Source of the DNA: Fervidobacterium changbaicum
GTDB lineage: Bacteria; Thermotogota; Thermotogae; Thermotogales; Fervidobacteriaceae
Direction: 5' to 3'
Length of the DNA: 64,000 nucleotides
NCBI RefSeq assembly: GCF_004117075.1
Contig: NZ_CP026721.1
Span: 248,001-312,000, forward strand
The translations under genes and the position numbers were made by a program. The stretch's first letter is position 1. Each line of letters starts with the position of its first letter. Positions 1 to 64,000 of the stretch are shown here, piece by piece. Below the pieces are notes generated by a model. It searched no databases and was not told the origin of the DNA. It saw only the letters and a program-made list of their open reading frames with translations.

Positions 1-73
1 TGTCGGAACGGTCAGGCAAGTCGATTTCAAAGTGTGAATTCTCAGTTCCTAATGCCTCTACGCAAAAACGCAT
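1..73 (-). CDS. 5' end of an unidentified gene (partial)
   Basis: A reading frame runs off the left edge of the window. It starts at an ATG at 71-73 (minus strand) behind an AAGGTGAGG-like ribosome binding site, giving 24 residues that begin MRFCVEALGTENSHFE. This is too short to assign a family. The call is weak because the only terminator hairpin nearby (94-119) points in the plus direction, which would suit a plus-strand gene ending here instead. Plus-strand frames close at 37, 75 and 89. Confidence 0.35.
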   Translation of the reverse strand, partial: MRFCVEALGTENSHFEIDLPDRSD

Positions 74-93
74 AACCTCACCTTTATAACTTT

Positions 94-119
94 GTCCACC
101 TGAGAAGGTGGACTTTTTT
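94..119 (+). terminator. Rho-independent terminator
   Basis: A perfect 7-bp GC-rich stem (GTCCACC/GGTGGAC, 6-nt loop) is followed directly by six T residues, so it terminates plus-strand transcription. It lies just upstream of the promoter of the M20 gene and probably ends a transcript entering from the left of the window. Confidence 0.7.
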
Positions 120-137
120 CTTTTCGCCGATTTTTGG

Positions 138-143
138 TATAAT
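138..143 (+). promoter_or_regulatory. Extended -10 promoter of the M20 gene
   Basis: TATAAT is preceded by TGG, an extended -10 context, about 46 bases before the start codon. No good -35 box is seen. This extended -10 form recurs at several gene starts in the window. Confidence 0.55.
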
Positions 144-189
144 TCTAAGTGACCGGTAAAAGAACGCGACGGATTGGAGAGGTGTAGCG

Positions 190-1317
190 ATGGGTATGGA
201 AAACATTTCAAATGCCATTTCACCGATAGAAATGAGACACAGACTTCACATGTCGCCAGAGCTCGCGTTTAACGAGTACAAAACCCAAGAAATAATTATC
301 AAAGAACTTGAAAAACTCGGAGTTAAGTACGAAAAGATCGCGAAAACAGGTCTAGTTGTCCTTATAGAACAATCTCCTGCGAAACCTTCGGTTCTCTACA
401 GAGCCGATATGGATGCACTCCCGATAAGAGAAGAAACAGGCTGGGAATTTGCTTCAAAAAACGAAGGACTTATGCACGCGTGTGGTCATGATGTCCATAT
501 GTCTGTGATGTACGGTGTAATTAAGAAGATTCTGGAAGAAAAAATAGAGGGAAACTACGTCTTCGTTTTCCAGCCTGCGGAAGAAACTATCGGAGGTGCA
601 AAGTACGTCCTTGATGAATTAAGAGAAAAGTACAAAGTGAAGTGCGCAACAGCACTCCACGTTACTGATGAATACAAACTCGGAGAGTTTGCATCTACCA
701 ATGGTACACTCTTTGCTTGCGCAATGGAAATTACCGCAAAATTCAAAGGAGTATCAGCCCACATCGCTCAAAAAGAGAAAGGTATAGATGCAATAAGAAA
801 TGCCGTAGGATTTCTCTCTGAGTTCTACAACAACCCCATAGATGACTCAACTTTAGGCAGAAGGGTACTGGCAGGTTTTGGAAAAATGTTTGGTGGTAAT
901 GTAAGAAACGCTGTTGCAGACTATGCACAGGTTGAGGGTTCTATACGTGGAGAAACACTTGAAATTGTCTTTGAGAATTTTCAAAAACTTACTAAAATGG
1001 TAGAAAAATACGGTGGAACATTGGAGAAGGGAAGTCTCTACCCACCCGTTGTCAATAACACCGTTATTTATGGTCTATTCAAAGACTTCGTTTCAAAAAA
1101 CTCGTACAAATTCATAGATTGTGGGATGAAATATACAGGTGAGGACTTCGGATTTTTCACGATGAAATATCCATCCTTGATGTTCTGGGCAGGTGTTAGG
1201 ACAGGGAACGAAGTAATAGGATTGCACCATCCTAAATTCTTGCCAGGTGACGAGGTTATTCCACACCTTGTCGACTTTATGGTAAAATGGTTAGTTGAAC
1301 TGTACAATGAATTTTGA
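190..1317 (+). CDS. M20 family amidohydrolase, candidate N-acetyl-diaminopimelate deacetylase
   Basis: A 375-residue zinc-type amidohydrolase of peptidase family M20D, the group that includes hippurate hydrolases, N-acyl-amino-acid hydrolases and N-acetyl-DAP deacetylase. Metal-site motifs are visible: RADMDALPI near 71, ACGHDVH near 97-103, QPAEE near 128, ALHV near 157 and a C-terminal GLHHPKF. The ATG at 190 has a GGAGAGGTG site five bases upstream; an ATG two codons later is possible. No signal peptide, so cytosolic. The acetyl-DAP operon a few kb away (dapH, an acetylornithine-type aminotransferase) has no deacetylase of its own, so this is the natural candidate for that step. The substrate is an inference from context. 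Confidence 0.85.
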   Translation: MGMENISNAISPIEMRHRLHMSPELAFNEYKTQEIIIKELEKLGVKYEKIAKTGLVVLIEQSPAKPSVLYRADMDALPIREETGWEFASKNEGLMHACGHDVHMSVMYGVIKKILEEKIEGNYVFVFQPAEETIGGAKYVLDELREKYKVKCATALHVTDEYKLGEFASTNGTLFACAMEITAKFKGVSAHIAQKEKGIDAIRNAVGFLSEFYNNPIDDSTLGRRVLAGFGKMFGGNVRNAVADYAQVEGSIRGETLEIVFENFQKLTKMVEKYGGTLEKGSLYPPVVNNTVIYGLFKDFVSKNSYKFIDCGMKYTGEDFGFFTMKYPSLMFWAGVRTGNEVIGLHHPKFLPGDEVIPHLVDFMVKWLVELYNEF

Positions 1318-1380
1318 AAAGCAACCTGAATAGGAAAAATCGAAACTCTTAGAAACACCACTGAAAGGAAGGTGTCTGGT

Positions 1381-2139
1381 GTGATTGTATTCATGACCGA
1401 TTGGGGAAATTCACATTACGTTGGTATCTGCAAAGGCGTGATGCGACATATAACGGATGCAGAAATTGTGGACCTAACACACAACATCACTCCTTACAAT
1501 GTAAGAGAAGCTATGTATATCTTGGATAGAAGCGTCGACTACTTTCCTGAAAAGTCTGTTTTCCTTATTGTAGTCGACTATGGTGTTGGTACAGCTAGAA
1601 AAGCAATAGCAGTGGAAACTGAAAAGTACTATTTCGTTGCACCTGATAATGGTATCCTCACACTGGTTTTGGAAAGGCACCTACCAAGGAAGATCGTTGA
1701 TTTGGTAAACAAGAAATATCACTTTGGAAGCTCAAGAACATTCCACGGCCGTGATATCTTCTCACCTGCAGCTGCGTACATCACAAAAGGTATCTTCGAT
1801 GAATTAGGAACAAGGTTACCGAATTACGCCACCGTTCCTTACAGAAAGGCGCACATGAGTGCCACCGGTATCTTTGGGGAAGTGGCCTACTTTGACAGGT
1901 TTGGCAATATCGAAACCAACGTGCCTTTCTCCTGGGTTGCTCAGAAAGACCAAGTGAAATTGAGAATAGGCAACAAAACAGTTGCTGTCCCCGTTGTTGA
2001 AACCTACGCAGATGTCAACGAAGGAGAGCTCTTAATACACGAAGACAGTACGGGATACATTGAAATTGCGGTGAATAAGGGTGTTGCAAGGGAGAGGTTT
2101 AAATGCTTTGAAGGTTGTGAGTTAGAAATTCTGTTCTAA
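1381..2139 (+). CDS. S-adenosyl-L-methionine hydrolase (adenosine-forming), DUF62 family
   Basis: A 252-residue protein of the SAM hydroxide adenosyltransferase family, which splits SAM with water into adenosine and methionine. The family Asp-Arg-His triad is visible as D66 (VVDYGVGT), R73 (TARK) and H122 (TFHGRDIF). The usual VVDPGVG loop has Tyr in place of Pro. A GTG at 1372 would lengthen the frame but lies inside the ribosome binding site; the GTG at 1381 follows GGAAGGTG with normal spacing and gives the usual MIVFMTDWG start. The gene lies 63 bases after the M20 gene and may be co-transcribed with it. Confidence 0.9.
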   Translation: MIVFMTDWGNSHYVGICKGVMRHITDAEIVDLTHNITPYNVREAMYILDRSVDYFPEKSVFLIVVDYGVGTARKAIAVETEKYYFVAPDNGILTLVLERHLPRKIVDLVNKKYHFGSSRTFHGRDIFSPAAAYITKGIFDELGTRLPNYATVPYRKAHMSATGIFGEVAYFDRFGNIETNVPFSWVAQKDQVKLRIGNKTVAVPVVETYADVNEGELLIHEDSTGYIEIAVNKGVARERFKCFEGCELEILF

Positions 2140-2163
2140 TTTCCTTCGACGAAGAGGTGGTTT

Positions 2164-2751
2164 ATGCTGTACTTTACAAATCTTTCCAAGAGTTTTTGTA
2201 TACTCTTGTTGATTCTCAGCGTGAATAGCATTCTTGCGGGCGAACTCTACGAGTTTGCCTATGTTTTTTTAGTTAATCACAAAGTCCCAGAAAACCACGC
2301 AAAACTGATGGCAAAAGCTTTGGAGGAAGAAGCTGAGATCGTTCCAAAAAGTGTGGATCCTCTGTACATGCTTGCCTTTGGCCTTTCGGAAACGAATTTC
2401 AGGAACATCTTCGGTGATCAAGGTAAAGCTGTTGGGTATTTCCAACTCCATGAAAACGCGGTGTTTTACGTTGCCAACTTCTACGATGATGTTAAGCAAT
2501 TCAAGCAACAGCACAGAAATCACGTGGAACTGATAAATCACCCAGATTGGCAGCTGAGAATCGCTTATCGCTACATCTATTTGACACTTCGCTACGTATT
2601 CGATTGGGACCTTGCCAGAGCCATCTCTGCTTACAACGGTCGGTCTGATAAGTACAACGTATACACGATCAAGTTCTTCCATTACTACACGAAAATCATT
2701 TCCGAGTACGTTGCCTTTTTGAATTCAAAAAAATCAAATAGCAGCAAATAG
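2164..2751 (+). CDS. Exported lytic-transglycosylase-like protein
   Basis: A 195-residue protein with an N-terminal signal peptide (hydrophobic stretch about 11-25). The core resembles the lysozyme-like SLT fold: a candidate catalytic Glu at residue 76 (LSETNF), a GYFQLHENAV segment near 91-100, and AISAYNGR near the C terminus. These match the E, GxxQ and AYNxG landmarks of lytic transglycosylases. It probably acts on peptidoglycan in the periplasm. It is short and divergent, so activity is uncertain. The ATG follows GAGGTGG. Confidence 0.6.
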   Translation: MLYFTNLSKSFCILLLILSVNSILAGELYEFAYVFLVNHKVPENHAKLMAKALEEEAEIVPKSVDPLYMLAFGLSETNFRNIFGDQGKAVGYFQLHENAVFYVANFYDDVKQFKQQHRNHVELINHPDWQLRIAYRYIYLTLRYVFDWDLARAISAYNGRSDKYNVYTIKFFHYYTKIISEYVAFLNSKKSNSSK

Positions 2752-2797
2752 CGAACGTCTCGCTTTTAATCTATTGGTACAAAGTAGGTGATCAATT

Positions 2798-3538
2798 TTG
2801 AAACTGACCATAGGAAAATACATCCCAAAAGATTCCCCAATCCACCAGCTAGATCCCAGGGTAAAGATGATTTCCGTTCTTATCCAAGTTACGAGTGTAA
2901 TGTTAGTTAAAGACCTCATTGGCTACATAGGCCCCGTAGCTGTTTTTGTTTTCTTTATGCTTTTATCAAAAATAAGACCTGTTGTATATTTAAGAAGCTT
3001 AAAAAGTATGTGGTTTCTGATAGTTTTCGCTGTTATTGTTCAGTACTTCATAGGAGGGATTACTTCAAGTATTTACATAGGACTTCGCTTGTCTCTCATT
3101 TTCCTTTTTGCAACGATGTTCACATACACAACTCCTCCGCTTCTGACCGCAAGAGGAATCGTCGATATTCTCAAGTATTTCGGTGTAAAGGATGATTCAC
3201 GAGAAGATTTCGGCATGATGCTTGCGATATCGATACGCTTTATCCCAATACTCTTGGACGAGGCAGATAGGATTATCAAAGCGCAGATCTCAAGAGGTGC
3301 GAAGTATTCAGAAAAAGGTATTAAGAACAAACTATCTGCACTAACAAGTATCATTATCCCTTTGTTAGTATCTTCTTTAAGGAAAGCCGAAGAGCTATCA
3401 TTAGCTCTTCAGGCTCGCAAATACGGTGTCACAAAACGAAGTCACTATTATACACTCAGTTGGTCAAAAAGTGACACGCTTTACCTTCTTGCCAACATAG
3501 GATTGATTTGCACTGTTTTGGCGATGCGTATACTTTAG
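2798..3538 (+). CDS. ecfT: ECF transporter transmembrane T component (CbiQ/EcfT family)
   Basis: A 246-residue membrane protein with several hydrophobic helices in the first half and the cytoplasmic coupling motifs of EcfT (SRGAKYSEKG and ARKYGVTKRS) in the second half. EcfT couples two ATPases to a substrate-binding S subunit for vitamin or metal uptake. The start is a TTG behind GTAGGTGATC. No EcfA ATPase or S component lies nearby, so it is a solitary T component of the shared-module type. It overlaps the convergent aminotransferase gene by four bases. Confidence 0.85.
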   Translation: MKLTIGKYIPKDSPIHQLDPRVKMISVLIQVTSVMLVKDLIGYIGPVAVFVFFMLLSKIRPVVYLRSLKSMWFLIVFAVIVQYFIGGITSSIYIGLRLSLIFLFATMFTYTTPPLLTARGIVDILKYFGVKDDSREDFGMMLAISIRFIPILLDEADRIIKAQISRGAKYSEKGIKNKLSALTSIIIPLLVSSLRKAEELSLALQARKYGVTKRSHYYTLSWSKSDTLYLLANIGLICTVLAMRIL

Positions 3539-4671
3539 TGCTCTAAAACGTTGCAGAACCTTGTGTATATCTCGTCAATCTCTTCAGCAGTTACGTTCAA
3601 CGGCAACAAGAACCTCACAACACCACTACTTAGTATATTTACCAAAAGCCCATGGTCTATGAATTTCTCAACCCACTTCGAATCAATCGATACTCTTGGC
3701 TTTATTCCCCTCATCAACCCTATACCTAAGATGGTTCCAACATCTGAGAAACGCTTTTCAAAGTACCCGCCCATTTCAACAACTTGATGCATCAACTGTT
3801 CATCAATCATATCCAAGACCGCTCTTCCAGCGGCAAGAGCCACAGGATTCGGAGCAAACGTCGAGCCGTGTTCACCTGGCTCGAAGACATCGGCGAACTC
3901 ATCGAGCATTACACATGCACCAAGTGGCAAACCCCCTCCAATGCCTTTTGCCACAGTAACGATATCAGGTTCAATATCGAAATACTGATAGGCGTAAAAT
4001 CGTCCTGTTCTACCAAGTCCACTCTGCACCTCGTCCGCAACGATTATATATTCCTTCTTCTCCTTGTAAGTTCTTATCAAATCTACAATTTCTTTCGGAA
4101 TCAGATTAAGTCCACCACTACCGTGTACAACCTCAATGAACACGGCAGCTATATCTTCGGTCTTGTCAAAGAATTCCTTGACCACATGATAATCGTAGGG
4201 AAGAAACACTACGTTTTCATCGGATATGAACTGATTACGTATACTATCAAATCCCGTGATACTCAAGGCCTTCAAAGTCCTTCCATGAAAATTCTTAACA
4301 AAGGATACAATCTTACCATGTCTTTTTACCTTACTAACGACCTTCAGTGCACATTCTGTACTCTCCGTCCCTGAATTAGTGAAAAACACCTTTCCGTACC
4401 TTCCTGTCTCGCGTACAAGTCTTTGCGCCACGTAATTTGCATCGTCATCCACGAAAAAATTCGAAAGATGGACGTACCTATCGATTTTCTCCTTCATTGC
4501 CTGTATAACCTTCTCATGACCATGTCCGAAAAGCAAAACACCAATGCCCATGAACGTATCGATGTATCTTTTGTTCGACTTATCCCACATATATATGCCT
4601 TTCGCATGGGAAACCTCTATCGGATATCTATTATACGTATTCGACAGATAACACTCGGTTTGAGTGAGCAT
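3535..4671 (-). CDS. Class III PLP aminotransferase, acetylornithine/N-acetyl-DAP type
   Basis: A 378-residue fold-type I aminotransferase of the ArgD family. Visible landmarks are the cofactor phosphate loop NSGTESTECALK (about 99-110), the PLP-ring Asp in VADEVQSG (D213) and the Schiff-base Lys in TVAKGIGGG (K242). The family exchanges the terminal amino group of acetylated diamines with 2-oxoglutarate. As the last gene of the asd-dap-lysC operon, it probably makes N-acetyl-LL-diaminopimelate from the DapH product. An arginine role cannot be excluded, but no arg genes are near. The ATG follows AGGAGG. Confidence 0.85.
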   Translation of the reverse strand: MLTQTECYLSNTYNRYPIEVSHAKGIYMWDKSNKRYIDTFMGIGVLLFGHGHEKVIQAMKEKIDRYVHLSNFFVDDDANYVAQRLVRETGRYGKVFFTNSGTESTECALKVVSKVKRHGKIVSFVKNFHGRTLKALSITGFDSIRNQFISDENVVFLPYDYHVVKEFFDKTEDIAAVFIEVVHGSGGLNLIPKEIVDLIRTYKEKKEYIIVADEVQSGLGRTGRFYAYQYFDIEPDIVTVAKGIGGGLPLGACVMLDEFADVFEPGEHGSTFAPNPVALAAGRAVLDMIDEQLMHQVVEMGGYFEKRFSDVGTILGIGLMRGIKPRVSIDSKWVEKFIDHGLLVNILSSGVVRFLLPLNVTAEEIDEIYTRFCNVLEH

Positions 4672-4706
4672 AGATTCTTCCTCCTTATTTAAGAACTCGA
4701 ACGGTT

Positions 4707-5420
4707 CTATTTTTCTCCTCGCTTTTTGAACTTCTTACCAATGCTTTTCAGAATACTGTCTGGAGAATCAGCGCTTCCTTGATGTAAAACCTTGAAACTC
4801 TTTCCGACCAAATATCCCGCCGCCTTACGTGCCCATATTTCCTCTTTTGAGAACTCAACCTTGTTCCTATAATCGTGCTTATCAACGTACGAATGCAGTA
4901 AGTTTACCAAGTGTTTGAATTTAGACACTTGAATTCTTTGAAGCCTATCTTTTAGAATACTACCAAGTCTTGAAGAAATCTCAGCATAATGGCTATAGCA
5001 CAATACAGCGTTCGATGACTCATAAAGCGTAATCATGCTCTCGATATTCTCAACAAAAGATTCAATGTACATCTCTTCAAACATTCCTTCTTTATCGCAC
5101 AAAACACATCTGTTGGTCATCTCAGGTTCCGTTCCAGACTGCACAAAATTGGTAAGATGATCGAGCATATCCGCGTATATTATCGCTAGTCCCATCGAAC
5201 CGAGTTGCCGATGCTTAGACAAATACATCTCTATCTTTTCAACATGCTTTCGACACAAACCTTCAATACGTAGCTTAGCTCGGACTGAAGGATCGTTTAC
5301 AGCCTCATACAATAGGCTACCGATTATCTGCTCAACGGAGCTCTGTGTGAGTTTACATATGGGGCATTCAAAATTTGACTGTTCGATAACTTCCTCAAGG
5401 TGCATCTCAGTAAGTCCCAA
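4707..5420 (-). CDS. DUF6062 family protein, putative zinc-binding
   Basis: A 237-residue protein of unknown function that I recognise as DUF6062. It has Cys pairs that could bind zinc: CPIC at 19-22, then CRKH, CVLC and CYSH in order, in a mostly helical sequence with a basic C-terminal tail. The TTG start at 5420 is supported by GGAAGGTGG five bases upstream. It lies 17 bases after lysC and 35 before the aminotransferase, so it is co-transcribed with lysine biosynthesis. A direct metabolic role is not evident from sequence. Confidence 0.7.
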   Translation of the reverse strand: MGLTEMHLEEVIEQSNFECPICKLTQSSVEQIIGSLLYEAVNDPSVRAKLRIEGLCRKHVEKIEMYLSKHRQLGSMGLAIIYADMLDHLTNFVQSGTEPEMTNRCVLCDKEGMFEEMYIESFVENIESMITLYESSNAVLCYSHYAEISSRLGSILKDRLQRIQVSKFKHLVNLLHSYVDKHDYRNKVEFSKEEIWARKAAGYLVGKSFKVLHQGSADSPDSILKSIGKKFKKRGEK

Positions 5421-5437
5421 TCATTCCACCTTCCATC

Positions 5438-6658
5438 TCACAAATCAAAAGCTTCACAGATACTTTTCACAAGCTCTTGTGCAACATCTTCAGGCACGAG
5501 CACCGATATCTTAATTTCAGAAGTCGTTATCAGTTCAGGCTCAACACCGTGCTTTGCCAAAACTTCGAGCAACTTCGACGCAACACCGTAATGCGAGCGC
5601 ATGCCAGTTCCAACTACTGTTATTTTAGCATACTGACCATAGAAGTGGTATTTCGCACCGAATTCTGCCAGTGTTTCGTTCAAAAGACTTTCGATCTTAT
5701 CGAGCCTTTCAGGAACAACTGTAAACGAAACGTGAGTAGCCGAACCGTTTTTCAACAACGAAATCATGTCGACGTTTATTCCCTTCTCGGCAACCTTCTT
5801 GAATATGTCGGTAACAACATTCGCATCATTTGGAAGGTCCATAATGGACACTTTGACTTGGTTCCTATCCAAGCTCACACCAGTTACCAAAGGTTCTTCA
5901 AGCCATTCAGGAATCCTGTCAACCACCCAAGTTCCCTCCTCATCGCTGAATGATGAACCACAGTAGATTTTAACTCCATATTTTTTCGCTATCTCAACCG
6001 ATCGCGAATGTAGGACCTTTGCACCAGTTGCCGCCATTTCCAGCATATCATCGTACGTGACGTACTGAAGTTTCTTCGTCTGAGGATAGAGTTTCGGATC
6101 GCACGTGTAGACACCTGCCACATCACTGTAGATTTCACAATCGCATTTCAACTTGGCGGCCAGCGCCACCGCCGATGTGTCAGAACCACCCCTACCGAGA
6201 GTCGTTAGATGCTCATCCTCGGTAACTCCCTGAAAGCCCGTTACCACGAGCACATCATGATTATCAAGGTACTCTTTCAACTTCTTGACGCTGATATCCA
6301 TTATCCTTGCATTGTTGTGTGATTTTGTTGTCAGAATCTTCACCTGGAAAGCGTTCAGTGAGATTGCGTTTATACCCATATCTTTAAGAGCCATTGCAAC
6401 AAGTGCACAAGAAACTTGCTCGCCTGTTGTAAGGAGCATATCGAGTTCACGTTCATCCGGTCTGCTTGACACACTCTTTGCAAGCGAAATAAGGTTATCC
6501 GTGGTTTTCCCCATTGCAGAAACGACGGTCACCACTTTGTACCCTTCTTGGACTTTCTTTGCTATCCTTCGAGCTACATTCTTGATCCTCTCGGCATCCG
6601 CAACAGAAGAACCCCCGTACTTTTGAACAATGACTTTGTCGCTGCCTACCCTTGTCAA
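5438..6658 (-). CDS. lysC: Aspartate kinase
   Basis: A 406-residue monofunctional aspartokinase, the ATP-dependent first step from aspartate towards DAP/lysine, threonine and methionine. The N-terminal kinase domain starts VQKYGGSSVADAERIKNV and contains GRGGSDTSAVALAAKL. Two C-terminal ACT domains (about 265-400) are the usual sites of lysine or threonine feedback. The start is a TTG behind AGGTGA, six bases away. It sits in the lysine operon between dapH and the DUF6062 gene, so lysine is the likely effector; that is inferred from context. Confidence 0.95.
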   Translation of the reverse strand: MTRVGSDKVIVQKYGGSSVADAERIKNVARRIAKKVQEGYKVVTVVSAMGKTTDNLISLAKSVSSRPDERELDMLLTTGEQVSCALVAMALKDMGINAISLNAFQVKILTTKSHNNARIMDISVKKLKEYLDNHDVLVVTGFQGVTEDEHLTTLGRGGSDTSAVALAAKLKCDCEIYSDVAGVYTCDPKLYPQTKKLQYVTYDDMLEMAATGAKVLHSRSVEIAKKYGVKIYCGSSFSDEEGTWVVDRIPEWLEEPLVTGVSLDRNQVKVSIMDLPNDANVVTDIFKKVAEKGINVDMISLLKNGSATHVSFTVVPERLDKIESLLNETLAEFGAKYHFYGQYAKITVVGTGMRSHYGVASKLLEVLAKHGVEPELITTSEIKISVLVPEDVAQELVKSICEAFDL

Positions 6659-6683
6659 TGCCTGTCACCTACCTATCCTCAAC

Positions 6684-7430
6684 TTACTTATTAATCTCTC
6701 TGAGACTTTCCAAAATCTGAGTTTTATCGGCTGTCTTCTCATCAACCTTCTTAACCATCTTTGCCGGCACACCAGCGACAACGGTGTACGGTTCAACATC
6801 GTTGACAACAACTGCACCAGCTGCGACGACCGCGTGATGCCCAACCCTGACACCTTCTAAAATCACAGCATTCGCACCAACAAGGACGTGATCTTCGATG
6901 ACAACGGGATTTGCACTTGGCGGTTCAACAACACCAGCCACAACAGCACCAGCACCTATGTGGCAGTACCTACCAATGCGAGCTCGCGCACCGATTACAG
7001 CGTTCATATCGACCATCGTCCCTTCACCTATAACCGCCCCTATATTAATCACAGCGCCCATCATAACAACCGCCTTATCACCTATCTCAACATACTCACG
7101 AATAATCGCACCGGGCTCTATCCTTGCATTGAAGCGTGAAATATCCGCAAGCGGTATAGCCGAATTCCTTGCGATGTACTCCACTTTGTAATGGCGTATA
7201 TTCTTGTTCTCAAGTACTTGAGATATCACTTCCAAATCTCCAAACAAAACACCGAAGTCTTTACCTACGACAAAATCAAACTCAGCACCTTGAGATCTGT
7301 ATTTATTGAAATCGATGCCCTCAAGATTTCCGGATACATAAACCCTAACAACATCCCTTTTCTTACTCTTTGCTATTAGTTCAATAATCTCTTCGCTTGT
7401 TAATTCCCTTGCACTCTTTTTCATGTCCAT
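6684..7430 (-). CDS. dapH: 2,3,4,5-tetrahydropyridine-2,6-dicarboxylate N-acetyltransferase
   Basis: A 248-residue acetyltransferase that uses acetyl-CoA to acetylate the open form of tetrahydrodipicolinate, committing the pathway to acetylated DAP intermediates. The C-terminal two thirds is a left-handed beta-helix of hexapeptide repeats (for example [20 protein letters not shown]), with the DapH-type signature [20 protein letters not shown]. The N-terminal domain is also DapH-like rather than succinyl-type DapD. The ATG follows GGAGGG. Gene order dapB-dapH-lysC supports the call. Confidence 0.95.
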
Positions 7431-7453
7431 CTTACTCCCTCCAATTTTTAAAT

Positions 7454-8122
7454 CTACAATCCCGCAGATGCGAGCACATCGTCGTAGCTGTAGAATCCTT
7501 TTTCTTTTGTTAACACAAATAACGCTGCATTCCTCACACCTATTGCAAATGCCCTTCTTGACAAAGCCCTGTGCGTTAGCTCTATCGTTTCACCTGAGTT
7601 CGAGAAAATCACCGTATGTTCACCAAAAACCCCACCAACCCTTATGGAACTTATAGGCACCTCCCTGCCCAGTGCCTGCTTCAGTATCTTCGCAGTTCCA
7701 GAAGGCGCATCCTTCTTTTGATTGTGGTGGATTTCAACCATAGCGGCATCCCAATCTTCAAAATAAGCACCGTACTCTTTCAATAGCCTTTTTAAAATAG
7801 CAATACCGGTCGAAAAATTGTAGCTCTGAACAACTGGCACATAGTTAGCTAACTCGTGTAGTGCATCGAAATGTTCCTGCATCAGAGCGGTTGTCCCTAT
7901 CACAAGTCCAGAACCATATTTCTTGCACAGCTCGACAGTTTCAAAAACTGCGTCTGGTGATGAGAAGTCAATTATTACCTGCGGTGTTTCGATTTCTTCT
8001 GAAAATCCCTTGTCTTTTTTGAAAACACACACATCACCGAACAAAGAAAAATAGCTCTGAATTTCCGTACCCATCTTTCCATTGGCACCGATTAGGCCAT
8101 ACCTTAAATTTCTTTCACTCAT
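7454..8122 (-). CDS. dapB: 4-hydroxy-tetrahydrodipicolinate reductase
   Basis: A 222-residue NAD(P)H-dependent reductase that follows DapA. Visible motifs are the N-terminal nucleotide loop [10 protein letters not shown], the DFSSPDAV segment, the substrate and catalytic region [16 protein letters not shown] and a C-terminal SRRAFAIG. It is shorter than the roughly 270-residue enterobacterial enzyme, a known compact form in thermophiles. The start codon overlaps the dapA stop (ATGA), so the two are translationally coupled. Confidence 0.95.
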
Positions 8123-9027
8123 TGAATCACCCCCAACTCTCTGAGAACAACTCTTAGCTTTTCCACGGTCGATTCCTTTGGTGGAACGAGTGGGAGCCTG
8201 AATTCATTGTTCAGCAATCCCATCAAGTACATAGCAGCCTTAACTGGAAGCGGATTGGTTTCGATAAACAAGGCTTTAAAGAGTGGGAGAAGACGTGTGT
8301 GGATCTCGAGGGCTTTTGGAAGGTTAGCTGAGAATATCGCATCCACCATCTCTACCATCTGTGCTGGAATCACGTTCGAAGCCACGGAGATAACACCTTT
8401 TGCACCAGCACAAATCATGTGAAACGCCCTATCATCGTTACCGGAGTATATGTAAAAATCGAGGTCTTTTGTCAATCTGTAAATCTCATCTGATTGTGCA
8501 ACGTCCGGATTAGCTTCCTTTATCGCTTTGACATTCCTGCATTCGGCAGCTAAGCGTGCCACAGTTTCAGGAGATATATTCACGCCTGTTCGAGATGGGA
8601 CGTTGTATATGACGATGGGAATATCCAACCTTTCGGACAGATATTTGTAGTGTGCGTAAAGACCTTCTTGAGTGGGCTTGTTGTAGTAAGGTGTCACTAT
8701 CAAGACCGCATCCGCACCGCAGCGTTGTGCACTCAGTGAAAGTTCCAAAGTCTTCTTGGTATCGTTGCTCCCAGTTCCCACAATGACCTGAGCCTTGCCT
8801 TCGCACAACTGCTTTGTCAAAGTTGTCAGTTGTTCTCTTTCCTCAACACTTAATGTGGCACCTTCACCTGTCGTACCTGCAACGATTATGGCACTTACAC
8901 CGCTTTCCAACTGCCATCTAACGATTCGCTCATAGCTTTCGTAATCAACCTCTCCGTTGACAAAAGGTGTCACTATCGCAGTCCCGACCCCTTCGAACAT
9001 CCGCATTTGACCTGCTGAATTACCCAT
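8119..9027 (-). CDS. dapA: 4-hydroxy-tetrahydrodipicolinate synthase
   Basis: A 302-residue aldolase of the DapA/NAL family that condenses pyruvate with aspartate semialdehyde. Schiff-base Lys170 (AIKEANPD), GTTGE (51-55) and YNVPSRTG (141-148, with the catalytic Tyr) are present. The ATG at 9027 has a GGGGGAG site and overlaps the end of dapF. Homologues usually begin near MFEGVGTAIVTPF, so an ATG nine codons later is also possible. Confidence 0.95.
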   Translation of the reverse strand: MGNSAGQMRMFEGVGTAIVTPFVNGEVDYESYERIVRWQLESGVSAIIVAGTTGEGATLSVEEREQLTTLTKQLCEGKAQVIVGTGSNDTKKTLELSLSAQRCGADAVLIVTPYYNKPTQEGLYAHYKYLSERLDIPIVIYNVPSRTGVNISPETVARLAAECRNVKAIKEANPDVAQSDEIYRLTKDLDFYIYSGNDDRAFHMICAGAKGVISVASNVIPAQMVEMVDAIFSANLPKALEIHTRLLPLFKALFIETNPLPVKAAMYLMGLLNNEFRLPLVPPKESTVEKLRVVLRELGVIQ

Positions 9028-9787
9028 GTTCGACTCCCCCTTCTAAGTAGATTCCATCACTTTCAAAAAGAACATTGAGCACTCCGCCTTTTGTATGCGC
9101 CGTCAACCTGTCAGGAACCTTGTTGTTTCCAAGCACGTAATACTTAACAAAGTACGCTGTTGCAGTAGTTCCTGACCCGCAAGATAGCGTCTCTCTTTCA
9201 ACGCCCCTTTCAAACGTGCGAATCTCAAACGTGCTGGAATTCAAAACATTAAACAAATTGACGTTGGCATCGTACCTGTGTCTGAGCAACCTTGCAACCT
9301 CCATATCAAACTCCCAAATCGCACTACCGACGTACTTAACAAGGTGAGGTACACCTACTGTAATCAACGCACCGTCGAAGTCTTCCAGCTCCTTTTTGGG
9401 TATCAAAGAACTGACAACTGGTTCTGGCATCTGCACATAAACGTTCTCTTTAGTGTATCCAACAAGCACACCTGCGTTTGTTTCTATACTCACTTTCCCT
9501 TGCACACCAAAATGCTCAGACAGAAATCTCAAAAACGTCCTTGCACCGTTTCCGCAAAAGGCCGCCCTCTTTCCGTCCCTGTTAAAATAATCCATGAAAA
9601 AACGTTCATCACGCCGTTCAACGAAAATGACCCCGTCTCTTTCCTCAACAACCGAAAGCACAACTTCCTGCTTTTCTTCATCGCTAAGTTCGATGCTAGT
9701 TGAATCGACAACAACGAACGTATTACCGGTCGCAGAGTACTTCTCAATCAAAGTAATTCCGTACCTTCTTAACTCATCTTCTCTCAA
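9020..9787 (-). CDS. dapF: Diaminopimelate epimerase
   Basis: A 255-residue epimerase converting LL- to meso-DAP without cofactor. The two catalytic cysteines lie in FCGNGART and SCGSGTTA, and the N-terminal KYSATGNTF segment matches the family. The TTG at 9787 has AGAGGTC about eight bases upstream; a TTG at 9808 lacks a site, and a TTG at 9751 would give the length closest to homologues. It overlaps asd at its start and dapA at its end, so the genes are tightly coupled. Confidence 0.92.
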   Translation of the reverse strand: MREDELRRYGITLIEKYSATGNTFVVVDSTSIELSDEEKQEVVLSVVEERDGVIFVERRDERFFMDYFNRDGKRAAFCGNGARTFLRFLSEHFGVQGKVSIETNAGVLVGYTKENVYVQMPEPVVSSLIPKKELEDFDGALITVGVPHLVKYVGSAIWEFDMEVARLLRHRYDANVNLFNVLNSSTFEIRTFERGVERETLSCGSGTTATAYFVKYYVLGNNKVPDRLTAHTKGGVLNVLFESDGIYLEGGVEHG

Positions 9788-10787
9788 CTTCTTCGACCTC
9801 TCTTTCAACAGTCGGATTGTTCAGTTCACTGTGCAGTTTAAGGATTCTCACCGCGTTTGTTGCCGCTCCAACCCGCAAATTGTCTGCTACAACCCATAGC
9901 CCGAACGTTTGTGCATCGAACAACCTCACTCTACTAACATGCACGTAATCATCGCCTGCTACCTCGAGCGGAGTGACAATATCATCGTGAACCACAACAT
10001 CTTCACCGGAGGCTATCGTCTCAATGAGGTCTTCCTTTGACATTATTGGAAAGAGCGTGCGTGCGATAACACTTTCAGAATGTCCGATTCTAACAGGAAC
10101 CCTCACCGTTGTTGGAAAGACCGCTAAGGCTTTTGAATTCAATATCTTTTTGGTCTCATTTATCATCTTCCACTCTTCTTGGGAAATATCGTCTTTGAGG
10201 TCTCCTATCAAAGGAATCACATTGTGGGCTATCTGCCTTACAAAAACGGAATGAGAATCATCGCCCGAAAGCTGCCTTTCATATTCGACAATGGCCTTGT
10301 GACCAGCCCCGGAAACCGCTTGATACGTTGAGACGAATATCTCGTGCAGCTGGTATTTGTCGTGCACTTTATAAAGTGCCAGCACCATCTGGATCGTCGA
10401 ACAGTTCGGATTTGCCACGATTCCGCGGTATCCTTTCAGTAGATGCCCATTAATTTCCGGAACAACGAGCGGAATTTCCGGAACCATCCTGAATGCGGAA
10501 GAATTATCGATGACCGTTGTTCCGACCTCAGCAGCTATCGGAGCGTACCTTCTTGATACATCAGCACCGGCTGAGAACAGTAAGTAGTCAAAACCTTCTC
10601 TCATAGCCTCTTGCGTGAGTGTTTCAACCCTTACATCCGCACCTCGGAACGTAAGGATCTGACCTGCTGACCTTTCCGACGCAAATAGCCTCAGTTCTGA
10701 AACAGGAACACTACTTTTTTCAAGCACTTCGAGCATCGTTCTTCCAACCGCACCAGTTGCACCTACAATCCCGATTTTGAAACCCAT
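9774..10787 (-). CDS. asd: Aspartate-semialdehyde dehydrogenase
   Basis: A 337-residue NADP-dependent dehydrogenase reducing aspartyl phosphate to the semialdehyde. It has GIVGATGAVGRTM at the N terminus, the active-site Cys in VANPNCSTIQ and the QAVSGAGHK segment. The open frame extends to a GTG at 10817, but AGGAGGT sits six bases before the ATG at 10787, so that start is used. This is the first structural gene of the lysine operon. It lies behind an intrinsic terminator and a leader ORF (see separate entries), so its expression is probably set by attenuation. Confidence 0.95.
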   Translation of the reverse strand: MGFKIGIVGATGAVGRTMLEVLEKSSVPVSELRLFASERSAGQILTFRGADVRVETLTQEAMREGFDYLLFSAGADVSRRYAPIAAEVGTTVIDNSSAFRMVPEIPLVVPEINGHLLKGYRGIVANPNCSTIQMVLALYKVHDKYQLHEIFVSTYQAVSGAGHKAIVEYERQLSGDDSHSVFVRQIAHNVIPLIGDLKDDISQEEWKMINETKKILNSKALAVFPTTVRVPVRIGHSESVIARTLFPIMSKEDLIETIASGEDVVVHDDIVTPLEVAGDDYVHVSRVRLFDAQTFGLWVVADNLRVGAATNAVRILKLHSELNNPTVEREVEEVERR

Positions 10788-10826
10788 AAACATACCTCCT
10801 CTTCTTGCACTTCTCACTTTAGTTTT

Positions 10827-10863
10827 AAAAAAAGCGGGCTACAGTCTTTCACTGTAGCCCGCT
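10827..10863 (-). terminator. Intrinsic terminator in the asd leader (attenuator)
   Basis: On the minus strand a perfect 13-bp stem (AGCGGGCTACAGT with its complement, 5-nt loop) is followed by seven T residues. It lies about 40 bases upstream of the asd start in the same direction, where a terminator makes sense only as an attenuator of the lysine operon. Confidence 0.85.
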
Positions 10864-10947
10864 TATGGTAGTCTTTCCCTATTACTTGCGCTTGCTTTAC
10901 ACCACGCCAAACGCAAGCTGACCACCATATAGCGGGCAGCTGCGTTT
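10857..10947 (-). promoter_or_regulatory. Antiterminator and competing stems of the asd attenuator
   Basis: Four pairing segments can be read on the minus strand. Segment 1 (10947-10937) pairs with segment 2 (10920-10909) over 11 bp with one bulge. Segment 2 (10917-10908) can instead pair with segment 3 (10894-10885) over 10 bp. Segment A (10937-10920) pairs with segment B (10873-10857) over 17 bp with one G-U and one bulge. B overlaps the 5' arm of the terminator, so A:B excludes termination. A lies in the loop of 1:2, so 1:2 excludes A:B. No lysine-riboswitch or T-box consensus was found. Confidence 0.7.
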
Positions 10948-11016
10948 AGCTTTAGACTTCATATTGAAATTTACATTCGGCATTTCAGAATTTAATAATC
11001 TCAGGTAATTTGCCAT
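10897..11016 (-). CDS. Putative 39-residue leader peptide of the lysine operon
   Basis: A short ORF starts at an ATG at 11016 with GAGGAG ten bases upstream (11032-11027). Its stop lies between pairing segments 2 and 3 of the attenuator. Three lysine codons occur within five codons (KSKAK, 10959-10945), and the last overlaps segment 1. A ribosome stalled there would cover segment 1 and free A to pair with B, giving read-through. A ribosome at the stop would cover A and segment 2, giving termination. This is the geometry of ribosome-mediated attenuation. The peptide is not identified by homology. Confidence 0.55.
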   Translation of the reverse strand: MANYLRLLNSEMPNVNFNMKSKAKRSCPLYGGQLAFGVV

Positions 11017-11041
11017 ATCCAAATATCTCCTCACTTAAATT

Positions 11042-11055
11042 CGATACTGTTAACT
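11042..11055 (+). repeat. Left terminal inverted repeat of the IS6-like element
   Basis: CGATACTGTTAACT; its mirror at 12089-12102 is the complement with a single change. Confidence 0.75.
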
Positions 11056-11062
11056 AAAAGTA

Positions 11063-11091
11063 TTGAAACTTTCCAAAAACCGCATTATCCT
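11063..11091 (+). promoter_or_regulatory. Probable transposase promoter
   Basis: TTGAAA (11063-11068) and TATCCT (11086-11091) are separated by 17 bases, about 50 bases before the transposase start. On the opposite strand GATAAT (11084-11089) could act as an outward -10 towards the lysine operon, but its -35 is poor. Confidence 0.4.
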
Positions 11092-11143
11092 TATAAAGAG
11101 GGGACACCCCCCAACCAACTCTCGACAAAGGAGGTATCCCGAT

Positions 11144-12094
11144 ATGAACAACTCAACGCTCTCTTGTCCAAAATGCGGTTCCACCAGCTTATACAAAAAC
11201 GGTCATGACAAATACGGTAACCAACAATTCCTTTGCAAACTCTGCCATCATTCTTTCAAACTCTCCCATTCTCACAAACGCAAAAACTTCTCTTTCCCTT
11301 ATCCCAAATGCACTTCTTGTGGTAAATCTATGCAAATTTACAAAGTCCGTCGCTCTTTCGTTGTCTTCCGTTGTAGAGCTTGTCGTACCAAAGATAGAGT
11401 ACCTTTTAACCTCCCCGAACCAGTCACCCTTATTCCTGAGAAATTTAAATATTTCCGCTTCCCTATCTTTTTCGTCTTAAAGGCTTTCGTTTTGTATATG
11501 AAACACAATATGTCTTATCGCTCTCTTGCTCATTCTCTTAATATCAAAGTATCTCATGTCACCATATACAAATGGGTTATTAAATTGTGTACTTTATTCT
11601 CTGTACTTTTTCCAACATTTACCATCGAAAATGTTTTCTCAGTTCATGCTGATGAAACTGTTCTTGTTTTCAAAGAACAAAAGTACTATGTTTGGCTATT
11701 AGTTGATCACGAAACTAACTTAATTCTTTGTTGGCATGTCTCAAAGTATCGTGATATGGGACAAGTCAAAGTATTGCTCGAGAAGTTCTTTGGTAATTCA
11801 AAACCTAGAAACATTGAACTTATTACTGATGGACTTGGTGCATATGAAAGTGCAGTAAAGCTGTTGTTCAGAAATATCAATCACGTAGTGGTACCGCTCG
11901 GTAAAAACAATCAATGTGAATCCAAGTTTTCATTGTTGAAAGACTTTTTCCGACTCAAGCGAGGGCTGAAGAATACGAAGAATTTAGCGAAATATATTCA
12001 AGGATTTTGTGTAGTGAAGAATCTTTGGAAAACGCACAATGGTAATATCAATCTCATTCTTTCACACTTACACTCTTTCATCACTACAAGTTAA
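11144..12094 (+). CDS. IS6-like DDE transposase with N-terminal zinc ribbons
   Basis: A 316-residue transposase. The N terminus has two Cys4-type zinc ribbons (CPKCGS with CKLC; CTSCGK with CRAC), followed by a helix-turn-helix-like region (YRSLAHSLNIKVSHVTIYKWV). The DDE core follows: first Asp in VHADETV, second in LITDGLGAYESA, Glu in NNQCESKFS. The ATG at 11144 has AGGAGGT eight bases upstream; the open frame extends further upstream but without a site. The frame is intact, so the element may be active. IS6 is the best fit to the core; a related DDE family is possible. Confidence 0.85.
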   Translation: MNNSTLSCPKCGSTSLYKNGHDKYGNQQFLCKLCHHSFKLSHSHKRKNFSFPYPKCTSCGKSMQIYKVRRSFVVFRCRACRTKDRVPFNLPEPVTLIPEKFKYFRFPIFFVLKAFVLYMKHNMSYRSLAHSLNIKVSHVTIYKWVIKLCTLFSVLFPTFTIENVFSVHADETVLVFKEQKYYVWLLVDHETNLILCWHVSKYRDMGQVKVLLEKFFGNSKPRNIELITDGLGAYESAVKLLFRNINHVVVPLGKNNQCESKFSLLKDFFRLKRGLKNTKNLAKYIQGFCVVKNLWKTHNGNINLILSHLHSFITTS

Positions 12095-12102
12095 CACTAT
12101 CG
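12089..12102 (-). repeat. Right terminal inverted repeat of the IS6-like element
   Basis: On the minus strand it reads CGATAGTGTTAACT, 13 of 14 identical to the left repeat. It contains the transposase stop codon. Confidence 0.75.
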
Positions 12103-12233
12103 TAGAAATTTTCGATTGTATTATCTCTGTTTAAATTATAGCAAATATCTCTTTGTTTTTTGCAACAAAATTTTCTGGTGGTAAGACAGGATTAGTAAAT
12201 CCCACTTGAAATCAACAATCTATCGAGTGTGGC

Positions 12234-13835
12234 TCAATCGTTTCTAAAATGTTCGTTTATAAATTGAACTGTTTTGTGATCAAGGGTGGAGAAATCTTCG
12301 GATTTTATTCTGTACGCGTTCTTAGCACCAATACCAGGCAAGGCTGTCAATTCTTCGAAAGTTAGTGCAGCCAGAGGAATTCTTCTAACGCCAGTTACTG
12401 ACCTTTGTCCATGTCCGACTATCACTATGTCGGATGGTCTGTCAAATTCAGCAGGGACACCCACGAGAATTGGGTATGTTCCCAGGGGCCTGCCAAATGT
12501 AAGTCTTCCTTCCTTGAATTCCGGTATCACGTTCTCAATAACACATCCCACGGGGAATACCAGTTTGAGCATAGGGTTATCTATGTTGTTTCTGATGAGG
12601 TATTTATAGTGTTCAAAGAGTTGTTTGTTTACTTTGAGTGTTCTCCGTTTTGATAGATAATAAATAGGCGTACCTGGGAAAATCATCAGCTGGCGGAGGT
12701 TTATTCTTCTAAGTAAAAACCCATGCTCTAAGTACTCTAAAAGTTTCTTGTAGTTTATCTCATAAGTTTTCTTGGTTTCACCGAACAATCCAAATATTAA
12801 GTTTATCCCCGGAAGCAATTTTGGGATACCATTTTTATCCCGCACCGCGCCAATTTCGTTAACCACCTTCACAGCAATATCGATATCTCCAACTTCTCCA
12901 TCTAAGTTGTTCTTCTTTCTAACAACTGGGTCAAAACTCTCGACGCCAAACGACAAGATATCTCCTGCGGTGTTGAATTGTACGATAGTTTCGATTATTC
13001 TTGCTGAATGAGGAAGGTTTCGAGAAATGTAGGTAGGATTTGCGTTATCCGTATGCAGAACTCTTAACTCTGGGCAAGAATTTCTTATGCCACTGTAGAG
13101 TTCCTCAACAGCGGTGGGATTTATCTTATTACCGTTCCAGTCACTTCCAAAAGCAATAATATTCGCACTTCTGCCAAGTCTGAAGGCACGAATTCCATGG
13201 TTGTAAAGTTCAGCGATTTCATCGACAATATCCTTAACTGGGCGCGAAAAGAACTTTGGATGTAACAGCGGTTCTGTGCAGAACGTGCAGTATGTTCTTC
13301 TTTCACACCCTAAAGAGACCTCTATTTCAGCTATAACGTAAGGGTATCTCGGATGCTGAAGCACCACAACAGCTCCAGCAATTGATGCCAATCTTATTGC
13401 TTTCGTATACTCTTCCGAAAGGTTATCTGCAACCCACTTCGCGATATCTTCAACAAATTCGTCGGAATCTATGCTTGATGTTTCTTTGGCTAGTTTTCCA
13501 CCAGAGTCTGCAAACGCTTTTGCGATGGCTCCCATCAGTATTCTGTAAGACGATTTGGCATGGTTGAATATCTTAGTTACTTCTTTGGGGTTTATAGGTG
13601 TTCCACCGATATACTTTCCTGGTACTGTTGTTCCACCGATAATGACTACGTAATCATAACTAGAAAATGCGTGCCATAGGTCCTTGGCACGCACATCGTC
13701 TATTGTATAATAATCCACTTCGTATCCTTTTAGCACAAACACACCAGCCACGTATCTAACGTATGTACTGATGTAGGGAGGAACACCCAAAACCGCAGGT
13801 TCGTCTACATAACCGTCAATAATTGCGCAACGCAT
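12234..13835 (-). CDS. Radical SAM protein with C-terminal helix-hairpin-helix (COG1031 type)
   Basis: A 533-residue protein of unknown function. An N-terminal cobalamin-binding-like or Rossmann-like region (about 1-160) precedes a radical SAM domain. Its cluster cysteines are C177, C183 and C186, a CX5CX2C spacing rather than the common CX3CX2C. A C-terminal HhH motif (LTALPGIGAKNAYRI) suggests nucleic acid binding. This layout matches COG1031. It overlaps the preceding exported-protein gene by 20 bases and is the last gene of the ECF-sigma operon. RNA or DNA modification is an inference. Confidence 0.8.
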   Translation of the reverse strand: MRCAIIDGYVDEPAVLGVPPYISTYVRYVAGVFVLKGYEVDYYTIDDVRAKDLWHAFSSYDYVVIIGGTTVPGKYIGGTPINPKEVTKIFNHAKSSYRILMGAIAKAFADSGGKLAKETSSIDSDEFVEDIAKWVADNLSEEYTKAIRLASIAGAVVVLQHPRYPYVIAEIEVSLGCERRTYCTFCTEPLLHPKFFSRPVKDIVDEIAELYNHGIRAFRLGRSANIIAFGSDWNGNKINPTAVEELYSGIRNSCPELRVLHTDNANPTYISRNLPHSARIIETIVQFNTAGDILSFGVESFDPVVRKKNNLDGEVGDIDIAVKVVNEIGAVRDKNGIPKLLPGINLIFGLFGETKKTYEINYKKLLEYLEHGFLLRRINLRQLMIFPGTPIYYLSKRRTLKVNKQLFEHYKYLIRNNIDNPMLKLVFPVGCVIENVIPEFKEGRLTFGRPLGTYPILVGVPAEFDRPSDIVIVGHGQRSVTGVRRIPLAALTFEELTALPGIGAKNAYRIKSEDFSTLDHKTVQFINEHFRND

Positions 13836-14556
13836 TTTTTATCTCCCTTGCTGTAGCTTCGGATGCTTTTAGTATCTTTATATAGTAGTTCCCAACTTTA
13901 AAGTCACCAGATGTTTTGTTTATTTCCAGTTCAAGTACCTTGCCGTTTTTGTCGTAGCCAGAGATTCTTATGAGATCTTTTCCCTGAGAAGTTGTGGCCC
14001 ACAGGAAAAACTTTGAAAGGGAGTAAATTTCCTCTGGAAATGGCGTGTCATCCACAAACTTATATTTGGCGAGTAAGCTCCTTATGTCAAACTGTTTTGG
14101 AAATTTGTTTATATACATGGTGGTTGTGACATCGGCTACTGTCCGAACAACACGCATTATTTCTCCGGACACAACGAAGATTTCCAAGGAAAACGACTCC
14201 TCGTTGAACTTGTACACTCCATCCTTTGTTATATCCAGCCTTTTGGCCTTTACATATTCGTATGCAATGTCTGCCAAGTCTTTTATCTGGAAGCTTCTCA
14301 ACAACACATTTGAGTCACCTATGTAATATTTGTCTTTCAGCCTGACCCACACAAAGTTTTCAGGGCTTGTAACAAAGACAATTTTGTAATCCCCACTTTC
14401 GTAGACTTCTTCGGAACGCATAAACGTACCAGCCTTGCTCGTTTCGTAAACCATTCGAACATAATATCCGTCTGAAAAAAGATGCGTGGAGAAGCAAAAG
14501 ACAGTAAGCATAATAAGAGTAAAAAGCAAAGAGTTAAGCTTCTGTTTGTTTTTCAA
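13816..14556 (-). CDS. Exported protein of unknown function
   Basis: A 246-residue protein with an N-terminal signal peptide (hydrophobic about 9-27) and then a beta-rich sequence without Cys motifs. It starts at a TTG with GGTGAGG five bases upstream. The strand-rich pattern and its position after a sigma/anti-sigma pair suggest a LolA- or RseB-like periplasmic sensor domain, but this is only a structural guess. It follows the anti-sigma gene by about 40 bases and overlaps the radical SAM gene. Confidence 0.6.
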   Translation of the reverse strand: MKNKQKLNSLLFTLIMLTVFCFSTHLFSDGYYVRMVYETSKAGTFMRSEEVYESGDYKIVFVTSPENFVWVRLKDKYYIGDSNVLLRSFQIKDLADIAYEYVKAKRLDITKDGVYKFNEESFSLEIFVVSGEIMRVVRTVADVTTTMYINKFPKQFDIRSLLAKYKFVDDTPFPEEIYSLSKFFLWATTSQGKDLIRISGYDKNGKVLELEINKTSGDFKVGNYYIKILKASEATAREIKNALRNY

Positions 14557-14595
14557 CTTAACCTCACCTAACCTTCTGTGGGTAACTTCAAGATC

Positions 14596-14958
14596 TTACC
14601 AGTTCCCATCACTTGCTATTGCCACGTATTTTAGCATTTTAAAGAGCAGGTCGTTGTTATTCTCACTCTCTTTAACTTGTTCCGTTGATAATGTAGGACT
14701 GTTACCAGTGTTTGACAATTTTGCTGAAATCCTTTCCTTAAGTATAGACAGTTCTAAAGCTTCAAATTTTGAGAAGATAACAATAAGTCCTATAGCAACT
14801 ACCAAAGCTACTCTAAAAAACATTTTTCTCAATTTGCTTTTCTTTATTTCTCTAATTATCTTTTCTTCCATTAGTGGCCCTGGTTTGTATGAGTATTCAT
14901 TGGCAATGCTTTTTGCGAATGAGCTTGCTTTTTCGCTATCAAAGTTCCTCTTGTTCAT
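14596..14958 (-). CDS. Putative membrane anti-sigma factor
   Basis: A 120-residue protein with a charged N-terminal cytoplasmic part, one transmembrane helix (FFRVALVVAIGLIVIF, about 47-62) and an extracytoplasmic tail. The gene starts inside the end of the ECF sigma factor gene, the usual arrangement for a cognate anti-sigma. No zinc-binding HXXXCXXC motif is present, so it is not a ZAS-type protein. The ATG at 14958 follows GGAGGC; a GTG one codon earlier is also possible. Function is inferred from position and topology. Confidence 0.6.
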   Translation of the reverse strand: MNKRNFDSEKASSFAKSIANEYSYKPGPLMEEKIIREIKKSKLRKMFFRVALVVAIGLIVIFSKFEALELSILKERISAKLSNTGNSPTLSTEQVKESENNNDLLFKMLKYVAIASDGNW

Positions 14959-15604
14959 CACCTAATGCCTCCCCTAAAAAAGATTTCAGTTGCTTTTTTA
15001 TATAGTGGAGCTTGCTCTTTATAGTTCCTTCTGGTTTGTCCAAAATCTTACCTATCTCTGCGTACGTTAATCCATCGACCTCTTTCATGTACAACAAAGC
15101 TCTATCTTCGGGACTTAACTTATCCAACGCTTCCTTAATCTTTCTCGACACTATCTCAGCTGAAAATTCTTCTTTGATGTCTTCTTCAGAACTGAGCTGA
15201 TAGTGGTACTCATTGTACTCTTCGTCACTTGATCCTTCCTCAAAATCGGTCAGTATGCTATTATTTTTGAGCTTTTTATACAAGTTGTTGCACACATTCA
15301 TCGCTATTTTATATATCCACGTTGACAATTTAGAATCTCCGCGAAATTTCTTGATGCCTTTGTACACTCTTAAAAAGACTTCCTGGATTACATCATCAAT
15401 GTCATCAGAACCCAAAAAGCTTTTAACTAAAGCACCTATTTTTGGAGCGTAAGTTCTGTACAAGTACCTGTAAGCTTCTTCATCACCCTTCGCTAAGGCT
15501 TTTATCAGCTTTTTCTCATCACTCCAATTATTTTGACCGTTGACACTCTCAAATCGTTCAACATTCGAAGTATTTTTTCCATCCGAAGGCTTAAAAAATT
15601 CCAA
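14939..15604 (-). CDS. ECF-type RNA polymerase sigma factor
   Basis: A 221-residue sigma-70 family protein with only regions 2 and 4. Region 2 includes DDVIQEVFLRVYKGIKKF and LSTWIYKIAMNVCNN. Region 4 includes LSPEDRALLYMKEVDGLTYAEIGKIL and GTIKSKLHYIKKQL. The open frame reaches 15643, but the TTG at 15604 has GGTGAG five bases upstream and avoids a long overlap with the DUF72 gene. It is followed by a membrane protein likely to be its anti-sigma. The stimulus and regulon are unknown. Confidence 0.88.
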   Translation of the reverse strand: MEFFKPSDGKNTSNVERFESVNGQNNWSDEKKLIKALAKGDEEAYRYLYRTYAPKIGALVKSFLGSDDIDDVIQEVFLRVYKGIKKFRGDSKLSTWIYKIAMNVCNNLYKKLKNNSILTDFEEGSSDEEYNEYHYQLSSEEDIKEEFSAEIVSRKIKEALDKLSPEDRALLYMKEVDGLTYAEIGKILDKPEGTIKSKLHYIKKQLKSFLGEALGDEQEEL

Positions 15605-16406
15605 TCTTCTCACCACCCACAAGTGTTCTAAACAGAAGTGCATTTTTCAGAGCTTGCCCACGATAGCAGTTATTGAAAAAAACAAATCGCTTCGACGAGG
15701 CTAGAGAAGAAATTTCATCTGCAATCTCCCTCAGTTCAGAATCAGAATAGTTGTAATCATAACGCGTTTTTTCGTCGGCGGTGAACCAGTTAGAATTTCG
15801 ACCATGTAAGCGAATATATGTTGAATCCTCATCGATGTTGTAAAAGGTGTTGAATGGATATAAACCAGGTAACTTTGGTAAATCAACAACGACTACATGA
15901 ACTTGCGATTCGAATTCTTGAATCAGCAGAACAATATCATCCCTCTCGACCCATGTTGAACTTCGAAACTCTATGAAAAGCTCAGCCCCGGTCATTGTTT
16001 CGGCCAGTCTTTTTAGAAAATCTACATTTTCTTTAGAATATTTGAACATGTATGGGAACTGAGCCAAGTATCCTATAAGCTTACCCTCTTGCTTTATAAT
16101 ATCGGTACTTCGAAGAAATTCTTGAACATTTTCCAGATTTTTCTCGTGTGTTATTGAGCCGTGCAACTTTACTGCATACTTGAAACCAGGTGGTGATTTT
16201 CTCAGCAAAGATACGATAGTCCGGTACGAAGGCATTTGATAGAATGTGTAGTTCAGCTCAACGGCATTGAATCCATAATGCTGCCAATAATAGGTGAACA
16301 TCTCACCTGGTTTTATGTAATCAGGATAAACTGTTCCAACCCAATCACTGAAAGAAAAGCCGCTTGTTCCGATGAACCAAGTCATGTTCTTTTCTGTCAA
16401 ACTCAT
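15591..16406 (-). CDS. DUF72 family protein (TIM-barrel)
   Basis: A 271-residue protein of the DUF72/YecE family, recognised from the N-terminal IGTSGFSFSDWVGTVYP, then AVELNYTFYQMPS, FKYAVKLHGSITHEK and the later IRLHGRNS. The family has a TIM-barrel fold and no firmly established reaction. It lies between a UvrD-like helicase (six-base gap) and the sigma factor gene (14-base overlap). Confidence 0.88.
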   Translation of the reverse strand: MSLTEKNMTWFIGTSGFSFSDWVGTVYPDYIKPGEMFTYYWQHYGFNAVELNYTFYQMPSYRTIVSLLRKSPPGFKYAVKLHGSITHEKNLENVQEFLRSTDIIKQEGKLIGYLAQFPYMFKYSKENVDFLKRLAETMTGAELFIEFRSSTWVERDDIVLLIQEFESQVHVVVVDLPKLPGLYPFNTFYNIDEDSTYIRLHGRNSNWFTADEKTRYDYNYSDSELREIADEISSLASSKRFVFFNNCYRGQALKNALLFRTLVGGEKIGIF

Positions 16407-16411
16407 CCTAG

Positions 16412-18358
16412 CTACCTAACCCTCCAGTATTCAACCAAGTAGGGAGGAATATCCTCAACGAAGTCTCGTTCAATTTTCCCTGCTTTGAAATAATCGCTAC
16501 GTGAAAGAACGGAATGTGTGATGTAAAGCATATCTTTAGCCCTCGTTATAGCAACGTAGAACAAGCGTTCTTCCTCATCAATTGAACCATCTTTCAAGGC
16601 CAAAAAGTGGGGGAAGTCACCCGGATTGACACCAATGACAAAAACTATTTTCCACTCTAAACCCTTTGCCTGATGAACTGTTGTAAGTGTTACTTTTCCC
16701 CCTTCTTCCTCATTTCTGTCAAGTTCTGCTTCCCTTGCTTCAGAAATAATCAGTTCACTCAAAAACTCTTCAGTAGAATCATAGAATGAGGCCATTTCGA
16801 TAAGTCTTTCAATATCTTCTTCCCTATCTCTGAAGTCTTGGTAGTGGTATTCCAAAATGTTCCGATAAAAATCTTCGTAGAAATTTCTTATTTGCTCACT
16901 GGGACCTTTACCAAGGGATTTATAAATCACGTTTTTTAGCTCATCTATATTTGAGCTTTTAACGTTCAACTTCAGGAACTGGCCTATAGGATCTTCAGTT
17001 GCTGTAATGTCATTTGCGATTTTCTCAGCTTTCACATCGCCAACGTTATCCAGCATCTTCAATATCCTCATCCAGGAGATGATTTCGTAAGGGTTTTCCA
17101 TAATCTTAAGAAACGCAATAACGTCCTTGGCATGCGCGGTTTCTGTGAACCGTAAGCCTGAAAGCAACCTAAACGGTATGTTCCGCTTTGAGAGTTCAAG
17201 CTGTAACTCTAAAGAATGAGAATGCGCTCTGTAAATAACCGCTATATCACGGTAATTTGCTCCTTCGTTTACATGTTCTATAATCCTTTGAGCGATGAAT
17301 CTCGCTTCATCAAAGTGGTCGTACGTGTTTACAACAACTGGTTTTTGAAGGCTTTGACGAACTGCCCTCAACTTTTTCGGCACCGCTGACCTTGGTATCA
17401 TCGAATTCACCAATTCGACGATTTTGTCCGTGCTTCTGTAGTTCGTCTGGATCTTGAAAACATTCGCACCGTCCATGATTTCCTTTACATTCTCAAATCT
17501 TGCGCCCCTGAATGAATAAATGCTTTGTGCATCATCTGCAACAACAAAAAGGTTGCTATGCACCTGACTGAGCAACTGAACAATCTTCAGTTGAAGTATA
17601 TTGGTGTCCTGAAATTCATCAACAAGAATCCATTTGAATTGCGATGAAATACGTTGGCGGATATCCGAGTTTTCTTCCAAAAGTCTGAGCATCTTAAGTA
17701 ATAAATCGTCGTAGTCCAGTACGTTCTGTTTTTCTTTTTCCGTGATGTACTCTTCGAAAATTTTCTCTATTATATCGATAACATTAATCCATCTTTTTGC
17801 GCGTTTAACTACGACTTCGTAAGGTGTTTGCAGGGTATTGTTCATGTAGGAATAGAGAGAATAAAGTTCATTCGGCGTAGGTAGTGCTTTGCTCATCTGC
17901 TTTGATGTTACAAACTTGCTTCTTACAAACTTCATCAAATCAACAGAGTCATCTTCATCTAAAATTGTGAAATTCGATTTTATACCTATGGCTGAACCAT
18001 ACCGTCTAAGCAACACATTGCAAACGTGATGGAACGTTCCAGCAAGCATTCCAGAAAGTTCTCTCTTGGTAACCTTTTCAGCGCGCTCTATCATTTCCCT
18101 TGCTGCGGCACGCGTAAATGTAACTAACAATATATCCGAAGGTTTTACTCCATTTGCAAGTAAATACGCGATCTTATAAGTTATTACACGTGTTTTCCCG
18201 CTACCCGGACCGGCTATGACAACACTCTTACCAAAAGAATTCAAAACCGCATTCCGTTGTTCTGCATCGAGTTCGTTCATTATCTCATCTACAATTTTAG
18301 TGCCTGTGCTCTCTCTAGTTTCCAATTTGTACTCTTTTATTTCTCTGTCTTGTTTCAT
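16412..18358 (-). CDS. UvrD/PcrA-like superfamily 1 DNA helicase
   Basis: A roughly 648-residue 3'-5' helicase. Motifs in order: Q-motif region LDAEQRNAV, Walker A AGPGSGKTRV, Walker B VDEFQDTN, DDAQSIYSFRGA, TNYRSTDKIV, TTVHQAKGLEW and YVAITRAKD. It probably acts in repair or replication restart. The start is uncertain: an ATG at 18358 follows a GGTGG-type site, while the open frame extends to 18415 and overlaps the PHP gene. The C-terminal region is shorter than in PcrA of about 720 residues. Confidence 0.9.
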   Translation of the reverse strand: MKQDREIKEYKLETRESTGTKIVDEIMNELDAEQRNAVLNSFGKSVVIAGPGSGKTRVITYKIAYLLANGVKPSDILLVTFTRAAAREMIERAEKVTKRELSGMLAGTFHHVCNVLLRRYGSAIGIKSNFTILDEDDSVDLMKFVRSKFVTSKQMSKALPTPNELYSLYSYMNNTLQTPYEVVVKRAKRWINVIDIIEKIFEEYITEKEKQNVLDYDDLLLKMLRLLEENSDIRQRISSQFKWILVDEFQDTNILQLKIVQLLSQVHSNLFVVADDAQSIYSFRGARFENVKEIMDGANVFKIQTNYRSTDKIVELVNSMIPRSAVPKKLRAVRQSLQKPVVVNTYDHFDEARFIAQRIIEHVNEGANYRDIAVIYRAHSHSLELQLELSKRNIPFRLLSGLRFTETAHAKDVIAFLKIMENPYEIISWMRILKMLDNVGDVKAEKIANDITATEDPIGQFLKLNVKSSNIDELKNVIYKSLGKGPSEQIRNFYEDFYRNILEYHYQDFRDREEDIERLIEMASFYDSTEEFLSELIISEAREAELDRNEEEGGKVTLTTVHQAKGLEWKIVFVIGVNPGDFPHFLALKDGSIDEEERLFYVAITRAKDMLYITHSVLSRSDYFKAGKIERDFVEDIPPYLVEYWRVR

Positions 18359-18386
18359 CCTCCACACCACCACTGTAAAGTCATCT

Positions 18387-19238
18387 TTAAAACAGCTTAG
18401 ATAAAAACTTACCAATATGTCTGTAAGGAACGTTCATCCCGAGCTTTACATTTGGTCTGTTGTCTCCGTGGAAATCGCTTCCTGCGGTGATTAAGAGGTT
18501 GTATTTCTCTGCGATATATAGCAACTCTTCTATTTGACCCGGCATATGTGTTGAGTAATACGCTTCTATACCATCTAAACCTCTTGAAACTAAATATCTA
18601 ATCAAATCACCCAATGATTCTACACCTGGAGCAATTGGATAAGGTTTTCCATCACGAAGCATCTGATAAGGGTGCGCCAGTATAGCTATTCCACCAGCTT
18701 CTTTTATTAAATCAATCGCTTCTTCAGGTTTTAGCCTTTTTTTCTCTACAAAAAACAGTCCGCCGTCTTTTAAATATTTTTGAAATGCCTCGTCTAAGCT
18801 TTGTACATATCCTTTTTCCACCATCAAGCGAGCAAAATGAGGCCTGCCGACAGCCTTGCCTTTGGCTATCTGTTTCAGCTCTTCCATTGTGACATTAAAA
18901 CCGTGCTGGTTCATTTTCTCAAGGATTAGTTCGTTTCTTTTGTTCCGATATTCGATTAGTTCATTTAAAACCTTCTCTACCTTTTCAGAATCTCTGAAAT
19001 TGTACCCTAAAATGTGCAGACTATCTGTTGGATATTCGGCACTTATTTCAACACCACGTACAAGTAATAACTTAGAGTCTTTGAAAGCAGAATCATCAAC
19101 CTGGTGAAAAGCACTCACCGTATCGTGGTCAGTTATAGCTAGGACTTCTAAGCCTATCAGTTTGGCTTTTTGAATCAGCTCCATAGGTCTTAGTGTACCA
19201 TCTGAAGCTGTTGTATGAGTGTGAAGGTCCAGAACCAA
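18387..19238 (-). CDS. PHP-domain phosphoesterase (TrpH/YciV type)
   Basis: A 283-residue metal-dependent phosphoesterase. PHP motifs visible are DLHTHTTASDGT (residues 4-15), ITDHDTVSAF, the RPHF region, AILAHPY and a C-terminal AGSDFHGDN. Relatives hydrolyse 3',5'-nucleoside bisphosphates or trim RNA 5' ends. The start is a TTG with GGAGGG six bases upstream. It is the first gene of the operon that continues through the helicase to the radical SAM gene. Confidence 0.88.
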   Translation of the reverse strand: MVLDLHTHTTASDGTLRPMELIQKAKLIGLEVLAITDHDTVSAFHQVDDSAFKDSKLLLVRGVEISAEYPTDSLHILGYNFRDSEKVEKVLNELIEYRNKRNELILEKMNQHGFNVTMEELKQIAKGKAVGRPHFARLMVEKGYVQSLDEAFQKYLKDGGLFFVEKKRLKPEEAIDLIKEAGGIAILAHPYQMLRDGKPYPIAPGVESLGDLIRYLVSRGLDGIEAYYSTHMPGQIEELLYIAEKYNLLITAGSDFHGDNRPNVKLGMNVPYRHIGKFLSKLF

Positions 19239-19284
19239 TTTGATCCCTCCGTCCTATTTAATCTTTTTAATTTCCACGTTTTAT

Positions 19285-19305
19285 TATACCACGTTTTATG
19301 GTATA
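19285..19305. promoter_or_regulatory. Divergent promoter region with a palindromic element
   Basis: A perfect inverted repeat with 7-bp arms (TATACCA/TGGTATA, 7-nt spacer) overlaps -10-like boxes on both strands: TATAAT on the minus strand (19283-19288) and TATACT on the plus strand (19302-19307). It lies between the divergent PHP and HD genes and could be an operator for both. The symmetry could also be a by-product of two -10 boxes. Confidence 0.4.
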
Positions 19306-19366
19306 CTAAATTAAAGATACGAGCACATAGTTTAAAATCTTAGAACAACTAAATGGAGGGATTGCC

Positions 19367-19909
19367 TTGACTAGGGAAGAAGCTTTGGAACTTCTCAAAA
19401 CTCACGTAACAAACAAAAACTTGATAAACCATTGTTTAGCTTGTGAAGCCATTATGAGACGTTTAGCTCGTCATTTTGGTGAAGATGAAGAAGTATGGGG
19501 ACTTGCTGGCTTACTCCACGATTTGGATTACGATTATACGAAGGATAAACCAGAAGAACATGGTTTCAAAAGTGTTGAGATTCTTGGAGATTCTGTAACC
19601 GAAGAGATAAAGAATGCCATTCTTGCACACTGTGAAAAGAAAACGCCGGAAACACTTATGGAAAGAGCACTTTACGCGGTGGACCCAACAAGTGGTTTTA
19701 TCGTCGCTGCTGCGTTGATAAGACCAGAAAAGAAACTCAACGTTGTTGACGTACCATTTTTGCTCAACAGGTTCAAGGAGAAAGGATTTGCTAAGGGAGC
19801 TAATAGAGAGCAAATGAAGTCTTGCGAAAATATCGGACTAACTTTGGAAGAATTTTACGCTCTTTCGTTGGAAGCTATGAAAGAGATAGCCAACGAAATT
19901 GGTTTGTGA
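19367..19909 (+). CDS. HD-domain hydrolase (HDIG type)
   Basis: A 180-residue single HD domain. Metal ligands are seen in INHCLACE (His near 25), LLHDLDYDY (HD pair near 54), AILAHCEKK and the late Asp in YAVDPTSG. Such small HDIG proteins are predicted phosphohydrolases of nucleotides or related substrates; the substrate here is unknown. The start is a TTG six bases after GGAGGG. It is transcribed away from the PHP operon. Confidence 0.85.
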   Translation: MTREEALELLKTHVTNKNLINHCLACEAIMRRLARHFGEDEEVWGLAGLLHDLDYDYTKDKPEEHGFKSVEILGDSVTEEIKNAILAHCEKKTPETLMERALYAVDPTSGFIVAAALIRPEKKLNVVDVPFLLNRFKEKGFAKGANREQMKSCENIGLTLEEFYALSLEAMKEIANEIGL

Positions 19910-19946
19910 GCTTTCGCTTTTTATTCTTAATTGTTGAGGTGTGAGT

Positions 19947-20354
19947 ATGGAGCCATTGCTTTGGATTATCTCGATTTCCTGTGTACTTGTAGATAACGTT
20001 TTCAAAGAATATTTTACCCTTGTACCGTTGTATTTTTTGCTTGAGTCTGTTGTGGAGATTGATGAAAAGAATTTGAAGTCTAAAGTAATGAGATTGTTTT
20101 TATTCTCTCTCTTTTACCAGAGTTTTGCTTATCAGCGGTTGACAATTCTCTGGGTTATTCTGACGTTGGTAATTGTTGTGATAGAATTGTATAAAGATGT
20201 GTTTTATTACCCGTGGAGTGCATCTCTGTTGCAGGCGATTTTGTTCTTGATTCCGTATTACTATGCACAACCGTTTGCGTTAATCTACGGTTTTGTTCTT
20301 GATTGTGCATTGTTTGCTTACATATACAAAAAACTCGAGTTTGGAGGTGCTTGA
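19947..20354 (+). CDS. Small polytopic membrane protein
   Basis: A 135-residue protein with about four or five hydrophobic segments and few charged residues, placed four bases or less from thrS (its TGA overlaps the thrS ATG). The size and pattern are reminiscent of MreD-like proteins, but no specific motif was recognised. The ATG at 19947 sits five bases after GAGGTG; a GTG at 19941 lies within the site. Confidence 0.6.
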
Positions 20355-22285
20355 TGATTATGCAAGTAAGACTACCCGATGGAAGTATAAAAACTTACGA
20401 CGGTCCCGTGACACCAGGTCAAGTAGCAAAGGAAATATCTGAAGGTCTGTGGAGAAATGCCGCCGGAGCAATCGTCAATGGTCAGCTATGGGATTTGGAA
20501 AGACCTATTGATTTTGATTGCGAACTGAGAATAATTAAGTTAGATGATGCTGAAGCTACGGAGATCTACAGACATACAATGTCTCATATTATGGCTCAGG
20601 CTGTCATGAGAATTTACGGTGCTGACAAGGTAAAACTTGGAATAGGTCCAACCATTGAGAACGGTTTTTATTACGATTTCGACATACAAGATGCGAAAAT
20701 AACAGAGGAAGACTTGCCAAAGATTGAAGAAGAGATGAGAAAGATCATCAAAGAAGATCTGAAAATAGAAAGATTTGAACTACCGAAAGCCGAGGCTATA
20801 GAATTTATGAAACAAAGAGGGCAAACTTACAAAGTGGAGCTGATAGAGGAAATTCCAGATGAAAAAGTGAGTTTCTACAAACAAGGTGAATTCGTTGACC
20901 TCTGCCGAGGCCCACACCTTCCAAGCACTGGTAAGGTAAAACACTTCAAATTGCTCTCCGTTTCTGGAGCATATTGGCGTGGTAACGAGAAAAACCCCAT
21001 GCTACAGAGGATTTACGGTACGGCGTTTTCGAAAAGGGAAGACCTTGAAAACTATTTAAATATGCTTGAAGAGGCAAAGAAAAGAGACCATCGAAAGCTT
21101 GGACCGCAACTCGAGCTTTTCTTCATAAACACAGATGTTGCTGCGGGTATGCCTATATTCTTACCGTACGGTATGACTGTTCTTTTGGAACTTATGAACC
21201 TTTCAAGAAGGCTTCACAAAAAGTACGGCTACAAAGAGGTCGGGACTCCTTTAATAATGCATGAAAAACTGTGGCGTCAAAGTGGGCACTGGGATCATTA
21301 CAAAAATAACATGTATTTCACTGAAAAAGAAGATGTTACCTACGCTGTAAAACCAATGAACTGCCCAGGTCACATACTTATCTACAAGAACAAGCCGGTC
21401 TCTTATAAGGATCTTCCAATCAGGCTATTTGAGTTCGGTAGGGTTCATAGGTATGAACGCGGAGGCGTGTTGCATGGACTTTTGAGGGTTAGAACGTTTA
21501 CACAAGATGATGCGCATATTTTCTGTAGAGAAGACCAAGCAGTTACAGAAGTTACTAACGTGGTCCGATTCATCGATGAATTGTATAGTATCTTTGGTTT
21601 CACCTACCGTGCAACACTCAGCACGATGCCAGAAGATCATATGGGTGACGAGGCAACTTGGGAAAAGGCTACAGAAGCGCTTAGAAATGCACTCGAGGAA
21701 ACAAAGGTGCCTTACGTTGTTGCGGAAGGTGAAGGTGCTTTTTACGGCCCTAAGATCGACTTCCACGTCAGGGATGTGATTGGTAGGGAATGGCAATGTG
21801 CAACTATTCAAGTAGATTTCCAGATGCCGGAGCGCTTTGAAATTACCTACAAAGATGCAGATGGAAGTGAAAAAAGACCAGTTATGATTCACAGAGCTCT
21901 CTACGGTTCACTTGAAAGATTCTTTGGTATTCTTATTGAGCATTACGCTGGCGCATTTCCAACGTGGCTTGCTCCAGTCCAAACTGTTGTACTACCAGTT
22001 TCTGAAAAGTACTCTGATTATGCAAAAGAATTAACCATAAGGCTGAACGAAAGTGAAATTAGGGTTGAGTTGGATGACCGTAATGAAACACTCGGTTACA
22101 GGATAAGAGAAAACCAGATGAGAAAAGTACCATACATGATAATTGTCGGGGAGAAAGAAAAGGAATCTGGAAAGATATCGATCAGAACGCGTGAAGGAAA
22201 AGACATTCATGATGTAGATGTTGAAGAATTCATCGCAAAGGTTAAAGATGAGATAACCTCAAGAAGAATTTCGTTGAGCTACTGA
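20354..22285 (+). CDS. thrS: Threonyl-tRNA synthetase
   Basis: A 643-residue class II synthetase. In order: an N-terminal TGS domain ([23 protein letters not shown]), an editing/SAD domain with [11 protein letters not shown] and the later CRGPH, a catalytic core with [26 protein letters not shown] and FYGPKIDF, and a C-terminal anticodon-binding domain starting near [11 protein letters not shown]. The ATG at 20354 overlaps the preceding stop and has GGAGGT upstream. The domain set is complete. Confidence 0.97.
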
Positions 22286-22315
22286 GTAAATCCGAAGGAA
22301 GAAGGTGGTGATAAT

Positions 22316-23128
22316 TTGTTACCTGAGGAACTTGTAAAACTTTTTAAAGAAGCGTTTGGCAAAGAGCCGATATGCGAAGATCCAAGTCAGGGAATTTGTA
22401 TATTAAAAGAAAACGGGTATATCAGTGTTAGGGAGAAAGGTAGATTAATAGCTCAGTTTGAGGACAACGAGTCTGACTACGGCTTTGTCCTTCAGTATTA
22501 CGCAAAGAAAGCAGGCCTATTTACACCTCAAGACAAAGGAATCGAAGAACTCTTAAGATCACTCTTTGTCAACATAATCGTTCTAACGGAAGTTGAGGAC
22601 AAGAATGGATTTTCTCATTCACAGCGGGTTGCTAAATTGGCCGAAGAATTTGCCAGATACCTTGGTTGGGAAGAATCGAAAGTCGAGGAACTCAGAAATC
22701 ATGCATTCTTGCACGATGTTGGAAAAATAGCGATTGAGCAACTGATGCTCTACTCGCCGACAAGGATTAGAACTTTTGAGACCCATTACGAGGACCACCC
22801 TACGATGGGAACGATTTACCTCACGATTCACGAAAGCTTGTGGAAGTATATCCCTACAGTTAGACACCATCATGAACGTTGGGATGGGAAAGGATTTCCA
22901 GATAAATTGAAAGGTGAAGAGATACCTTATTTTGCAAGGATAATCGCTATTCTCAATTACTACGATGAAGTTACGAACTTTGTATCTGCTGATTGGGATA
23001 GCGAAATCAAGACTCCACAGCAAGCTGTTAGGGAAATAAAGAACCTTGCAGGGACTTTCTTTGATCCTAAACTCGTGGAACAGTTTGTAAGATTCGTGAA
23101 GGATGTTCATAAAGTAAGTATAGAATGA
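22316..23128 (+). CDS. HD-GYP-like domain protein
   Basis: A 270-residue protein with a short N-terminal region of unknown fold (about 1-85) and an HD-GYP-type domain: HSQRVAKLAEEFARYLG, HDVGKIA and RHHHERWDGKGFPDKLKGEEIP. The signature GYP is GFP here. Such domains usually hydrolyse cyclic di-GMP, but activity is not certain with this change. The start is a TTG after AAGGTGGTG, 30 bases downstream of thrS. Confidence 0.82.
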   Translation: MLPEELVKLFKEAFGKEPICEDPSQGICILKENGYISVREKGRLIAQFEDNESDYGFVLQYYAKKAGLFTPQDKGIEELLRSLFVNIIVLTEVEDKNGFSHSQRVAKLAEEFARYLGWEESKVEELRNHAFLHDVGKIAIEQLMLYSPTRIRTFETHYEDHPTMGTIYLTIHESLWKYIPTVRHHHERWDGKGFPDKLKGEEIPYFARIIAILNYYDEVTNFVSADWDSEIKTPQQAVREIKNLAGTFFDPKLVEQFVRFVKDVHKVSIE

Positions 23129-23198
23129 GAAGATGAGGCTAAAGAAGAGTGAGGAACCTTTGCCCGATCTTCAGCCGAGCTTCTAAGGGGGGATTTTT

Positions 23199-23666
23199 AT
23201 GATTACACCCGTTTCGTTTTGGATCATTCTTGGTGTTCTACTAATGGTTTTGGAAATATTCACACCGACATTTTTCGTATTTTGGTTCGGGCTTGGTAGT
23301 TTAGCAGCCGCAGTTGTCGCTTATTTCTACGAGAACACCGTTTTCGAGCTGCTCACTTTCATAATAGTATCAGGGATACTCGTTTTGTCAACGAGAAAAC
23401 TTGCAAAGAAGATAACAGGTGAAGAAGTTAGAAGTATAAACGTAGATGAAATCGTTGGAAAAGAAGCGATAGTCATGGAGCAAATTGACAATAAGATAGG
23501 TAAAGGTGTGGTGAAGGTAAGTGGCGATATGTGGCGCGCGATGTCTTACGACGATGATATAGTTATTCCTCAAGGTGAAAAGGTGGTTATAGAAAAGGTA
23601 GAAGGTGCACACGTGGTTGTAAAACCGTTGCGCAAAACGTCGGACTTGGAGAATTTAGATGGATAA
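23199..23666 (+). CDS. NfeD-like membrane protein
   Basis: A 155-residue protein with two or three N-terminal transmembrane segments (about 5-65) and a C-terminal OB-fold-like soluble domain (about 80-145, with VGKEAIVMEQI and GDMWRAMSYDD). This is the short NfeD form without the protease domain. The next gene is a stomatin-type SPFH protein, the standard partner, so the two probably form a membrane microdomain complex. Confidence 0.88.
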   Translation: MITPVSFWIILGVLLMVLEIFTPTFFVFWFGLGSLAAAVVAYFYENTVFELLTFIIVSGILVLSTRKLAKKITGEEVRSINVDEIVGKEAIVMEQIDNKIGKGVVKVSGDMWRAMSYDDDIVIPQGEKVVIEKVEGAHVVVKPLRKTSDLENLDG

Positions 23667-23729
23667 AACAGGTCTGACAGCATAAATTGAGTGAAAGTAT
23701 TTTAAGAACTTAAGAAGGAGGGGAGCACT

Positions 23730-24668
23730 ATGTATATTGTTTTAATTGCAATTGCGTTCTTGCTGTTGATTATTGCAGCAACAGGTATCAGGATCGTAAG
23801 ACCGTACGAACGTGGTTTAATCGAAAGGCTTGGAAAGTTCAAAAAAGAAGTTAAGTCTGGGCTACACTTTATCATTCCTTTTTTCGATAGGATGATAAAA
23901 GTAGACATGCGAGAGCATGTCATAGACGTTCCTCCTCAGGAGGTTATTACAAAAGACAACGTTGTTGTCGTTGTTGATGCGGTTATCTATTACGAGGTAA
24001 CGGATGCCTTCAAGTCCGTATACAACGTAAGCAACTTCGAATTCGCTACAATTAAGTTGGCTCAAACGAACTTGAGGAATGTAATAGGCGAGCTCGAGTT
24101 AGACCAAACACTGACATCAAGGGAAAGTATAAATACGAAGCTCAGAACAGTTCTTGACGAAGCAACTGATAAATGGGGTATAAGGATTACACGTGTTGAA
24201 ATCAAAAAGATAGATCCTCCAAAAGATATTATGGAAGCAATGAGTAAGCAGATGAAAGCAGAAAGAACAAAGAGAGCTGCGATATTGGAAGCAGAAGGTA
24301 TCAGGCAGTCTGAGATTCTCAAAGCAGAAGGTGAAAAGCAAGCAGCTATTCTGAAGGCCGAGGGAGAGGCTGAAGCAATCAAGAGGGTTGCTGAAGCGAA
24401 CAAATACAGGCTTATTGCCGAAGCAGAAGGTCAGGCACTTGCCATTGCTAACGTTTTTAAAGCGATCCACGAAGGTAATCCGACAAATGATCTTATTGCA
24501 ATTAGGTATCTTGAGACTCTCAAGGAAATCGCTAACGGACAAGCAACTAAGATATTCTTACCTTTGGAAACATCATCAGTTCTCTCATCGGTGGGAGCAA
24601 TAGCTGAACTCTTCAAAGACTCGCAAGTAAAAGAACAGAAAAAGCCGGAGGAAAAGAAAGAGAAATGA
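23730..24668 (+). CDS. SPFH/band 7 (stomatin-like) protein
   Basis: A 312-residue protein with one N-terminal membrane segment (about 2-18), an SPFH domain ([20 protein letters not shown] through [12 protein letters not shown]) and a long Ala/Glu/Lys-rich coiled coil (about 170-235) containing repeated [11 protein letters not shown]-like units. It forms oligomers at the membrane, normally with NfeD, whose gene precedes it by about 60 bases. The ATG follows AGGAGGGG. Confidence 0.92.
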
Positions 24669-25156
24669 TAAAGACGTTTTTAAACATCATCTTTGGTTCA
24701 TTAATAAGCACACTTATTGGTAGTTTTTTTGCTGTGTTTATTTCGTTCAGTATAATCTCTAGAAGGGCTACATTTCGGTACCAGCCTCTCTATTTTTTCA
24801 ATGACATAATGACACTCGGTGTTCTTGCTTTGCTTTGGTATTACGTTGACGATTTGATAGTTGCATTTGCGCTCTTTTCCGCTTTAGCCACAGTCTTTCT
24901 GATATACAAATTGCTCGTAGGAGTTTATTCTATAGACAGACGTTTCAGACTCCTCATACTTTCGCTTGGTGTAAGCCATAACGAATATTCTCTCTTTATC
25001 CTTGAGCGTAACCTCGGTAAGCTGTTTGCGAACCTTCTGAAGTTTTACGTGCTTTGTTTGATTGGCTTTCTTGTTTCACTTACTAACTACGCTTCCGATA
25101 TAGGTTTTTTTTCTCTGATTGTAGGTTTGGTTTTGACGTTATTCCAAGCAGATTAA
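24665..25156 (+). CDS. Four-helix membrane protein of unknown function
   Basis: A 163-residue protein with about four transmembrane helices and no recognised family. Its ATG overlaps the stop of the SPFH gene (ATGA), so it is translationally coupled to the NfeD/stomatin pair and may be part of the same membrane complex. That link rests on position only. Confidence 0.6.
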
Positions 25157-25187
25157 ATTAAACGTTGAGAAAGGAGATAGTTTTCTT

Positions 25188-26384
25188 ATGGATAAGAATT
25201 TACTTATAAACTACGCGCAAGCTATTTTGAAAGTTGGAGTGAACCTTCAAAGCGGGCAAAGACTCGTTGTGAATGCCTCAGTAGACCATAAAGATTTTGT
25301 TAGAGCACTTGTGGAACAAGCTTACGACCTTGGGGCCAAAGAAGTGCTTGTTGTTTGGAACGATACGTATATTGCAAGGCAGAAACTTTTGAAAGCACCG
25401 GAAGATGTAATCACCCACATATATAACTGGGAAGTTGAGATGCCAAAAAGCTTTCTCGAAGATGGAGCCGCAACGATATCACTTGTCGGCTCGTACGCAG
25501 ATTTACTTGCAGATGTACCAGCAAACAGGATTGGAGCAGCTACAAAAGCCAGGCAAATTGCTTTTAGAGAAATAATGGAAAGAACGATGATGAATAAGAA
25601 CAGATGGTGTGTTGCAGGTGTACCAAACCCAGAGTGGGCAAAGAAGGTTTACGGGAGTGAAGATGTCGAACCGTTATGGAAAGACATCATGTTTATGGCA
25701 AGAATAGATGAGAACGGATACGAAAAACTACTTACCCACTTGGAAGCCTTAAAGAGGCGCAAAGATTATTTAAACAGCATGAAATTCGAAGCTCTCAGAT
25801 ACGAAGGACCAGGAACAGATTTAACCGTGGAGCTTCCGAAGAACCACCTGTGGTTGAGCGGTATTGAACACGATGTAGACGGTGTACCGTTCTTGCCGAA
25901 TATTCCTACTGAAGAGGTCTTCACTGCGCCCTATAAATACGGAGTCAATGGAAAAGTATCAAGTAGTATGCCACTTGTTTACCAAGGGAATATAATTGAC
26001 AATTTCTGGCTTGAATTCAAAGACGGAAAGGTTGTAAATTTTGATGCTGAAAAAGGAAAGGACGTACTAAGAGAACTAATCAACACAGACGAAGGAGCTG
26101 CGTATTTAGGCGAAGTAGCGCTTGTTGATGTGACTTCACCTATTTATCAATTAAATAAGATATTCTACAATACACTATATGATGAAAATGCTGCTTCTCA
26201 TTTTGCTTTAGGAAGAGCTTATCCAACTTGTGTTGAAAACTTCAGCGGTGATCCAGAAAAAGAAGGTATTAACATAAGCCTTACACACGTAGACTTTATG
26301 ATCGGAAACGATAAGATGAATGTCTATGGAATAAAGGATGGAAAAGAGTACTTACTTATGGAAAACGGACTTTGGAAGATTTAG
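25188..26384 (+). CDS. M29 family aminopeptidase (AmpS/PepS type)
   Basis: A 398-residue metallo-aminopeptidase of family M29, known from thermophiles. It has the N-terminal LINYAQAILKVGVNLQSGQRLVVNA, the metal-ligand region around PNIPTEEVFTAP and GGEHAxx-like late segments (SHFALGRAYPTC, SLTHVDFMIGNDKMNVYG). It is cytosolic and probably trims peptides. The ATG follows AAAGGAGATAG. Confidence 0.9.
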   Translation: MDKNLLINYAQAILKVGVNLQSGQRLVVNASVDHKDFVRALVEQAYDLGAKEVLVVWNDTYIARQKLLKAPEDVITHIYNWEVEMPKSFLEDGAATISLVGSYADLLADVPANRIGAATKARQIAFREIMERTMMNKNRWCVAGVPNPEWAKKVYGSEDVEPLWKDIMFMARIDENGYEKLLTHLEALKRRKDYLNSMKFEALRYEGPGTDLTVELPKNHLWLSGIEHDVDGVPFLPNIPTEEVFTAPYKYGVNGKVSSSMPLVYQGNIIDNFWLEFKDGKVVNFDAEKGKDVLRELINTDEGAAYLGEVALVDVTSPIYQLNKIFYNTLYDENAASHFALGRAYPTCVENFSGDPEKEGINISLTHVDFMIGNDKMNVYGIKDGKEYLLMENGLWKI

Positions 26385-26416
26385 TTAAACTGTCTGGAAG
26401 ACTTCTAAAAGTATGG

Positions 26417-26422
26417 TATAAT
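26417..26422 (+). promoter_or_regulatory. Extended -10 promoter of apgM
   Basis: TATAAT preceded by TGG, about 60 bases before the apgM start. No clear -35. Confidence 0.5.
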
Positions 26423-26481
26423 AATATGTGAATAATATCACTAACTTGCAAAATGCATTTTGCTTAAAGGAGGTAGACGGT

Positions 26482-27693
26482 ATGAGTTTTGACAAACAAC
26501 AGTTCGTACATGAACTAATTTCGCCGAACGCTTCTAAGATTGTTCTTCTTGTTATGGACGGTATCGGTGATTTGCCAAATGAAGAGGGATTAACACCTCT
26601 TATGAAAGCCAACACACCAAACCTTGACAAAGTTGCTCAGATGAGTGATCTGGGTCAGACAATTCCTGTGATGCACGGAATAACACCCGGCAGTGGACCT
26701 GGACATCTTGGATTGTTTGGATACGATCCAATTAAATATCAAATTGGCCGTGGTATCCTTGAAGCCCTTGGTGAAGACATAGAGGTTGGAGAACTCGATG
26801 TCGTTGCGAGAGGTAATTTTGCAACGATAAATGGAGATATTGTTGTGGATAGAAGAGCTGGTAGACCATCAACTGAAGAGAGCGCTAAAGTAGTAGAAAA
26901 GTTGAACGCTCACATAATGGAAATTGAAGATGTCAAAGTGACTTTCTATCCTGGTAAAGAACACAGGTTCGTGCTGAAACTCACAGGTGAGGGGCTGTCT
27001 GATAATATTGAAGATGCAGACCCACAAAAAGAAGGAAAACCAATAAAATACACATCTGCTCTTTCAACTGAAGCAGAAAAGACAGCAAGGATTGTAAACA
27101 AGCTGCTTGACAGGATTAAAGAAGTCTTGAAAGATGAACCGAAGATGAATTTTGCACTTGTTAGAGGCTTTTCTAAGTATCCGAAGCTTCCGCAATTCCC
27201 GGAAGTTTACAAGCTCAAAGCAGGTGCAATTGCGGTTTATCCAATGTATAAGGGACTTGCAAAACTTGTTGGAATGACCATTATCCCAACTGGGCAAACC
27301 ATCGAGGATGAGATAGAAACATTGAAACAGGAATGGAATAACTACGATTTCTTCTTTGTTCATGTGAAGAAGACAGATTCTTACGGTGAAGATGGGAAAT
27401 TTGACGAAAAGGTCCATGTTATTGAGAACGTTGATAAGGTTATTCCAGATATTCTTGCTCTCAATCCAGATGTTCTTGTTGTTACTGGCGACCACTCCAC
27501 ACCATGTGCAATGAAAGGTCATTCATTCCATCCAGTCCCAATAATGTTCTGTGCTAAACACACAAGAAAAGGACTTTCGAAAGCTTTTAATGAGTTCGAA
27601 TGTGCCCGTGGCACACTTGGTACAATTCACGCGACCGATGTTATGAACCTAATTCTTGCCTACGCAGGAAGGTTAGAAAAATTTGGTGCATAA
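26482..27693 (+). CDS. apgM: 2,3-bisphosphoglycerate-independent phosphoglycerate mutase, archaeal type
   Basis: A 403-residue enzyme of the alkaline phosphatase superfamily interconverting 3- and 2-phosphoglycerate. It has VLLVMDGIGDLP near the start, GSGPGHLGLFGYDP, VHVKKTDSYGEDGKFDEK and the late metal site VVTGDHSTPCAMKGHS. The length and motifs are those of the ApgM group rather than the 510-residue GpmI. The ATG at 26482 has AGGAGGT seven bases upstream; the upstream in-frame GTG has no such site. Confidence 0.95.
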   Translation: MSFDKQQFVHELISPNASKIVLLVMDGIGDLPNEEGLTPLMKANTPNLDKVAQMSDLGQTIPVMHGITPGSGPGHLGLFGYDPIKYQIGRGILEALGEDIEVGELDVVARGNFATINGDIVVDRRAGRPSTEESAKVVEKLNAHIMEIEDVKVTFYPGKEHRFVLKLTGEGLSDNIEDADPQKEGKPIKYTSALSTEAEKTARIVNKLLDRIKEVLKDEPKMNFALVRGFSKYPKLPQFPEVYKLKAGAIAVYPMYKGLAKLVGMTIIPTGQTIEDEIETLKQEWNNYDFFFVHVKKTDSYGEDGKFDEKVHVIENVDKVIPDILALNPDVLVVTGDHSTPCAMKGHSFHPVPIMFCAKHTRKGLSKAFNEFECARGTLGTIHATDVMNLILAYAGRLEKFGA

Positions 27694-27720
27694 GTTTTAA
27701 AGCGAGTTTGGGGGAAAGGG

Positions 27721-28998
27721 TTGGGGAAGAACAACAAAACACTTAACGTCTCATTTACTTCTTTTTACTATTTTGGCGGGGCAATTTTAGGAGCATTGAT
27801 GGGAACTTACTTCAAGTTCCCACTTTTCTTTCTGGTTATTCCAGTTGCTCTTGCACTCTTCAAGAAGCCGAAAGTTGCTGTATTTTTGTTGATTTTCATA
27901 TTGTCAAATATGGCTTTCATTAGTAACATCGATTTCTCAAACAAATCGGTAGAGTTTGTTGGAACAGTAAAGGCGGTACAAAATGGTTCGAGTATCCTCC
28001 GTTTATCATTCTTTGATGGTAAACGATGGCGAAGGATGGGAGTTGATGTACTTATATACGAAGAAGAAAAGCTCGGAACGATAGTTTATTTTATTGGTCA
28101 ACTGAAAAGAAAAGGTGCTTATCCGATATATTATGCAAAAACCGATTATTGTGCAACGGTGACGAATTACGAATCTTTATCTGCAAGAGTCTTTGAACAC
28201 TTCGAAAGATATAGGAACTTTACAAACAATGTAGATCCGTTTTATCAAAACCTATTTGGCGCTAATTCGCGTGATGAGAATTTCGCTAAGAGTGGTTTAC
28301 TTCACATTTTCTGTGTTTCTGGTATGCATGTTTCGTTACTCTATCTGTTCACGGCGTACGTTATTGGAATGTTTACGTACAGGAAGTGGCTTAGAGTCAT
28401 GCTCTCGCTGACGTTTCCAACGATTTTTGTAATAGGCTCTGGGTTAAATTTACCTTCCCTGCGTGCTTTGATAATGCTTTATTTTGTGGCACTACTAAGA
28501 CTTGCAGATTACAAAGTGAACGCGGTAAATATCGTTTCACTTGCTGGAACAGGGATGGTTTTGTTTAATCCGGAGATAGTTTATTCTCTTTCGTTTTACA
28601 TGACATTCTTTGCAACATTAGGAGTGCTGATTTCCGAAAATAACTTTCTTTCAAATATTGGAGGATTTCTTGGTAGCGCTCCATATGTTTCTTTGATAAA
28701 TCCTGTAAATCCGTTCTCTATAATAGCGACAATGTTGGTTTCGATACCTGTTCAAGTTTTGCTTTTCGGACTTACAACAAGTTATGTTCTTTTTAGTTGC
28801 AATCTCTTTTTCCTTAGTGCGTTCATACTTTATGCACTAAAGCCGTTTGCATGGTTTATTCAGATTGTCGCCAATTGGTTTGCTAAGTTGCCAACGATAC
28901 CCCAGCACCCGATAATCACCATCGCATTTGCAATGTCTTTTATTTTATACATGGGATTTGTATTTGAACTGAAAAAACAAAAGCAGGAGTCGTCTTAA
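27721..28998 (+). CDS. comEC: ComEC/Rec2-family DNA uptake channel protein
   Basis: A 425-residue polytopic membrane protein. A short N-terminal part with an OB-like stretch (VEFVGTVKAVQNGSSILRLSFF) precedes the competence domain, with the diagnostic KSGLLHIFCVSGMHVSLLYLF and later LPSLRALIMLYF. The C-terminal metallo-beta-lactamase domain found in longer ComEC proteins is absent. It probably forms the inner-membrane channel for single-stranded DNA. The start is a TTG after a G-rich site, 28 bases after apgM. Confidence 0.88.
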   Translation: MGKNNKTLNVSFTSFYYFGGAILGALMGTYFKFPLFFLVIPVALALFKKPKVAVFLLIFILSNMAFISNIDFSNKSVEFVGTVKAVQNGSSILRLSFFDGKRWRRMGVDVLIYEEEKLGTIVYFIGQLKRKGAYPIYYAKTDYCATVTNYESLSARVFEHFERYRNFTNNVDPFYQNLFGANSRDENFAKSGLLHIFCVSGMHVSLLYLFTAYVIGMFTYRKWLRVMLSLTFPTIFVIGSGLNLPSLRALIMLYFVALLRLADYKVNAVNIVSLAGTGMVLFNPEIVYSLSFYMTFFATLGVLISENNFLSNIGGFLGSAPYVSLINPVNPFSIIATMLVSIPVQVLLFGLTTSYVLFSCNLFFLSAFILYALKPFAWFIQIVANWFAKLPTIPQHPIITIAFAMSFILYMGFVFELKKQKQESS

Positions 28999-29014
28999 AA
29001 AGACAACTCCTGCT
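28982..29014. terminator. Bidirectional terminator between comEC and fur
   Basis: A 9-bp stem (AGCAGGAGT/ACTCCTGCT) with a further inner GTCTT/AGAC pairing. The minus strand has a T-rich tail after it and the plus strand a shorter one, so it can end both convergent transcripts. Confidence 0.75.
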
Positions 29015-29032
29015 AATTTTCGCTTTATTCCT

Positions 29033-29491
29033 TCACTTTTTGCTTTTCTTAATACCCTTGGCACATTTCGGGCATATTCCTCTGAATTTTAGATCGATCT
29101 CATCGACAAGGTACCCCTTACTTTTGAGAAAATCGATGTAACTTTTCATCACATTGTCTGGAGAGAGTTCTCCCTTGAGTTCGTATATCATACCACATGA
29201 ATTACAGATGAAATGTGAATGTTTACCTTCCCTGTCGACGAGCTCATAACGATAAACCCCTTCATCAAACTGCAGCCTTCTCAGAAAACCAAGTTCGACG
29301 AGTAAATCTATGGTCCTGTAAACTGTTGCTTTGCTTACATTTAGCTTCTTGCTTACAAGGTATCTATAAACCTCTTCAGCGCCTAAGTGCTCACTGTTCG
29401 TTTCGATGAACACCTTCAATACTTGTTCTCGCTGTGGTGTCATTCTGTACTTTCTGTCCCTGAGCTCCTTTTTAAGGTTGTCTACATGCAT
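29033..29491 (-). CDS. Fur-family transcriptional regulator
   Basis: A 152-residue metal-dependent repressor. The winged-helix domain is in the N-terminal half (MTPQREQVLKVF, then SKATVYRTIDLLVELGFLRR), and the dimer/metal half has HSHFICNSCGMIYEL with a second CPKC pair forming a structural zinc site. Fur, PerR and Zur cannot be told apart from sequence alone. It is encoded about 30 bases after nusA on the same strand. Confidence 0.9.
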   Translation of the reverse strand: MHVDNLKKELRDRKYRMTPQREQVLKVFIETNSEHLGAEEVYRYLVSKKLNVSKATVYRTIDLLVELGFLRRLQFDEGVYRYELVDREGKHSHFICNSCGMIYELKGELSPDNVMKSYIDFLKSKGYLVDEIDLKFRGICPKCAKGIKKSKK

Positions 29492-29524
29492 ATTATCTCT
29501 CCTTTATTCGCTTCGATTTAGAAG

Positions 29525-30559
29525 TTATGCGTTCATAACAGGTTTGATATCTATCTTCCAGCCAGTTAACTTTGCTGCTAACCTTGCGTTTTGTCCAGCT
29601 TTTCCTATTGCAAGTGAAAGTTGATTAGGAGCAACAAGAACCCTTGACGCCTTTGATTCGTAATCTAAAATCTCAACATCGATGACTGAGGCTGGCAAGA
29701 GGGCGTTTGCTATGAGTTCTTTCGGGTCGTCTGACCATTTAATGATGTCTATCTTTTCCATCTTCACTTCACGCAAGACAGCTGCAATTCTGGAACCTTC
29801 ATGTCCTATACATGCTCCAACGGGATCAACTTTTGGATCCTTTGAAGTAACAGCTATCTTTGTCCTAACACCCGGTTCCCTGACGACTTTGACAATCTCC
29901 ACTATACCCTGTTCTATCTCTGGCACCTCCAGTTTCAAAAGACCAACGACAAACTCGGGATCTGTTCTGGATACTATGATCTTAGGCCCTTTCTTATCTC
30001 TTTTCACTTCTCTCACATAGACTTTGATTAAGTCGGACTGTTCAAATTCTTCACCTGGAATCCATTCCTTCTTCGGTAGATGCGTTTCGAGTTTTCCAAT
30101 TCTAATGTCGAGCCATTCTGGAGTGACTTTGAGAACCTCAGCAACAACTACCCTTCCGATCAATTCAGAGTACCTTTCGTATTGTTTCTCTTTTTCTATT
30201 TCTCTTATCTTTTGAATAAGAACCTGTTTTGCAACTTGGACGGCGAACCTACCAAGTTTCTTTATATTCATCTTCTTCTTGATGATATCACCAACTACAG
30301 CATCTGGCTTTATCTTCAGAGCTTCCTCAAGTGATATTTGAAGATTCTCGTTCTCAACCTTTTCTACAACTTCGAGTAGCTGATAAGCTTCAATTTCTCC
30401 GGAAAGTCTGTTGATTACGATTTCAACGTTTCTTTCGCCGGTTTTGTTTTTGTAAGCACTCATAATGGCCTTTTCAAGGATGCTTATTGATTCCTCTACT
30501 GATATACCCTTTTCCTTTTCCAGTTCTCTCAACGCTTCTAACAACATTGGACTGTTCAT
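29525..30559 (-). CDS. nusA: Transcription termination/antitermination factor NusA
   Basis: A 344-residue NusA of the short form. It has an N-terminal RNA-polymerase-binding domain (EALRELEKEKGISVEESISILEKAI), an S1 domain (about 135-200, IGRVVVAEVLKVTPEW) and two KH domains (DPVGACIGHEGSRIAAVL and APNQLSLAIGKAGQNARLAAKLTGWKIDI). It lacks the acidic C-terminal repeats of proteobacteria. It follows rimP in the conserved order. Confidence 0.97.
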   Translation of the reverse strand: MNSPMLLEALRELEKEKGISVEESISILEKAIMSAYKNKTGERNVEIVINRLSGEIEAYQLLEVVEKVENENLQISLEEALKIKPDAVVGDIIKKKMNIKKLGRFAVQVAKQVLIQKIREIEKEKQYERYSELIGRVVVAEVLKVTPEWLDIRIGKLETHLPKKEWIPGEEFEQSDLIKVYVREVKRDKKGPKIIVSRTDPEFVVGLLKLEVPEIEQGIVEIVKVVREPGVRTKIAVTSKDPKVDPVGACIGHEGSRIAAVLREVKMEKIDIIKWSDDPKELIANALLPASVIDVEILDYESKASRVLVAPNQLSLAIGKAGQNARLAAKLTGWKIDIKPVMNA

Positions 30560-30604
30560 ATACCTTTCGCCCTCCTATGTTAAATTTTCGATTTTTTCTA
30601 GGGT

Positions 30605-31066
30605 TTAAAACACATCTACTTCCAAATTGGCAGACTTAACATCGTTATAGTTGATTTTTACATCTTTACCTTCTACTTCTAAGACAATTTCACCATTTTC
30701 CGTATTGACACTCTTTATGTATCCTCTGAATGTCTTAGTAGTCTTTACCTTTGCCAAGTTCCCTTCGAACCTTTTGAAGTCTTCAAGACTTCTAAGTGGT
30801 CTGTCAAGCCCTGGAGAAGATACTTCCAAATAATACCGGCCAGGAATCAAATCGGTTGAGTCAAGTTGTTTCTCGATTTCATATGAAACCAATTCACAGT
30901 CTCTTGTACTAACGTAGTCCTCGCGTTTATCTATGACTATTGTGAGTACCCATCTACCGGATTGCATCTTGTATTTGACATCAAAGAGCATCAGCCCAAA
31001 TCCTTCAACTATAGGTTTGGCTATTTCAGATACCCTCTCTTCAATTTCCTTAGGACTCAAACTCAT
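30605..31066 (-). CDS. rimP: Ribosome maturation factor RimP
   Basis: A 153-residue protein needed for 30S assembly. It has the family segments VEGFGLMLFDVKYKM, LTIVIDKREDYVSTRDCELVSYEIEKQLD and YYLEVSSPGLDRPLRSLEDFKRFEG. The ATG follows AGGAGGTGG. It is encoded 45 bases upstream of nusA, the usual rimP-nusA pair. Confidence 0.95.
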   Translation of the reverse strand: MSLSPKEIEERVSEIAKPIVEGFGLMLFDVKYKMQSGRWVLTIVIDKREDYVSTRDCELVSYEIEKQLDSTDLIPGRYYLEVSSPGLDRPLRSLEDFKRFEGNLAKVKTTKTFRGYIKSVNTENGEIVLEVEGKDVKINYNDVKSANLEVDVF

Positions 31067-31104
31067 TTTTCCACCTCCTGAAAAAGCATGACTTTAAGAT
31101 AACC

Positions 31105-31132
31105 GAAAAACCGGGACCATAGTCCCGGTTTT
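31105..31132 (-). terminator. Terminator after tRNA-Ser
   Basis: On the minus strand AAAACCGGGAC and GTCCCGGTTTT form a hairpin with a 4-nt loop and a T-rich tail. It lies between the tRNA gene and rimP, both on the minus strand. Confidence 0.8.
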
Positions 31133-31160
31133 GATACAATTGAAACTAACAACAACTTTC

Positions 31161-31251
31161 TGGCGGAGAGGGTGGGATTTGAACCCACGGGTGGTTTATG
31201 GCCACCGCACGCTCTCCAGGCGTGTGCCTTAGACCCCTCGGCCACCTCTCC
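31161..31251 (-). tRNA. tRNA-Ser (anticodon GGA)
   Basis: A 91-nt class II tRNA with encoded CCA. The acceptor stem is GGAGAGG/CCTCTCC with a G discriminator. The anticodon stem CACGC/GCGTG encloses the loop CTGGAGA, so the anticodon is GGA, reading UCC and UCU. A long variable arm (GTGGCC...ACCAC region) and a T-loop GGTTCAAATCC are present. Confidence 0.97.
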
Positions 31252-31291
31252 TGGGAAGCTTAAAATTCTTTTTGAGCCAAATTCCTACGAA

Positions 31292-31319
31292 ATTATAGCA
31301 TAAGTTCTGAAAAAATCAA
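31292..31319 (-). promoter_or_regulatory. Promoter of tRNA-Ser
   Basis: On the minus strand TTGATT (31319-31314) and a perfect TATAAT (31297-31292) are separated by 16 bases, about 40 bases upstream of the tRNA. Confidence 0.75.
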
Positions 31320-31438
31320 GACATTACATTTCTTGTGAAACCAAAATAGATAAAAACCTATCTTTAAAGAAATGTTGTTTGTGGATTTTTGTAATGTAAA
31401 GCTTTTTGGAAACAGAATTTAATTAAGCACACTTATGT

Positions 31439-31444
31439 TATAAT
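31439..31444 (+). promoter_or_regulatory. Extended -10 promoter of the double-HD gene
   Basis: TATAAT preceded by TGT, 20 bases upstream of the TTG start. The short distance implies a very short 5' leader. Confidence 0.45.
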
Positions 31445-31463
31445 ATACAAAGAGGTGAAAAAA

Positions 31464-32714
31464 TTGATAGACATCTTGCTGAAGACAATAATGTTTGTTC
31501 CGAAATTCGGTGTCCATTCTCTACAAGTCGGATTCATCGCTTCAAAAATAGCGAAAGAGCTCAATCTTGATGAGCTTGAGCTTTTTTACTGTGGTGCTTT
31601 ACATGACTTAGGTGTTTTAACTCCGCACAAGGGAGTTCTATTAGACGATATCGACAACGAATTTCTTATCAAAGAAGATGTTCAAACATTTGAATCACCT
31701 ACAAAAGATCATACACTCATCTCCGCGTTCGAGGTTTCGAAGATATCTTATCTTTCAAAAAAATTTCCGAACTTGTCCGCAAGTATATTGTTGCACCATG
31801 CATTGCCACATTATCTAAATGAAAATTCCACTAAAGATATTGCAGCAAACATCGTATCGATTAGTGAAGAAATATCCAAATATGTGCTTGTCAACAATGA
31901 AGAGATGACCTACGAAGATTTCGTCATCCCACTTTCTGCAATAAAAAACAGGTTCTTTGACTTTGTGTACGAGGCAGCACTTAGTGTCCTCAAACAAGAA
32001 TACGTTAGGTGGATGCTTTACGACATCAAAGCAGGGTTCAATAGGGAAAGATTAATTCAAGATTACTATCTACGAGAACCTATGACTTTTGAAGAGATTG
32101 TCGAAATGGGAGCGGTACTCTCTTACATAATTGATTCAAAAAGTGAGTTTACCCGTGCGCACAGTTGGCGCGTCGCTAACTTATCAGGCGCAATTGCTAA
32201 GGAAATTTTGCTTAAGGAACAAGAATTTTTCGTCGCAGGGCTGTTTCATGATATAGGTAAGATAACAACTCCGATAAGTGTTCTTGAAAAGAAAGGAAAA
32301 CTAACACCCTCTGAGATGGACATAATGAAAAAGCATGTTTACTATAGTTACCTGATACTACTGGAACACGAAAACGAACCTTGGTTTTGGCCCGCTGTTA
32401 GGCATCAAGAACGAACTGATGGCAGTGGGTATCCTTGGAGACTGAAAGGCTCAGAGATGACGTTTAAGGATAAGATATTGCAAGTTGCAGACTATTTCGT
32501 AGCCGTGCTGGAGCCAAGGCCTTACCGTGGTCCGAATACCCCTGAAAAAGCTTACGAAGAAGTCCAGAGGGCTGTTTCGTACGGGGTTCTTGACCCCGGA
32601 CCAGCCAGTATACTTAAAGAGCTTGTGTATGGCGGCTTCGATTTTGAAAGCATTAACTTCATGTCTTCAATTCAGAAAGATATAAACGACTTTGAAAAAA
32701 GTTTATTGGAATAA
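31464..32714 (+). CDS. Double HD-domain protein with C-terminal HD-GYP
   Basis: About 416 residues in two halves. The N-terminal half is a degenerate HD domain (YCGALHDLGVLTPHKG, SILLHHALPHYL). The C-terminal half is a clear HD-GYP domain: HSWRVANLSGAIAKEI, FHDIGKITTP, then RHQERTDGSGYPWRLKGSEM. Such proteins usually degrade cyclic di-GMP. The TTG at 31464 is six bases after GAGGTG; the GTG at 31455 lies inside that site. Confidence 0.85.
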   Translation: MIDILLKTIMFVPKFGVHSLQVGFIASKIAKELNLDELELFYCGALHDLGVLTPHKGVLLDDIDNEFLIKEDVQTFESPTKDHTLISAFEVSKISYLSKKFPNLSASILLHHALPHYLNENSTKDIAANIVSISEEISKYVLVNNEEMTYEDFVIPLSAIKNRFFDFVYEAALSVLKQEYVRWMLYDIKAGFNRERLIQDYYLREPMTFEEIVEMGAVLSYIIDSKSEFTRAHSWRVANLSGAIAKEILLKEQEFFVAGLFHDIGKITTPISVLEKKGKLTPSEMDIMKKHVYYSYLILLEHENEPWFWPAVRHQERTDGSGYPWRLKGSEMTFKDKILQVADYFVAVLEPRPYRGPNTPEKAYEEVQRAVSYGVLDPGPASILKELVYGGFDFESINFMSSIQKDINDFEKSLLE

Positions 32715-32765
32715 CCTAACAACCTTAGTGAGCATTTGAATAAATAAAAGAGGAGTGATTAAATT

Positions 32766-33146
32766 ATGGGCATCGATTTGAGAAAGGTGAAGAGAGTAGC
32801 AATCGTCGGAGCAACGACAAATCCGGAAAAATTTGGGAACATAGTTCTTCGAGATTTGAAGAAAAAGGGATTTGAAGTACTGCCAGTCAGTCCAAGGTAC
32901 GATGTTGTGGAAGGGCTAAGAACTTATAAAAGTGTTGAAGAATTACCAGATGACGTCGATTTGATTGTATTTATCGTACCTCCGGAAGTGGGGATTCAAG
33001 AGTTAAAGAAAGCATACGACAAAGGATTTCGCAAGTTCTGGTTCCAACCTGGTGCAGAATCTGGGGAGATAATTGAATTTTCAAAAACGCTCCAAGATGC
33101 CGACTTTTCTTTCATCAAATGCATTATGGTTCAGACTAATTGGTGA
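32766..33146 (+). CDS. CoA-binding domain protein (YccU type)
   Basis: A 126-residue single Rossmann-fold domain of the CoA-binding family: VAIVGATTNPEKFGNIVLRDLKKKGFEVLPVSP, VDLIVFIVPPEVG and FWFQPGAES. The exact cellular role is unknown. The ATG follows AGGAGTG. Confidence 0.88.
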   Translation: MGIDLRKVKRVAIVGATTNPEKFGNIVLRDLKKKGFEVLPVSPRYDVVEGLRTYKSVEELPDDVDLIVFIVPPEVGIQELKKAYDKGFRKFWFQPGAESGEIIEFSKTLQDADFSFIKCIMVQTNW

Positions 33147-33196
33147 GGGATTAACAAAACTCTATAATAAGATAAACACTATGTGAGGTGGCACGT

Positions 33197-34135
33197 TTGA
33201 CAACCGAGATTCTGGAGAAAGTGCAGAAAGTCTTTGCAAACCTGAGTGTAAAGGAGTTTATGACAAAAGAAGTCATCTACGTAAAACCAGACAGAACGGT
33301 GGCTCAAGTCAAGGAGATATTAAGACTGAAGAGAATATCCGGTGTCCCTGTTGTCAATGATGACAACGTTGTTATCGGGATAATAAGCATAGAAGATATC
33401 ATCAAGTGTCTTGAGAACGGTACGCTTAACGAAAGTGTGAGTCAGCATATGACAAAAAACGTCGTGTGTATAAGCGAGGACTCAACCTTACAAGATGTGA
33501 TTAAACATTTCGAAAGGTTCAGGTACGGGAGATTTCCAGTTGTAGATACCCAAGGAAGGCTTGTCGGCATCGTTACAAAAAATGACATACTTGCCGCAGT
33601 TGCAACAAGATTGGGATTGCTTTATCTACATGATGAAAGGCGTAAGGAAGTTTTGGAAAAAGATGCACTGAACAGATCTCTTGTAACCGGTGAAGAAATT
33701 GACAAAAAGGGAGCAGATTTTTACTTCAAAATTGACTACTTCGACGTTAACTTAGCCGGGATAGGGGCTGCCCAACTCAAGAAATTCCTGCAAAGTAAGG
33801 GCATACCAGAAAACGATGTGAGAAGAGTCGCCGTTGCAACGTACGAGGCGGAAACAAATGTTGTGATACACAGCGGAAGCGAAGGAGAGATTTTTTGTTT
33901 CCTAACACCTGATAGAATCATCGTAAGAGTAGAAGATAAAGGGAAAGGGATTGAGAATATTGAGCTTGCCATGAAGGAAGGGTATTCTACTGCACCCGAT
34001 TACGTAAGAGAACTAGGATTTGGTGCTGGTATGGGACTACCGAACATGAAACGATTCTCAGATAAAATGGTTGTCCTTTCGGAAAAAGGAAAAGGTGTGG
34101 TTGTAGAAATGGTCTTTTATATTAATAACAAATAA
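33197..34135 (+). CDS. CBS-pair protein with a histidine-kinase-type ATPase domain
   Basis: About 312 residues. Two CBS motifs come first (MTKEVIYVKPDRTVAQVKEILRL and MTKNVVCISEDSTLQDVIKHF), which normally sense adenine nucleotides. Then follows an anti-sigma-factor-like HATPase: N-box YEAETNVVIHS, G1 VEDKGKGI and G2 GFGAGMGLPNMKRFSD. It has no phosphoacceptor His domain or membrane helix, so a cytosolic energy-sensing kinase or anti-sigma switch is likely. The TTG at 33197 follows GAGGTGG. Confidence 0.8.
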   Translation: MTTEILEKVQKVFANLSVKEFMTKEVIYVKPDRTVAQVKEILRLKRISGVPVVNDDNVVIGIISIEDIIKCLENGTLNESVSQHMTKNVVCISEDSTLQDVIKHFERFRYGRFPVVDTQGRLVGIVTKNDILAAVATRLGLLYLHDERRKEVLEKDALNRSLVTGEEIDKKGADFYFKIDYFDVNLAGIGAAQLKKFLQSKGIPENDVRRVAVATYEAETNVVIHSGSEGEIFCFLTPDRIIVRVEDKGKGIENIELAMKEGYSTAPDYVRELGFGAGMGLPNMKRFSDKMVVLSEKGKGVVVEMVFYINNK

Positions 34136-34250
34136 TCCTAATAAATCTATGAACGATTTTAACAAAGACAGAGTCTAAATTAATAGGTGTCGTAGATTAC
34201 CGTACAAATATGTATTTTTTAACCCAACCACGTTTTGAGGAGGTGCTAAT

Positions 34251-34916
34251 ATGGATAACAACTTGTTGATGTGGGTTCTTGTGGGTGTTCTTGCAGCTGC
34301 CCTTGTTGTAGGGGGTATCTTTTTACTGATGCCAAAGGACAAGTACATCGAAGTTGACGGTGTCAAAGTTTGGAAGATTCCAAATGACGCGGAAATTGTC
34401 TTCATTGATCAATCGAAGGCCGCCAGCGTGAAAAGTCTTGTTCAAAAAGGACAACTCATCGCATTTGAGGGCGAAGCGCAAGGATTGGGAACAACTCAGG
34501 ACAGAGAAAAGGCTAAGATTCGTGCTTATCAAAAGATTGCTGAATTCTTGAACGCAAAAGTCACGACATTTGCACAGCTTGTTGAAGGTCAGCTTCAAAA
34601 CGTTCAGGTGTCCGGAAAAAAGCAAGAGCTTGTGAGTGCATCGGTTGATGCTTACAAGAGAGTTACTGAGCTCTTTGCTGAGGGAAGAGTATCTGGAGCC
34701 TACGAATTTGCAGCGTGGAAAGTTAAGAGAGACAACCTAACATTCACCTACGTGTTGTTGGTATACGACCCAGCTCAGATCTTGAAACTCATTGAAATTG
34801 ATGCGTTAGTAAAGCAAAAAGTTGACGAACTAGGAAAACAGGGTGTTAATTTCTTCGAAAATCTCAACGCAGTTTTGTCAGAAGCAACAAAAGGAACACC
34901 GATGGAAAGGAAATAA
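34251..34916 (+). CDS. Membrane-anchored LPP20-like protein (paralogue 1)
   Basis: A 221-residue protein with one N-terminal transmembrane helix (about 5-27) and an extracytoplasmic domain. The segment DREKAKIRAYQKIAEFLNAKVTTFAQLVEGQ and the later VDAYKRVTELF resemble LPP20/FlgT-N-like domains, in which regularly spaced Ala and Lys helices carry the fold. It is clearly paralogous to the gene at 37230-37886: both have an IPxxAxIVF segment and a TFAxLVEGQLQ segment. It is the first gene of a three-gene cluster. The function is unknown. The ATG follows GAGGTG. Confidence 0.75.
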   Translation: MDNNLLMWVLVGVLAAALVVGGIFLLMPKDKYIEVDGVKVWKIPNDAEIVFIDQSKAASVKSLVQKGQLIAFEGEAQGLGTTQDREKAKIRAYQKIAEFLNAKVTTFAQLVEGQLQNVQVSGKKQELVSASVDAYKRVTELFAEGRVSGAYEFAAWKVKRDNLTFTYVLLVYDPAQILKLIEIDALVKQKVDELGKQGVNFFENLNAVLSEATKGTPMERK

Positions 34917-34932
34917 AGACCTATTCGCTATG

Positions 34933-34960
34933 CCCCCTGCGTTGAGCAGGGGGTTGTTTT
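34933..34960 (+). terminator. Intercistronic terminator or attenuator
   Basis: An 8-bp stem CCCCCTGC/GCAGGGGG with a 5-nt loop is followed by TTGTTTT. It lies between the first and second genes of the LPP20-like cluster, so some transcripts probably end after the first gene. Confidence 0.75.
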
Positions 34961-34989
34961 ATTAAGCTTTTATAAAAGGAGGCATCCCA

Positions 34990-37203
34990 GTGGAATCGAC
35001 AACTTTGATAATAATTTCCGCTTTGCTGATAGGAATCTTAGTTGCGGGTTTTTTCATACTCGTGCCTAAACCAGAAACAAGTCAACCTGAAAATTCCGCT
35101 CTTAAAACCATGGAGGATATAAACAAGACTATATCAACAGCTACAAATCCAAGTACACCTCAGCAATCTCAGCAGCCTCAACCATCACAACCGCCTCAAC
35201 CACCTCAACCTTCAGAACCGCCGAAACAATCGACCGGCTCTTTTCCAACACAACCGATTGGACAGGTTGAAAGTGCGTACTTGGAAGTATTTGGGGAAGG
35301 CTACGGAAAAACAGAAGTGGAAGCTGAAGAATTAGCTAGAAAGAACGGGCTGCAGAAGCTTATTGAACAGTTGTACGTGGAGATAAAATCCACAGCGGTA
35401 CTTAAAGAAAAGCTCACAACGGTGATAGCCGACGGCAGAGTGAAGGAAAGACTAGAAACTCAATATGAAAAGACTATCCAAACGAAATCGGAAATGGAAC
35501 TGTTAGGAGTTATGTACAAAACTACCGACAAAAAGAAGGTCGGAAATCAGTATTACGCGAAAGTTCAAGTCTACATAGAAGCGGACAAAGCAAAGCAACA
35601 ACTGGAAGCATTTCTTGCTATAAAACTTGGCAAATCACTCCTTGATTCCAAGATGATTTTTTCAGCAAAAGCTATAGCAGATAAGTACGAACCTATTCTT
35701 TCAACAAATCTCCTTCCTCCAAAGACAACTGAAGAATTAGTGCAGGTTGTAAAAGAGATTAAAAAAAGATACGAAAAAGTCCAGAATTTAATCTTAAGTA
35801 TTAACTCTACACAGATTAATGATTCCAAAACTGCTTTGGAAGTTGCTCATTTGATAAATGAGTTACTTTCCATGACCAATGATTTACCACCAAATTCTAT
35901 TGATACCAATAAGTTGAAACTGTTCTTAACGGATGTGAAAATAACCCTAAAAGGACCTCAAGATGTACTGATTGGAGAGCAAGTAAAACTTGAAATTTCT
36001 ACAGAATCGAATGTGAAATCGTTGTGGGTTTACGGAGACCAGGTGGAAACGCAGGATTTAATAACACTTGATGACGGACGCGCTCTGCTATCGGTAATAA
36101 TTAAATCACCAAATTCTAAGGTAACAGTCTCACTTGCGGGTCTACAAAATGTCACGTGGTCTCCTGGAAGCATCAGGGTCAATCCCGACATACTGAAAAC
36201 TGTCTACAAAACCGAGAACGAACTGCGACTCTTGGCAGGAGGGACGGCCAAAATAATATCTGACCAAAAGTTGATGCGCGAGAATGCTATAAAAGACGCT
36301 TTAATAAAAACTATTAAAAAAGCCGCATCGGAGTTGTTAGCCGGTAGTGACAGAGAACTACTCGACGTTCCAGTTGATGATTACATTCTTAATAAAGTTC
36401 TCGGAGCGATTGATTACGAAATATCCGCAACTGGAGAATATGCAGGCCTCTACTATGTCCTCGTAAGTTCAAGCATCAAAAAGGACGATTTTGAGAATTA
36501 CCTTAAAGAAGCACTAAGAAATGCGCCCGTTGGTTTTGCGCTTGTTCTAACCGAGGGTGATACGCTGGGATACGTTGAACCTGCGATAATTGATGGACTC
36601 ATATCTTCTGGCATAAAACTTGTCTCCAAGGACTTCTCAAGAAAGATACTCGAAGCTCAAGCAAAAAGCAACCTGCCACCAAGCGTACTCGGTAAGATGG
36701 CTGCGTTAAGCGCCGCGAGGTACTTACTGTACGTTATTGTGAACAACGCGACAACGTACCTATCGGAGTACAAAACTTACTCTGTTCGAACACTGATCAC
36801 GACACAGATCATCGATACCATTACTGGCAATATAGTGGCTGCTCCAAGATTTGAAGAAGTGAATGCTGGAGCTACCGAGCAGGCAGCGCTGTCAAAAACG
36901 ATATCGGGACAGAAATTCAAAGAGTACGTAAGTAGTATAGTAAGCTTGCTCAGATTTGAGAACGTACAACCGTTTATAACTTACAAGTATACTTTTATCC
37001 TTGAACGATCCGTCTATGGTTCCATGTTACTTGACTACCTCAAAGCAAAATTCGGTGAAGTTAAAGTCGTGGAAAAGTCTGATACAAAAATGGTAGTGGA
37101 AATTGAAAACGTAGGGATGAATGAGATTGAGAACTTCTTTAAAACAATAGACGCACTGAAGTTCAAGAAGATATCAGATTATAATTATCAAGTTACCAAG
37201 TAA
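34990..37203 (+). CDS. Large membrane-anchored LPP20/FlgT-like multidomain protein
   Basis: A 737-residue protein. An N-terminal transmembrane helix (about 5-25) is followed by a Pro/Gln-rich linker (about 54-80). An LPP20-like domain follows (about 96-195, GEGYGKTEVEAEELARKNG). Then come a helical/beta middle part, a second ELRLLAGGTAKIISD to SSSIKKDD segment of similar type (about 415-510), a CsgG/TolB-N-like part (ALVLTEGD to YLLYVIVN) and a C-terminal alpha/beta domain. The order recalls FlgT of the Vibrio flagellar H-ring, but the similarity is by eye only. The GTG start follows GGAGGC. It lies between two paralogous small genes. Confidence 0.65.
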   Translation: MESTTLIIISALLIGILVAGFFILVPKPETSQPENSALKTMEDINKTISTATNPSTPQQSQQPQPSQPPQPPQPSEPPKQSTGSFPTQPIGQVESAYLEVFGEGYGKTEVEAEELARKNGLQKLIEQLYVEIKSTAVLKEKLTTVIADGRVKERLETQYEKTIQTKSEMELLGVMYKTTDKKKVGNQYYAKVQVYIEADKAKQQLEAFLAIKLGKSLLDSKMIFSAKAIADKYEPILSTNLLPPKTTEELVQVVKEIKKRYEKVQNLILSINSTQINDSKTALEVAHLINELLSMTNDLPPNSIDTNKLKLFLTDVKITLKGPQDVLIGEQVKLEISTESNVKSLWVYGDQVETQDLITLDDGRALLSVIIKSPNSKVTVSLAGLQNVTWSPGSIRVNPDILKTVYKTENELRLLAGGTAKIISDQKLMRENAIKDALIKTIKKAASELLAGSDRELLDVPVDDYILNKVLGAIDYEISATGEYAGLYYVLVSSSIKKDDFENYLKEALRNAPVGFALVLTEGDTLGYVEPAIIDGLISSGIKLVSKDFSRKILEAQAKSNLPPSVLGKMAALSAARYLLYVIVNNATTYLSEYKTYSVRTLITTQIIDTITGNIVAAPRFEEVNAGATEQAALSKTISGQKFKEYVSSIVSLLRFENVQPFITYKYTFILERSVYGSMLLDYLKAKFGEVKVVEKSDTKMVVEIENVGMNEIENFFKTIDALKFKKISDYNYQVTK

Positions 37204-37229
37204 CTTTTTTACTGGGGAGGTGCAATCGT

Positions 37230-37886
37230 GTGTTATTTGAAAATAACTGGCTTTTGTGGACTTTAGTTATACTTTCCGTACTGGCTGGGGGGGTTTTACT
37301 TTTTACCTTCCTCCAGCAGGGTCAATATCAATGGATAACTGCCGATGGAGTGAAAATTCAGAGCATACCAAAAGAAGCCACAATAGTCTTCGTGAATAAC
37401 AGTATGGAAAAAAGAGTTGCTGAGCTTTACAAGGCCGGTAAACTTATTACTTTCAGAGGTGAAAGTATAAGCGGTGGAATTGACACCGTTACAGCGAGAG
37501 AAAAAGCAAAAATGAATGCATTTAAGGAACTTGCTGAATATTTCAATGCTAAGATCCAAACTTTTGCAACACTTGTAGAAGGACAGTTACAAAGCGTTTC
37601 TGAGCCAAAAAGTCAGCAAATCAAAAGCATAGCTTTAGATGCTTATAAGCGCGTTACTCAAATGTTTTCAGGAGCACAAGTTTCTGGTGCCTATGTGTAC
37701 GCGATATGGGAAGAAAGAGTCGGTTCCCTTGTCTATACGTACGTACTGCTTGTTTTCGATCCAGCTGGGGCTATAGAGGCGCTGAAACAAAACGAAGAGA
37801 TTAACAGACAGATTGAAGAACTCGGAAAATCGGGTGTGGATTTCTTCAAAGCGTTGAACTCGGTTATTGAAGAGGCGAAGAAGTAG
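37230..37886 (+). CDS. Membrane-anchored LPP20-like protein (paralogue 2)
   Basis: A 218-residue paralogue of the 34251-34916 protein with the same layout: transmembrane helix near 5-27, IPKEATIVFVNNS, AREKAKMNAFKELAEYFNAKIQTF and a late VLLVFDPAGAIEAL. It follows the large protein by 26 bases, so it is probably co-transcribed with it. The GTG start at 37230 follows GGGGAGGTG. The function is unknown. Confidence 0.75.
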   Translation: MLFENNWLLWTLVILSVLAGGVLLFTFLQQGQYQWITADGVKIQSIPKEATIVFVNNSMEKRVAELYKAGKLITFRGESISGGIDTVTAREKAKMNAFKELAEYFNAKIQTFATLVEGQLQSVSEPKSQQIKSIALDAYKRVTQMFSGAQVSGAYVYAIWEERVGSLVYTYVLLVFDPAGAIEALKQNEEINRQIEELGKSGVDFFKALNSVIEEAKK

Positions 37887-37893
37887 AAAGGAT

Positions 37894-37931
37894 AAAAAAG
37901 CGGGATGATTTCAATTTCATCCCGCTTTTTA
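37894..37931. terminator. Bidirectional terminator
   Basis: AAAAAGCGGGATGA and TCATCCCGCTTTTT form a long symmetric hairpin between the convergent LPP20-like cluster and lepB. Both strands have a T tail. Confidence 0.85.
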
Positions 37932-37939
37932 TTGTTCAA

Positions 37940-38842
37940 CTATCTCGCCGGCTCTATGAGTGGTTGTACAGGTCCGAAAGCACTGAACGGCCACACTCTT
38001 AGAATAGGCCTACCAACGACACAAACTTTTGGGACAAACCCAAAGTATCTGCTGTCTAAACTCTGGGAAGAATTGTCGCCCATAAAAAAGTAGAATCCTT
38101 TTGGAATTTTCACATAGACCTGCCCATTCTCTTCCCAAACGTATTCTGAGAGTTCTATCCCGTTAGGTTTGAGATAGCGCTCGACAAACACTGTGTAGTC
38201 AATACCGTAAGGAACAGGATCTAAACCTCCAAGGATACTGAAAACGATATTGGCAAGTTCCGTTCCTTCCTGAGATGCGAGTTTAAAAAGATAAGCTTTG
38301 TATTCTTCTTTATTGCTTTTTACTTTACTTGCTTGCGTCAAATGTTCCCATAGTTTTGGATATTTAAAGATGCCGTCTTTTGTGTAGTTAACACTCTTCA
38401 AGTGTTCGGGTATTTTACCGTTGACGAACAATTTCCAGTTGCCATCAACCTCTTTTAGGGTTATTACATCACCTTCTTTGGCGACCAACCTCTTGACGTA
38501 TTTCACAGAACCTTTGAATTGCTTGGGAGTGAATAAATCCATAAACTTGTCGAACGCACGTAACATCTGCTGGGCACGTTCGTCGGGAAACGGGGTGTAA
38601 AAGACGACGATTTCGCCGATTTCAGGTTCACGTGAGAAATAAGTTATCTTTTCTACAAAAAGACGGTCCCCCACGTTTATTGTGGGGACCATTGATGGTG
38701 TTGGAACGAGCATCGTTTCAAATACAAAGACTCTAATAATCGTTGCAGCGACGATAGCGTATATTAGCGTTATAATTATCTCTTTTGCTACGTTCTTACC
38801 CTTCTCTATCTTTTGACTTTCGGATGTTTTTTGTGAGGGCAT
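37940..38842 (-). CDS. lepB: Signal peptidase I
   Basis: A 300-residue type I signal peptidase with one N-terminal transmembrane helix (about 20-42). The catalytic Ser is S50 (VPTPSMVPTI) and the catalytic Lys about K117 (YVKRLVAKEGD); the late box is GFYFFMGDNSSQSLDSRYFG. Between the Lys region and that box lies an insertion of roughly 90 residues (about 150-240) not present in the minimal bacterial enzyme. It is the last gene of the ffh-rpsP-trmD operon, as in Thermotoga. Confidence 0.93.
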   Translation of the reverse strand: MPSQKTSESQKIEKGKNVAKEIIITLIYAIVAATIIRVFVFETMLVPTPSMVPTINVGDRLFVEKITYFSREPEIGEIVVFYTPFPDERAQQMLRAFDKFMDLFTPKQFKGSVKYVKRLVAKEGDVITLKEVDGNWKLFVNGKIPEHLKSVNYTKDGIFKYPKLWEHLTQASKVKSNKEEYKAYLFKLASQEGTELANIVFSILGGLDPVPYGIDYTVFVERYLKPNGIELSEYVWEENGQVYVKIPKGFYFFMGDNSSQSLDSRYFGFVPKVCVVGRPILRVWPFSAFGPVQPLIEPAR

Positions 38843-38843
38843 T

Positions 38844-39191
38844 TTATTTTCTCTCCTTAATTTTCACCTTGCCCTTGACATTTCTGAGGTAGTAGAGTTT
38901 CGCCCTTCTTACTCTACCTTTTCTGAGTACCTCTATCTTTTCGATGGTTGGAGCGTAAAGTGGGAATATCCTTTCAACCCCAACACCGCCTGCTGCAATT
39001 CTTCTGACTGTAAATGTTTTGCTGATGCCGGAACCTCTGATTGCTATAACGATACCTTCGTAAGCCTGAATCCTTTCTTTGTCTCCTTCTCTAACTTTAA
39101 CGTGAACTCTTACCGTGTCCCCAGGTCTAAATTCTGGAACTTCTTTGAGTTGACCTTTTTCGATGATTCTCACAAGGTTGTCCATGCTCAT
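38844..39191 (-). CDS. rplS: 50S ribosomal protein L19
   Basis: A 115-residue protein with the L19 signature: [58 protein letters not shown] and [16 protein letters not shown]. The ATG follows AGGAGGT. lepB follows two bases later. Confidence 0.98.
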
Positions 39192-39215
39192 ATGTATAAC
39201 CTCCTTTTCAAATTC

Positions 39216-40526
<1,311 letters not shown>

Positions 40527-40530
<4 letters not shown>

Positions 40531-41060
40531 TCCAACCACTCCGGCATCTTTACGTGGATTTTTTTGGATTCTTTGTCTATCTTAGTGACGTACCTTTCTA
40601 TAACTGGTATGAGAACTTCCTGTTTGTCTTTTCTCACAACTAAAACATCGTTGTTTCCAGTTTCTATGATATCTTCAACAATTCCAACTGAGTTGCCATT
40701 CTCATCTAAAACTTCACATTCAAAGAGTTCGAAAAAGTAGTATTCACCGTCTTTAGATTTCGGGAAGAAAGATTTATCAACGTACAAAACAAAACCCTTA
40801 AGCTTTTCTGCTTCGGATATCGTATTAACACCAGCTACGTGGATAATGTAATAATCGTGTGCTTTTCTGCTTGTCTCAATGCGTATAACAGCAAACTTTT
40901 TCTGTGATTCATTGTAAGCAATAACTTCTGTAAGTTTTGAAACCAGTTCTGGCATGTTTGTAAAAAGGTGTAATTTCAAGTCGCCCTTCAAGCCATGCGT
41001 GTTACTCAACACACCAAGGGCTACCTTGTCCTTTAGTAACTCTTCAACCTTTTTCATCAT
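40527..41060 (-). CDS. rimM: Ribosome maturation factor RimM
   Basis: A 177-residue 16S processing factor that binds S19. The N-terminal barrel has LGVLSNTHGLKGDLKLHLFTN and the C-terminal PRC-like barrel has YYFFELFECEVLDENGNSVGIVEDIIETGNNDVLVV. It overlaps both the KH gene and trmD by a few bases, as expected for coupled translation. Confidence 0.95.
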
Positions 41061-41281
41061 CTTATCACCTTCAGGATGAAGTCAGAATCATCGGCCATTG
41101 CAGAGAGCAAAATTTTAATGGATTTAATTGTTCTACCGTCCTTGCCGATTATCTGACCTACATCCTCAGGATGTACCGAGATATCGAAAACCTTTTTTCC
41201 GTCCTCGGTGTACTCAACAACTACCACATCATCGGGATGTTTGGCTATAGCTTTGAGGACGTACTCAAGAAAATCCTTCAC
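41057..41281 (-). CDS. khpA: KH-domain RNA-binding protein (KhpA)
   Basis: A 74-residue single KH domain: VHPEDVGQIIGKDGRTIKSIKILL contains the GXXG loop (GKDG). It lies between rpsP and rimM, the conserved position. The GTG start follows AGGAGGC. Confidence 0.93.
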   Translation of the reverse strand: MKDFLEYVLKAIAKHPDDVVVVEYTEDGKKVFDISVHPEDVGQIIGKDGRTIKSIKILLSAMADDSDFILKVIR

Positions 41282-41283
41282 AC

Positions 41284-41559
41284 TTATGCCTCCTTCTTGG
41301 CTTTGGCAGCTTCAAGCTTTTCGTAGAGTCCTAATTTACCAAGCAACTTTGAAACCGTTTCGCTTGGTTGAGCACCTTTGAGCATCCATTCAACAGCTCT
41401 GTCGATGTCAACCTTTACTTCGTAAGGTTCTTTAAGTGGGTTGTAATAACCGAGACTTTCGATGTAGGCACCGTCTCTCTTCTTCTTCTGGTCAACGACA
41501 ACGATCCTGTAGAACGGTTGTTTCTTCTTTCCCATGCGTGTAAGTCTAATCCTAACCAC
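41284..41559 (-). CDS. rpsP: 30S ribosomal protein S16
   Basis: A 91-residue protein with the S16 start VRIRLTRMGKKKQPFYRIVVVDQKKKRDGAYIESLGYYNP. The GTG at 41559 is eight bases after AGGAGG; the open frame continues to a GTG at 41568 that lies inside the site. The KH gene follows after two bases. Confidence 0.97.
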   Translation of the reverse strand: MVRIRLTRMGKKKQPFYRIVVVDQKKKRDGAYIESLGYYNPLKEPYEVKVDIDRAVEWMLKGAQPSETVSKLLGKLGLYEKLEAAKAKKEA

Positions 41560-41617
41560 CAACAACACCTCCTAAACGTTCTTTGTGATGAGATTACTAA
41601 ATTGCAGTTTTTACGCT

Positions 41618-42922
41618 CTAAAACTTCATACCTTTCAAACCAAACGGCAACTTTCCTTTTTTCATCATCTTCATTAACTTTTTCATTTCTTCGTAGGACT
41701 TAAGCAATTTATTTATATCTTGCACTGTTGTCCCGCTACCCATTGCTATCCTCTTTTTCCTACTCGCGTTCAATATAGCTGGGTTGTTCCTTTCCTCAGG
41801 GGTCATTGAATTTATTATCGCTTCGATTTTCTTCAGTTCTTTTTCACTCGTATTTAGGTCAACGTCAGGAGTACCAGGGAGAGCTTCTAGAATTTTCTCG
41901 ATTCCCAGTTTCTTTATCTCTTTTATCTGCTCTCTAAAATCTTCTAGGGTAAACTCAGCCCTCATGAACTTTTCGCCCATTTTTTGCATTTTTTCTTGAT
42001 CGAGTTCGCGTTCAACTTTTTCAATAAGCGATAGTACATCACCGAGGCCGAGAATACGATTTGCAATTCTGTCTGGGTAAAATTCATCGAAATCGTCTAT
42101 TTTCTCACCGACACCAACGAATTTCACAGGCTTACCGGTGATGTATCTAATGGTAAGTATTACACCGCCACGGGAGTCACCATCGAGCTTTGTAATGACA
42201 AAGCCAGTGATACTAAGCCTGTCGTTGAACACTTTAGCTGAATTCACCGCATCCTGACCGGCCATGGCATCGACTGTCAAAAGTACTTCATCGGGGTTTA
42301 CCATTTCCTTTATCTTTTCAAGTTCTTCCATCATTTCATCATCTATGTGCAATCGCCCGGCGGTGTCTAGAATTACTACATCGTATCCACTGTCTTTGAC
42401 ATTCTTCATAGCTTCTTCGACAATTTTTATCGCATTCTTTCTGTCACCTGTGATAACAGGAACACCGATCTTCTTTCCCAAAGTTTCAAGCTGGTCAATA
42501 GCGGCAGGTCTGTAAGTATCTGCAGCAACCAAAATAGGATGTTTACCTTGCTTTTTCAGGTAATTAGCGATTTTCGCGGCACTAGTTGTTTTTCCAGTTC
42601 CTTGCAAACCTACCATCATAACGTATGAGGGATGATGTATGAGCTTAAAAGGTTCTCTTTCACCAAGTAGTTTTATAAGTTCATCCCTGACTATTTTTAT
42701 GAACATTTGGTCAGGTGTCAACGATTTTAGAACCTCTTCACCAAGTGCACGTTTTTTAACATTTTCAACGAACTCTTTGACAACCTTGTAATTAACATCA
42801 GCAGCCAAAAGCGATGTCTTCACAATTTGTATCGCTTCTTCTATGTTCTTTTCTGTTATCTTTCCTTTTCCTGAAAGCACCTTAAAAGCATTCGATAACT
42901 TATCTCTTAGACCTTCAAACAT
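41618..42922 (-). CDS. ffh: Signal recognition particle protein Ffh (SRP54)
   Basis: A 434-residue GTPase. NG domain: GLQGTGKTTSAAKIANYLKK (P loop), DTYRPAAIDQL, DTAGRLHIDDEM, TKLDGDSRGG and FVGVGEKIDDFDEF. A Met-rich M domain follows (about 295-434, ending with MKKLMKMMKKGKLPFG). It targets nascent membrane proteins with the SRP RNA, which is not in this window. First gene of the eight-gene operon. Confidence 0.98.
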   Translation of the reverse strand: MFEGLRDKLSNAFKVLSGKGKITEKNIEEAIQIVKTSLLAADVNYKVVKEFVENVKKRALGEEVLKSLTPDQMFIKIVRDELIKLLGEREPFKLIHHPSYVMMVGLQGTGKTTSAAKIANYLKKQGKHPILVAADTYRPAAIDQLETLGKKIGVPVITGDRKNAIKIVEEAMKNVKDSGYDVVILDTAGRLHIDDEMMEELEKIKEMVNPDEVLLTVDAMAGQDAVNSAKVFNDRLSITGFVITKLDGDSRGGVILTIRYITGKPVKFVGVGEKIDDFDEFYPDRIANRILGLGDVLSLIEKVERELDQEKMQKMGEKFMRAEFTLEDFREQIKEIKKLGIEKILEALPGTPDVDLNTSEKELKKIEAIINSMTPEERNNPAILNASRKKRIAMGSGTTVQDINKLLKSYEEMKKLMKMMKKGKLPFGLKGMKF

Positions 42923-43259
42923 GACATCACCCCACCGAATTCGTACAGAAAATATACTACAGTGTTACGCCAAAAAAATCAATTAACTGGACAATACTAA
43001 AGTAACACGATGGGAACTTTTGTGTGAATTTTCGGTGTCTTTCGTTAGATATGTTTACTTAACGTACGTATATTTTGTTACATAAAAGAAATATATGGTA
43101 ATGAAAAACTGGTGGTATAATTTGACTGTGGCCTATTTATCTAATATATTCTAACTAGGTGTTTTCTTAAGAAGTTAATAAATACGTTTTCATTCGATTA
43201 ACCTGTATTACAAAACGTATTATATTATCAGACTCTTAGAAAATTTAGGGGGGAAGTGT
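42923..43259. other. AT-rich divergent intergenic region (337 bp)
   Basis: No gene was recognised. It holds the ffh promoter on the minus strand and, on the plus strand, TATAAT at about 43116-43121 and a TATATT-like box at about 43220-43227, either of which could drive the MFS gene. No strong hairpin, tandem repeat or tRNA-like structure was seen. Confidence 0.5.
42954..42982 (-). promoter_or_regulatory. Promoter of the ffh operon
   Basis: On the minus strand TTGATT (42982-42977) and TAGTAT (42959-42954) are 17 bases apart, about 35 bases before the ffh start. Confidence 0.65.
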
Positions 43260-44597
43260 TTGATTTGGCTTGTTAACATCTACACGTTCCTCATAGGGTT
43301 GTCAAGAGCGTTTTACACGGCGCTTTTCAACTTATACCTTAAAGACAATCAAATTAGTAATCAAATCATTGGTAACGCGACGTTTTACTATTCCTGGGGT
43401 CTTGCAATAGGTGGATTCCTATTTGCAAGTCTTTCAGACAGAATTGGTCGAAAGAAGACCATCCTTCTTACAATGCCTATCTATTCGCTTTTTGGTTTGC
43501 TGAGGCTATCTAATGTAACCGTGATTGGTTGGCTTTATGTTGTTTCGTTCTTTTTTGGATTTTTCGATACTTCGATAATCATGCCGACGATTTCGGTTAT
43601 AGAAAATTCTGATGAAAAGAAGAGGCTTAGAAATTCGAATATTAACTTTGCAATCGTACTCTTAACAGGGGTCATTGGTTACTTTGGTGCCGGCTTATTT
43701 GCAAAGTCGATAGGTATCTTCCTAACGCTTGTTTTATCAATGGTTATAGCGTTGCTATCTACCATTCCTGTCTTCGCGTTTCCGAATGTAAAGCTTAGTA
43801 AGAGAAAGCCGAAGAAAGAAACACTTACACTTACTCAGAAAACGATGCTTATCTATTACTTGGCATCTGGAGCGCTAGTGAGTCTTGCGGCTGGAGTATT
43901 TATTAACTTCGGCAATGTGATTTTCTTAGACTTATTCGGCTTTTCAACTGTGGCAATTACAAACGTTCTTGCTATTTCTCAGCTATCAACAGCAGCAACG
44001 TCTCTCTTTTCGCATAAGCTGACGGCTAAGTACGGTTACAAATTCACTCTGTTCCTTGTGTACCTTGGCGTTACCATCCTAATATTTATGATGCCGATCT
44101 TTGTGCTCAATCCTTTTGTTTTTAGCTTAGCCTACGTACTAAGGTATGTATTGATAAACATTTCAACACCAATGTACATGGTGTTTTGTTTGTCTTACCT
44201 TCCAAGAACAAGTCTGGCAACTTATTCAGGACTCAGCTACTTTTTGAATAATGTAATGAGGGCTTCATCTGCACAGCTATTCGCGAGTCTTTCGAAGGGA
44301 GGAACAACGAACTATGCTCAACTTTTCTTTGTTTCGGGCTCGTTCTACTTTGTGAATACATTAATAACGTTACTTGCGTTCTACGTCACGTACAAACTTT
44401 CTACAAAGGAAGCGGTGGTTACTAATGATAAGACAGTAAATCATGAAAAAAATGGACGCAGAACAAACTCAAGCGTGAACAGAAATTATCTTACCTCATC
44501 TGCTTTAAGGAAAAGAAGAAATAGGAAAGCCAGTGTGCATCTCCACATGCCATCGTCCAGAATAATTCCTAATTCAAGAAAGTGGAAAGGAAAATAA
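43260..44597 (+). CDS. MFS transporter
   Basis: A 445-residue membrane protein with about twelve transmembrane helices and the MFS loop 2-3 signature SLSDRIGRKKTILL. It ends in a basic, probably cytoplasmic tail of about 55 residues (from TNDKTVNHEKNGRR onward) rich in Arg, Lys and Ser, which is unusual for a simple MFS carrier. The start is a TTG after a G-rich site. The substrate is unknown. Confidence 0.85.
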   Translation: MIWLVNIYTFLIGLSRAFYTALFNLYLKDNQISNQIIGNATFYYSWGLAIGGFLFASLSDRIGRKKTILLTMPIYSLFGLLRLSNVTVIGWLYVVSFFFGFFDTSIIMPTISVIENSDEKKRLRNSNINFAIVLLTGVIGYFGAGLFAKSIGIFLTLVLSMVIALLSTIPVFAFPNVKLSKRKPKKETLTLTQKTMLIYYLASGALVSLAAGVFINFGNVIFLDLFGFSTVAITNVLAISQLSTAATSLFSHKLTAKYGYKFTLFLVYLGVTILIFMMPIFVLNPFVFSLAYVLRYVLINISTPMYMVFCLSYLPRTSLATYSGLSYFLNNVMRASSAQLFASLSKGGTTNYAQLFFVSGSFYFVNTLITLLAFYVTYKLSTKEAVVTNDKTVNHEKNGRRTNSSVNRNYLTSSALRKRRNRKASVHLHMPSSRIIPNSRKWKGK

Positions 44598-44688
44598 AAA
44601 CGAAGAATGCGAAAAAGGAATTTCATGAAGCGAGCAAGTATTATTGTGCATTTTCGATATTGGAATTTTCTTTTTCCGTTTAGTATGA

Positions 44689-44694
44689 TATAAT
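44689..44694 (+). promoter_or_regulatory. Extended -10 promoter of slyD
   Basis: TATAAT preceded by TGA, about 43 bases upstream of the slyD ATG. Confidence 0.5.
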
Positions 44695-44736
44695 TGAAAT
44701 AGGTTTTTTTAAACTTTTTAAAGGATGTGAGTGTTT

Positions 44737-45156
44737 ATGGGTATTAAGAACGGTGATAAGGTGAAGATTCACTACACAGGTATGTTAGAGGATGGTCAGG
44801 TCTTTGACACTTCCTATGGAAGGCAGCCGCTGGAATTTGTCGTAGGTGCAGGACAGGTTATAGCAGGTTTCGAAGAAGAAATCATGGGGTTAGAAGTTGG
44901 AGACAAGAAGAAATTCACCATACCTTATGAAAAAGCCTACGGACCTGCAAGAGATGATTTGAAATTTTCTGTCCAAAGAAGTGTTTTACCAGAAGATGTT
45001 AGTATTGGCGATTTGCTCGAAGTCCATCAGCCCGATGGCAATTTTTTTGTTGTTCGTGTCGAAGAGCTCGGTGATGAAGTAGCTATTCTCGATGCCAATC
45101 ATCCGTTAGCTGGGAAAAATCTGGTTTTTGAGGTTGAAATCGTAGAGATTTCGTAA
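44737..45156 (+). CDS. slyD: FKBP-type peptidyl-prolyl isomerase, SlyD-like
   Basis: A 139-residue two-domain FKBP. The catalytic domain is split (VKIHYTGMLEDGQVFDTSYGRQPLEFVVGAGQVIAGFEEEIMGLEVGDKK; ILDANHPLAGKNLVFEVEIVEI) around an insert-in-flap chaperone domain (about 65-120). The His-rich metal-binding tail of the E. coli protein is absent. The ATG at 44737 is used; a GTG two codons earlier is possible. Confidence 0.93.
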   Translation: MGIKNGDKVKIHYTGMLEDGQVFDTSYGRQPLEFVVGAGQVIAGFEEEIMGLEVGDKKKFTIPYEKAYGPARDDLKFSVQRSVLPEDVSIGDLLEVHQPDGNFFVVRVEELGDEVAILDANHPLAGKNLVFEVEIVEIS

Positions 45157-45190
45157 AATTTCCTATCTGAAAGAAGGCATCCAAAAATTC

Positions 45191-46582
45191 ATGCATGTAT
45201 GCATTATAGTCGAGGGAACTTATCCGTATATAACCGGAGGGGTCTCATCCTGGATACAGATGTTAATTGAAAATATGCCAGATATTCAATTCGACGTCGT
45301 CCACTTAGCTCCATGGAAGTGGACGCGTCCTTTTGGTTATAAGATGCCGAAAAATTTGAAGCACATATACGAATATCTCCTTTTTTCAAGCGACTTCTCG
45401 AAAAGAGACATCGCTTTTAACGAAAGAGATTTGGTAAAGTACGTAAGGCAACTTATTGGACTGAAAGAAGAAAGAGCTAAGTTCTTCGCCAGTATATTGA
45501 GAACTGCAGCGGGTAAACACGTTGATTATATGTTGTTGAGCAAAAGTTTTTGGAATTTTTTGCAGGAGATCTACATTCGTTATTTCCACGAAGAAGGCTT
45601 CCCAGGGTTTTACTGGACCATTATCGGCTTCGTAATCCCTATTCTCGGTGCTATCCAAGCACTACCTCCAAAGGCTGACATCTACCACTCTACAACGACA
45701 GGTTATGCTGTTTTGAGTGCCCTCAGTGGAAAATATTACCATGGTGGAAAATTAATAGTCACAGAACATGGTATTTACCATAGAGAAAGGGAGATAGAGA
45801 TTATAAAATCAACGAGTGTACCAGATGTGTATAAAAAGCCTTGGATAGAAATTTTTAAACTCATCAGTGAAACTGCCTATGCAGAGTGTGACGCGCTGAC
45901 AACGTTGTTCGAGAAGAACCAGATATTTCAGTTTGAATTGGGTGCCGATTTCAAAAAAATGCGAGTTATACCAAACGGTATAGACGTGAAAAAGTTTTCA
46001 AGCATAAGTAAGGTAGAACACGATACCTTCAATGTGGCTATGGTTGGAAGAGTGGTTCCGATAAAAGATATTTTAACTGGAATAAAGGCTTTTGATGCAT
46101 TAGTCAAGGAAATTCCGAATTCGCGGTTGTACATTATAGGTCCCACGGACGAAGATGAGGAATATTACCACAGGTGCTTAGAATTGGTTGAATTGTTAGA
46201 TTTGGGCGATAAGGTTATTTTTACCGGGAGAGCAAATGTGCTTAAATACTACGGAATGATGGACGTACTCTTGATGAGCAGCATATCGGAAGGACAACCA
46301 CTTGTCCAACTCGAAGCTATGGCTGCAGGACTACCTGTTGTTGTAACAAACGTTGGTAATTGTCCAGAAATTGCGCTTGACCCTGATGGTCAGTCGGGAT
46401 TCGTAGTTGAACCAAAAGATTACGTAGCAATGGCAGAAAAGCTGATCATTTTGGCAAAGGATAAATCGTTACGTGAAACTTTTGCACAAAATGGCAGGAA
46501 AGTGGTAAGTGAAAAATACACTTTGGAAAAAATGATAGATTCTTATAGAAGTCTTTACGAAGAGGTGTTAGGAAATGTGTAA
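45191..46582 (+). CDS. GT4-family glycosyltransferase, PelF-like
   Basis: A 463-residue glycosyltransferase. The N-terminal part matches PelF: VCIIVEGTYPYITGGVSSWIQMLIENMP and the long insert before ADIYHSTTTGYAVL. The C-terminal donor-binding part has MVGRVVPIKDILTGIKAF and SSISEGQPLVQLEAMAAGLPVVVTNVGNCPE (the E(x7)E site). PelF polymerises a cationic exopolysaccharide in Pel systems. The next gene overlaps by eight bases and encodes a DUF2194 protein. Confidence 0.85.
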   Translation: MHVCIIVEGTYPYITGGVSSWIQMLIENMPDIQFDVVHLAPWKWTRPFGYKMPKNLKHIYEYLLFSSDFSKRDIAFNERDLVKYVRQLIGLKEERAKFFASILRTAAGKHVDYMLLSKSFWNFLQEIYIRYFHEEGFPGFYWTIIGFVIPILGAIQALPPKADIYHSTTTGYAVLSALSGKYYHGGKLIVTEHGIYHREREIEIIKSTSVPDVYKKPWIEIFKLISETAYAECDALTTLFEKNQIFQFELGADFKKMRVIPNGIDVKKFSSISKVEHDTFNVAMVGRVVPIKDILTGIKAFDALVKEIPNSRLYIIGPTDEDEEYYHRCLELVELLDLGDKVIFTGRANVLKYYGMMDVLLMSSISEGQPLVQLEAMAAGLPVVVTNVGNCPEIALDPDGQSGFVVEPKDYVAMAEKLIILAKDKSLRETFAQNGRKVVSEKYTLEKMIDSYRSLYEEVLGNV

Positions 46583-48827
46583 AGCGTGCTGTGAGCATCG
46601 TAGGATCTTCAGCACTTTAACCTTGTTAGTCTTCTTGCTACTGATGTTAGGAACATCTTCTTTTGTTGAAGCAAAAGCTTTGTTGCTGTACAAAGGGTCA
46701 GAGCAGGGTTACGGCTACAACATCCTCATGAAATATTTCGCACCGGTTTTGAAAGAACTCATCGAAACGTACGACGTACTAGATGTCGAATCGATAGATT
46801 TTCCGTCTATGGACCTCACTCCTTATAATTTGATAGTCACTTGTTATTACAGTCCTCAAATGGTAAACGCAAAAAGGTACTTGGAAAAATTGACCTATTT
46901 TGTCGTTAACGGTGGTAAGATTCTTATCGTCAACAACTTAGGAGCGAGTATTGATGCATCTGGGACTAATCACCCCGGGCTTGCTGAGATAAATTCTCTT
47001 TACAATTTACTCGGAATTTCTTACACATTTAGCTGGAAAAAAGTTACGCCACTTAAGGTAATCGTTGATAACAATTACTCAGCAGTAAGTAGTCTGAAAT
47101 TTGAAAAGCTCAGAGATGTTGAGAGGTACAAACTGATAAGCCCTTATTCTAAGAGTTTGATACAAGTTCTTGCAGAAGATGGTAATACATATGATATGGC
47201 CATTCTTAGCAATCTCGGTGCAATAATAAGTTATAGCTATCTCTTCGACGATGATGGAAAACTCACAATTGACCTTCCACACCTACTTGCAACATTAATT
47301 TACGGTAGTGATGGTTCTTTTAGAGTTTTGGTGGTTGGCAAGGAGAACTATGAATTGCAAAAGGCTCTGGATTATACATTACTTGATTACGACTGGAAAA
47401 GTTCCATCGTTCCGGTCCTTTCTAGTTACGACCTAGTGATACTTTACAACTGGGAATTTCCGATTACTGATGCAAAGTTGCTCAAATACATAATGGATGG
47501 TGGAACCGTTGCTGTTATAGGTAAGGGCAACACGCAAAAGCAGATTGACTCTTTAACATTGGACAAAGAACTCTTCCCGACGCCTCCAGATTTTTACATA
47601 TCCTTTGCTAGGAACGTATCTTTTCAAATTCCTCCAAGTGGTGCCACTTTGCTTGTAACTTCATCGCAAGGTGGCGGATTGGTTTGGAAAATAGTGTCTG
47701 GTTTGGGTCAAATCATATACTACCCGATCGACCTTGTGAGAAAAGAGCTTAGAGGGCTTTTAATCCAAAGCGTTCTTTCCCAGGTGCCTTTTTCCATACA
47801 ACCCATAGTGAACAGCTGGTCTATGCATCTCGACGATTTCCCCTTACCAGCGTACAATAGGAAGCTGGATATCCTAACAAGAGAGTTTGGAGATATTACA
47901 GATAACGATTTTTATTACAACATATGGTGGCCATCAATGAAACAGCTGGCTGCAGAACTCGGGATAAAGTACACAACATTTTTTGTAGCGAATTACAACG
48001 CTGCGATTACCTGGCCTTTTAGCTTTCAAGAGTACGCAAATACACCACAACAACTTTTGGCTTTGAAAGAGTTAATTAACAGTAACTTCGAAATAGGTAT
48101 ACACGGTTACAATCACATCCCATTAACATCAGAACGCTGGAAAGCTGAGCAGCTTGATCTTGCACTTTCCATATTCAAGATTTTCCTTAAGAACACCTTA
48201 GGAGAGACATATGTACCTTATGCATACGTTGCGCCGGACAATATAATAGACGCTTTTGGTGTGGAAAGGTTGCTGAAGACATTCCCTAGTTTGAAAATTG
48301 TGGGAACTACGTACAGAGGTAGTGGAACACTATCGGAATTTGAAATACTCTTTGATAAGGTTGTCGTCGTACCAAGAACGACGTATGGATATTATCCAAA
48401 GGAGAAACTAATCGCAAACTCTGTTCTTTCTTTAATGATGTTAGGTACATACCAGTATTTTCTCCATCCGGATGATCTTTTCTCAAACGATCGTAATCCA
48501 GAAAAGAAAACATGGGCGGATATGTACGAAAGTCTAAGGTCTTTTCTCCTGACAATGAAACAATACTATCCCTTCTTGAGAAATCAGTGGGCATCAGAAA
48601 GTGGGGATACGATCTATATCTTCTTCAAAGAAAGACCACTTATCAAAAAACAACAAGGCAGACTCACCGTGGTTTTACCAATAGGTTATCACTTGCCAAG
48701 GTATTACTACTTTAGAAGTTCTGAACCTTTCGTCTTGACGGGAGGAAAGATCGTATATTCTTATGGAAATTTAACTATAATTGAACAGATCGAGAATATA
48801 ATGGAAGTACGCAAGCAAGTGAAGTAG
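46575..48827 (+). CDS. DUF2194 protein with a polysaccharide-deacetylase-like domain
   Basis: A 750-residue protein with an N-terminal signal or anchor segment (about 12-32). The first half resembles a glutamine-amidotransferase-like alpha/beta region. The second half (about 410-650) reads like a deacetylase or NodB-type barrel: SWSMHLDDFPLPAY, FEIGIHGYNHIPL and YVAPDN. This recalls the PelA modification enzyme, though no glycoside hydrolase part is evident. The ATG overlaps the PelF-like gene, so the two are coupled. The family assignment is from memory of DUF2194. Confidence 0.75.
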   Translation: MCKACCEHRRIFSTLTLLVFLLLMLGTSSFVEAKALLLYKGSEQGYGYNILMKYFAPVLKELIETYDVLDVESIDFPSMDLTPYNLIVTCYYSPQMVNAKRYLEKLTYFVVNGGKILIVNNLGASIDASGTNHPGLAEINSLYNLLGISYTFSWKKVTPLKVIVDNNYSAVSSLKFEKLRDVERYKLISPYSKSLIQVLAEDGNTYDMAILSNLGAIISYSYLFDDDGKLTIDLPHLLATLIYGSDGSFRVLVVGKENYELQKALDYTLLDYDWKSSIVPVLSSYDLVILYNWEFPITDAKLLKYIMDGGTVAVIGKGNTQKQIDSLTLDKELFPTPPDFYISFARNVSFQIPPSGATLLVTSSQGGGLVWKIVSGLGQIIYYPIDLVRKELRGLLIQSVLSQVPFSIQPIVNSWSMHLDDFPLPAYNRKLDILTREFGDITDNDFYYNIWWPSMKQLAAELGIKYTTFFVANYNAAITWPFSFQEYANTPQQLLALKELINSNFEIGIHGYNHIPLTSERWKAEQLDLALSIFKIFLKNTLGETYVPYAYVAPDNIIDAFGVERLLKTFPSLKIVGTTYRGSGTLSEFEILFDKVVVVPRTTYGYYPKEKLIANSVLSLMMLGTYQYFLHPDDLFSNDRNPEKKTWADMYESLRSFLLTMKQYYPFLRNQWASESGDTIYIFFKERPLIKKQQGRLTVVLPIGYHLPRYYYFRSSEPFVLTGGKIVYSYGNLTIIEQIENIMEVRKQVK

Positions 48828-48890
48828 TGACAATGTGAAATCCAAAGCGCAAAAAAGACAGAGTAGGTAAAGAAGTAGGAGGTTGGAATT

Positions 48891-49661
48891 TTGCAGTACA
48901 AATTTATAGCACTTGATTTAGGAGACGATATAGATATTAAAAGATTAATGCGAGAAAAGTCATCACATGTAGAGTATATAAGATGGGAAGAGCCTTTCAA
49001 GTTTAAGTATGCTCAAGGTACGGTGTTTGTTTATTCTTTCGGTGCGGTCGTGGGTTTAAATGTTCCAAGTACACAGTTCAACACCCTTGTTTCAGAGCTT
49101 GACGATTACGTTATAGGAATGGTTAAACATACATCGGCAGAGCTCTTGGAGGTCATACTTAACAAAGAAAAGGGAATTGAAGTTTCAGAAGACAAGGTGT
49201 ACGTACCACGAATAGATGATGGGGTCATCTCAACTACCGCCTTTGTTTTAGCGCAAAGTGTCTCATTACACAGGATCGAACAAAAAACAGAACTGCTGAT
49301 AGATGAGATTGAGAAATTTTTGTCCGAAAAGGGCAAGTTTGCTAAGGGGAAGAAGGCTTTAGGACTTGCGATGAAAATACTGAAAACAAGACATGAAATA
49401 CTTTCGGACGTCATGATTCTTGATAAACCAGATATCACATGGGAGAGCGAACTTTACGACCAACTTTATCAAAAACTTTCAAGATATTACGAATTATCGA
49501 GAAGGTACAAGAACGTCACAACAAAGCTTGACCACGCCTTTGAAGTTGCCAGCGTGCTCCTTGAAATTCATGGTGAAAGTAAAGCGAATTTGTTAGAATG
49601 GATGATTATACTTCTGTTTGTTTTAGAAATCGCTATGAGTCTAATCGAAAAACTTTTTTAG
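48891..49661 (+). CDS. RMD1/DUF155 family membrane protein
   Basis: A 256-residue protein with the DUF155 features: N-terminal domain with GTVFVYSFGAVVGLNV, a helical region with HRIEQKTELLIDEIEKFLSEKGK, and the C-terminal segment WESELYDQLYQKLSRYYELSRRYKNV followed by a transmembrane helix (about 235-255). In eukaryotes the family sits in mitochondria; the bacterial role is unknown. The start is a TTG after AGGAGG. Confidence 0.85.
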   Translation: MQYKFIALDLGDDIDIKRLMREKSSHVEYIRWEEPFKFKYAQGTVFVYSFGAVVGLNVPSTQFNTLVSELDDYVIGMVKHTSAELLEVILNKEKGIEVSEDKVYVPRIDDGVISTTAFVLAQSVSLHRIEQKTELLIDEIEKFLSEKGKFAKGKKALGLAMKILKTRHEILSDVMILDKPDITWESELYDQLYQKLSRYYELSRRYKNVTTKLDHAFEVASVLLEIHGESKANLLEWMIILLFVLEIAMSLIEKLF

Positions 49662-49699
49662 TAGTTCCTGTGATGTTTGGATATTTTCTATCAAAATGC

Positions 49700-49705
49700 T
49701 ATAAT
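49700..49705 (+). promoter_or_regulatory. Extended -10 promoter of the 5'-nucleotidase gene
   Basis: TATAAT preceded by TGC, about 51 bases before the start. Confidence 0.5.
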
Positions 49706-49755
49706 TATCTACCCGCAATACTTGAACCACATTTTAAAGAAGGAGGGCGAAAGTT

Positions 49756-51282
49756 ATGAAGAGATATCTTGTTGTATTGTTACTCTTGGTCAGTCTACTT
49801 GCACTCGCGGTTAAGATTACGGTCTTTCATATCAACGATACACATGGTCATGCTTGGCCTTTCACCGATAGTGCAGGGAATATCATAGGTGGGTTCTCAA
49901 CGGTAGCAACCATGATTGATGCTGAAAGGAAAGCCAATCCGTACGTCCTCTTCCTTCATGCAGGTGATATTAACACAGGAGTACCTGAATCAGACTTACT
50001 AAACGCACTACCTGATATATTCGTGCTGAACAGAATGAAACTTGATGCGATGGCCATTGGTAATCACGAATTTGATAAACCAAGAGACGTACTTCTCAGA
50101 CAGATGAGCTGGGCCAAATTCCCGTTCTTAAGCGCAAACATATACAAAGACGGTAAGCCATACTTCACACCTTACATAATAAAGAACGTAGGTGGAATAA
50201 GAGTAGCGATAGTGGGATTTACAACGGAGCACACAAGGATTCTTGAAGGTCCAAATTCTGAGGATCTGGAATTCAAGAACGTGATCGAGGTTGCAAAAAC
50301 GTTGATACCTGAAGTTAGAAAACAAGCGGATATTGTTATTGCACTAACGCACCTTGGTGTTGGTCAGGGATACTCCGAACTCTACACCACAGCAGACCAA
50401 CTCGCTAAAGAGGTTCCTGGTATAGACCTCATAATCGACGGACACAGCCATACAGATCTCAAGCAGCCGATGGTCGTAAACGGTGTTCCTATAGTCCAGG
50501 CTTTTGAATGGGCAAAAGTGCTTGGAAAGGCTGATATACACTTTGAGGATGGTAAGGTAGTAAAAATTGAATGGCAGGCGATTCCTGTTGTACAGTCAAA
50601 GGTCGTTGGAAAAGATGAATCTGGGAAGAACATTTACCAGGTAGTAACGCCCGAAGCCCCGTATGTCAAAAATCCTCTTGACTACTTCAAGAAACTTGGC
50701 GGAGCGAAACTTGACACAGTTATAGGCTACACGGAAATCTTACTTAACGGTGAAAGAGCAGATGTGAGATCAAAGACAACTAATCTCGCCAACCTTATTA
50801 CAGACTCAATGCTTTGGAAAACAGGTGCGGATGTTGCCTTGACAAACGGTGGTGGAATCAGAGCATCAATCAAGCCTGGTGAAATAAAGATCAGGGACGT
50901 TTTGACTGTGCTACCATTTGGAAATACTCTCTATGTCTTAGAAATGAAAGGTTCTGAGTTGTTGAAAGTGTTCGAATACGCCGCAACTGTACCGAATGGA
51001 CAAGGAGCATTTTTGCAAGTTGCTGGTGCAACATGGAAAGCTGAAGGTGGAAAACTCACAGAAGTGCTCATAAAAGGTAAGCCGATAGATCCAGAAAAAG
51101 TCTACAAAGTCGTGACCAACAACTACATGGCCGCTGGTGGAGACGGTTACACGATGCTCAAAGGTCAGAAAGGGTACGATACGTTCTTTGTAATGGCCGA
51201 TGTTGTGGTTGAGTACATTCAGAAGGTTCTTGGCGGAAAGATAACATCTTACGATGATAAGCCAAGAGTGGAAAGAAAATAG
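49756..51282 (+). CDS. Exported 5'-nucleotidase (UshA/NadN type)
   Basis: A 508-residue secreted protein with an N-terminal signal peptide (about 1-18). The metallophosphatase domain has FHINDTHGH, LHAGDIN, AIGNHEFD, THLGVGQGY and DGHSHTD. The C-terminal nucleotidase domain has LTNGGGIRASI and NNYMAAGGDGY. It releases nucleosides from extracellular nucleotides, and some relatives also attack NAD. The next genes are niaR and pncA, which fits NAD salvage, although a terminator separates them. Confidence 0.92.
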   Translation: MKRYLVVLLLLVSLLALAVKITVFHINDTHGHAWPFTDSAGNIIGGFSTVATMIDAERKANPYVLFLHAGDINTGVPESDLLNALPDIFVLNRMKLDAMAIGNHEFDKPRDVLLRQMSWAKFPFLSANIYKDGKPYFTPYIIKNVGGIRVAIVGFTTEHTRILEGPNSEDLEFKNVIEVAKTLIPEVRKQADIVIALTHLGVGQGYSELYTTADQLAKEVPGIDLIIDGHSHTDLKQPMVVNGVPIVQAFEWAKVLGKADIHFEDGKVVKIEWQAIPVVQSKVVGKDESGKNIYQVVTPEAPYVKNPLDYFKKLGGAKLDTVIGYTEILLNGERADVRSKTTNLANLITDSMLWKTGADVALTNGGGIRASIKPGEIKIRDVLTVLPFGNTLYVLEMKGSELLKVFEYAATVPNGQGAFLQVAGATWKAEGGKLTEVLIKGKPIDPEKVYKVVTNNYMAAGGDGYTMLKGQKGYDTFFVMADVVVEYIQKVLGGKITSYDDKPRVERK

Positions 51283-51309
51283 AAAATAAAGCAATTTTCA
51301 ATATGATCA

Positions 51310-51337
51310 AAGGGCGGGGTCAACACCGCCCTTTTTT
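51310..51337 (+). terminator. Terminator after the 5'-nucleotidase gene
   Basis: An 8-bp stem AAGGGCGG/CCGCCCTT with an 8-nt loop is followed by a T run. Confidence 0.9.
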
Positions 51338-51348
51338 ATTTTCATTTG

Positions 51349-51377
51349 TTAACTTTTTCTGTGAAAAGGTGTATAAT
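51349..51377 (+). promoter_or_regulatory. Promoter of niaR-pncA
   Basis: TTAACT and TATAAT are separated by 17 bases. As NiaR usually represses its own operon, an operator may overlap, but no clear palindrome was recognised. Confidence 0.6.
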
Positions 51378-51395
51378 TGAACTGAGGTGATGGAC

Positions 51396-51911
51396 ATGGA
51401 AAGAAAGTATCAAATTTTGGAATTGCTTAAGAAGAGCAAGACACCAGTGAAAGGGAAATACTTAGCTGAGCTTTTTGACGTCAGCAGACAAATCATAGTT
51501 TCGGATATTGCACAGCTACGAGAAGAAGGCCATAGAATAGTTTCCACAAGAGATGGTTACATATACGATGCGGGAAATAAAGTGCGTAGAGTTATTGCAG
51601 TAAAACACTCTTCGCAGGATATTTACGACGAACTTAAAAGGATCGTTGAAAATGGTGGAAAGGTTCTGGATGTTATCGTTGAACATCCTGTATACGGCGA
51701 AATTACTGGGAGGATTGATGTATCTACTTTGGATGAAGTGGAAAAATTTGTTTCCCTTTTAGCATCAAGTGGTACAAAACCACTCTCTGAGATTTCAAAC
51801 GGAATTCATCTTCATACAATTGAAGCTCCGGATGAGGAAACTATGGAAAGGATTCTAAAAGCGATTGCTAAGTACAGGCTTTCTAACGAAAACACAGAAT
51901 GCGAAAAATAA
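51396..51911 (+). CDS. niaR: NiaR-type transcriptional repressor of NAD synthesis
   Basis: A 171-residue repressor with an N-terminal winged helix (YQILELLKKSKTPVKGKYLAELFDVSRQIIVSDIAQLREEGHRI) and a C-terminal 3H domain named after three metal-binding histidines, seen in VKHSSQDIY, VEHPVYGEI and GIHLHTI. It senses nicotinic acid and represses NAD salvage genes; the T. maritima homologue is well studied. The ATG at 51396 has GAGGTG six bases upstream. Confidence 0.92.
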   Translation: MERKYQILELLKKSKTPVKGKYLAELFDVSRQIIVSDIAQLREEGHRIVSTRDGYIYDAGNKVRRVIAVKHSSQDIYDELKRIVENGGKVLDVIVEHPVYGEITGRIDVSTLDEVEKFVSLLASSGTKPLSEISNGIHLHTIEAPDEETMERILKAIAKYRLSNENTECEK

Positions 51912-51929
51912 CTTGCTGGAGGTGAAAAT

Positions 51930-52454
51930 ATGGAGGCGCTACTGATCGTTGATGTGCAGAATGATTTCGCAAAACCGGGCGGTGCTTTGTATTTCCCCGG
52001 TGCGGAGAATGTCATCCTTCCTATCGTCGAACTTGTCAAGGAGTTTAAACAAAAAGGATTACCGATTATTTATACAAGAGATTGGCACGAGGATAACGAC
52101 TACGAATTTAGCATTTGGGGAGTTCACTGTTTACATGATACAAAAGGTAGTGAAATTGTGGATGAGCTGAAAGAAGCTCTGGAAGGATATGATAAAGTTT
52201 ACGAAATAAAGAAGAGTAGGTACTCTGCATTCTATGGTACAAATCTTGAGAATCTGCTTAAAGATTTGAGTATTAAAAAGGTCCATGTTGGTGGTCTTGT
52301 AACACACATTTGTGTTCTTTTTACCGTTGAAGAACTGAGGAACAGAGGTATAGAAACGATTGTTTATTCCAATTGTGTGAATAGTTTCGACAAAGATATG
52401 CACAATTTTGCTCTCCGTGAGATGAAGGAAGTATTGCTAGCTCAGGTTGTCTGA
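51930..52454 (+). CDS. pncA: Nicotinamidase
   Basis: A 174-residue isochorismatase-fold enzyme converting nicotinamide to nicotinate. The catalytic triad is visible as Asp in LLIVDVQNDF, Lys in EIKKSRYSAF and Cys in GLVTHICVLF; the metal site is in TRDWHEDND. It follows niaR by 18 bases, and nicotinate, its product, is the NiaR ligand. Confidence 0.93.
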   Translation: MEALLIVDVQNDFAKPGGALYFPGAENVILPIVELVKEFKQKGLPIIYTRDWHEDNDYEFSIWGVHCLHDTKGSEIVDELKEALEGYDKVYEIKKSRYSAFYGTNLENLLKDLSIKKVHVGGLVTHICVLFTVEELRNRGIETIVYSNCVNSFDKDMHNFALREMKEVLLAQVV

Positions 52455-52499
52455 AGTTTGAAGTGTAATCAATCTTAATCAAATGTTAATTGTACTTTG

Positions 52500-52527
52500 T
52501 TGAAAGTGTGTTAAACTTGCTTAGAAT
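52500..52527 (+). promoter_or_regulatory. Promoter of the DEAD-box helicase gene
   Basis: TTGAAA (52500-52505) and TAGAAT (52522-52527) are separated by 16 bases. Transcription would begin near 52534 and give a leader of about 130 nt. Confidence 0.65.
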
Positions 52528-52660
52528 GTGCTCACAGAAAAGCACACCACTCCTTTCTCCTTGCGTGTGAAAATGACCACCCAAGTCAGGTTAACAGGTA
52601 AAGAAAGCAAGGTGAGGGGTGGAAAATTTCAAATCCCGCAGGGAAGAAAGGTAGGAAAAA
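52527..52660 (+). promoter_or_regulatory. Structured 5' leader of the DEAD-box helicase mRNA
   Basis: A long-range stem pairs 52547-52553 with 52616-52622 (7 bp, one G-U) and 52559-52564 with 52607-52612 (6 bp), across an internal loop. Upstream, TGTGC/GCACA (52527-52531/52542-52546) makes a small hairpin, partly before the predicted start. The 3' strand of the stem contains a GGTGAGGGG tract. It matches no riboswitch, SRP RNA or T-box consensus that I know. It may be a translation-level control of the helicase. Confidence 0.45.
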
Positions 52661-52663
52661 GAT

Positions 52664-54313
52664 ATGATAAGAAGTGTTGAGGTTACGCAAGGTGCTGAAG
52701 CGGAAAACGGTTTCAAAGGTTTTGGTTTGAGTGAAGAAACACTCGGTGCGATTGAAAAGAAAGGTTATACTCAGCCAACGGAGATTCAGCGGTTAGTACT
52801 TCCCGTAGCGTTAAAGACAGACAAGGATATTATCGCACAAGCGCAAACAGGGACGGGAAAGACCGCTGCATTTGCTATACCATTACTTGAGCGTATCGAC
52901 TTTAGAGCGGACAAAAGTGTCAAAGCTCTGATTGTAACACCGACAAGAGAGTTGGCGCTACAGATATACGAAGAAATAAAAAGCCTAAAAGGAAATCGAC
53001 GTATCAAGGTGGCAACCGTCTACGGTGGACAATCAATGGAAAGACAACTCAAAGACCTTGAAAGAGGTGTAGATATCGTTGTAGGTACACCAGGTAGGTT
53101 GCTTGACCACATAAATCGTAAGACGCTTGATTTGTCAAATGTAAAATATCTGGTCTTAGATGAAGCAGATAGAATGCTCGATATGGGATTTCTGGACGAT
53201 GTACTTGAGATAATTAAGCAAACTCCAGCTTCGAAGAGAATTTTTCTGTTCTCAGCAACAATGCCAAAAGAGATAGTAAATATAGCAAAAAAGTTCATGA
53301 AAGAGTACGAGCATATATCAACTGTTAAGGAAGAGCTTACGACTGAAAATGCCGAGCAGTTGTATTTCGAAGTTGAAGAAAGTGACAAATTACCACTTCT
53401 ATGCAGAATAATCGACATGAACCCAGATTTTTATGGAATTGTCTTTTGCCAAACAAAAGCAGAAGTGGATGAAATTTCAAAGAAACTGTCAGACCTTGGT
53501 TACAATGCTGATGGATTACACGGAGATTATTCGCAATCTCAAAGGGAAAGGGTTCTTGATAAGTTCAGAAAAAAACAGCTCAATATACTCGTGACAACGG
53601 ATGTTGCGGCAAGGGGAATAGATATAGAAGGACTTACCCACGTTATTAATTACTCCGTTCCTAGGGATCCAGAGTATTACGTGCACAGAATAGGTCGGAC
53701 GGGAAGAGCAGGTAAGAAAGGATTTGCTATCACATTCGTGACAAGAAGTGATTATTACCATTTCACAAGGGTAAAGAGATTTGCAAGAGCTAAGATAGTG
53801 AAAGACAAAATTCCAATGGTTGAGGATATACTAAGTAGACAACTCGAAGGTATTCTCAGCACCATTAGAAAAGAATCCCACGTTTCTAACGAACTTTTCA
53901 GGGAAGTTGCTCAAAAGCTGATAGAAGAAATGGGACCAACGGAAGCTGTCGAAATGCTGCTCCATACTTTGTTGAAAGAAAGAGTTGATGTTTCACGTTA
54001 CGGGAACGTCAAGGCAAAAGATTTCTCAAAACAGTCACAAAACAGCTCGACAGTAAGGCTATTTGTAGCGCTTGGTTCTTCTAAGGGTTTAGATAAGAAG
54101 AGACTTGTTGAATACATATCTGAAAAGACTGGTGTAGAACCGAAGGATATAAACAATGTGCGAATTTTCGAGACTTATTCATTCATCGATGTTAACGAAG
54201 CTGATGCAGAAGTCATTATGAAAGTGCTGAACAAGAACGTTGGAAAAAGTGGCAGGTCTGCAAAGTCATCTAAACCTTTGGTCCAAAGAGCACGTGAAAA
54301 GAAAACAAATTAA
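52664..54313 (+). CDS. DEAD-box RNA helicase with DbpA-type RNA-binding domain
   Basis: A 549-residue helicase. Motifs: TEIQRLVLPV (Q), AQTGTGKTAAF (I), PTRELA (Ia), TPGRLLDH (Ib), DEADRMLD (II), SATMP (III), HRIGRTGRAG (VI). The C terminus has a DbpA-like RRM (VRLFVALGSSKGLDKKRLVEYISEKTGV to IDVNEADAEVIMKVLN) and a basic tail, suggesting a role in ribosome assembly or cold adaptation (CsdA/DbpA type). The long structured leader may link expression to RNA structure. Confidence 0.93.
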   Translation: MIRSVEVTQGAEAENGFKGFGLSEETLGAIEKKGYTQPTEIQRLVLPVALKTDKDIIAQAQTGTGKTAAFAIPLLERIDFRADKSVKALIVTPTRELALQIYEEIKSLKGNRRIKVATVYGGQSMERQLKDLERGVDIVVGTPGRLLDHINRKTLDLSNVKYLVLDEADRMLDMGFLDDVLEIIKQTPASKRIFLFSATMPKEIVNIAKKFMKEYEHISTVKEELTTENAEQLYFEVEESDKLPLLCRIIDMNPDFYGIVFCQTKAEVDEISKKLSDLGYNADGLHGDYSQSQRERVLDKFRKKQLNILVTTDVAARGIDIEGLTHVINYSVPRDPEYYVHRIGRTGRAGKKGFAITFVTRSDYYHFTRVKRFARAKIVKDKIPMVEDILSRQLEGILSTIRKESHVSNELFREVAQKLIEEMGPTEAVEMLLHTLLKERVDVSRYGNVKAKDFSKQSQNSSTVRLFVALGSSKGLDKKRLVEYISEKTGVEPKDINNVRIFETYSFIDVNEADAEVIMKVLNKNVGKSGRSAKSSKPLVQRAREKKTN

Positions 54314-54332
54314 AACCATACTTATAAATAAA

Positions 54333-54357
54333 AGGCTCGCGCAAGCGAGCCTTTTTT
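54333..54357 (+). terminator. Terminator after the DEAD-box helicase gene
   Basis: An 8-bp stem AGGCTCGC/GCGAGCCT with the loop GCAA is followed by a T run. Confidence 0.93.
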
Positions 54358-54377
54358 ATAGACTTCCGCATTTCATA

Positions 54378-55064
54378 TTACTGCATACATTCGATTGTTT
54401 CACCAGGCTTCATTATAATGCACTTAATTCCCATCTTCTCAACTTCGGTTTTGAATCTTTCAGGATCAGCTTTGATGATGTCCCATGTGTTATAGTGCAT
54501 TGGAACGACCACTTTAGGCTTTATCATTTCAACGGCTACTATGGCATCCTCGACATCCATGACAAAGTTTCCACCGATTGGAAGAAATGCAAGGTCTACA
54601 CCTTTGATTAGTTCCATTTCTTTTGTTAATCCTGTGTCGCCTGCGTGGTATATGGTTTTACTTTCTGCTTTTATCAAGAATCCGCAAGGATTACCACCGT
54701 AAATCACCTTGTCACCCTCGTGAATCCCAGATCCATGGATAGCTGGTGTCAGTTTTACTTTGCCGAATTCAAAATAATAAACACCACCAACATGCATCGG
54801 ATGAACCTTGCAACCTTTGGACTGGAGATAATTGCACAACTCGAAGTTGGCAATGACAGTTGCACCGTATTTTTTTGATAGTTCGACCGCATCACCAACA
54901 TGATCTCCATGACCGTGGGTCACCAAGATGTAGTCCAACTTCGGTAGTTCGAATCCCTTTGGGTACGCAGGATTACCAGTGATGAATGGATCGATAATTA
55001 CGTTGTACTTTCCTTCGATTTCGCTAATCAAAACTGCTGCGTGTCCTAAGAACGTTACTTTCAT
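54378..55064 (-). CDS. Metal-dependent hydrolase, UPF0173 family
   Basis: A 228-residue metallo-beta-lactamase-fold protein: [36 protein letters not shown] (HXHXDH), YHAGDTGL and VPMHYNTW. The physiological substrate is unknown. It follows the 149-residue unknown gene by 38 bases and may belong to the nqr transcript. Confidence 0.92.
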
Positions 55065-55102
55065 AGTTCTCTACCCCCCTTTGAAAAGTTTTTGCGTTAT
55101 AT

Positions 55103-55552
55103 TTATTCATACAGCGCGGCTTTTATTAAAGTTGGTTCTAGCCTGAATTTTGCGCCTTTACCCTGCAAGAAATGGTGAGCAGCAAGCAAGTGTATTGATA
55201 ACTCACTGAACATGATTTCCTTACCGTTGTTTAAGTTCCTTACGACAGCAACCCTCTTTCTGAAAATTCCATCCTGGAACGGGCATGGTAGAAATCCCCT
55301 TGCTTCATCCACTCTTATCTCCCATTTATCATATTTTATCGGTTCTCCAAGACCTTTCAAGCCCTCCTTCATAAGTTTTCTCATAAGTTTTGCCACTTCA
55401 ACGAAATCTAAGCCAAGGTACTGAAATTCTTCCTCATCTGCGGCTATTATGTCTACAATATTTCTATCATCTTCTCCCAAAAAGCCGTCTGCTGTGATTT
55501 TTCCAGGTTTCATGTTCTCTTGAGCTTTAATATATTTGGGAGTCATTTTCAT
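55103..55552 (-). CDS. Conserved protein of unknown function downstream of nqrF
   Basis: A 149-residue soluble protein without a recognised family. Landmarks are EARGFLPCPFQDGIFRKRVAVVRNLNNG and a C-terminal HLLAAHHFLQGKGAKFRLEP. It has a single Cys and three clustered His, which might bind a metal. The ATG follows GGGGGG, 19 bases after nqrF, so it is probably co-transcribed with the redox complex. Confidence 0.65.
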   Translation of the reverse strand: MKMTPKYIKAQENMKPGKITADGFLGEDDRNIVDIIAADEEEFQYLGLDFVEVAKLMRKLMKEGLKGLGEPIKYDKWEIRVDEARGFLPCPFQDGIFRKRVAVVRNLNNGKEIMFSELSIHLLAAHHFLQGKGAKFRLEPTLIKAALYE

Positions 55553-55571
55553 GCTTATCCCCCCCTGTCAA

Positions 55572-56681
55572 TTATGCGAATTTGTCGTAGTAAACATCTT
55601 TGATTCCGTGCTTGTCAAACACCTGTATACACGCGTTTATCATTCCTGGACTACCGCACAGGTATCCTTCCTTTGAATTGTCGGTTGGTATTACACTTGA
55701 CAAATATTTATCCAAAACATTTGTAATCAACCCAACCTCGCCTTTCCAATCATCCTCAGGGAGTGGTTCTGAAAGGGCAGGGATAAAGTGGAACCTTGGC
55801 CATTTCTTTTCCAGCTCCTGGAATAGTTCCACGTAGTAGAGGTCTCGTTTACTACGTGCACCGAAGAAATACCACACATTTCTATCGGTAATTCCCCGTT
55901 CCCACATATCGAGTATAATTGATTTTATCGGTGCCATACCGCTTCCACCAGCCACCATTATCATGTCTGCGTTTGTGTCTCTCATGTAGAATTCTCCAAA
56001 CGGACCTACAACTTCGACTACATCTCCTTCCTTCATGTACTTATGAACGTACGTGGTCGCTATTCCGCCTGGCACTAATCTTATCAATAACTCAATGTGG
56101 TTCTTATCGCTTGGAGAAGATGATATAGAATATGCCCTTTGCGTAGGTTCCTTTATGTTCTCGTACGGTGGAATGACCAACTGTACGTATTGACCTGCTT
56201 TGAAGTTTATCTCGTTAGGTTCGACCAGCCGAATCCGAACTTCTTTGATGTCATAAGTCACATCCTTTAAATTTTCGACTATACCTTTGAATTTCCTTAT
56301 ATTGAAAAGTTCTTCAGGTAAGTATATTTTTATGTCCTTTTTCAACTTTATCTGACAAGCTAAGCGGATATTTTCTTTGATTTCATCTTTTGACATGTAC
56401 GGTAGTTCGGTAGGCAAATGTGGTCCCACATCAGAAAGCACTTTCACTTTACATGCACCGCAACTACCTCGCCCGCCACATGCTGATGGTACAAAAATTC
56501 CAGTTGAGCTAAGTGTTTGCAAAAGCGGTGCTCCACCTTTGACCTTGAGCTTCTTCTTTCCATCGTTTATATCGATTTCTACTTCCCCGTAGTTGTTAAC
56601 AATACCATCAACGACAACAATCATCAAAGCAAGAACAGAACTGATTACGGAAACAACTAAAGGAGCAACGATTATTTCCAT
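55572..56681 (-). CDS. nqrF: NQR-type complex subunit F (NADH-oxidising flavoprotein)
   Basis: A 369-residue protein with an N-terminal transmembrane helix (about 4-26), a 2Fe-2S ferredoxin domain (ACGGRGSCGACKV with a later Cys in LACQI), an FAD domain (AYSISSSPSD, after PTQR) and an NAD-binding domain (MVAGGSGMAPIKSI, GYLCGSPGMINAC). It oxidises NADH and feeds electrons to the other subunits. The ATG at 56681 is eight bases after AGGGG. It is the last nqr gene. Confidence 0.93.
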   Translation of the reverse strand: MEIIVAPLVVSVISSVLALMIVVVDGIVNNYGEVEIDINDGKKKLKVKGGAPLLQTLSSTGIFVPSACGGRGSCGACKVKVLSDVGPHLPTELPYMSKDEIKENIRLACQIKLKKDIKIYLPEELFNIRKFKGIVENLKDVTYDIKEVRIRLVEPNEINFKAGQYVQLVIPPYENIKEPTQRAYSISSSPSDKNHIELLIRLVPGGIATTYVHKYMKEGDVVEVVGPFGEFYMRDTNADMIMVAGGSGMAPIKSIILDMWERGITDRNVWYFFGARSKRDLYYVELFQELEKKWPRFHFIPALSEPLPEDDWKGEVGLITNVLDKYLSSVIPTDNSKEGYLCGSPGMINACIQVFDKHGIKDVYYDKFA

Positions 56682-56701
56682 TGACATCACCCCTAATCTA
56701 A

Positions 56702-57298
56702 TTACTGAACGTTAATCATACCTGCAAAGCCGATGAAAGCCATAGCCATAATGCCGATAGTTATGAGTGTTATCCCAACACCTTTAAGTGGAGCGGGCAC
56801 CGGTGCATTTTCCGTCTTTTTTCTTATGGCAGCTAAAAGAACTATAGCAAGCCACCACCCTATACCACTGCCAAGCCCGAAAAGGACTGACTGAATAAAG
56901 GAATAATTTCTAAGTTGCATAAACAGGGCAACACCTAAAATTGCACAATTCACTGTTATCAAAGGTAAGAAGATACCGAGTACCATGTATAGATTTGGAG
57001 AGACCCTATCAATTATCATTTCAAGAACTTGAACAACAGCAGCTATCACGATGATGTAGATTATGTACCTAAGATATCCAAGTTCCATGGGGGTGATAAC
57101 ATACCTTTCCAAAATCCAGTTCAGAGCGGTTGTAATTGTCATCACAAGCGTTACAGCGATACCAAGCCCGTTTGAAGACTTCAGATCTTTTGAAATGGAT
57201 ATAAACGAACACATTCCAAGGAAATTAGTCAACAAGATATTACTTGTGAAAATTGAGGCGAAAAAGAGAACCAACGGGTTAATATTTGGGTACATCAT
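56702..57298 (-). CDS. nqrE: NQR-type complex subunit E
   Basis: A 198-residue membrane protein with six helices, homologous to NqrE/RnfA. It has the conserved half-membrane Cys-bearing segments NFLGMCSF and LITVNCAILGVALF, the NqrD/E Fe-S cluster sites in recent structural models. Its ATG overlaps the nqrD stop. Confidence 0.93.
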   Translation of the reverse strand: MMYPNINPLVLFFASIFTSNILLTNFLGMCSFISISKDLKSSNGLGIAVTLVMTITTALNWILERYVITPMELGYLRYIIYIIVIAAVVQVLEMIIDRVSPNLYMVLGIFLPLITVNCAILGVALFMQLRNYSFIQSVLFGLGSGIGWWLAIVLLAAIRKKTENAPVPAPLKGVGITLITIGIMAMAFIGFAGMINVQ

Positions 57299-57930
57299 TT
57301 CTTTTCACCTCCTGATGGTTGACTTGTTTTGCTTATATCTTTTTTAATCTGCATCTCCCTTGCTATCCATATAAAAGAAGCCAGCACGAAAAATGCGCTT
57401 GGTGGCATAACCATTATTGTCCATTTAGGGAAGGAAGCAGGCAACACTTGGATTCCGAGAACCGTACCGAAACCCAGCAATTCCCTAAAAAACGCAACAA
57501 CAACCAAAACAAACATGTATCCAAGGCCTGCGGTAAAGCCGTCCCAGAACGAAATAAGTGGTCTGTTTCCTTGTGCGAATGCTTCGGCGCGTCCCATAAT
57601 GATACAGTTCGTGATTATCAAGCCAACGTATGGTCCAAGTGCTTTGCTCACATCAGGCACGTAGGCTCTGAGGACTATATCAACCATGATAACGTAGAAA
57701 GAAATAACGAGAACTTGAGTTATCATCCTGACTTTTCTGGGAATAAGGTTTCTCATTGCGGATATGGTGAAGTTGGAAAGGGCTGTTACGAGTGTGACAC
57801 CGATAGTCATTATAAGCGTGTTTCTCAGATTGTTTGTGACAGCCAGCGTTGAGCATATACCCAGAATTTGTACAATTACCGGGTTTTCGAGCCAGAAGTT
57901 ATTTTTCAGTATCTTTTTGAAATCTGACAT
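57295..57930 (-). CDS. nqrD: NQR-type complex subunit D
   Basis: A 211-residue membrane protein homologous to NqrD/RnfE, with PVIVQILGICSTLAVTNN and VGLIITNCIIMGRAEAFAQ carrying the paired cysteines (C and NC). The C-terminal tail is short and polar. It overlaps nqrE and starts one base after nqrC ends. Confidence 0.94.
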   Translation of the reverse strand: MSDFKKILKNNFWLENPVIVQILGICSTLAVTNNLRNTLIMTIGVTLVTALSNFTISAMRNLIPRKVRMITQVLVISFYVIMVDIVLRAYVPDVSKALGPYVGLIITNCIIMGRAEAFAQGNRPLISFWDGFTAGLGYMFVLVVVAFFRELLGFGTVLGIQVLPASFPKWTIMVMPPSAFFVLASFIWIAREMQIKKDISKTSQPSGGEKK

Positions 57931-57931
57931 A

Positions 57932-58540
57932 TCAGTTCACCCCCAGTAATGACTTAAGTATAGGAATGTACGTTGCGATTATCTTTTCTATAGATTTGGA
58001 AGTCAAGGTTGCACCTGTTATCGCATCAACTTGACCATCATCTTTAGAGTCAGGTACCTTTGTTGTTGAGACTACTACTTTTCCATCTACTATTGATTCA
58101 TTTCTAAACTGTTCTTTGAACCAGTTTTCTTCTATTCGCCCACCTAAACCGGGTGTTTCGCTTTGAGATATGAAATCTATGCCTACAACCTTTGAAACAT
58201 CGCTGTTTACAGCAAGAACGCCTGATATGTTTCCCCACAGCCCGCTACCGCTGAACAGTATTGCGTAAATCATGTCACCGTTCACCTCTGAAGAAAAAAC
58301 CTTGTAGGAGTCCTTTGTTTCCACTTTAACTTTCGAGTTGAAAGTATTGATCGCGTCTTCATCGCTGGCATACTGAATTCCCATAGCATTGAGAACGGCT
58401 CGAATTGTGAATAACTCTTGATTTCTTTTAACCTGCTGCGCTGTTAACACATTTAATCCGGAAAGAACAACGAGAAAAATAAACGAGGTAATGAACGTAA
58501 AGACAACAGTGTAAACCTTACTTTCCCTGTCGAACTTCAT
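57932..58540 (-). CDS. nqrC: NQR-type complex subunit C (covalent FMN)
   Basis: A 202-residue protein with one transmembrane helix (about 12-32) and an extracytoplasmic FMN-binding domain. The flavinylation site is the S/TGAT-type motif in DAITGATLTSKSIEK; the acceptor Thr is visible. It also has TPGLGGRIEENWFKEQF. The start overlaps nqrB (ATGA). It is shorter than proteobacterial NqrC (about 260). Confidence 0.94.
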   Translation of the reverse strand: MKFDRESKVYTVVFTFITSFIFLVVLSGLNVLTAQQVKRNQELFTIRAVLNAMGIQYASDEDAINTFNSKVKVETKDSYKVFSSEVNGDMIYAILFSGSGLWGNISGVLAVNSDVSKVVGIDFISQSETPGLGGRIEENWFKEQFRNESIVDGKVVVSTTKVPDSKDDGQVDAITGATLTSKSIEKIIATYIPILKSLLGVN

Positions 58541-59496
58541 GCTTCCACCTTCTTCCCAGAAGCATCGTTGCCAGCAGTAGTTTTGGTAACCTTCTTAGTT
58601 TTCTTGTCCTTGATAATTTCGTCCAGAAGCGGGGCGAACATATTTCCAATCAATATTGCAAAGCTCCAGCCCTCTGAGAACAGGGAGAAGGTTCGAATGA
58701 TAACTCCGGAAAATCCAATAATTATTCCGTAAATCCACATCGACTTTATTTTCTTAGGTGCGGTAATAGGTTCTGTTGCCATGAATACCGTGACAAAGAG
58801 TAGGCTTCCAGAAACGATTGCAGGAAGTATAGGGAGTGCTTTCGCAACGTTGAAAACATCGAGCAAAAACGTAAGTAATACAGCTGAGCCATATGTTGAA
58901 ACCATTAATCTCCAGTTCGCTGTTTTGGTCCATATCAGGTAAATTGCCGCCAGCAGTATTAGGAAAACGGGCGCTTCTCCTAAAGAACCAGCACGCCAAC
59001 CGAGTAGCAGATTCCACATATTTACGCCTTCCCCGTTTCTAAGAATCTGCAATGGTGTAGCGGAAGTTGTAGCGTCCAAACCAAACAAAGATGGTTTGAG
59101 CCAGCCGGTTGTCATGTAAAGTGGGAATGTTATATAAATGAACAACCTACCTACAATTGCAGGATTAAAAACATTTCTTCCAAATCCGCCGTAGACTTCC
59201 TTTCCAAAAGCTATGCCGAAGGCGATTCCAATTACTGCGACCCAAAATGGGACAGATGGTGGTAGGGAAAGTAAGAACAGCATGGCTGTCACAAGAACCG
59301 CTTGACTTACGGGTTTGTTCCTGCGCTTTTCGAACAGGTATTCTACAAGAATTGCTGTTAAAAAGACCCAAAAACCAAGCCAGATTACTCTTAGTCCGTA
59401 AGCAAATATGGAAAACAAAAGTATAGGTGTGAGTGCATAAAGCATTTTCAACATCATCGGCTGTTTCTGGAACTTTACAAAATTTGTAGGACCCAT
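58537..59496 (-). CDS. nqrB: NQR-type complex subunit B
   Basis: A 319-residue membrane protein with about ten helices, homologous to NqrB/RnfD. The FMN acceptor is the Thr in TTSATPLQIL. GFGRNVFNPAIVGRLF and the later MATEPITAPKK are family landmarks. The open frame reaches 59541, but the ATG at 59496 fits the AGGGGGC site and normal length better. It is the first nqr gene here: the nqrA gene that normally precedes it is absent. Confidence 0.92.
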   Translation of the reverse strand: MGPTNFVKFQKQPMMLKMLYALTPILLFSIFAYGLRVIWLGFWVFLTAILVEYLFEKRRNKPVSQAVLVTAMLFLLSLPPSVPFWVAVIGIAFGIAFGKEVYGGFGRNVFNPAIVGRLFIYITFPLYMTTGWLKPSLFGLDATTSATPLQILRNGEGVNMWNLLLGWRAGSLGEAPVFLILLAAIYLIWTKTANWRLMVSTYGSAVLLTFLLDVFNVAKALPILPAIVSGSLLFVTVFMATEPITAPKKIKSMWIYGIIIGFSGVIIRTFSLFSEGWSFAILIGNMFAPLLDEIIKDKKTKKVTKTTAGNDASGKKVEA

Positions 59497-59566
59497 TCGG
59501 ACATCGCCCCCTTTCACACGTGTTGGAATAAAAAACATCAAACAGATGCTGTTTCATACCAAGAAG

Positions 59567-59572
59567 ATTATA
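59567..59572 (-). promoter_or_regulatory. Extended -10 promoter of the nqr operon
   Basis: On the minus strand TATAAT is preceded by TGG, about 70 bases before the nqrB ATG. The palindrome at 59540-59554 is between promoter and start. Confidence 0.5.
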
Positions 59573-59784
59573 CCATAATTTTAACAGGGTCTAACATTGT
59601 CCATTACAAACGGTACGACAAAGTTTCAAAAGTTGAGAGAATAAGATATTTAGCTACAACTACTGAAAATTAACGAGAAGAGTTCTTACATGGTCTTGCA
59701 GATATAAACTAACTTAAGAAAGTTATTTCAAGTCTTTGTTTAGACAGAATAAAATTTCTTAGGTTTTTCTAAGCTTGTTTGTGG

Positions 59785-59790
59785 TATAAT
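59785..59790 (+). promoter_or_regulatory. Extended -10 promoter of the cytochrome-b5-like gene
   Basis: TATAAT preceded by TGG, 33 bases before the ATG. Confidence 0.5.
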
Positions 59791-59823
59791 AATTTTAGAC
59801 CACAGTCCTTAGGAGGTGAAAGC

Positions 59824-60705
59824 ATGAGGAATAGCAAGTTAACAGCAGTTTTGTTTTTATTAATTGCGTCAGCGAGCATTCTTTTGGCTGGTCATTTAGA
59901 CAGCTACTTCAATATTCAAAAGTTCAAAGGAGAGTACAAAATCATCTCTTCTGAGACGCTTCAAAAGGCTTCAGGATGGGTATCTGTTGAAGGTGTTGTT
60001 TACAATCTCGGCACCTCTGCACCTGCCAAGAAGCAAGTGAAATTATCGGAAATAGACGCTAAGCAGCTTTCAAACGACAAAATAGTCGGCTTGCTTGGAA
60101 TTACCATTTCTGAGCTCTCTAAGTACAACGGTAAGAATGCACCAACAATGGTCGCTGTCAGCGGTATTGTTTACGATCTTTCTTCATCAAAGTCGTGGAG
60201 TGGAGGCAATCACAAGAATCAACACGTTGCTGGTCAGGATTTGACTTACGACATTTTGAAACTTTCACCTCACGGAATATCAAGAATAAAGTCCTTCCCA
60301 TCGTACGGAGTTCTTGTCTTTACCCCGGATGAATTGATCAAGTACAATGGAAAAAAGGATAAGAAGATTTACGTTTCTGTTTTCGGAATTGTATATGACG
60401 CAACGTATTCGAAAAGGTTCAGCAATGGAGAACATTACGGACATGATATGGGAGTAGACCTAACGAGCGAGATCCTATCCCTACAGGGGCACGTTAGTTT
60501 ATTGAACAAGTTGTACGCAATCGGGTTGTACGTTTTCAATGAGAAGAGCATATCGAAATTCAACGGAAAAGATAACAAGCCATTTGTAATAGTTAAGGAG
60601 CTTGTTTACGACATATCCAGAAATTCTCAAGGAATTCAATCGGGAAGCGTTTTTGACGGTCAGCCGCGCCAAGAATGGCTGCTTGTCGGTTTTAAACTAA
60701 ATTGA
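59824..60705 (+). CDS. Exported protein with tandem cytochrome-b5-like domains
   Basis: A 293-residue protein with a signal peptide (about 1-22) and repeated units beginning (S/T)xxELxKYNGK and GIVYD. Two units are complete: residues about 93-165 and 166-238. Each has a His pair with identical 16-residue spacing: H134/H150 (QHVAGQDL, LSPHG) and H207/H223 (GHDMGVDL, LQGHV), the positions expected for axial heme ligands. An upstream unit (about 45-90) and a C-terminal one (239-293) lack the pair. The protein is probably extracytoplasmic and heme-binding. The ATG at 59824 follows AGGAGGTG. Confidence 0.8.
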   Translation: MRNSKLTAVLFLLIASASILLAGHLDSYFNIQKFKGEYKIISSETLQKASGWVSVEGVVYNLGTSAPAKKQVKLSEIDAKQLSNDKIVGLLGITISELSKYNGKNAPTMVAVSGIVYDLSSSKSWSGGNHKNQHVAGQDLTYDILKLSPHGISRIKSFPSYGVLVFTPDELIKYNGKKDKKIYVSVFGIVYDATYSKRFSNGEHYGHDMGVDLTSEILSLQGHVSLLNKLYAIGLYVFNEKSISKFNGKDNKPFVIVKELVYDISRNSQGIQSGSVFDGQPRQEWLLVGFKLN

Positions 60706-60723
60706 AATAGAGGTGCTATGCAT

Positions 60724-61101
60724 ATGACTTATCAGATTTTGGGAATAACAAGTGCGGTGCTGTTATTTTTCCAGATTTCCCTATTTGTTTTCAGAAGGAT
60801 TTATAAATATCTGCCAAAAAAACCTACTTGGTTCCCACTAATTCTTAAGTTCCTTAGGCGCGCTCATGTGTACACTGGGATAGCGCTTTTGATTGTTGGA
60901 TTCATTCACGGTTATCTCGCTCTTGGAACTATAAGATTGCACACAGGACTTATACTCTGGTTGGGTATTCTACTTGCTTTCGTTGGTTTTCTATTTAAAA
61001 ACAAAGTAGGTAAAAAGTGGATATTTTATCACAGAATCATGGGATTTGTTCTTATCGCATTATTTTTTGTACACTACTTTTTCCCATGGCTTCTTAAATA
61101 G
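60724..61101 (+). CDS. Small His-rich cytochrome-b-like membrane protein
   Basis: A 125-residue protein with four hydrophobic helices. Five His lie at helix positions: H48 (RRAHVYTG), H62 (GFIHGYL), H73 (RLHTG), H103 (FYHRIMG) and H117 (FFVHYF). Pairs on neighbouring helices could hold one or two hemes, as in cytochrome b561 or ferric-reductase-like cores. It follows the cytochrome-b5-like gene by 18 bases, so the two probably form an electron-transfer pair. The ATG at 60724 fits the GAGGTG site better than the one at 60718. Confidence 0.65.
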   Translation: MTYQILGITSAVLLFFQISLFVFRRIYKYLPKKPTWFPLILKFLRRAHVYTGIALLIVGFIHGYLALGTIRLHTGLILWLGILLAFVGFLFKNKVGKKWIFYHRIMGFVLIALFFVHYFFPWLLK

Positions 61102-61131
61102 AGCGATCAGTTATAATTAATCGTGTGCGGC

Positions 61132-61165
61132 CACTTCTGCTGGACTTTAGCAGAAGTGCTTTTTA
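61132..61165 (+). terminator. Terminator after the heme-protein pair
   Basis: A 10-bp stem CACTTCTGCT/AGCAGAAGTG with a 7-nt loop is followed by a T run. Confidence 0.9.
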
Positions 61166-61267
61166 TTTGACTTTTTGTTAACATGGTGGTAAAATGAATT
61201 TAGAAAAAGTTAAACTTGCTTTTTCTTAAAGTACGCAAGTATTTTTCTTTCAATGGAGGTGAGTTTG

Positions 61268-61603
61268 ATGAAATTTCAAGGAACGTGTGGAGAAATCGAA
61301 GTAACAGAAAGGGCCCTGAAGAAGACAGTGTATTATGCTTTGACAGAACTTTCCGATAGGTTAAACGTGTCTGCCAAGAACTGGTTGCAGAAAGTCTTAA
61401 GCGTTTTCTCTTCTGAAGAATCCAATATTGTCATTGTGGAGAGCTCAGATGGTCTCACATTGGACCTTTATGTGGCGATTGGTTACGGTATAAACATTCC
61501 CGAGACCTTTTCCATGGTGAGGGAAAAGATAATCGAATCATTCAAAAAACATCTTGCCTTAGAAAATGTAGATGTGAATATGCATGTTACAGAACTCAGG
61601 TGA
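61268..61603 (+). CDS. Asp23/Gls24 family protein (first copy)
   Basis: A 111-residue protein of the Asp23 family: GTCGEIEVTERALKKTVYYALTE, SSDGLTLDLYVAIGYGINIPETFSMVREKIIESFK and VDVNMHVTELR. The family is linked to the cell envelope in Firmicutes; the role here is unknown. The ATG at 61268 is six bases after GGAGGTG. A related gene lies across the IS110 element at 63042. Confidence 0.8.
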   Translation: MKFQGTCGEIEVTERALKKTVYYALTELSDRLNVSAKNWLQKVLSVFSSEESNIVIVESSDGLTLDLYVAIGYGINIPETFSMVREKIIESFKKHLALENVDVNMHVTELR

Positions 61604-61629
61604 TATGTTTAACAGCATTAAGGAGTCAA

Positions 61630-62829
61630 CTATGCAAAATTAAATTTTTGTTTTGAGTGTGAGATAGCATAATCAATATTGAACTTCTCTTTCTTTCTCA
61701 ACATTGCGTACAACGTTCGCAATAACTTGTGTACTACTGACATTATCGCTTTTTTGTACGGTATACCTTGCTGCCTTTTTCGTTCATAGTATGTTCGGAA
61801 ATATTCGTTGTGAATCACTACACTCACTGCCATTAGCCATAGTATTCGTCTTAGGTGGGCATTGCCCCTTTTCGATATGTGTCCTTCTACTTTGCTTTTG
61901 CCTGATTGGGCAATGCTTGGATCGAGTCCACAATACGCAATGAGTTTTTTGTATGTACTAAATCTTGAGATATCTCCAACTTCTGCCAAGAAATGCATCG
62001 CGCTGTTTTCACCAATACCTGGTATTGACGTGAGTATCTCGATATCAAGGTTTATCGCACTACATTCGCAATATTCTTTCATCATCTTGTCGTATTCTTC
62101 AAGCTGTTGCTGTAAAAATTGTAGTTCTTTGATATTTTGCACAAGAATCTTTTCTTTCATCGGCCAATATTGAGCAATCGAGTTATTAGCGAGTTCTTTA
62201 AGTTTTTGAGCATTAAGTTTTGTACTTCTGCCACGGTCTTTGGAAAAGAACACATCCAGATTACGAGCCTTTTGAATAGCCTTGGCAGAAGGGAAATGAG
62301 AAAGAAGATTGAGGATAGTGTCACTGTAGATATTGGTAACTCTTTCGAGTTCAGGGAAAAGAACGTTGAGCAGTTTTTCGATATTGCCTTTAACTTTTGC
62401 GATGCGGTGGATAATGTTTTCGCGTGCTCTGACAATATCACGAAGCTCAGAGTTGACAAAAGCAGAAGAAGGAATTTGATGTTGTAGGTAAAACAAAGCA
62501 GTAGCGATAATGCGAGCATCGATTTTGTCGGTTTTGGTCTTTCGAAGAGAAGCAAAGTTTTTAACAGTTAGAGGATTAAAAACAGCGCAAGCAAAGTCGT
62601 TGGAAGAAAGGAAAGCCAGAAGGTTGAGATGATAACAGCCAGTAGATTCCATAGCGATGATGATGGATTGTTTTGGGAAGGCAGAGAGTTTGTTTGCGAA
62701 GGAGGAAAACCCTTGTTTGGACATATCGAAAGAAGATTCGAAGATGATGGAACTGGGATTAGAGATAGCGCAGACGTTGAACTTATCCTTGGAAACATCG
62801 ATGCCGACGAAAACAGGGAAGTTATCCAT
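61630..62829 (-). CDS. IS110-family DEDD transposase (recombinase)
   Basis: A 399-residue protein. The N-terminal RuvC-like DEDD domain has VGIDVSKDKFNVCAI, IAMESTGCYHLNLL and KTDKIDARIIATALF. The C-terminal Tnp domain has SIPGIGENSAMHFLAEVGDISRF, IAYCGLDPSIAQSGKS and KRGNAHLRRILWLMAV, with a conserved catalytic Ser in the S(G)K region. The ATG at 62829 has AGGAGG seven bases upstream. The frame is intact. Confidence 0.95.
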   Translation of the reverse strand: MDNFPVFVGIDVSKDKFNVCAISNPSSIIFESSFDMSKQGFSSFANKLSAFPKQSIIIAMESTGCYHLNLLAFLSSNDFACAVFNPLTVKNFASLRKTKTDKIDARIIATALFYLQHQIPSSAFVNSELRDIVRARENIIHRIAKVKGNIEKLLNVLFPELERVTNIYSDTILNLLSHFPSAKAIQKARNLDVFFSKDRGRSTKLNAQKLKELANNSIAQYWPMKEKILVQNIKELQFLQQQLEEYDKMMKEYCECSAINLDIEILTSIPGIGENSAMHFLAEVGDISRFSTYKKLIAYCGLDPSIAQSGKSKVEGHISKRGNAHLRRILWLMAVSVVIHNEYFRTYYERKRQQGIPYKKAIMSVVHKLLRTLYAMLRKKEKFNIDYAISHSKQKFNFA

Positions 62830-62849
62830 GAAAAATCCTCCTTTCGAAT

Positions 62850-62990
62850 GATGAGGGCAGGGAGCCTGCTGAACCAATCCTCCATGCTGACGAGGGCTGA
62901 AAGCCCAACCAACTAATCATGGTTAAAGGCAGGCAACAGACTCCTTAAATGGCTTAAAAGCCAAGGTGACATAAGTTGTCCTGCCCTCAA
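62850..62990 (-). ncRNA. Candidate IS110 bridge RNA
   Basis: The noncoding DNA before the transposase shows nested structure. A perfect 9-bp terminal stem pairs 62988-62980 (GAGGGCAGG on the minus strand) with 62861-62853. Inside are three hairpins: TGGCTT/AAGCCA (62950-62963), GGGCT/AGCCC (62894-62906) and ACCA/TGGT near 62908-62925. IS110 elements are known to express a structured bridge RNA from their noncoding end that guides recombination. The loop specificities cannot be assigned without the ends and target. Confidence 0.6.
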
Positions 62991-63041
62991 TTTTTTTAAG
63001 CTAAATTATTTATACCATATTTTTATGTAGGAGGTGCGCTT

Positions 63042-63359
63042 ATGGGCAGAATAGAGATCAATGCGAATGTCTATCAAGAAATAGTCTACAGAAGTGTTTG
63101 TGAATTCCTTGGATTAGAGGATGCTGAAAACACAATGAACTTCAAGAAAAGTAATATTATTGTCGAAAAATTTCAGCCCTCAGAAGATGAGGATAAGGAA
63201 AGGGTAAAATTCACGGTCCAAGTTCCGGCAAGATTCGAAAGTAATTTCATAGAATATGCAAACAACATCGCCTGTCATGTAAAATCAAAGGTCGAGGAGA
63301 TAACAGGGATGTTTGTAGAATGCGTGAATATCAGAGTGGCAGATGTTATAAACGAGTAA
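63042..63359 (+). CDS. Asp23-like protein (second copy)
   Basis: A 105-residue protein with an Asp23-like pattern: GRIEINANVYQEIVYRSVCEFLGL, VKFTVQVPARFESNFIEYANNIACHVKSKVEEITGM and VECVNIRVADV. It is more divergent than the copy at 61268. The ATG follows AGGAGGTG. It has no clear promoter left, because the IS110 element lies immediately upstream. Confidence 0.65.
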   Translation: MGRIEINANVYQEIVYRSVCEFLGLEDAENTMNFKKSNIIVEKFQPSEDEDKERVKFTVQVPARFESNFIEYANNIACHVKSKVEEITGMFVECVNIRVADVINE

Positions 63360-63421
63360 GCATGTGTTTGAAAGTTTAGCTTGCGAAAGCGAGATAATTC
63401 TTTTGCTTTTTTCAACGTAAT

Positions 63422-63452
63422 CATTGGGAAAAGAATATTCCCAATGGTTTTT
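63422..63452 (+). terminator. Terminator after the second Asp23-like gene
   Basis: A perfect 9-bp stem CATTGGGAA/TTCCCAATG with a 7-nt loop is followed by a short T run. Confidence 0.85.
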
Positions 63453-63489
63453 ATAAATCTAAGAAAAACTAGAACATGGGGGAACTAAG

Positions 63490-64000
63490 GTGAAAGATAA
63501 AGACAACATTGAGAAATATACATTAGGAGAAGAGATAGCGAATTCTGTAACACACGGCGTTGGAGCTTTGCTAAGTATCGCCGGAGCGGTTGTTCTTATA
63601 GTCATCGCGTCATTACAGGGGGACGTTTTGAAAATACTTTCTGCCGTTGTCTATGGATTTTCTTTATTCTTGCTTTATATGAATTCAACACTTTACCATG
63701 CGATCCAACACAAGACAGCAAAGTACGTTTTAGAGATTTTGGACCATTCTTCCATTTACGTACTCATTGCAGGAAGTTATACACCATTTCTATTGCTTGC
63801 GATCAAAAGTGTGACAGGTATTTTATTCCTTTGCATGATATGGGTATTGGCAATTTTGGGGATCATTTTCAAAGTGTTCTTTGTTAGAAAGTTTGTTTAC
63901 CTTTCAACGCTATTTTACGTGATTATGGGGTGGATAGTTGTTCTGATTTTTAAACCTTTGAACAAAAGTGTTGATTCTGGTATCATATGGTTATTGGTGT
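63490..64000 (+). CDS. Hemolysin III family membrane protein (PAQR-like), partial
   Basis: A GTG start behind a G-rich site gives a frame that stays open to the window edge (170 residues). It has the HlyIII landmarks LGEEIANSVTHGVGALLSIAG, STLYHAIQHKTAK and VLEILDHSSIYVLIAGSYTPF, with several transmembrane helices. The 3' end is outside the window; the family is usually about 200-220 residues. Confidence 0.93.
   Translation, partial: MKDKDNIEKYTLGEEIANSVTHGVGALLSIAGAVVLIVIASLQGDVLKILSAVVYGFSLFLLYMNSTLYHAIQHKTAKYVLEILDHSSIYVLIAGSYTPFLLLAIKSVTGILFLCMIWVLAILGIIFKVFFVRKFVYLSTLFYVIMGWIVVLIFKPLNKSVDSGIIWLLV

Follow-up and report, generated by a model that had tools for sequence, protein, structure and literature searches.

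A probable lysine-codon leader-peptide attenuator before the lysine operon of Fervidobacterium changbaicum and related leaders in the Thermotogota

Accounts of lysine control in bacteria usually centre on a riboswitch. The leader-peptide attenuators of enteric bacteria have pairing segments that follow one another in the sequential order 1:2, 2:3 and 3:4, and we know of no lysine-codon leader of this type. All Thermotogae species examined in one study carry a lysine riboswitch before the lysine operon; Fervidobacterium is not mentioned there (PMC5584792).

Here we describe a leader of about 210 bases (11034-10825, minus strand) that lies between an insertion sequence (IS) and asd in F. changbaicum. 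Coordinates refer to the window, i.e. the whole 64 000-nucleotide stretch of DNA that was analysed. The genes behind the leader, asd-dapF-dapA-dapB-dapH-lysC-(DUF6062)-aminotransferase, cover most of lysine biosynthesis, with dapH of the N-acetyltransferase type and an ArgD-like aminotransferase. The DUF6062 protein is encoded between lysC and the aminotransferase gene (4707-5420).

Architecture and competing folds of the leader

The leader consists, in this order, of a Shine-Dalgarno (SD) sequence, a 39-codon open reading frame (ORF) with lysine codons, the hairpin 1:2, the helix A:B around 2:3 and the terminator, followed by asd (Table 1). The SD sequence stands about 12 nt 5' of the ORF start, and an in-frame TTG six bases further upstream may be the true start. 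The lysine codons occupy positions 10959-10957, 10953-10951 and 10947-10945, the last of them lying within segment 1 and beginning 11 nt ahead of segment A, and the stop codon (10899-10897) abuts segment 3. An ORF with three lysine codons in five, the last overlapping segment 1, and a stop between segments 2 and 3 had been described in an earlier sequence-only reading of this DNA and were found in place; the terminator, put there at 13 bp, came out at 13-14 bp with its T tract. The antiterminator A:B is likewise present, with 16 bp in the computed fold instead of the 17 bp claimed.

Table 1. Features of the leader, its surroundings and the threonine version (window coordinates, except for the last row)
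Feature	Position	Strand	Evidence
IS, 1059 bp, DDE_Tnp_IS240 transposase; between leader and native promoter, outside the switch	11043..12101	+	
Shine-Dalgarno region, GAGGAG, and alternative in-frame TTG start	11019..11034	-	
Leader ORF, 39 codons, MANYLRLLNSEMPNVNFNMKSKAKRSCPLYGGQLAFGVV and stop	10897..11016	-	conservation of open frame and SD
Control codons Lys-Ser-Lys-Ala-Lys (AAG TCT AAA GCT AAA)	10945..10959	-	Lys position conserved
Segment 1, 5' arm of protector hairpin 1:2	10937..10950	-	folding, covariation
Segment A, 5' arm of antiterminator, self-folded inside 1:2	10920..10936	-	folding, covariation
Segment 2, partner of either 1 or 3	10906..10920	-	folding, covariation
Segment 3, pairs with 2 once 1 is covered	10885..10897	-	folding, covariation
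Segment B, antiterminator 3' arm, overlapping terminator 5' arm	10858..10873	-	folding, covariation
Intrinsic terminator hairpin, 13-14 bp	10832..10864	-	folding, covariation
Terminator T tract, seven T	10825..10831	-	
asd, aspartate-semialdehyde dehydrogenase, first gene of lysine operon	9774..10787	-	
Rest of operon: dapF, dapA, dapB, dapH, lysC, DUF6062, class-III aminotransferase	3535..9808	-	
Threonine version of the attenuator, peptide MCEVFVVAQLNSGTTTTSNCPPAERRLLVVV and stop, before hom-thrC-thrB	G030:C1:390992-391105		

The whole leader folds at -62.4 kcal/mol (z = -5.9), a value as good as which was reached by 0 of 200 shuffles, into the 1:2 hairpin, with A self-folded in the apical part, plus the terminator; 1:2 has 14 bp and one bulge (10950-10937 with 10920-10906). 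When the 5' part was removed, mimicking a stalled ribosome, the A-to-B region folded at about -36 to -38 kcal/mol into a 16-bp A:B around 2:3 (antiterminator part alone, z about -6). These computed folds bear out the earlier proposals that 1:2 traps A, which the whole-leader fold holds in the apical part of that hairpin, and that 2:3 forms when segment 1 is masked, since the shortened leader has 2:3 inside A:B. The CCCGCT of segment A is a copy of the end of the terminator 3' arm, so that A:B and the terminator are in competition for shared bases.

Folding was computed for the competing states of each of the 26 such leaders found in the phylum (see below). Among the 12 aligned leaders, 1:2 plus the terminator had 95.8% of cells paired and 7 pairs changed on both sides, and A:B plus 2:3 had 87.5% of cells paired and 10 such pairs. 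Neither covariation count was reached in 500 shuffles and slid controls were far lower, although the leaders are phylogenetically related, so that the counts are not independent and are inflated by kinship. An antiterminator and an intrinsic terminator that exclude one another are supported in silico, by folding as well as by covariation, across sequences as distant as those of G028, G030 and the window genome. For two dapA leaders, G028_dapA and G030_dapA, the complete leader has its lowest computed energy in a fold that retains A or 2:3 pairings belonging to the read-through state, and the choice there would have to be kinetic. The terminator is the most conserved part of the leader, as might be expected if it were constitutive and the ORF fortuitous, or if the attenuator were bound by a protein. 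This explanation is extremely improbable, because the covariation in A:B and 2:3 is independent of the terminator, and the ORF and the codon block are conserved.

Occurrence, reading frame and control codons

In all, 20 genomes of the phylum yielded 26 leaders of the same architecture, located before asd (10), dapA (3), dapH (9), hom (1) and a basic amino acid ABC transporter (3). The asd leader is present in 7 of the 7 genomes of the same genus in which the region upstream of asd is assembled (G003 and G005, which are fragmentary there, are outside this count) and in both g2 genomes. Each of these leaders has its own SD, start, open frame and a stop at the same place, and all share the core K-A-K-R, with one or two further Lys codons just upstream except in G001. 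The alignment with relatives that had been suggested as a check on the sequence-only reading thus shows conservation of the ORF, of its lysine codons and of every paired segment, the last with covariation.

Beyond the genus and g2, 103 phylum genomes were screened with R2, a covariance model built on the termination fold, and the same architecture came up in the family f2 and in G042. It precedes dapA-dapB in every f2 genome that has dapB (G024, G028 and G030), dapH in nine f2 genomes, asd in G042 and the ABC transporter in G022, G024 and G036; the binding protein of this transporter is nearest to the lysine/arginine/ornithine type but falls below the cut-off of that model. A further match to the same scaffold before an ABC transporter (G020:C7:57277-57349) is known as a pattern match only. 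Several f2 genomes with the Lys leader before dapH (G020, G022, G026, G032, G034, G036 and G038) had no DapB_C domain in our search; either their lysine pathway is partial or the reductase went unrecognised. A pattern of A, B and terminator run over 44 genomes of the order returned almost only these leaders (one match in the reversed control). No such leader was found in a plasmid collection, and a pattern scan of viral contigs gave two matches, possibly by chance. Many weak R2 matches (E above about 1e-5) were ordinary terminators, some of them on the strand opposite to true leaders, and were not counted; candidate loci L259-L262 were discarded on inspection.

As in an attenuator, a short ORF precedes the terminator: in 24 of the 26 leaders, reading upstream in frame with the control codons meets no stop before a start codon that has an SD sequence of at least 4 bases (2.4 expected from shuffled upstream sequence), and the same is true of 0/26 leaders in each of the other two frames. 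The N-terminal half of the leader peptide is variable throughout, so that the frame is conserved and not the sequence. The C-terminal stretch KAKRSCPLxGGQLAFG, common to the genus and g2, could point to a nascent-peptide arrest leader (TnaC- or SpeFL-like), which would sense free lysine via the ribosome tunnel and not tRNA charging. We consider this very unlikely: besides the variable N-terminal half, the peptide past the Lys block is not kept outside the genus and g2 (KKRNRPPVEWWLRFFA, KKTKHNCPLFAVWLCLLF) whereas the RNA pairing is, and the conserved stretch is accounted for by segments 1, A and 2.

In every lysine-gene leader (22/22) codon -11, relative to the first base of A, is Lys, and these leaders have two to four Lys codons at -23 to -11, with both AAA and AAG in use. 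Before hom-thrC-thrB of G030, codons -20, -17, -14 and -11 are ACA ACA ACT ACA, i.e. four Thr, so a cluster of codons for the end product is found with threonine genes as with lysine genes. This hom leader and the dapA leader of G030 have nearly the same terminator, suggesting duplication followed by codon change. When Thr leaders were sought before hom homologues (40 genomes with a match, 30 loci fetched, 2 of them unreadable), the architecture was seen only in G030. Thr codons on the same scaffold before a threonine operon amount to a natural codon-swap experiment and point to translation-coupled attenuation in a thermophilic phylum. The ABC transporter leaders have Lys-His-His-Ala-Lys (KHHAK) or Lys-His-Tyr-Asn-Arg (KHYNR) in the control slot, codons that would suit a carrier of basic amino acids.

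Proposed attenuation, the lysine riboswitch and an apparently displaced promoter

Given what the sequences provide, namely the ORF with its start and SD, the fixed codon block, the two covarying folds, the cognate genes and the threonine swap, it is highly probable that the leader controls the lysine operon by ribosome-mediated transcription attenuation, with charged lysyl-tRNA as the signal. We infer lysine-responsive stalling, the ribosome footprint, termination and the response to lysine from this arrangement. When Lys-tRNA is plentiful, the ribosome would pass the Lys codons, reach the stop codon and depart; 1:2 would then form, keep A in its apical part and withdraw 2 from 3, leaving B free, and the terminator would fold. 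Absent translation, like completed translation, would result in 1:2 plus the terminator. When Lys-tRNA is scarce, the ribosome would stall with a Lys codon in its A site. The leading edge of a ribosome lies about 15 nt beyond the first P-site base, and with codon -11 in the A site it would come to the border of segments 1 and A, covering 1 and leaving A free, a geometry that would be the same for Lys and Thr leaders. With segment 1 covered, 2:3 would form with A:B around it, the 5' arm of the terminator would be consumed and the polymerase would proceed into asd. A ribosome that paused on the stop codon would mask part of segments 2 and 3 with A briefly free, so its release must be rapid relative to the polymerase.

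The lysine riboswitch model (RF00168) had no match in the window or in the rest of the genome, and the T. maritima positive control did match, in agreement with the earlier remark that no lysine riboswitch fold is visible at the leader. An Rfam scan of the window had no family, RF00168 included, matching the leader, and permissive E-values added only chance matches there. The T-box model gave no match at gathering score in the window and none at E up to 10 in 10600-11400. There was also no match to the Rfam His, Trp, Thr and Leu leader models; Rfam models of amino acid leaders are lineage-specific, so this is no argument against the mechanism. Across the phylum 57 of the 103 genomes match the lysine riboswitch, and none of the 20 genomes carrying the leader does, i.e. 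the two are mutually exclusive in the genomes searched. In nine genomes of the same family the riboswitch lies directly before asd, with its end some 70 to 80 bases from the asd match. Apparently, one kind of RNA switch has been exchanged for another at the same operon position. Within one family, and for the same operon, sister genera appear to sense either free lysine (riboswitch) or Lys-tRNA charging (leader peptide), which makes the turnover of RNA regulators directly testable.

Relatives have a riboswitch at the same place, and the leader ahead of the lysine genes is highly structured and can fold in alternative ways, which might suggest that the ORF is incidental and that the RNA is a new riboswitch binding a metabolite (lysine or one of its precursors). 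The probability of this appears very small. There is no Rfam match, the conserved bases are in the competing helices and a multi-helix aptamer core is absent, the frame, the start and the SD persist even where the RNA sequence varies, and the Lys slot becomes Thr before threonine genes on the same RNA architecture. The leader-peptide attenuation proposed in the sequence-only reading is supported by the conserved ORF and Lys codons, the covarying segments and the lack of an Rfam match.

In relatives, segment 1 is preceded, at a distance of some 120 to 180 bases, by a near-consensus TTGACA/TATAAT promoter, and in the window strain the IS occupies its place. This IS has six near-identical copies in the genome, four with 8-bp target duplications and the window copy without. 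The 8-bp right flank of the window copy, GAATTTAA, recurs as the left flank of another copy, at about 2.09 Mb (about 2,090,591). Just upstream of this second copy is TTGACAAACCATGGGACTCTTGTGGTATAAT (2,090,494-2,090,524), with flanks similar (best E about 5e-7) to asd promoters in relatives. Based on the shared flank and the promoter at the distant copy, the native asd promoter appears to have been shifted 1.83 Mb by recombination between IS copies. The present transcription of the leader is therefore in doubt, and read-through and an outward promoter in the IS are candidates for the present driver of the operon. In several IS copies (L319, L320 and L323) an apparent SD and start codon follow the end within a few bases, as though the element supplied an outward promoter from that end.

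Relation to known regulators

No lysine leader-peptide attenuator was found in the open-access literature searched, and no translation-coupled attenuation in this thermophilic phylum; the same search turned up nothing at odds with the earlier view that such control of a dap/lysine operon in Thermotogota would be new. The leader is very probably a genuine leader-peptide attenuator for lysine, with a new amino acid, a nested topology and, as far as the literature searched goes, a phylum new to this mechanism. We are inclined, with somewhat less confidence, to see in the Thermotogota a modular attenuator family on one nested scaffold, in which the codon block alone would set the amino acid (Lys, Thr, perhaps His/Lys/Arg). 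This family would have spread by duplication, displaced the lysine riboswitch in the Fervidobacterium-type and f2 lineages and included the first lysine-codon attenuator.

In Thermotoga maritima and in sister genera, the lysine riboswitch (L-box, RF00168) occupies the same operon position ahead of these same genes, but the present leader does not match it and would read codons, whereas the riboswitch reads the free ligand. The uORFC-8-2 cysS motif of Rhodobacterales is likewise a recent attenuator candidate found by structure and cognate codons, although it has cysteine codons before cysS and belongs to alpha-proteobacteria (PMC8632094). With the enteric attenuators (trp, his, thr, leu, ilv) the leader shares a translated short leader with a block of cognate codons before cognate biosynthetic genes, a stop codon among the competing helices and an antiterminator opposed to an intrinsic terminator. 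It differs from them in its amino acid, lysine, and in its nested five-segment topology, with A inside 1:2 and A:B enclosing 2:3.
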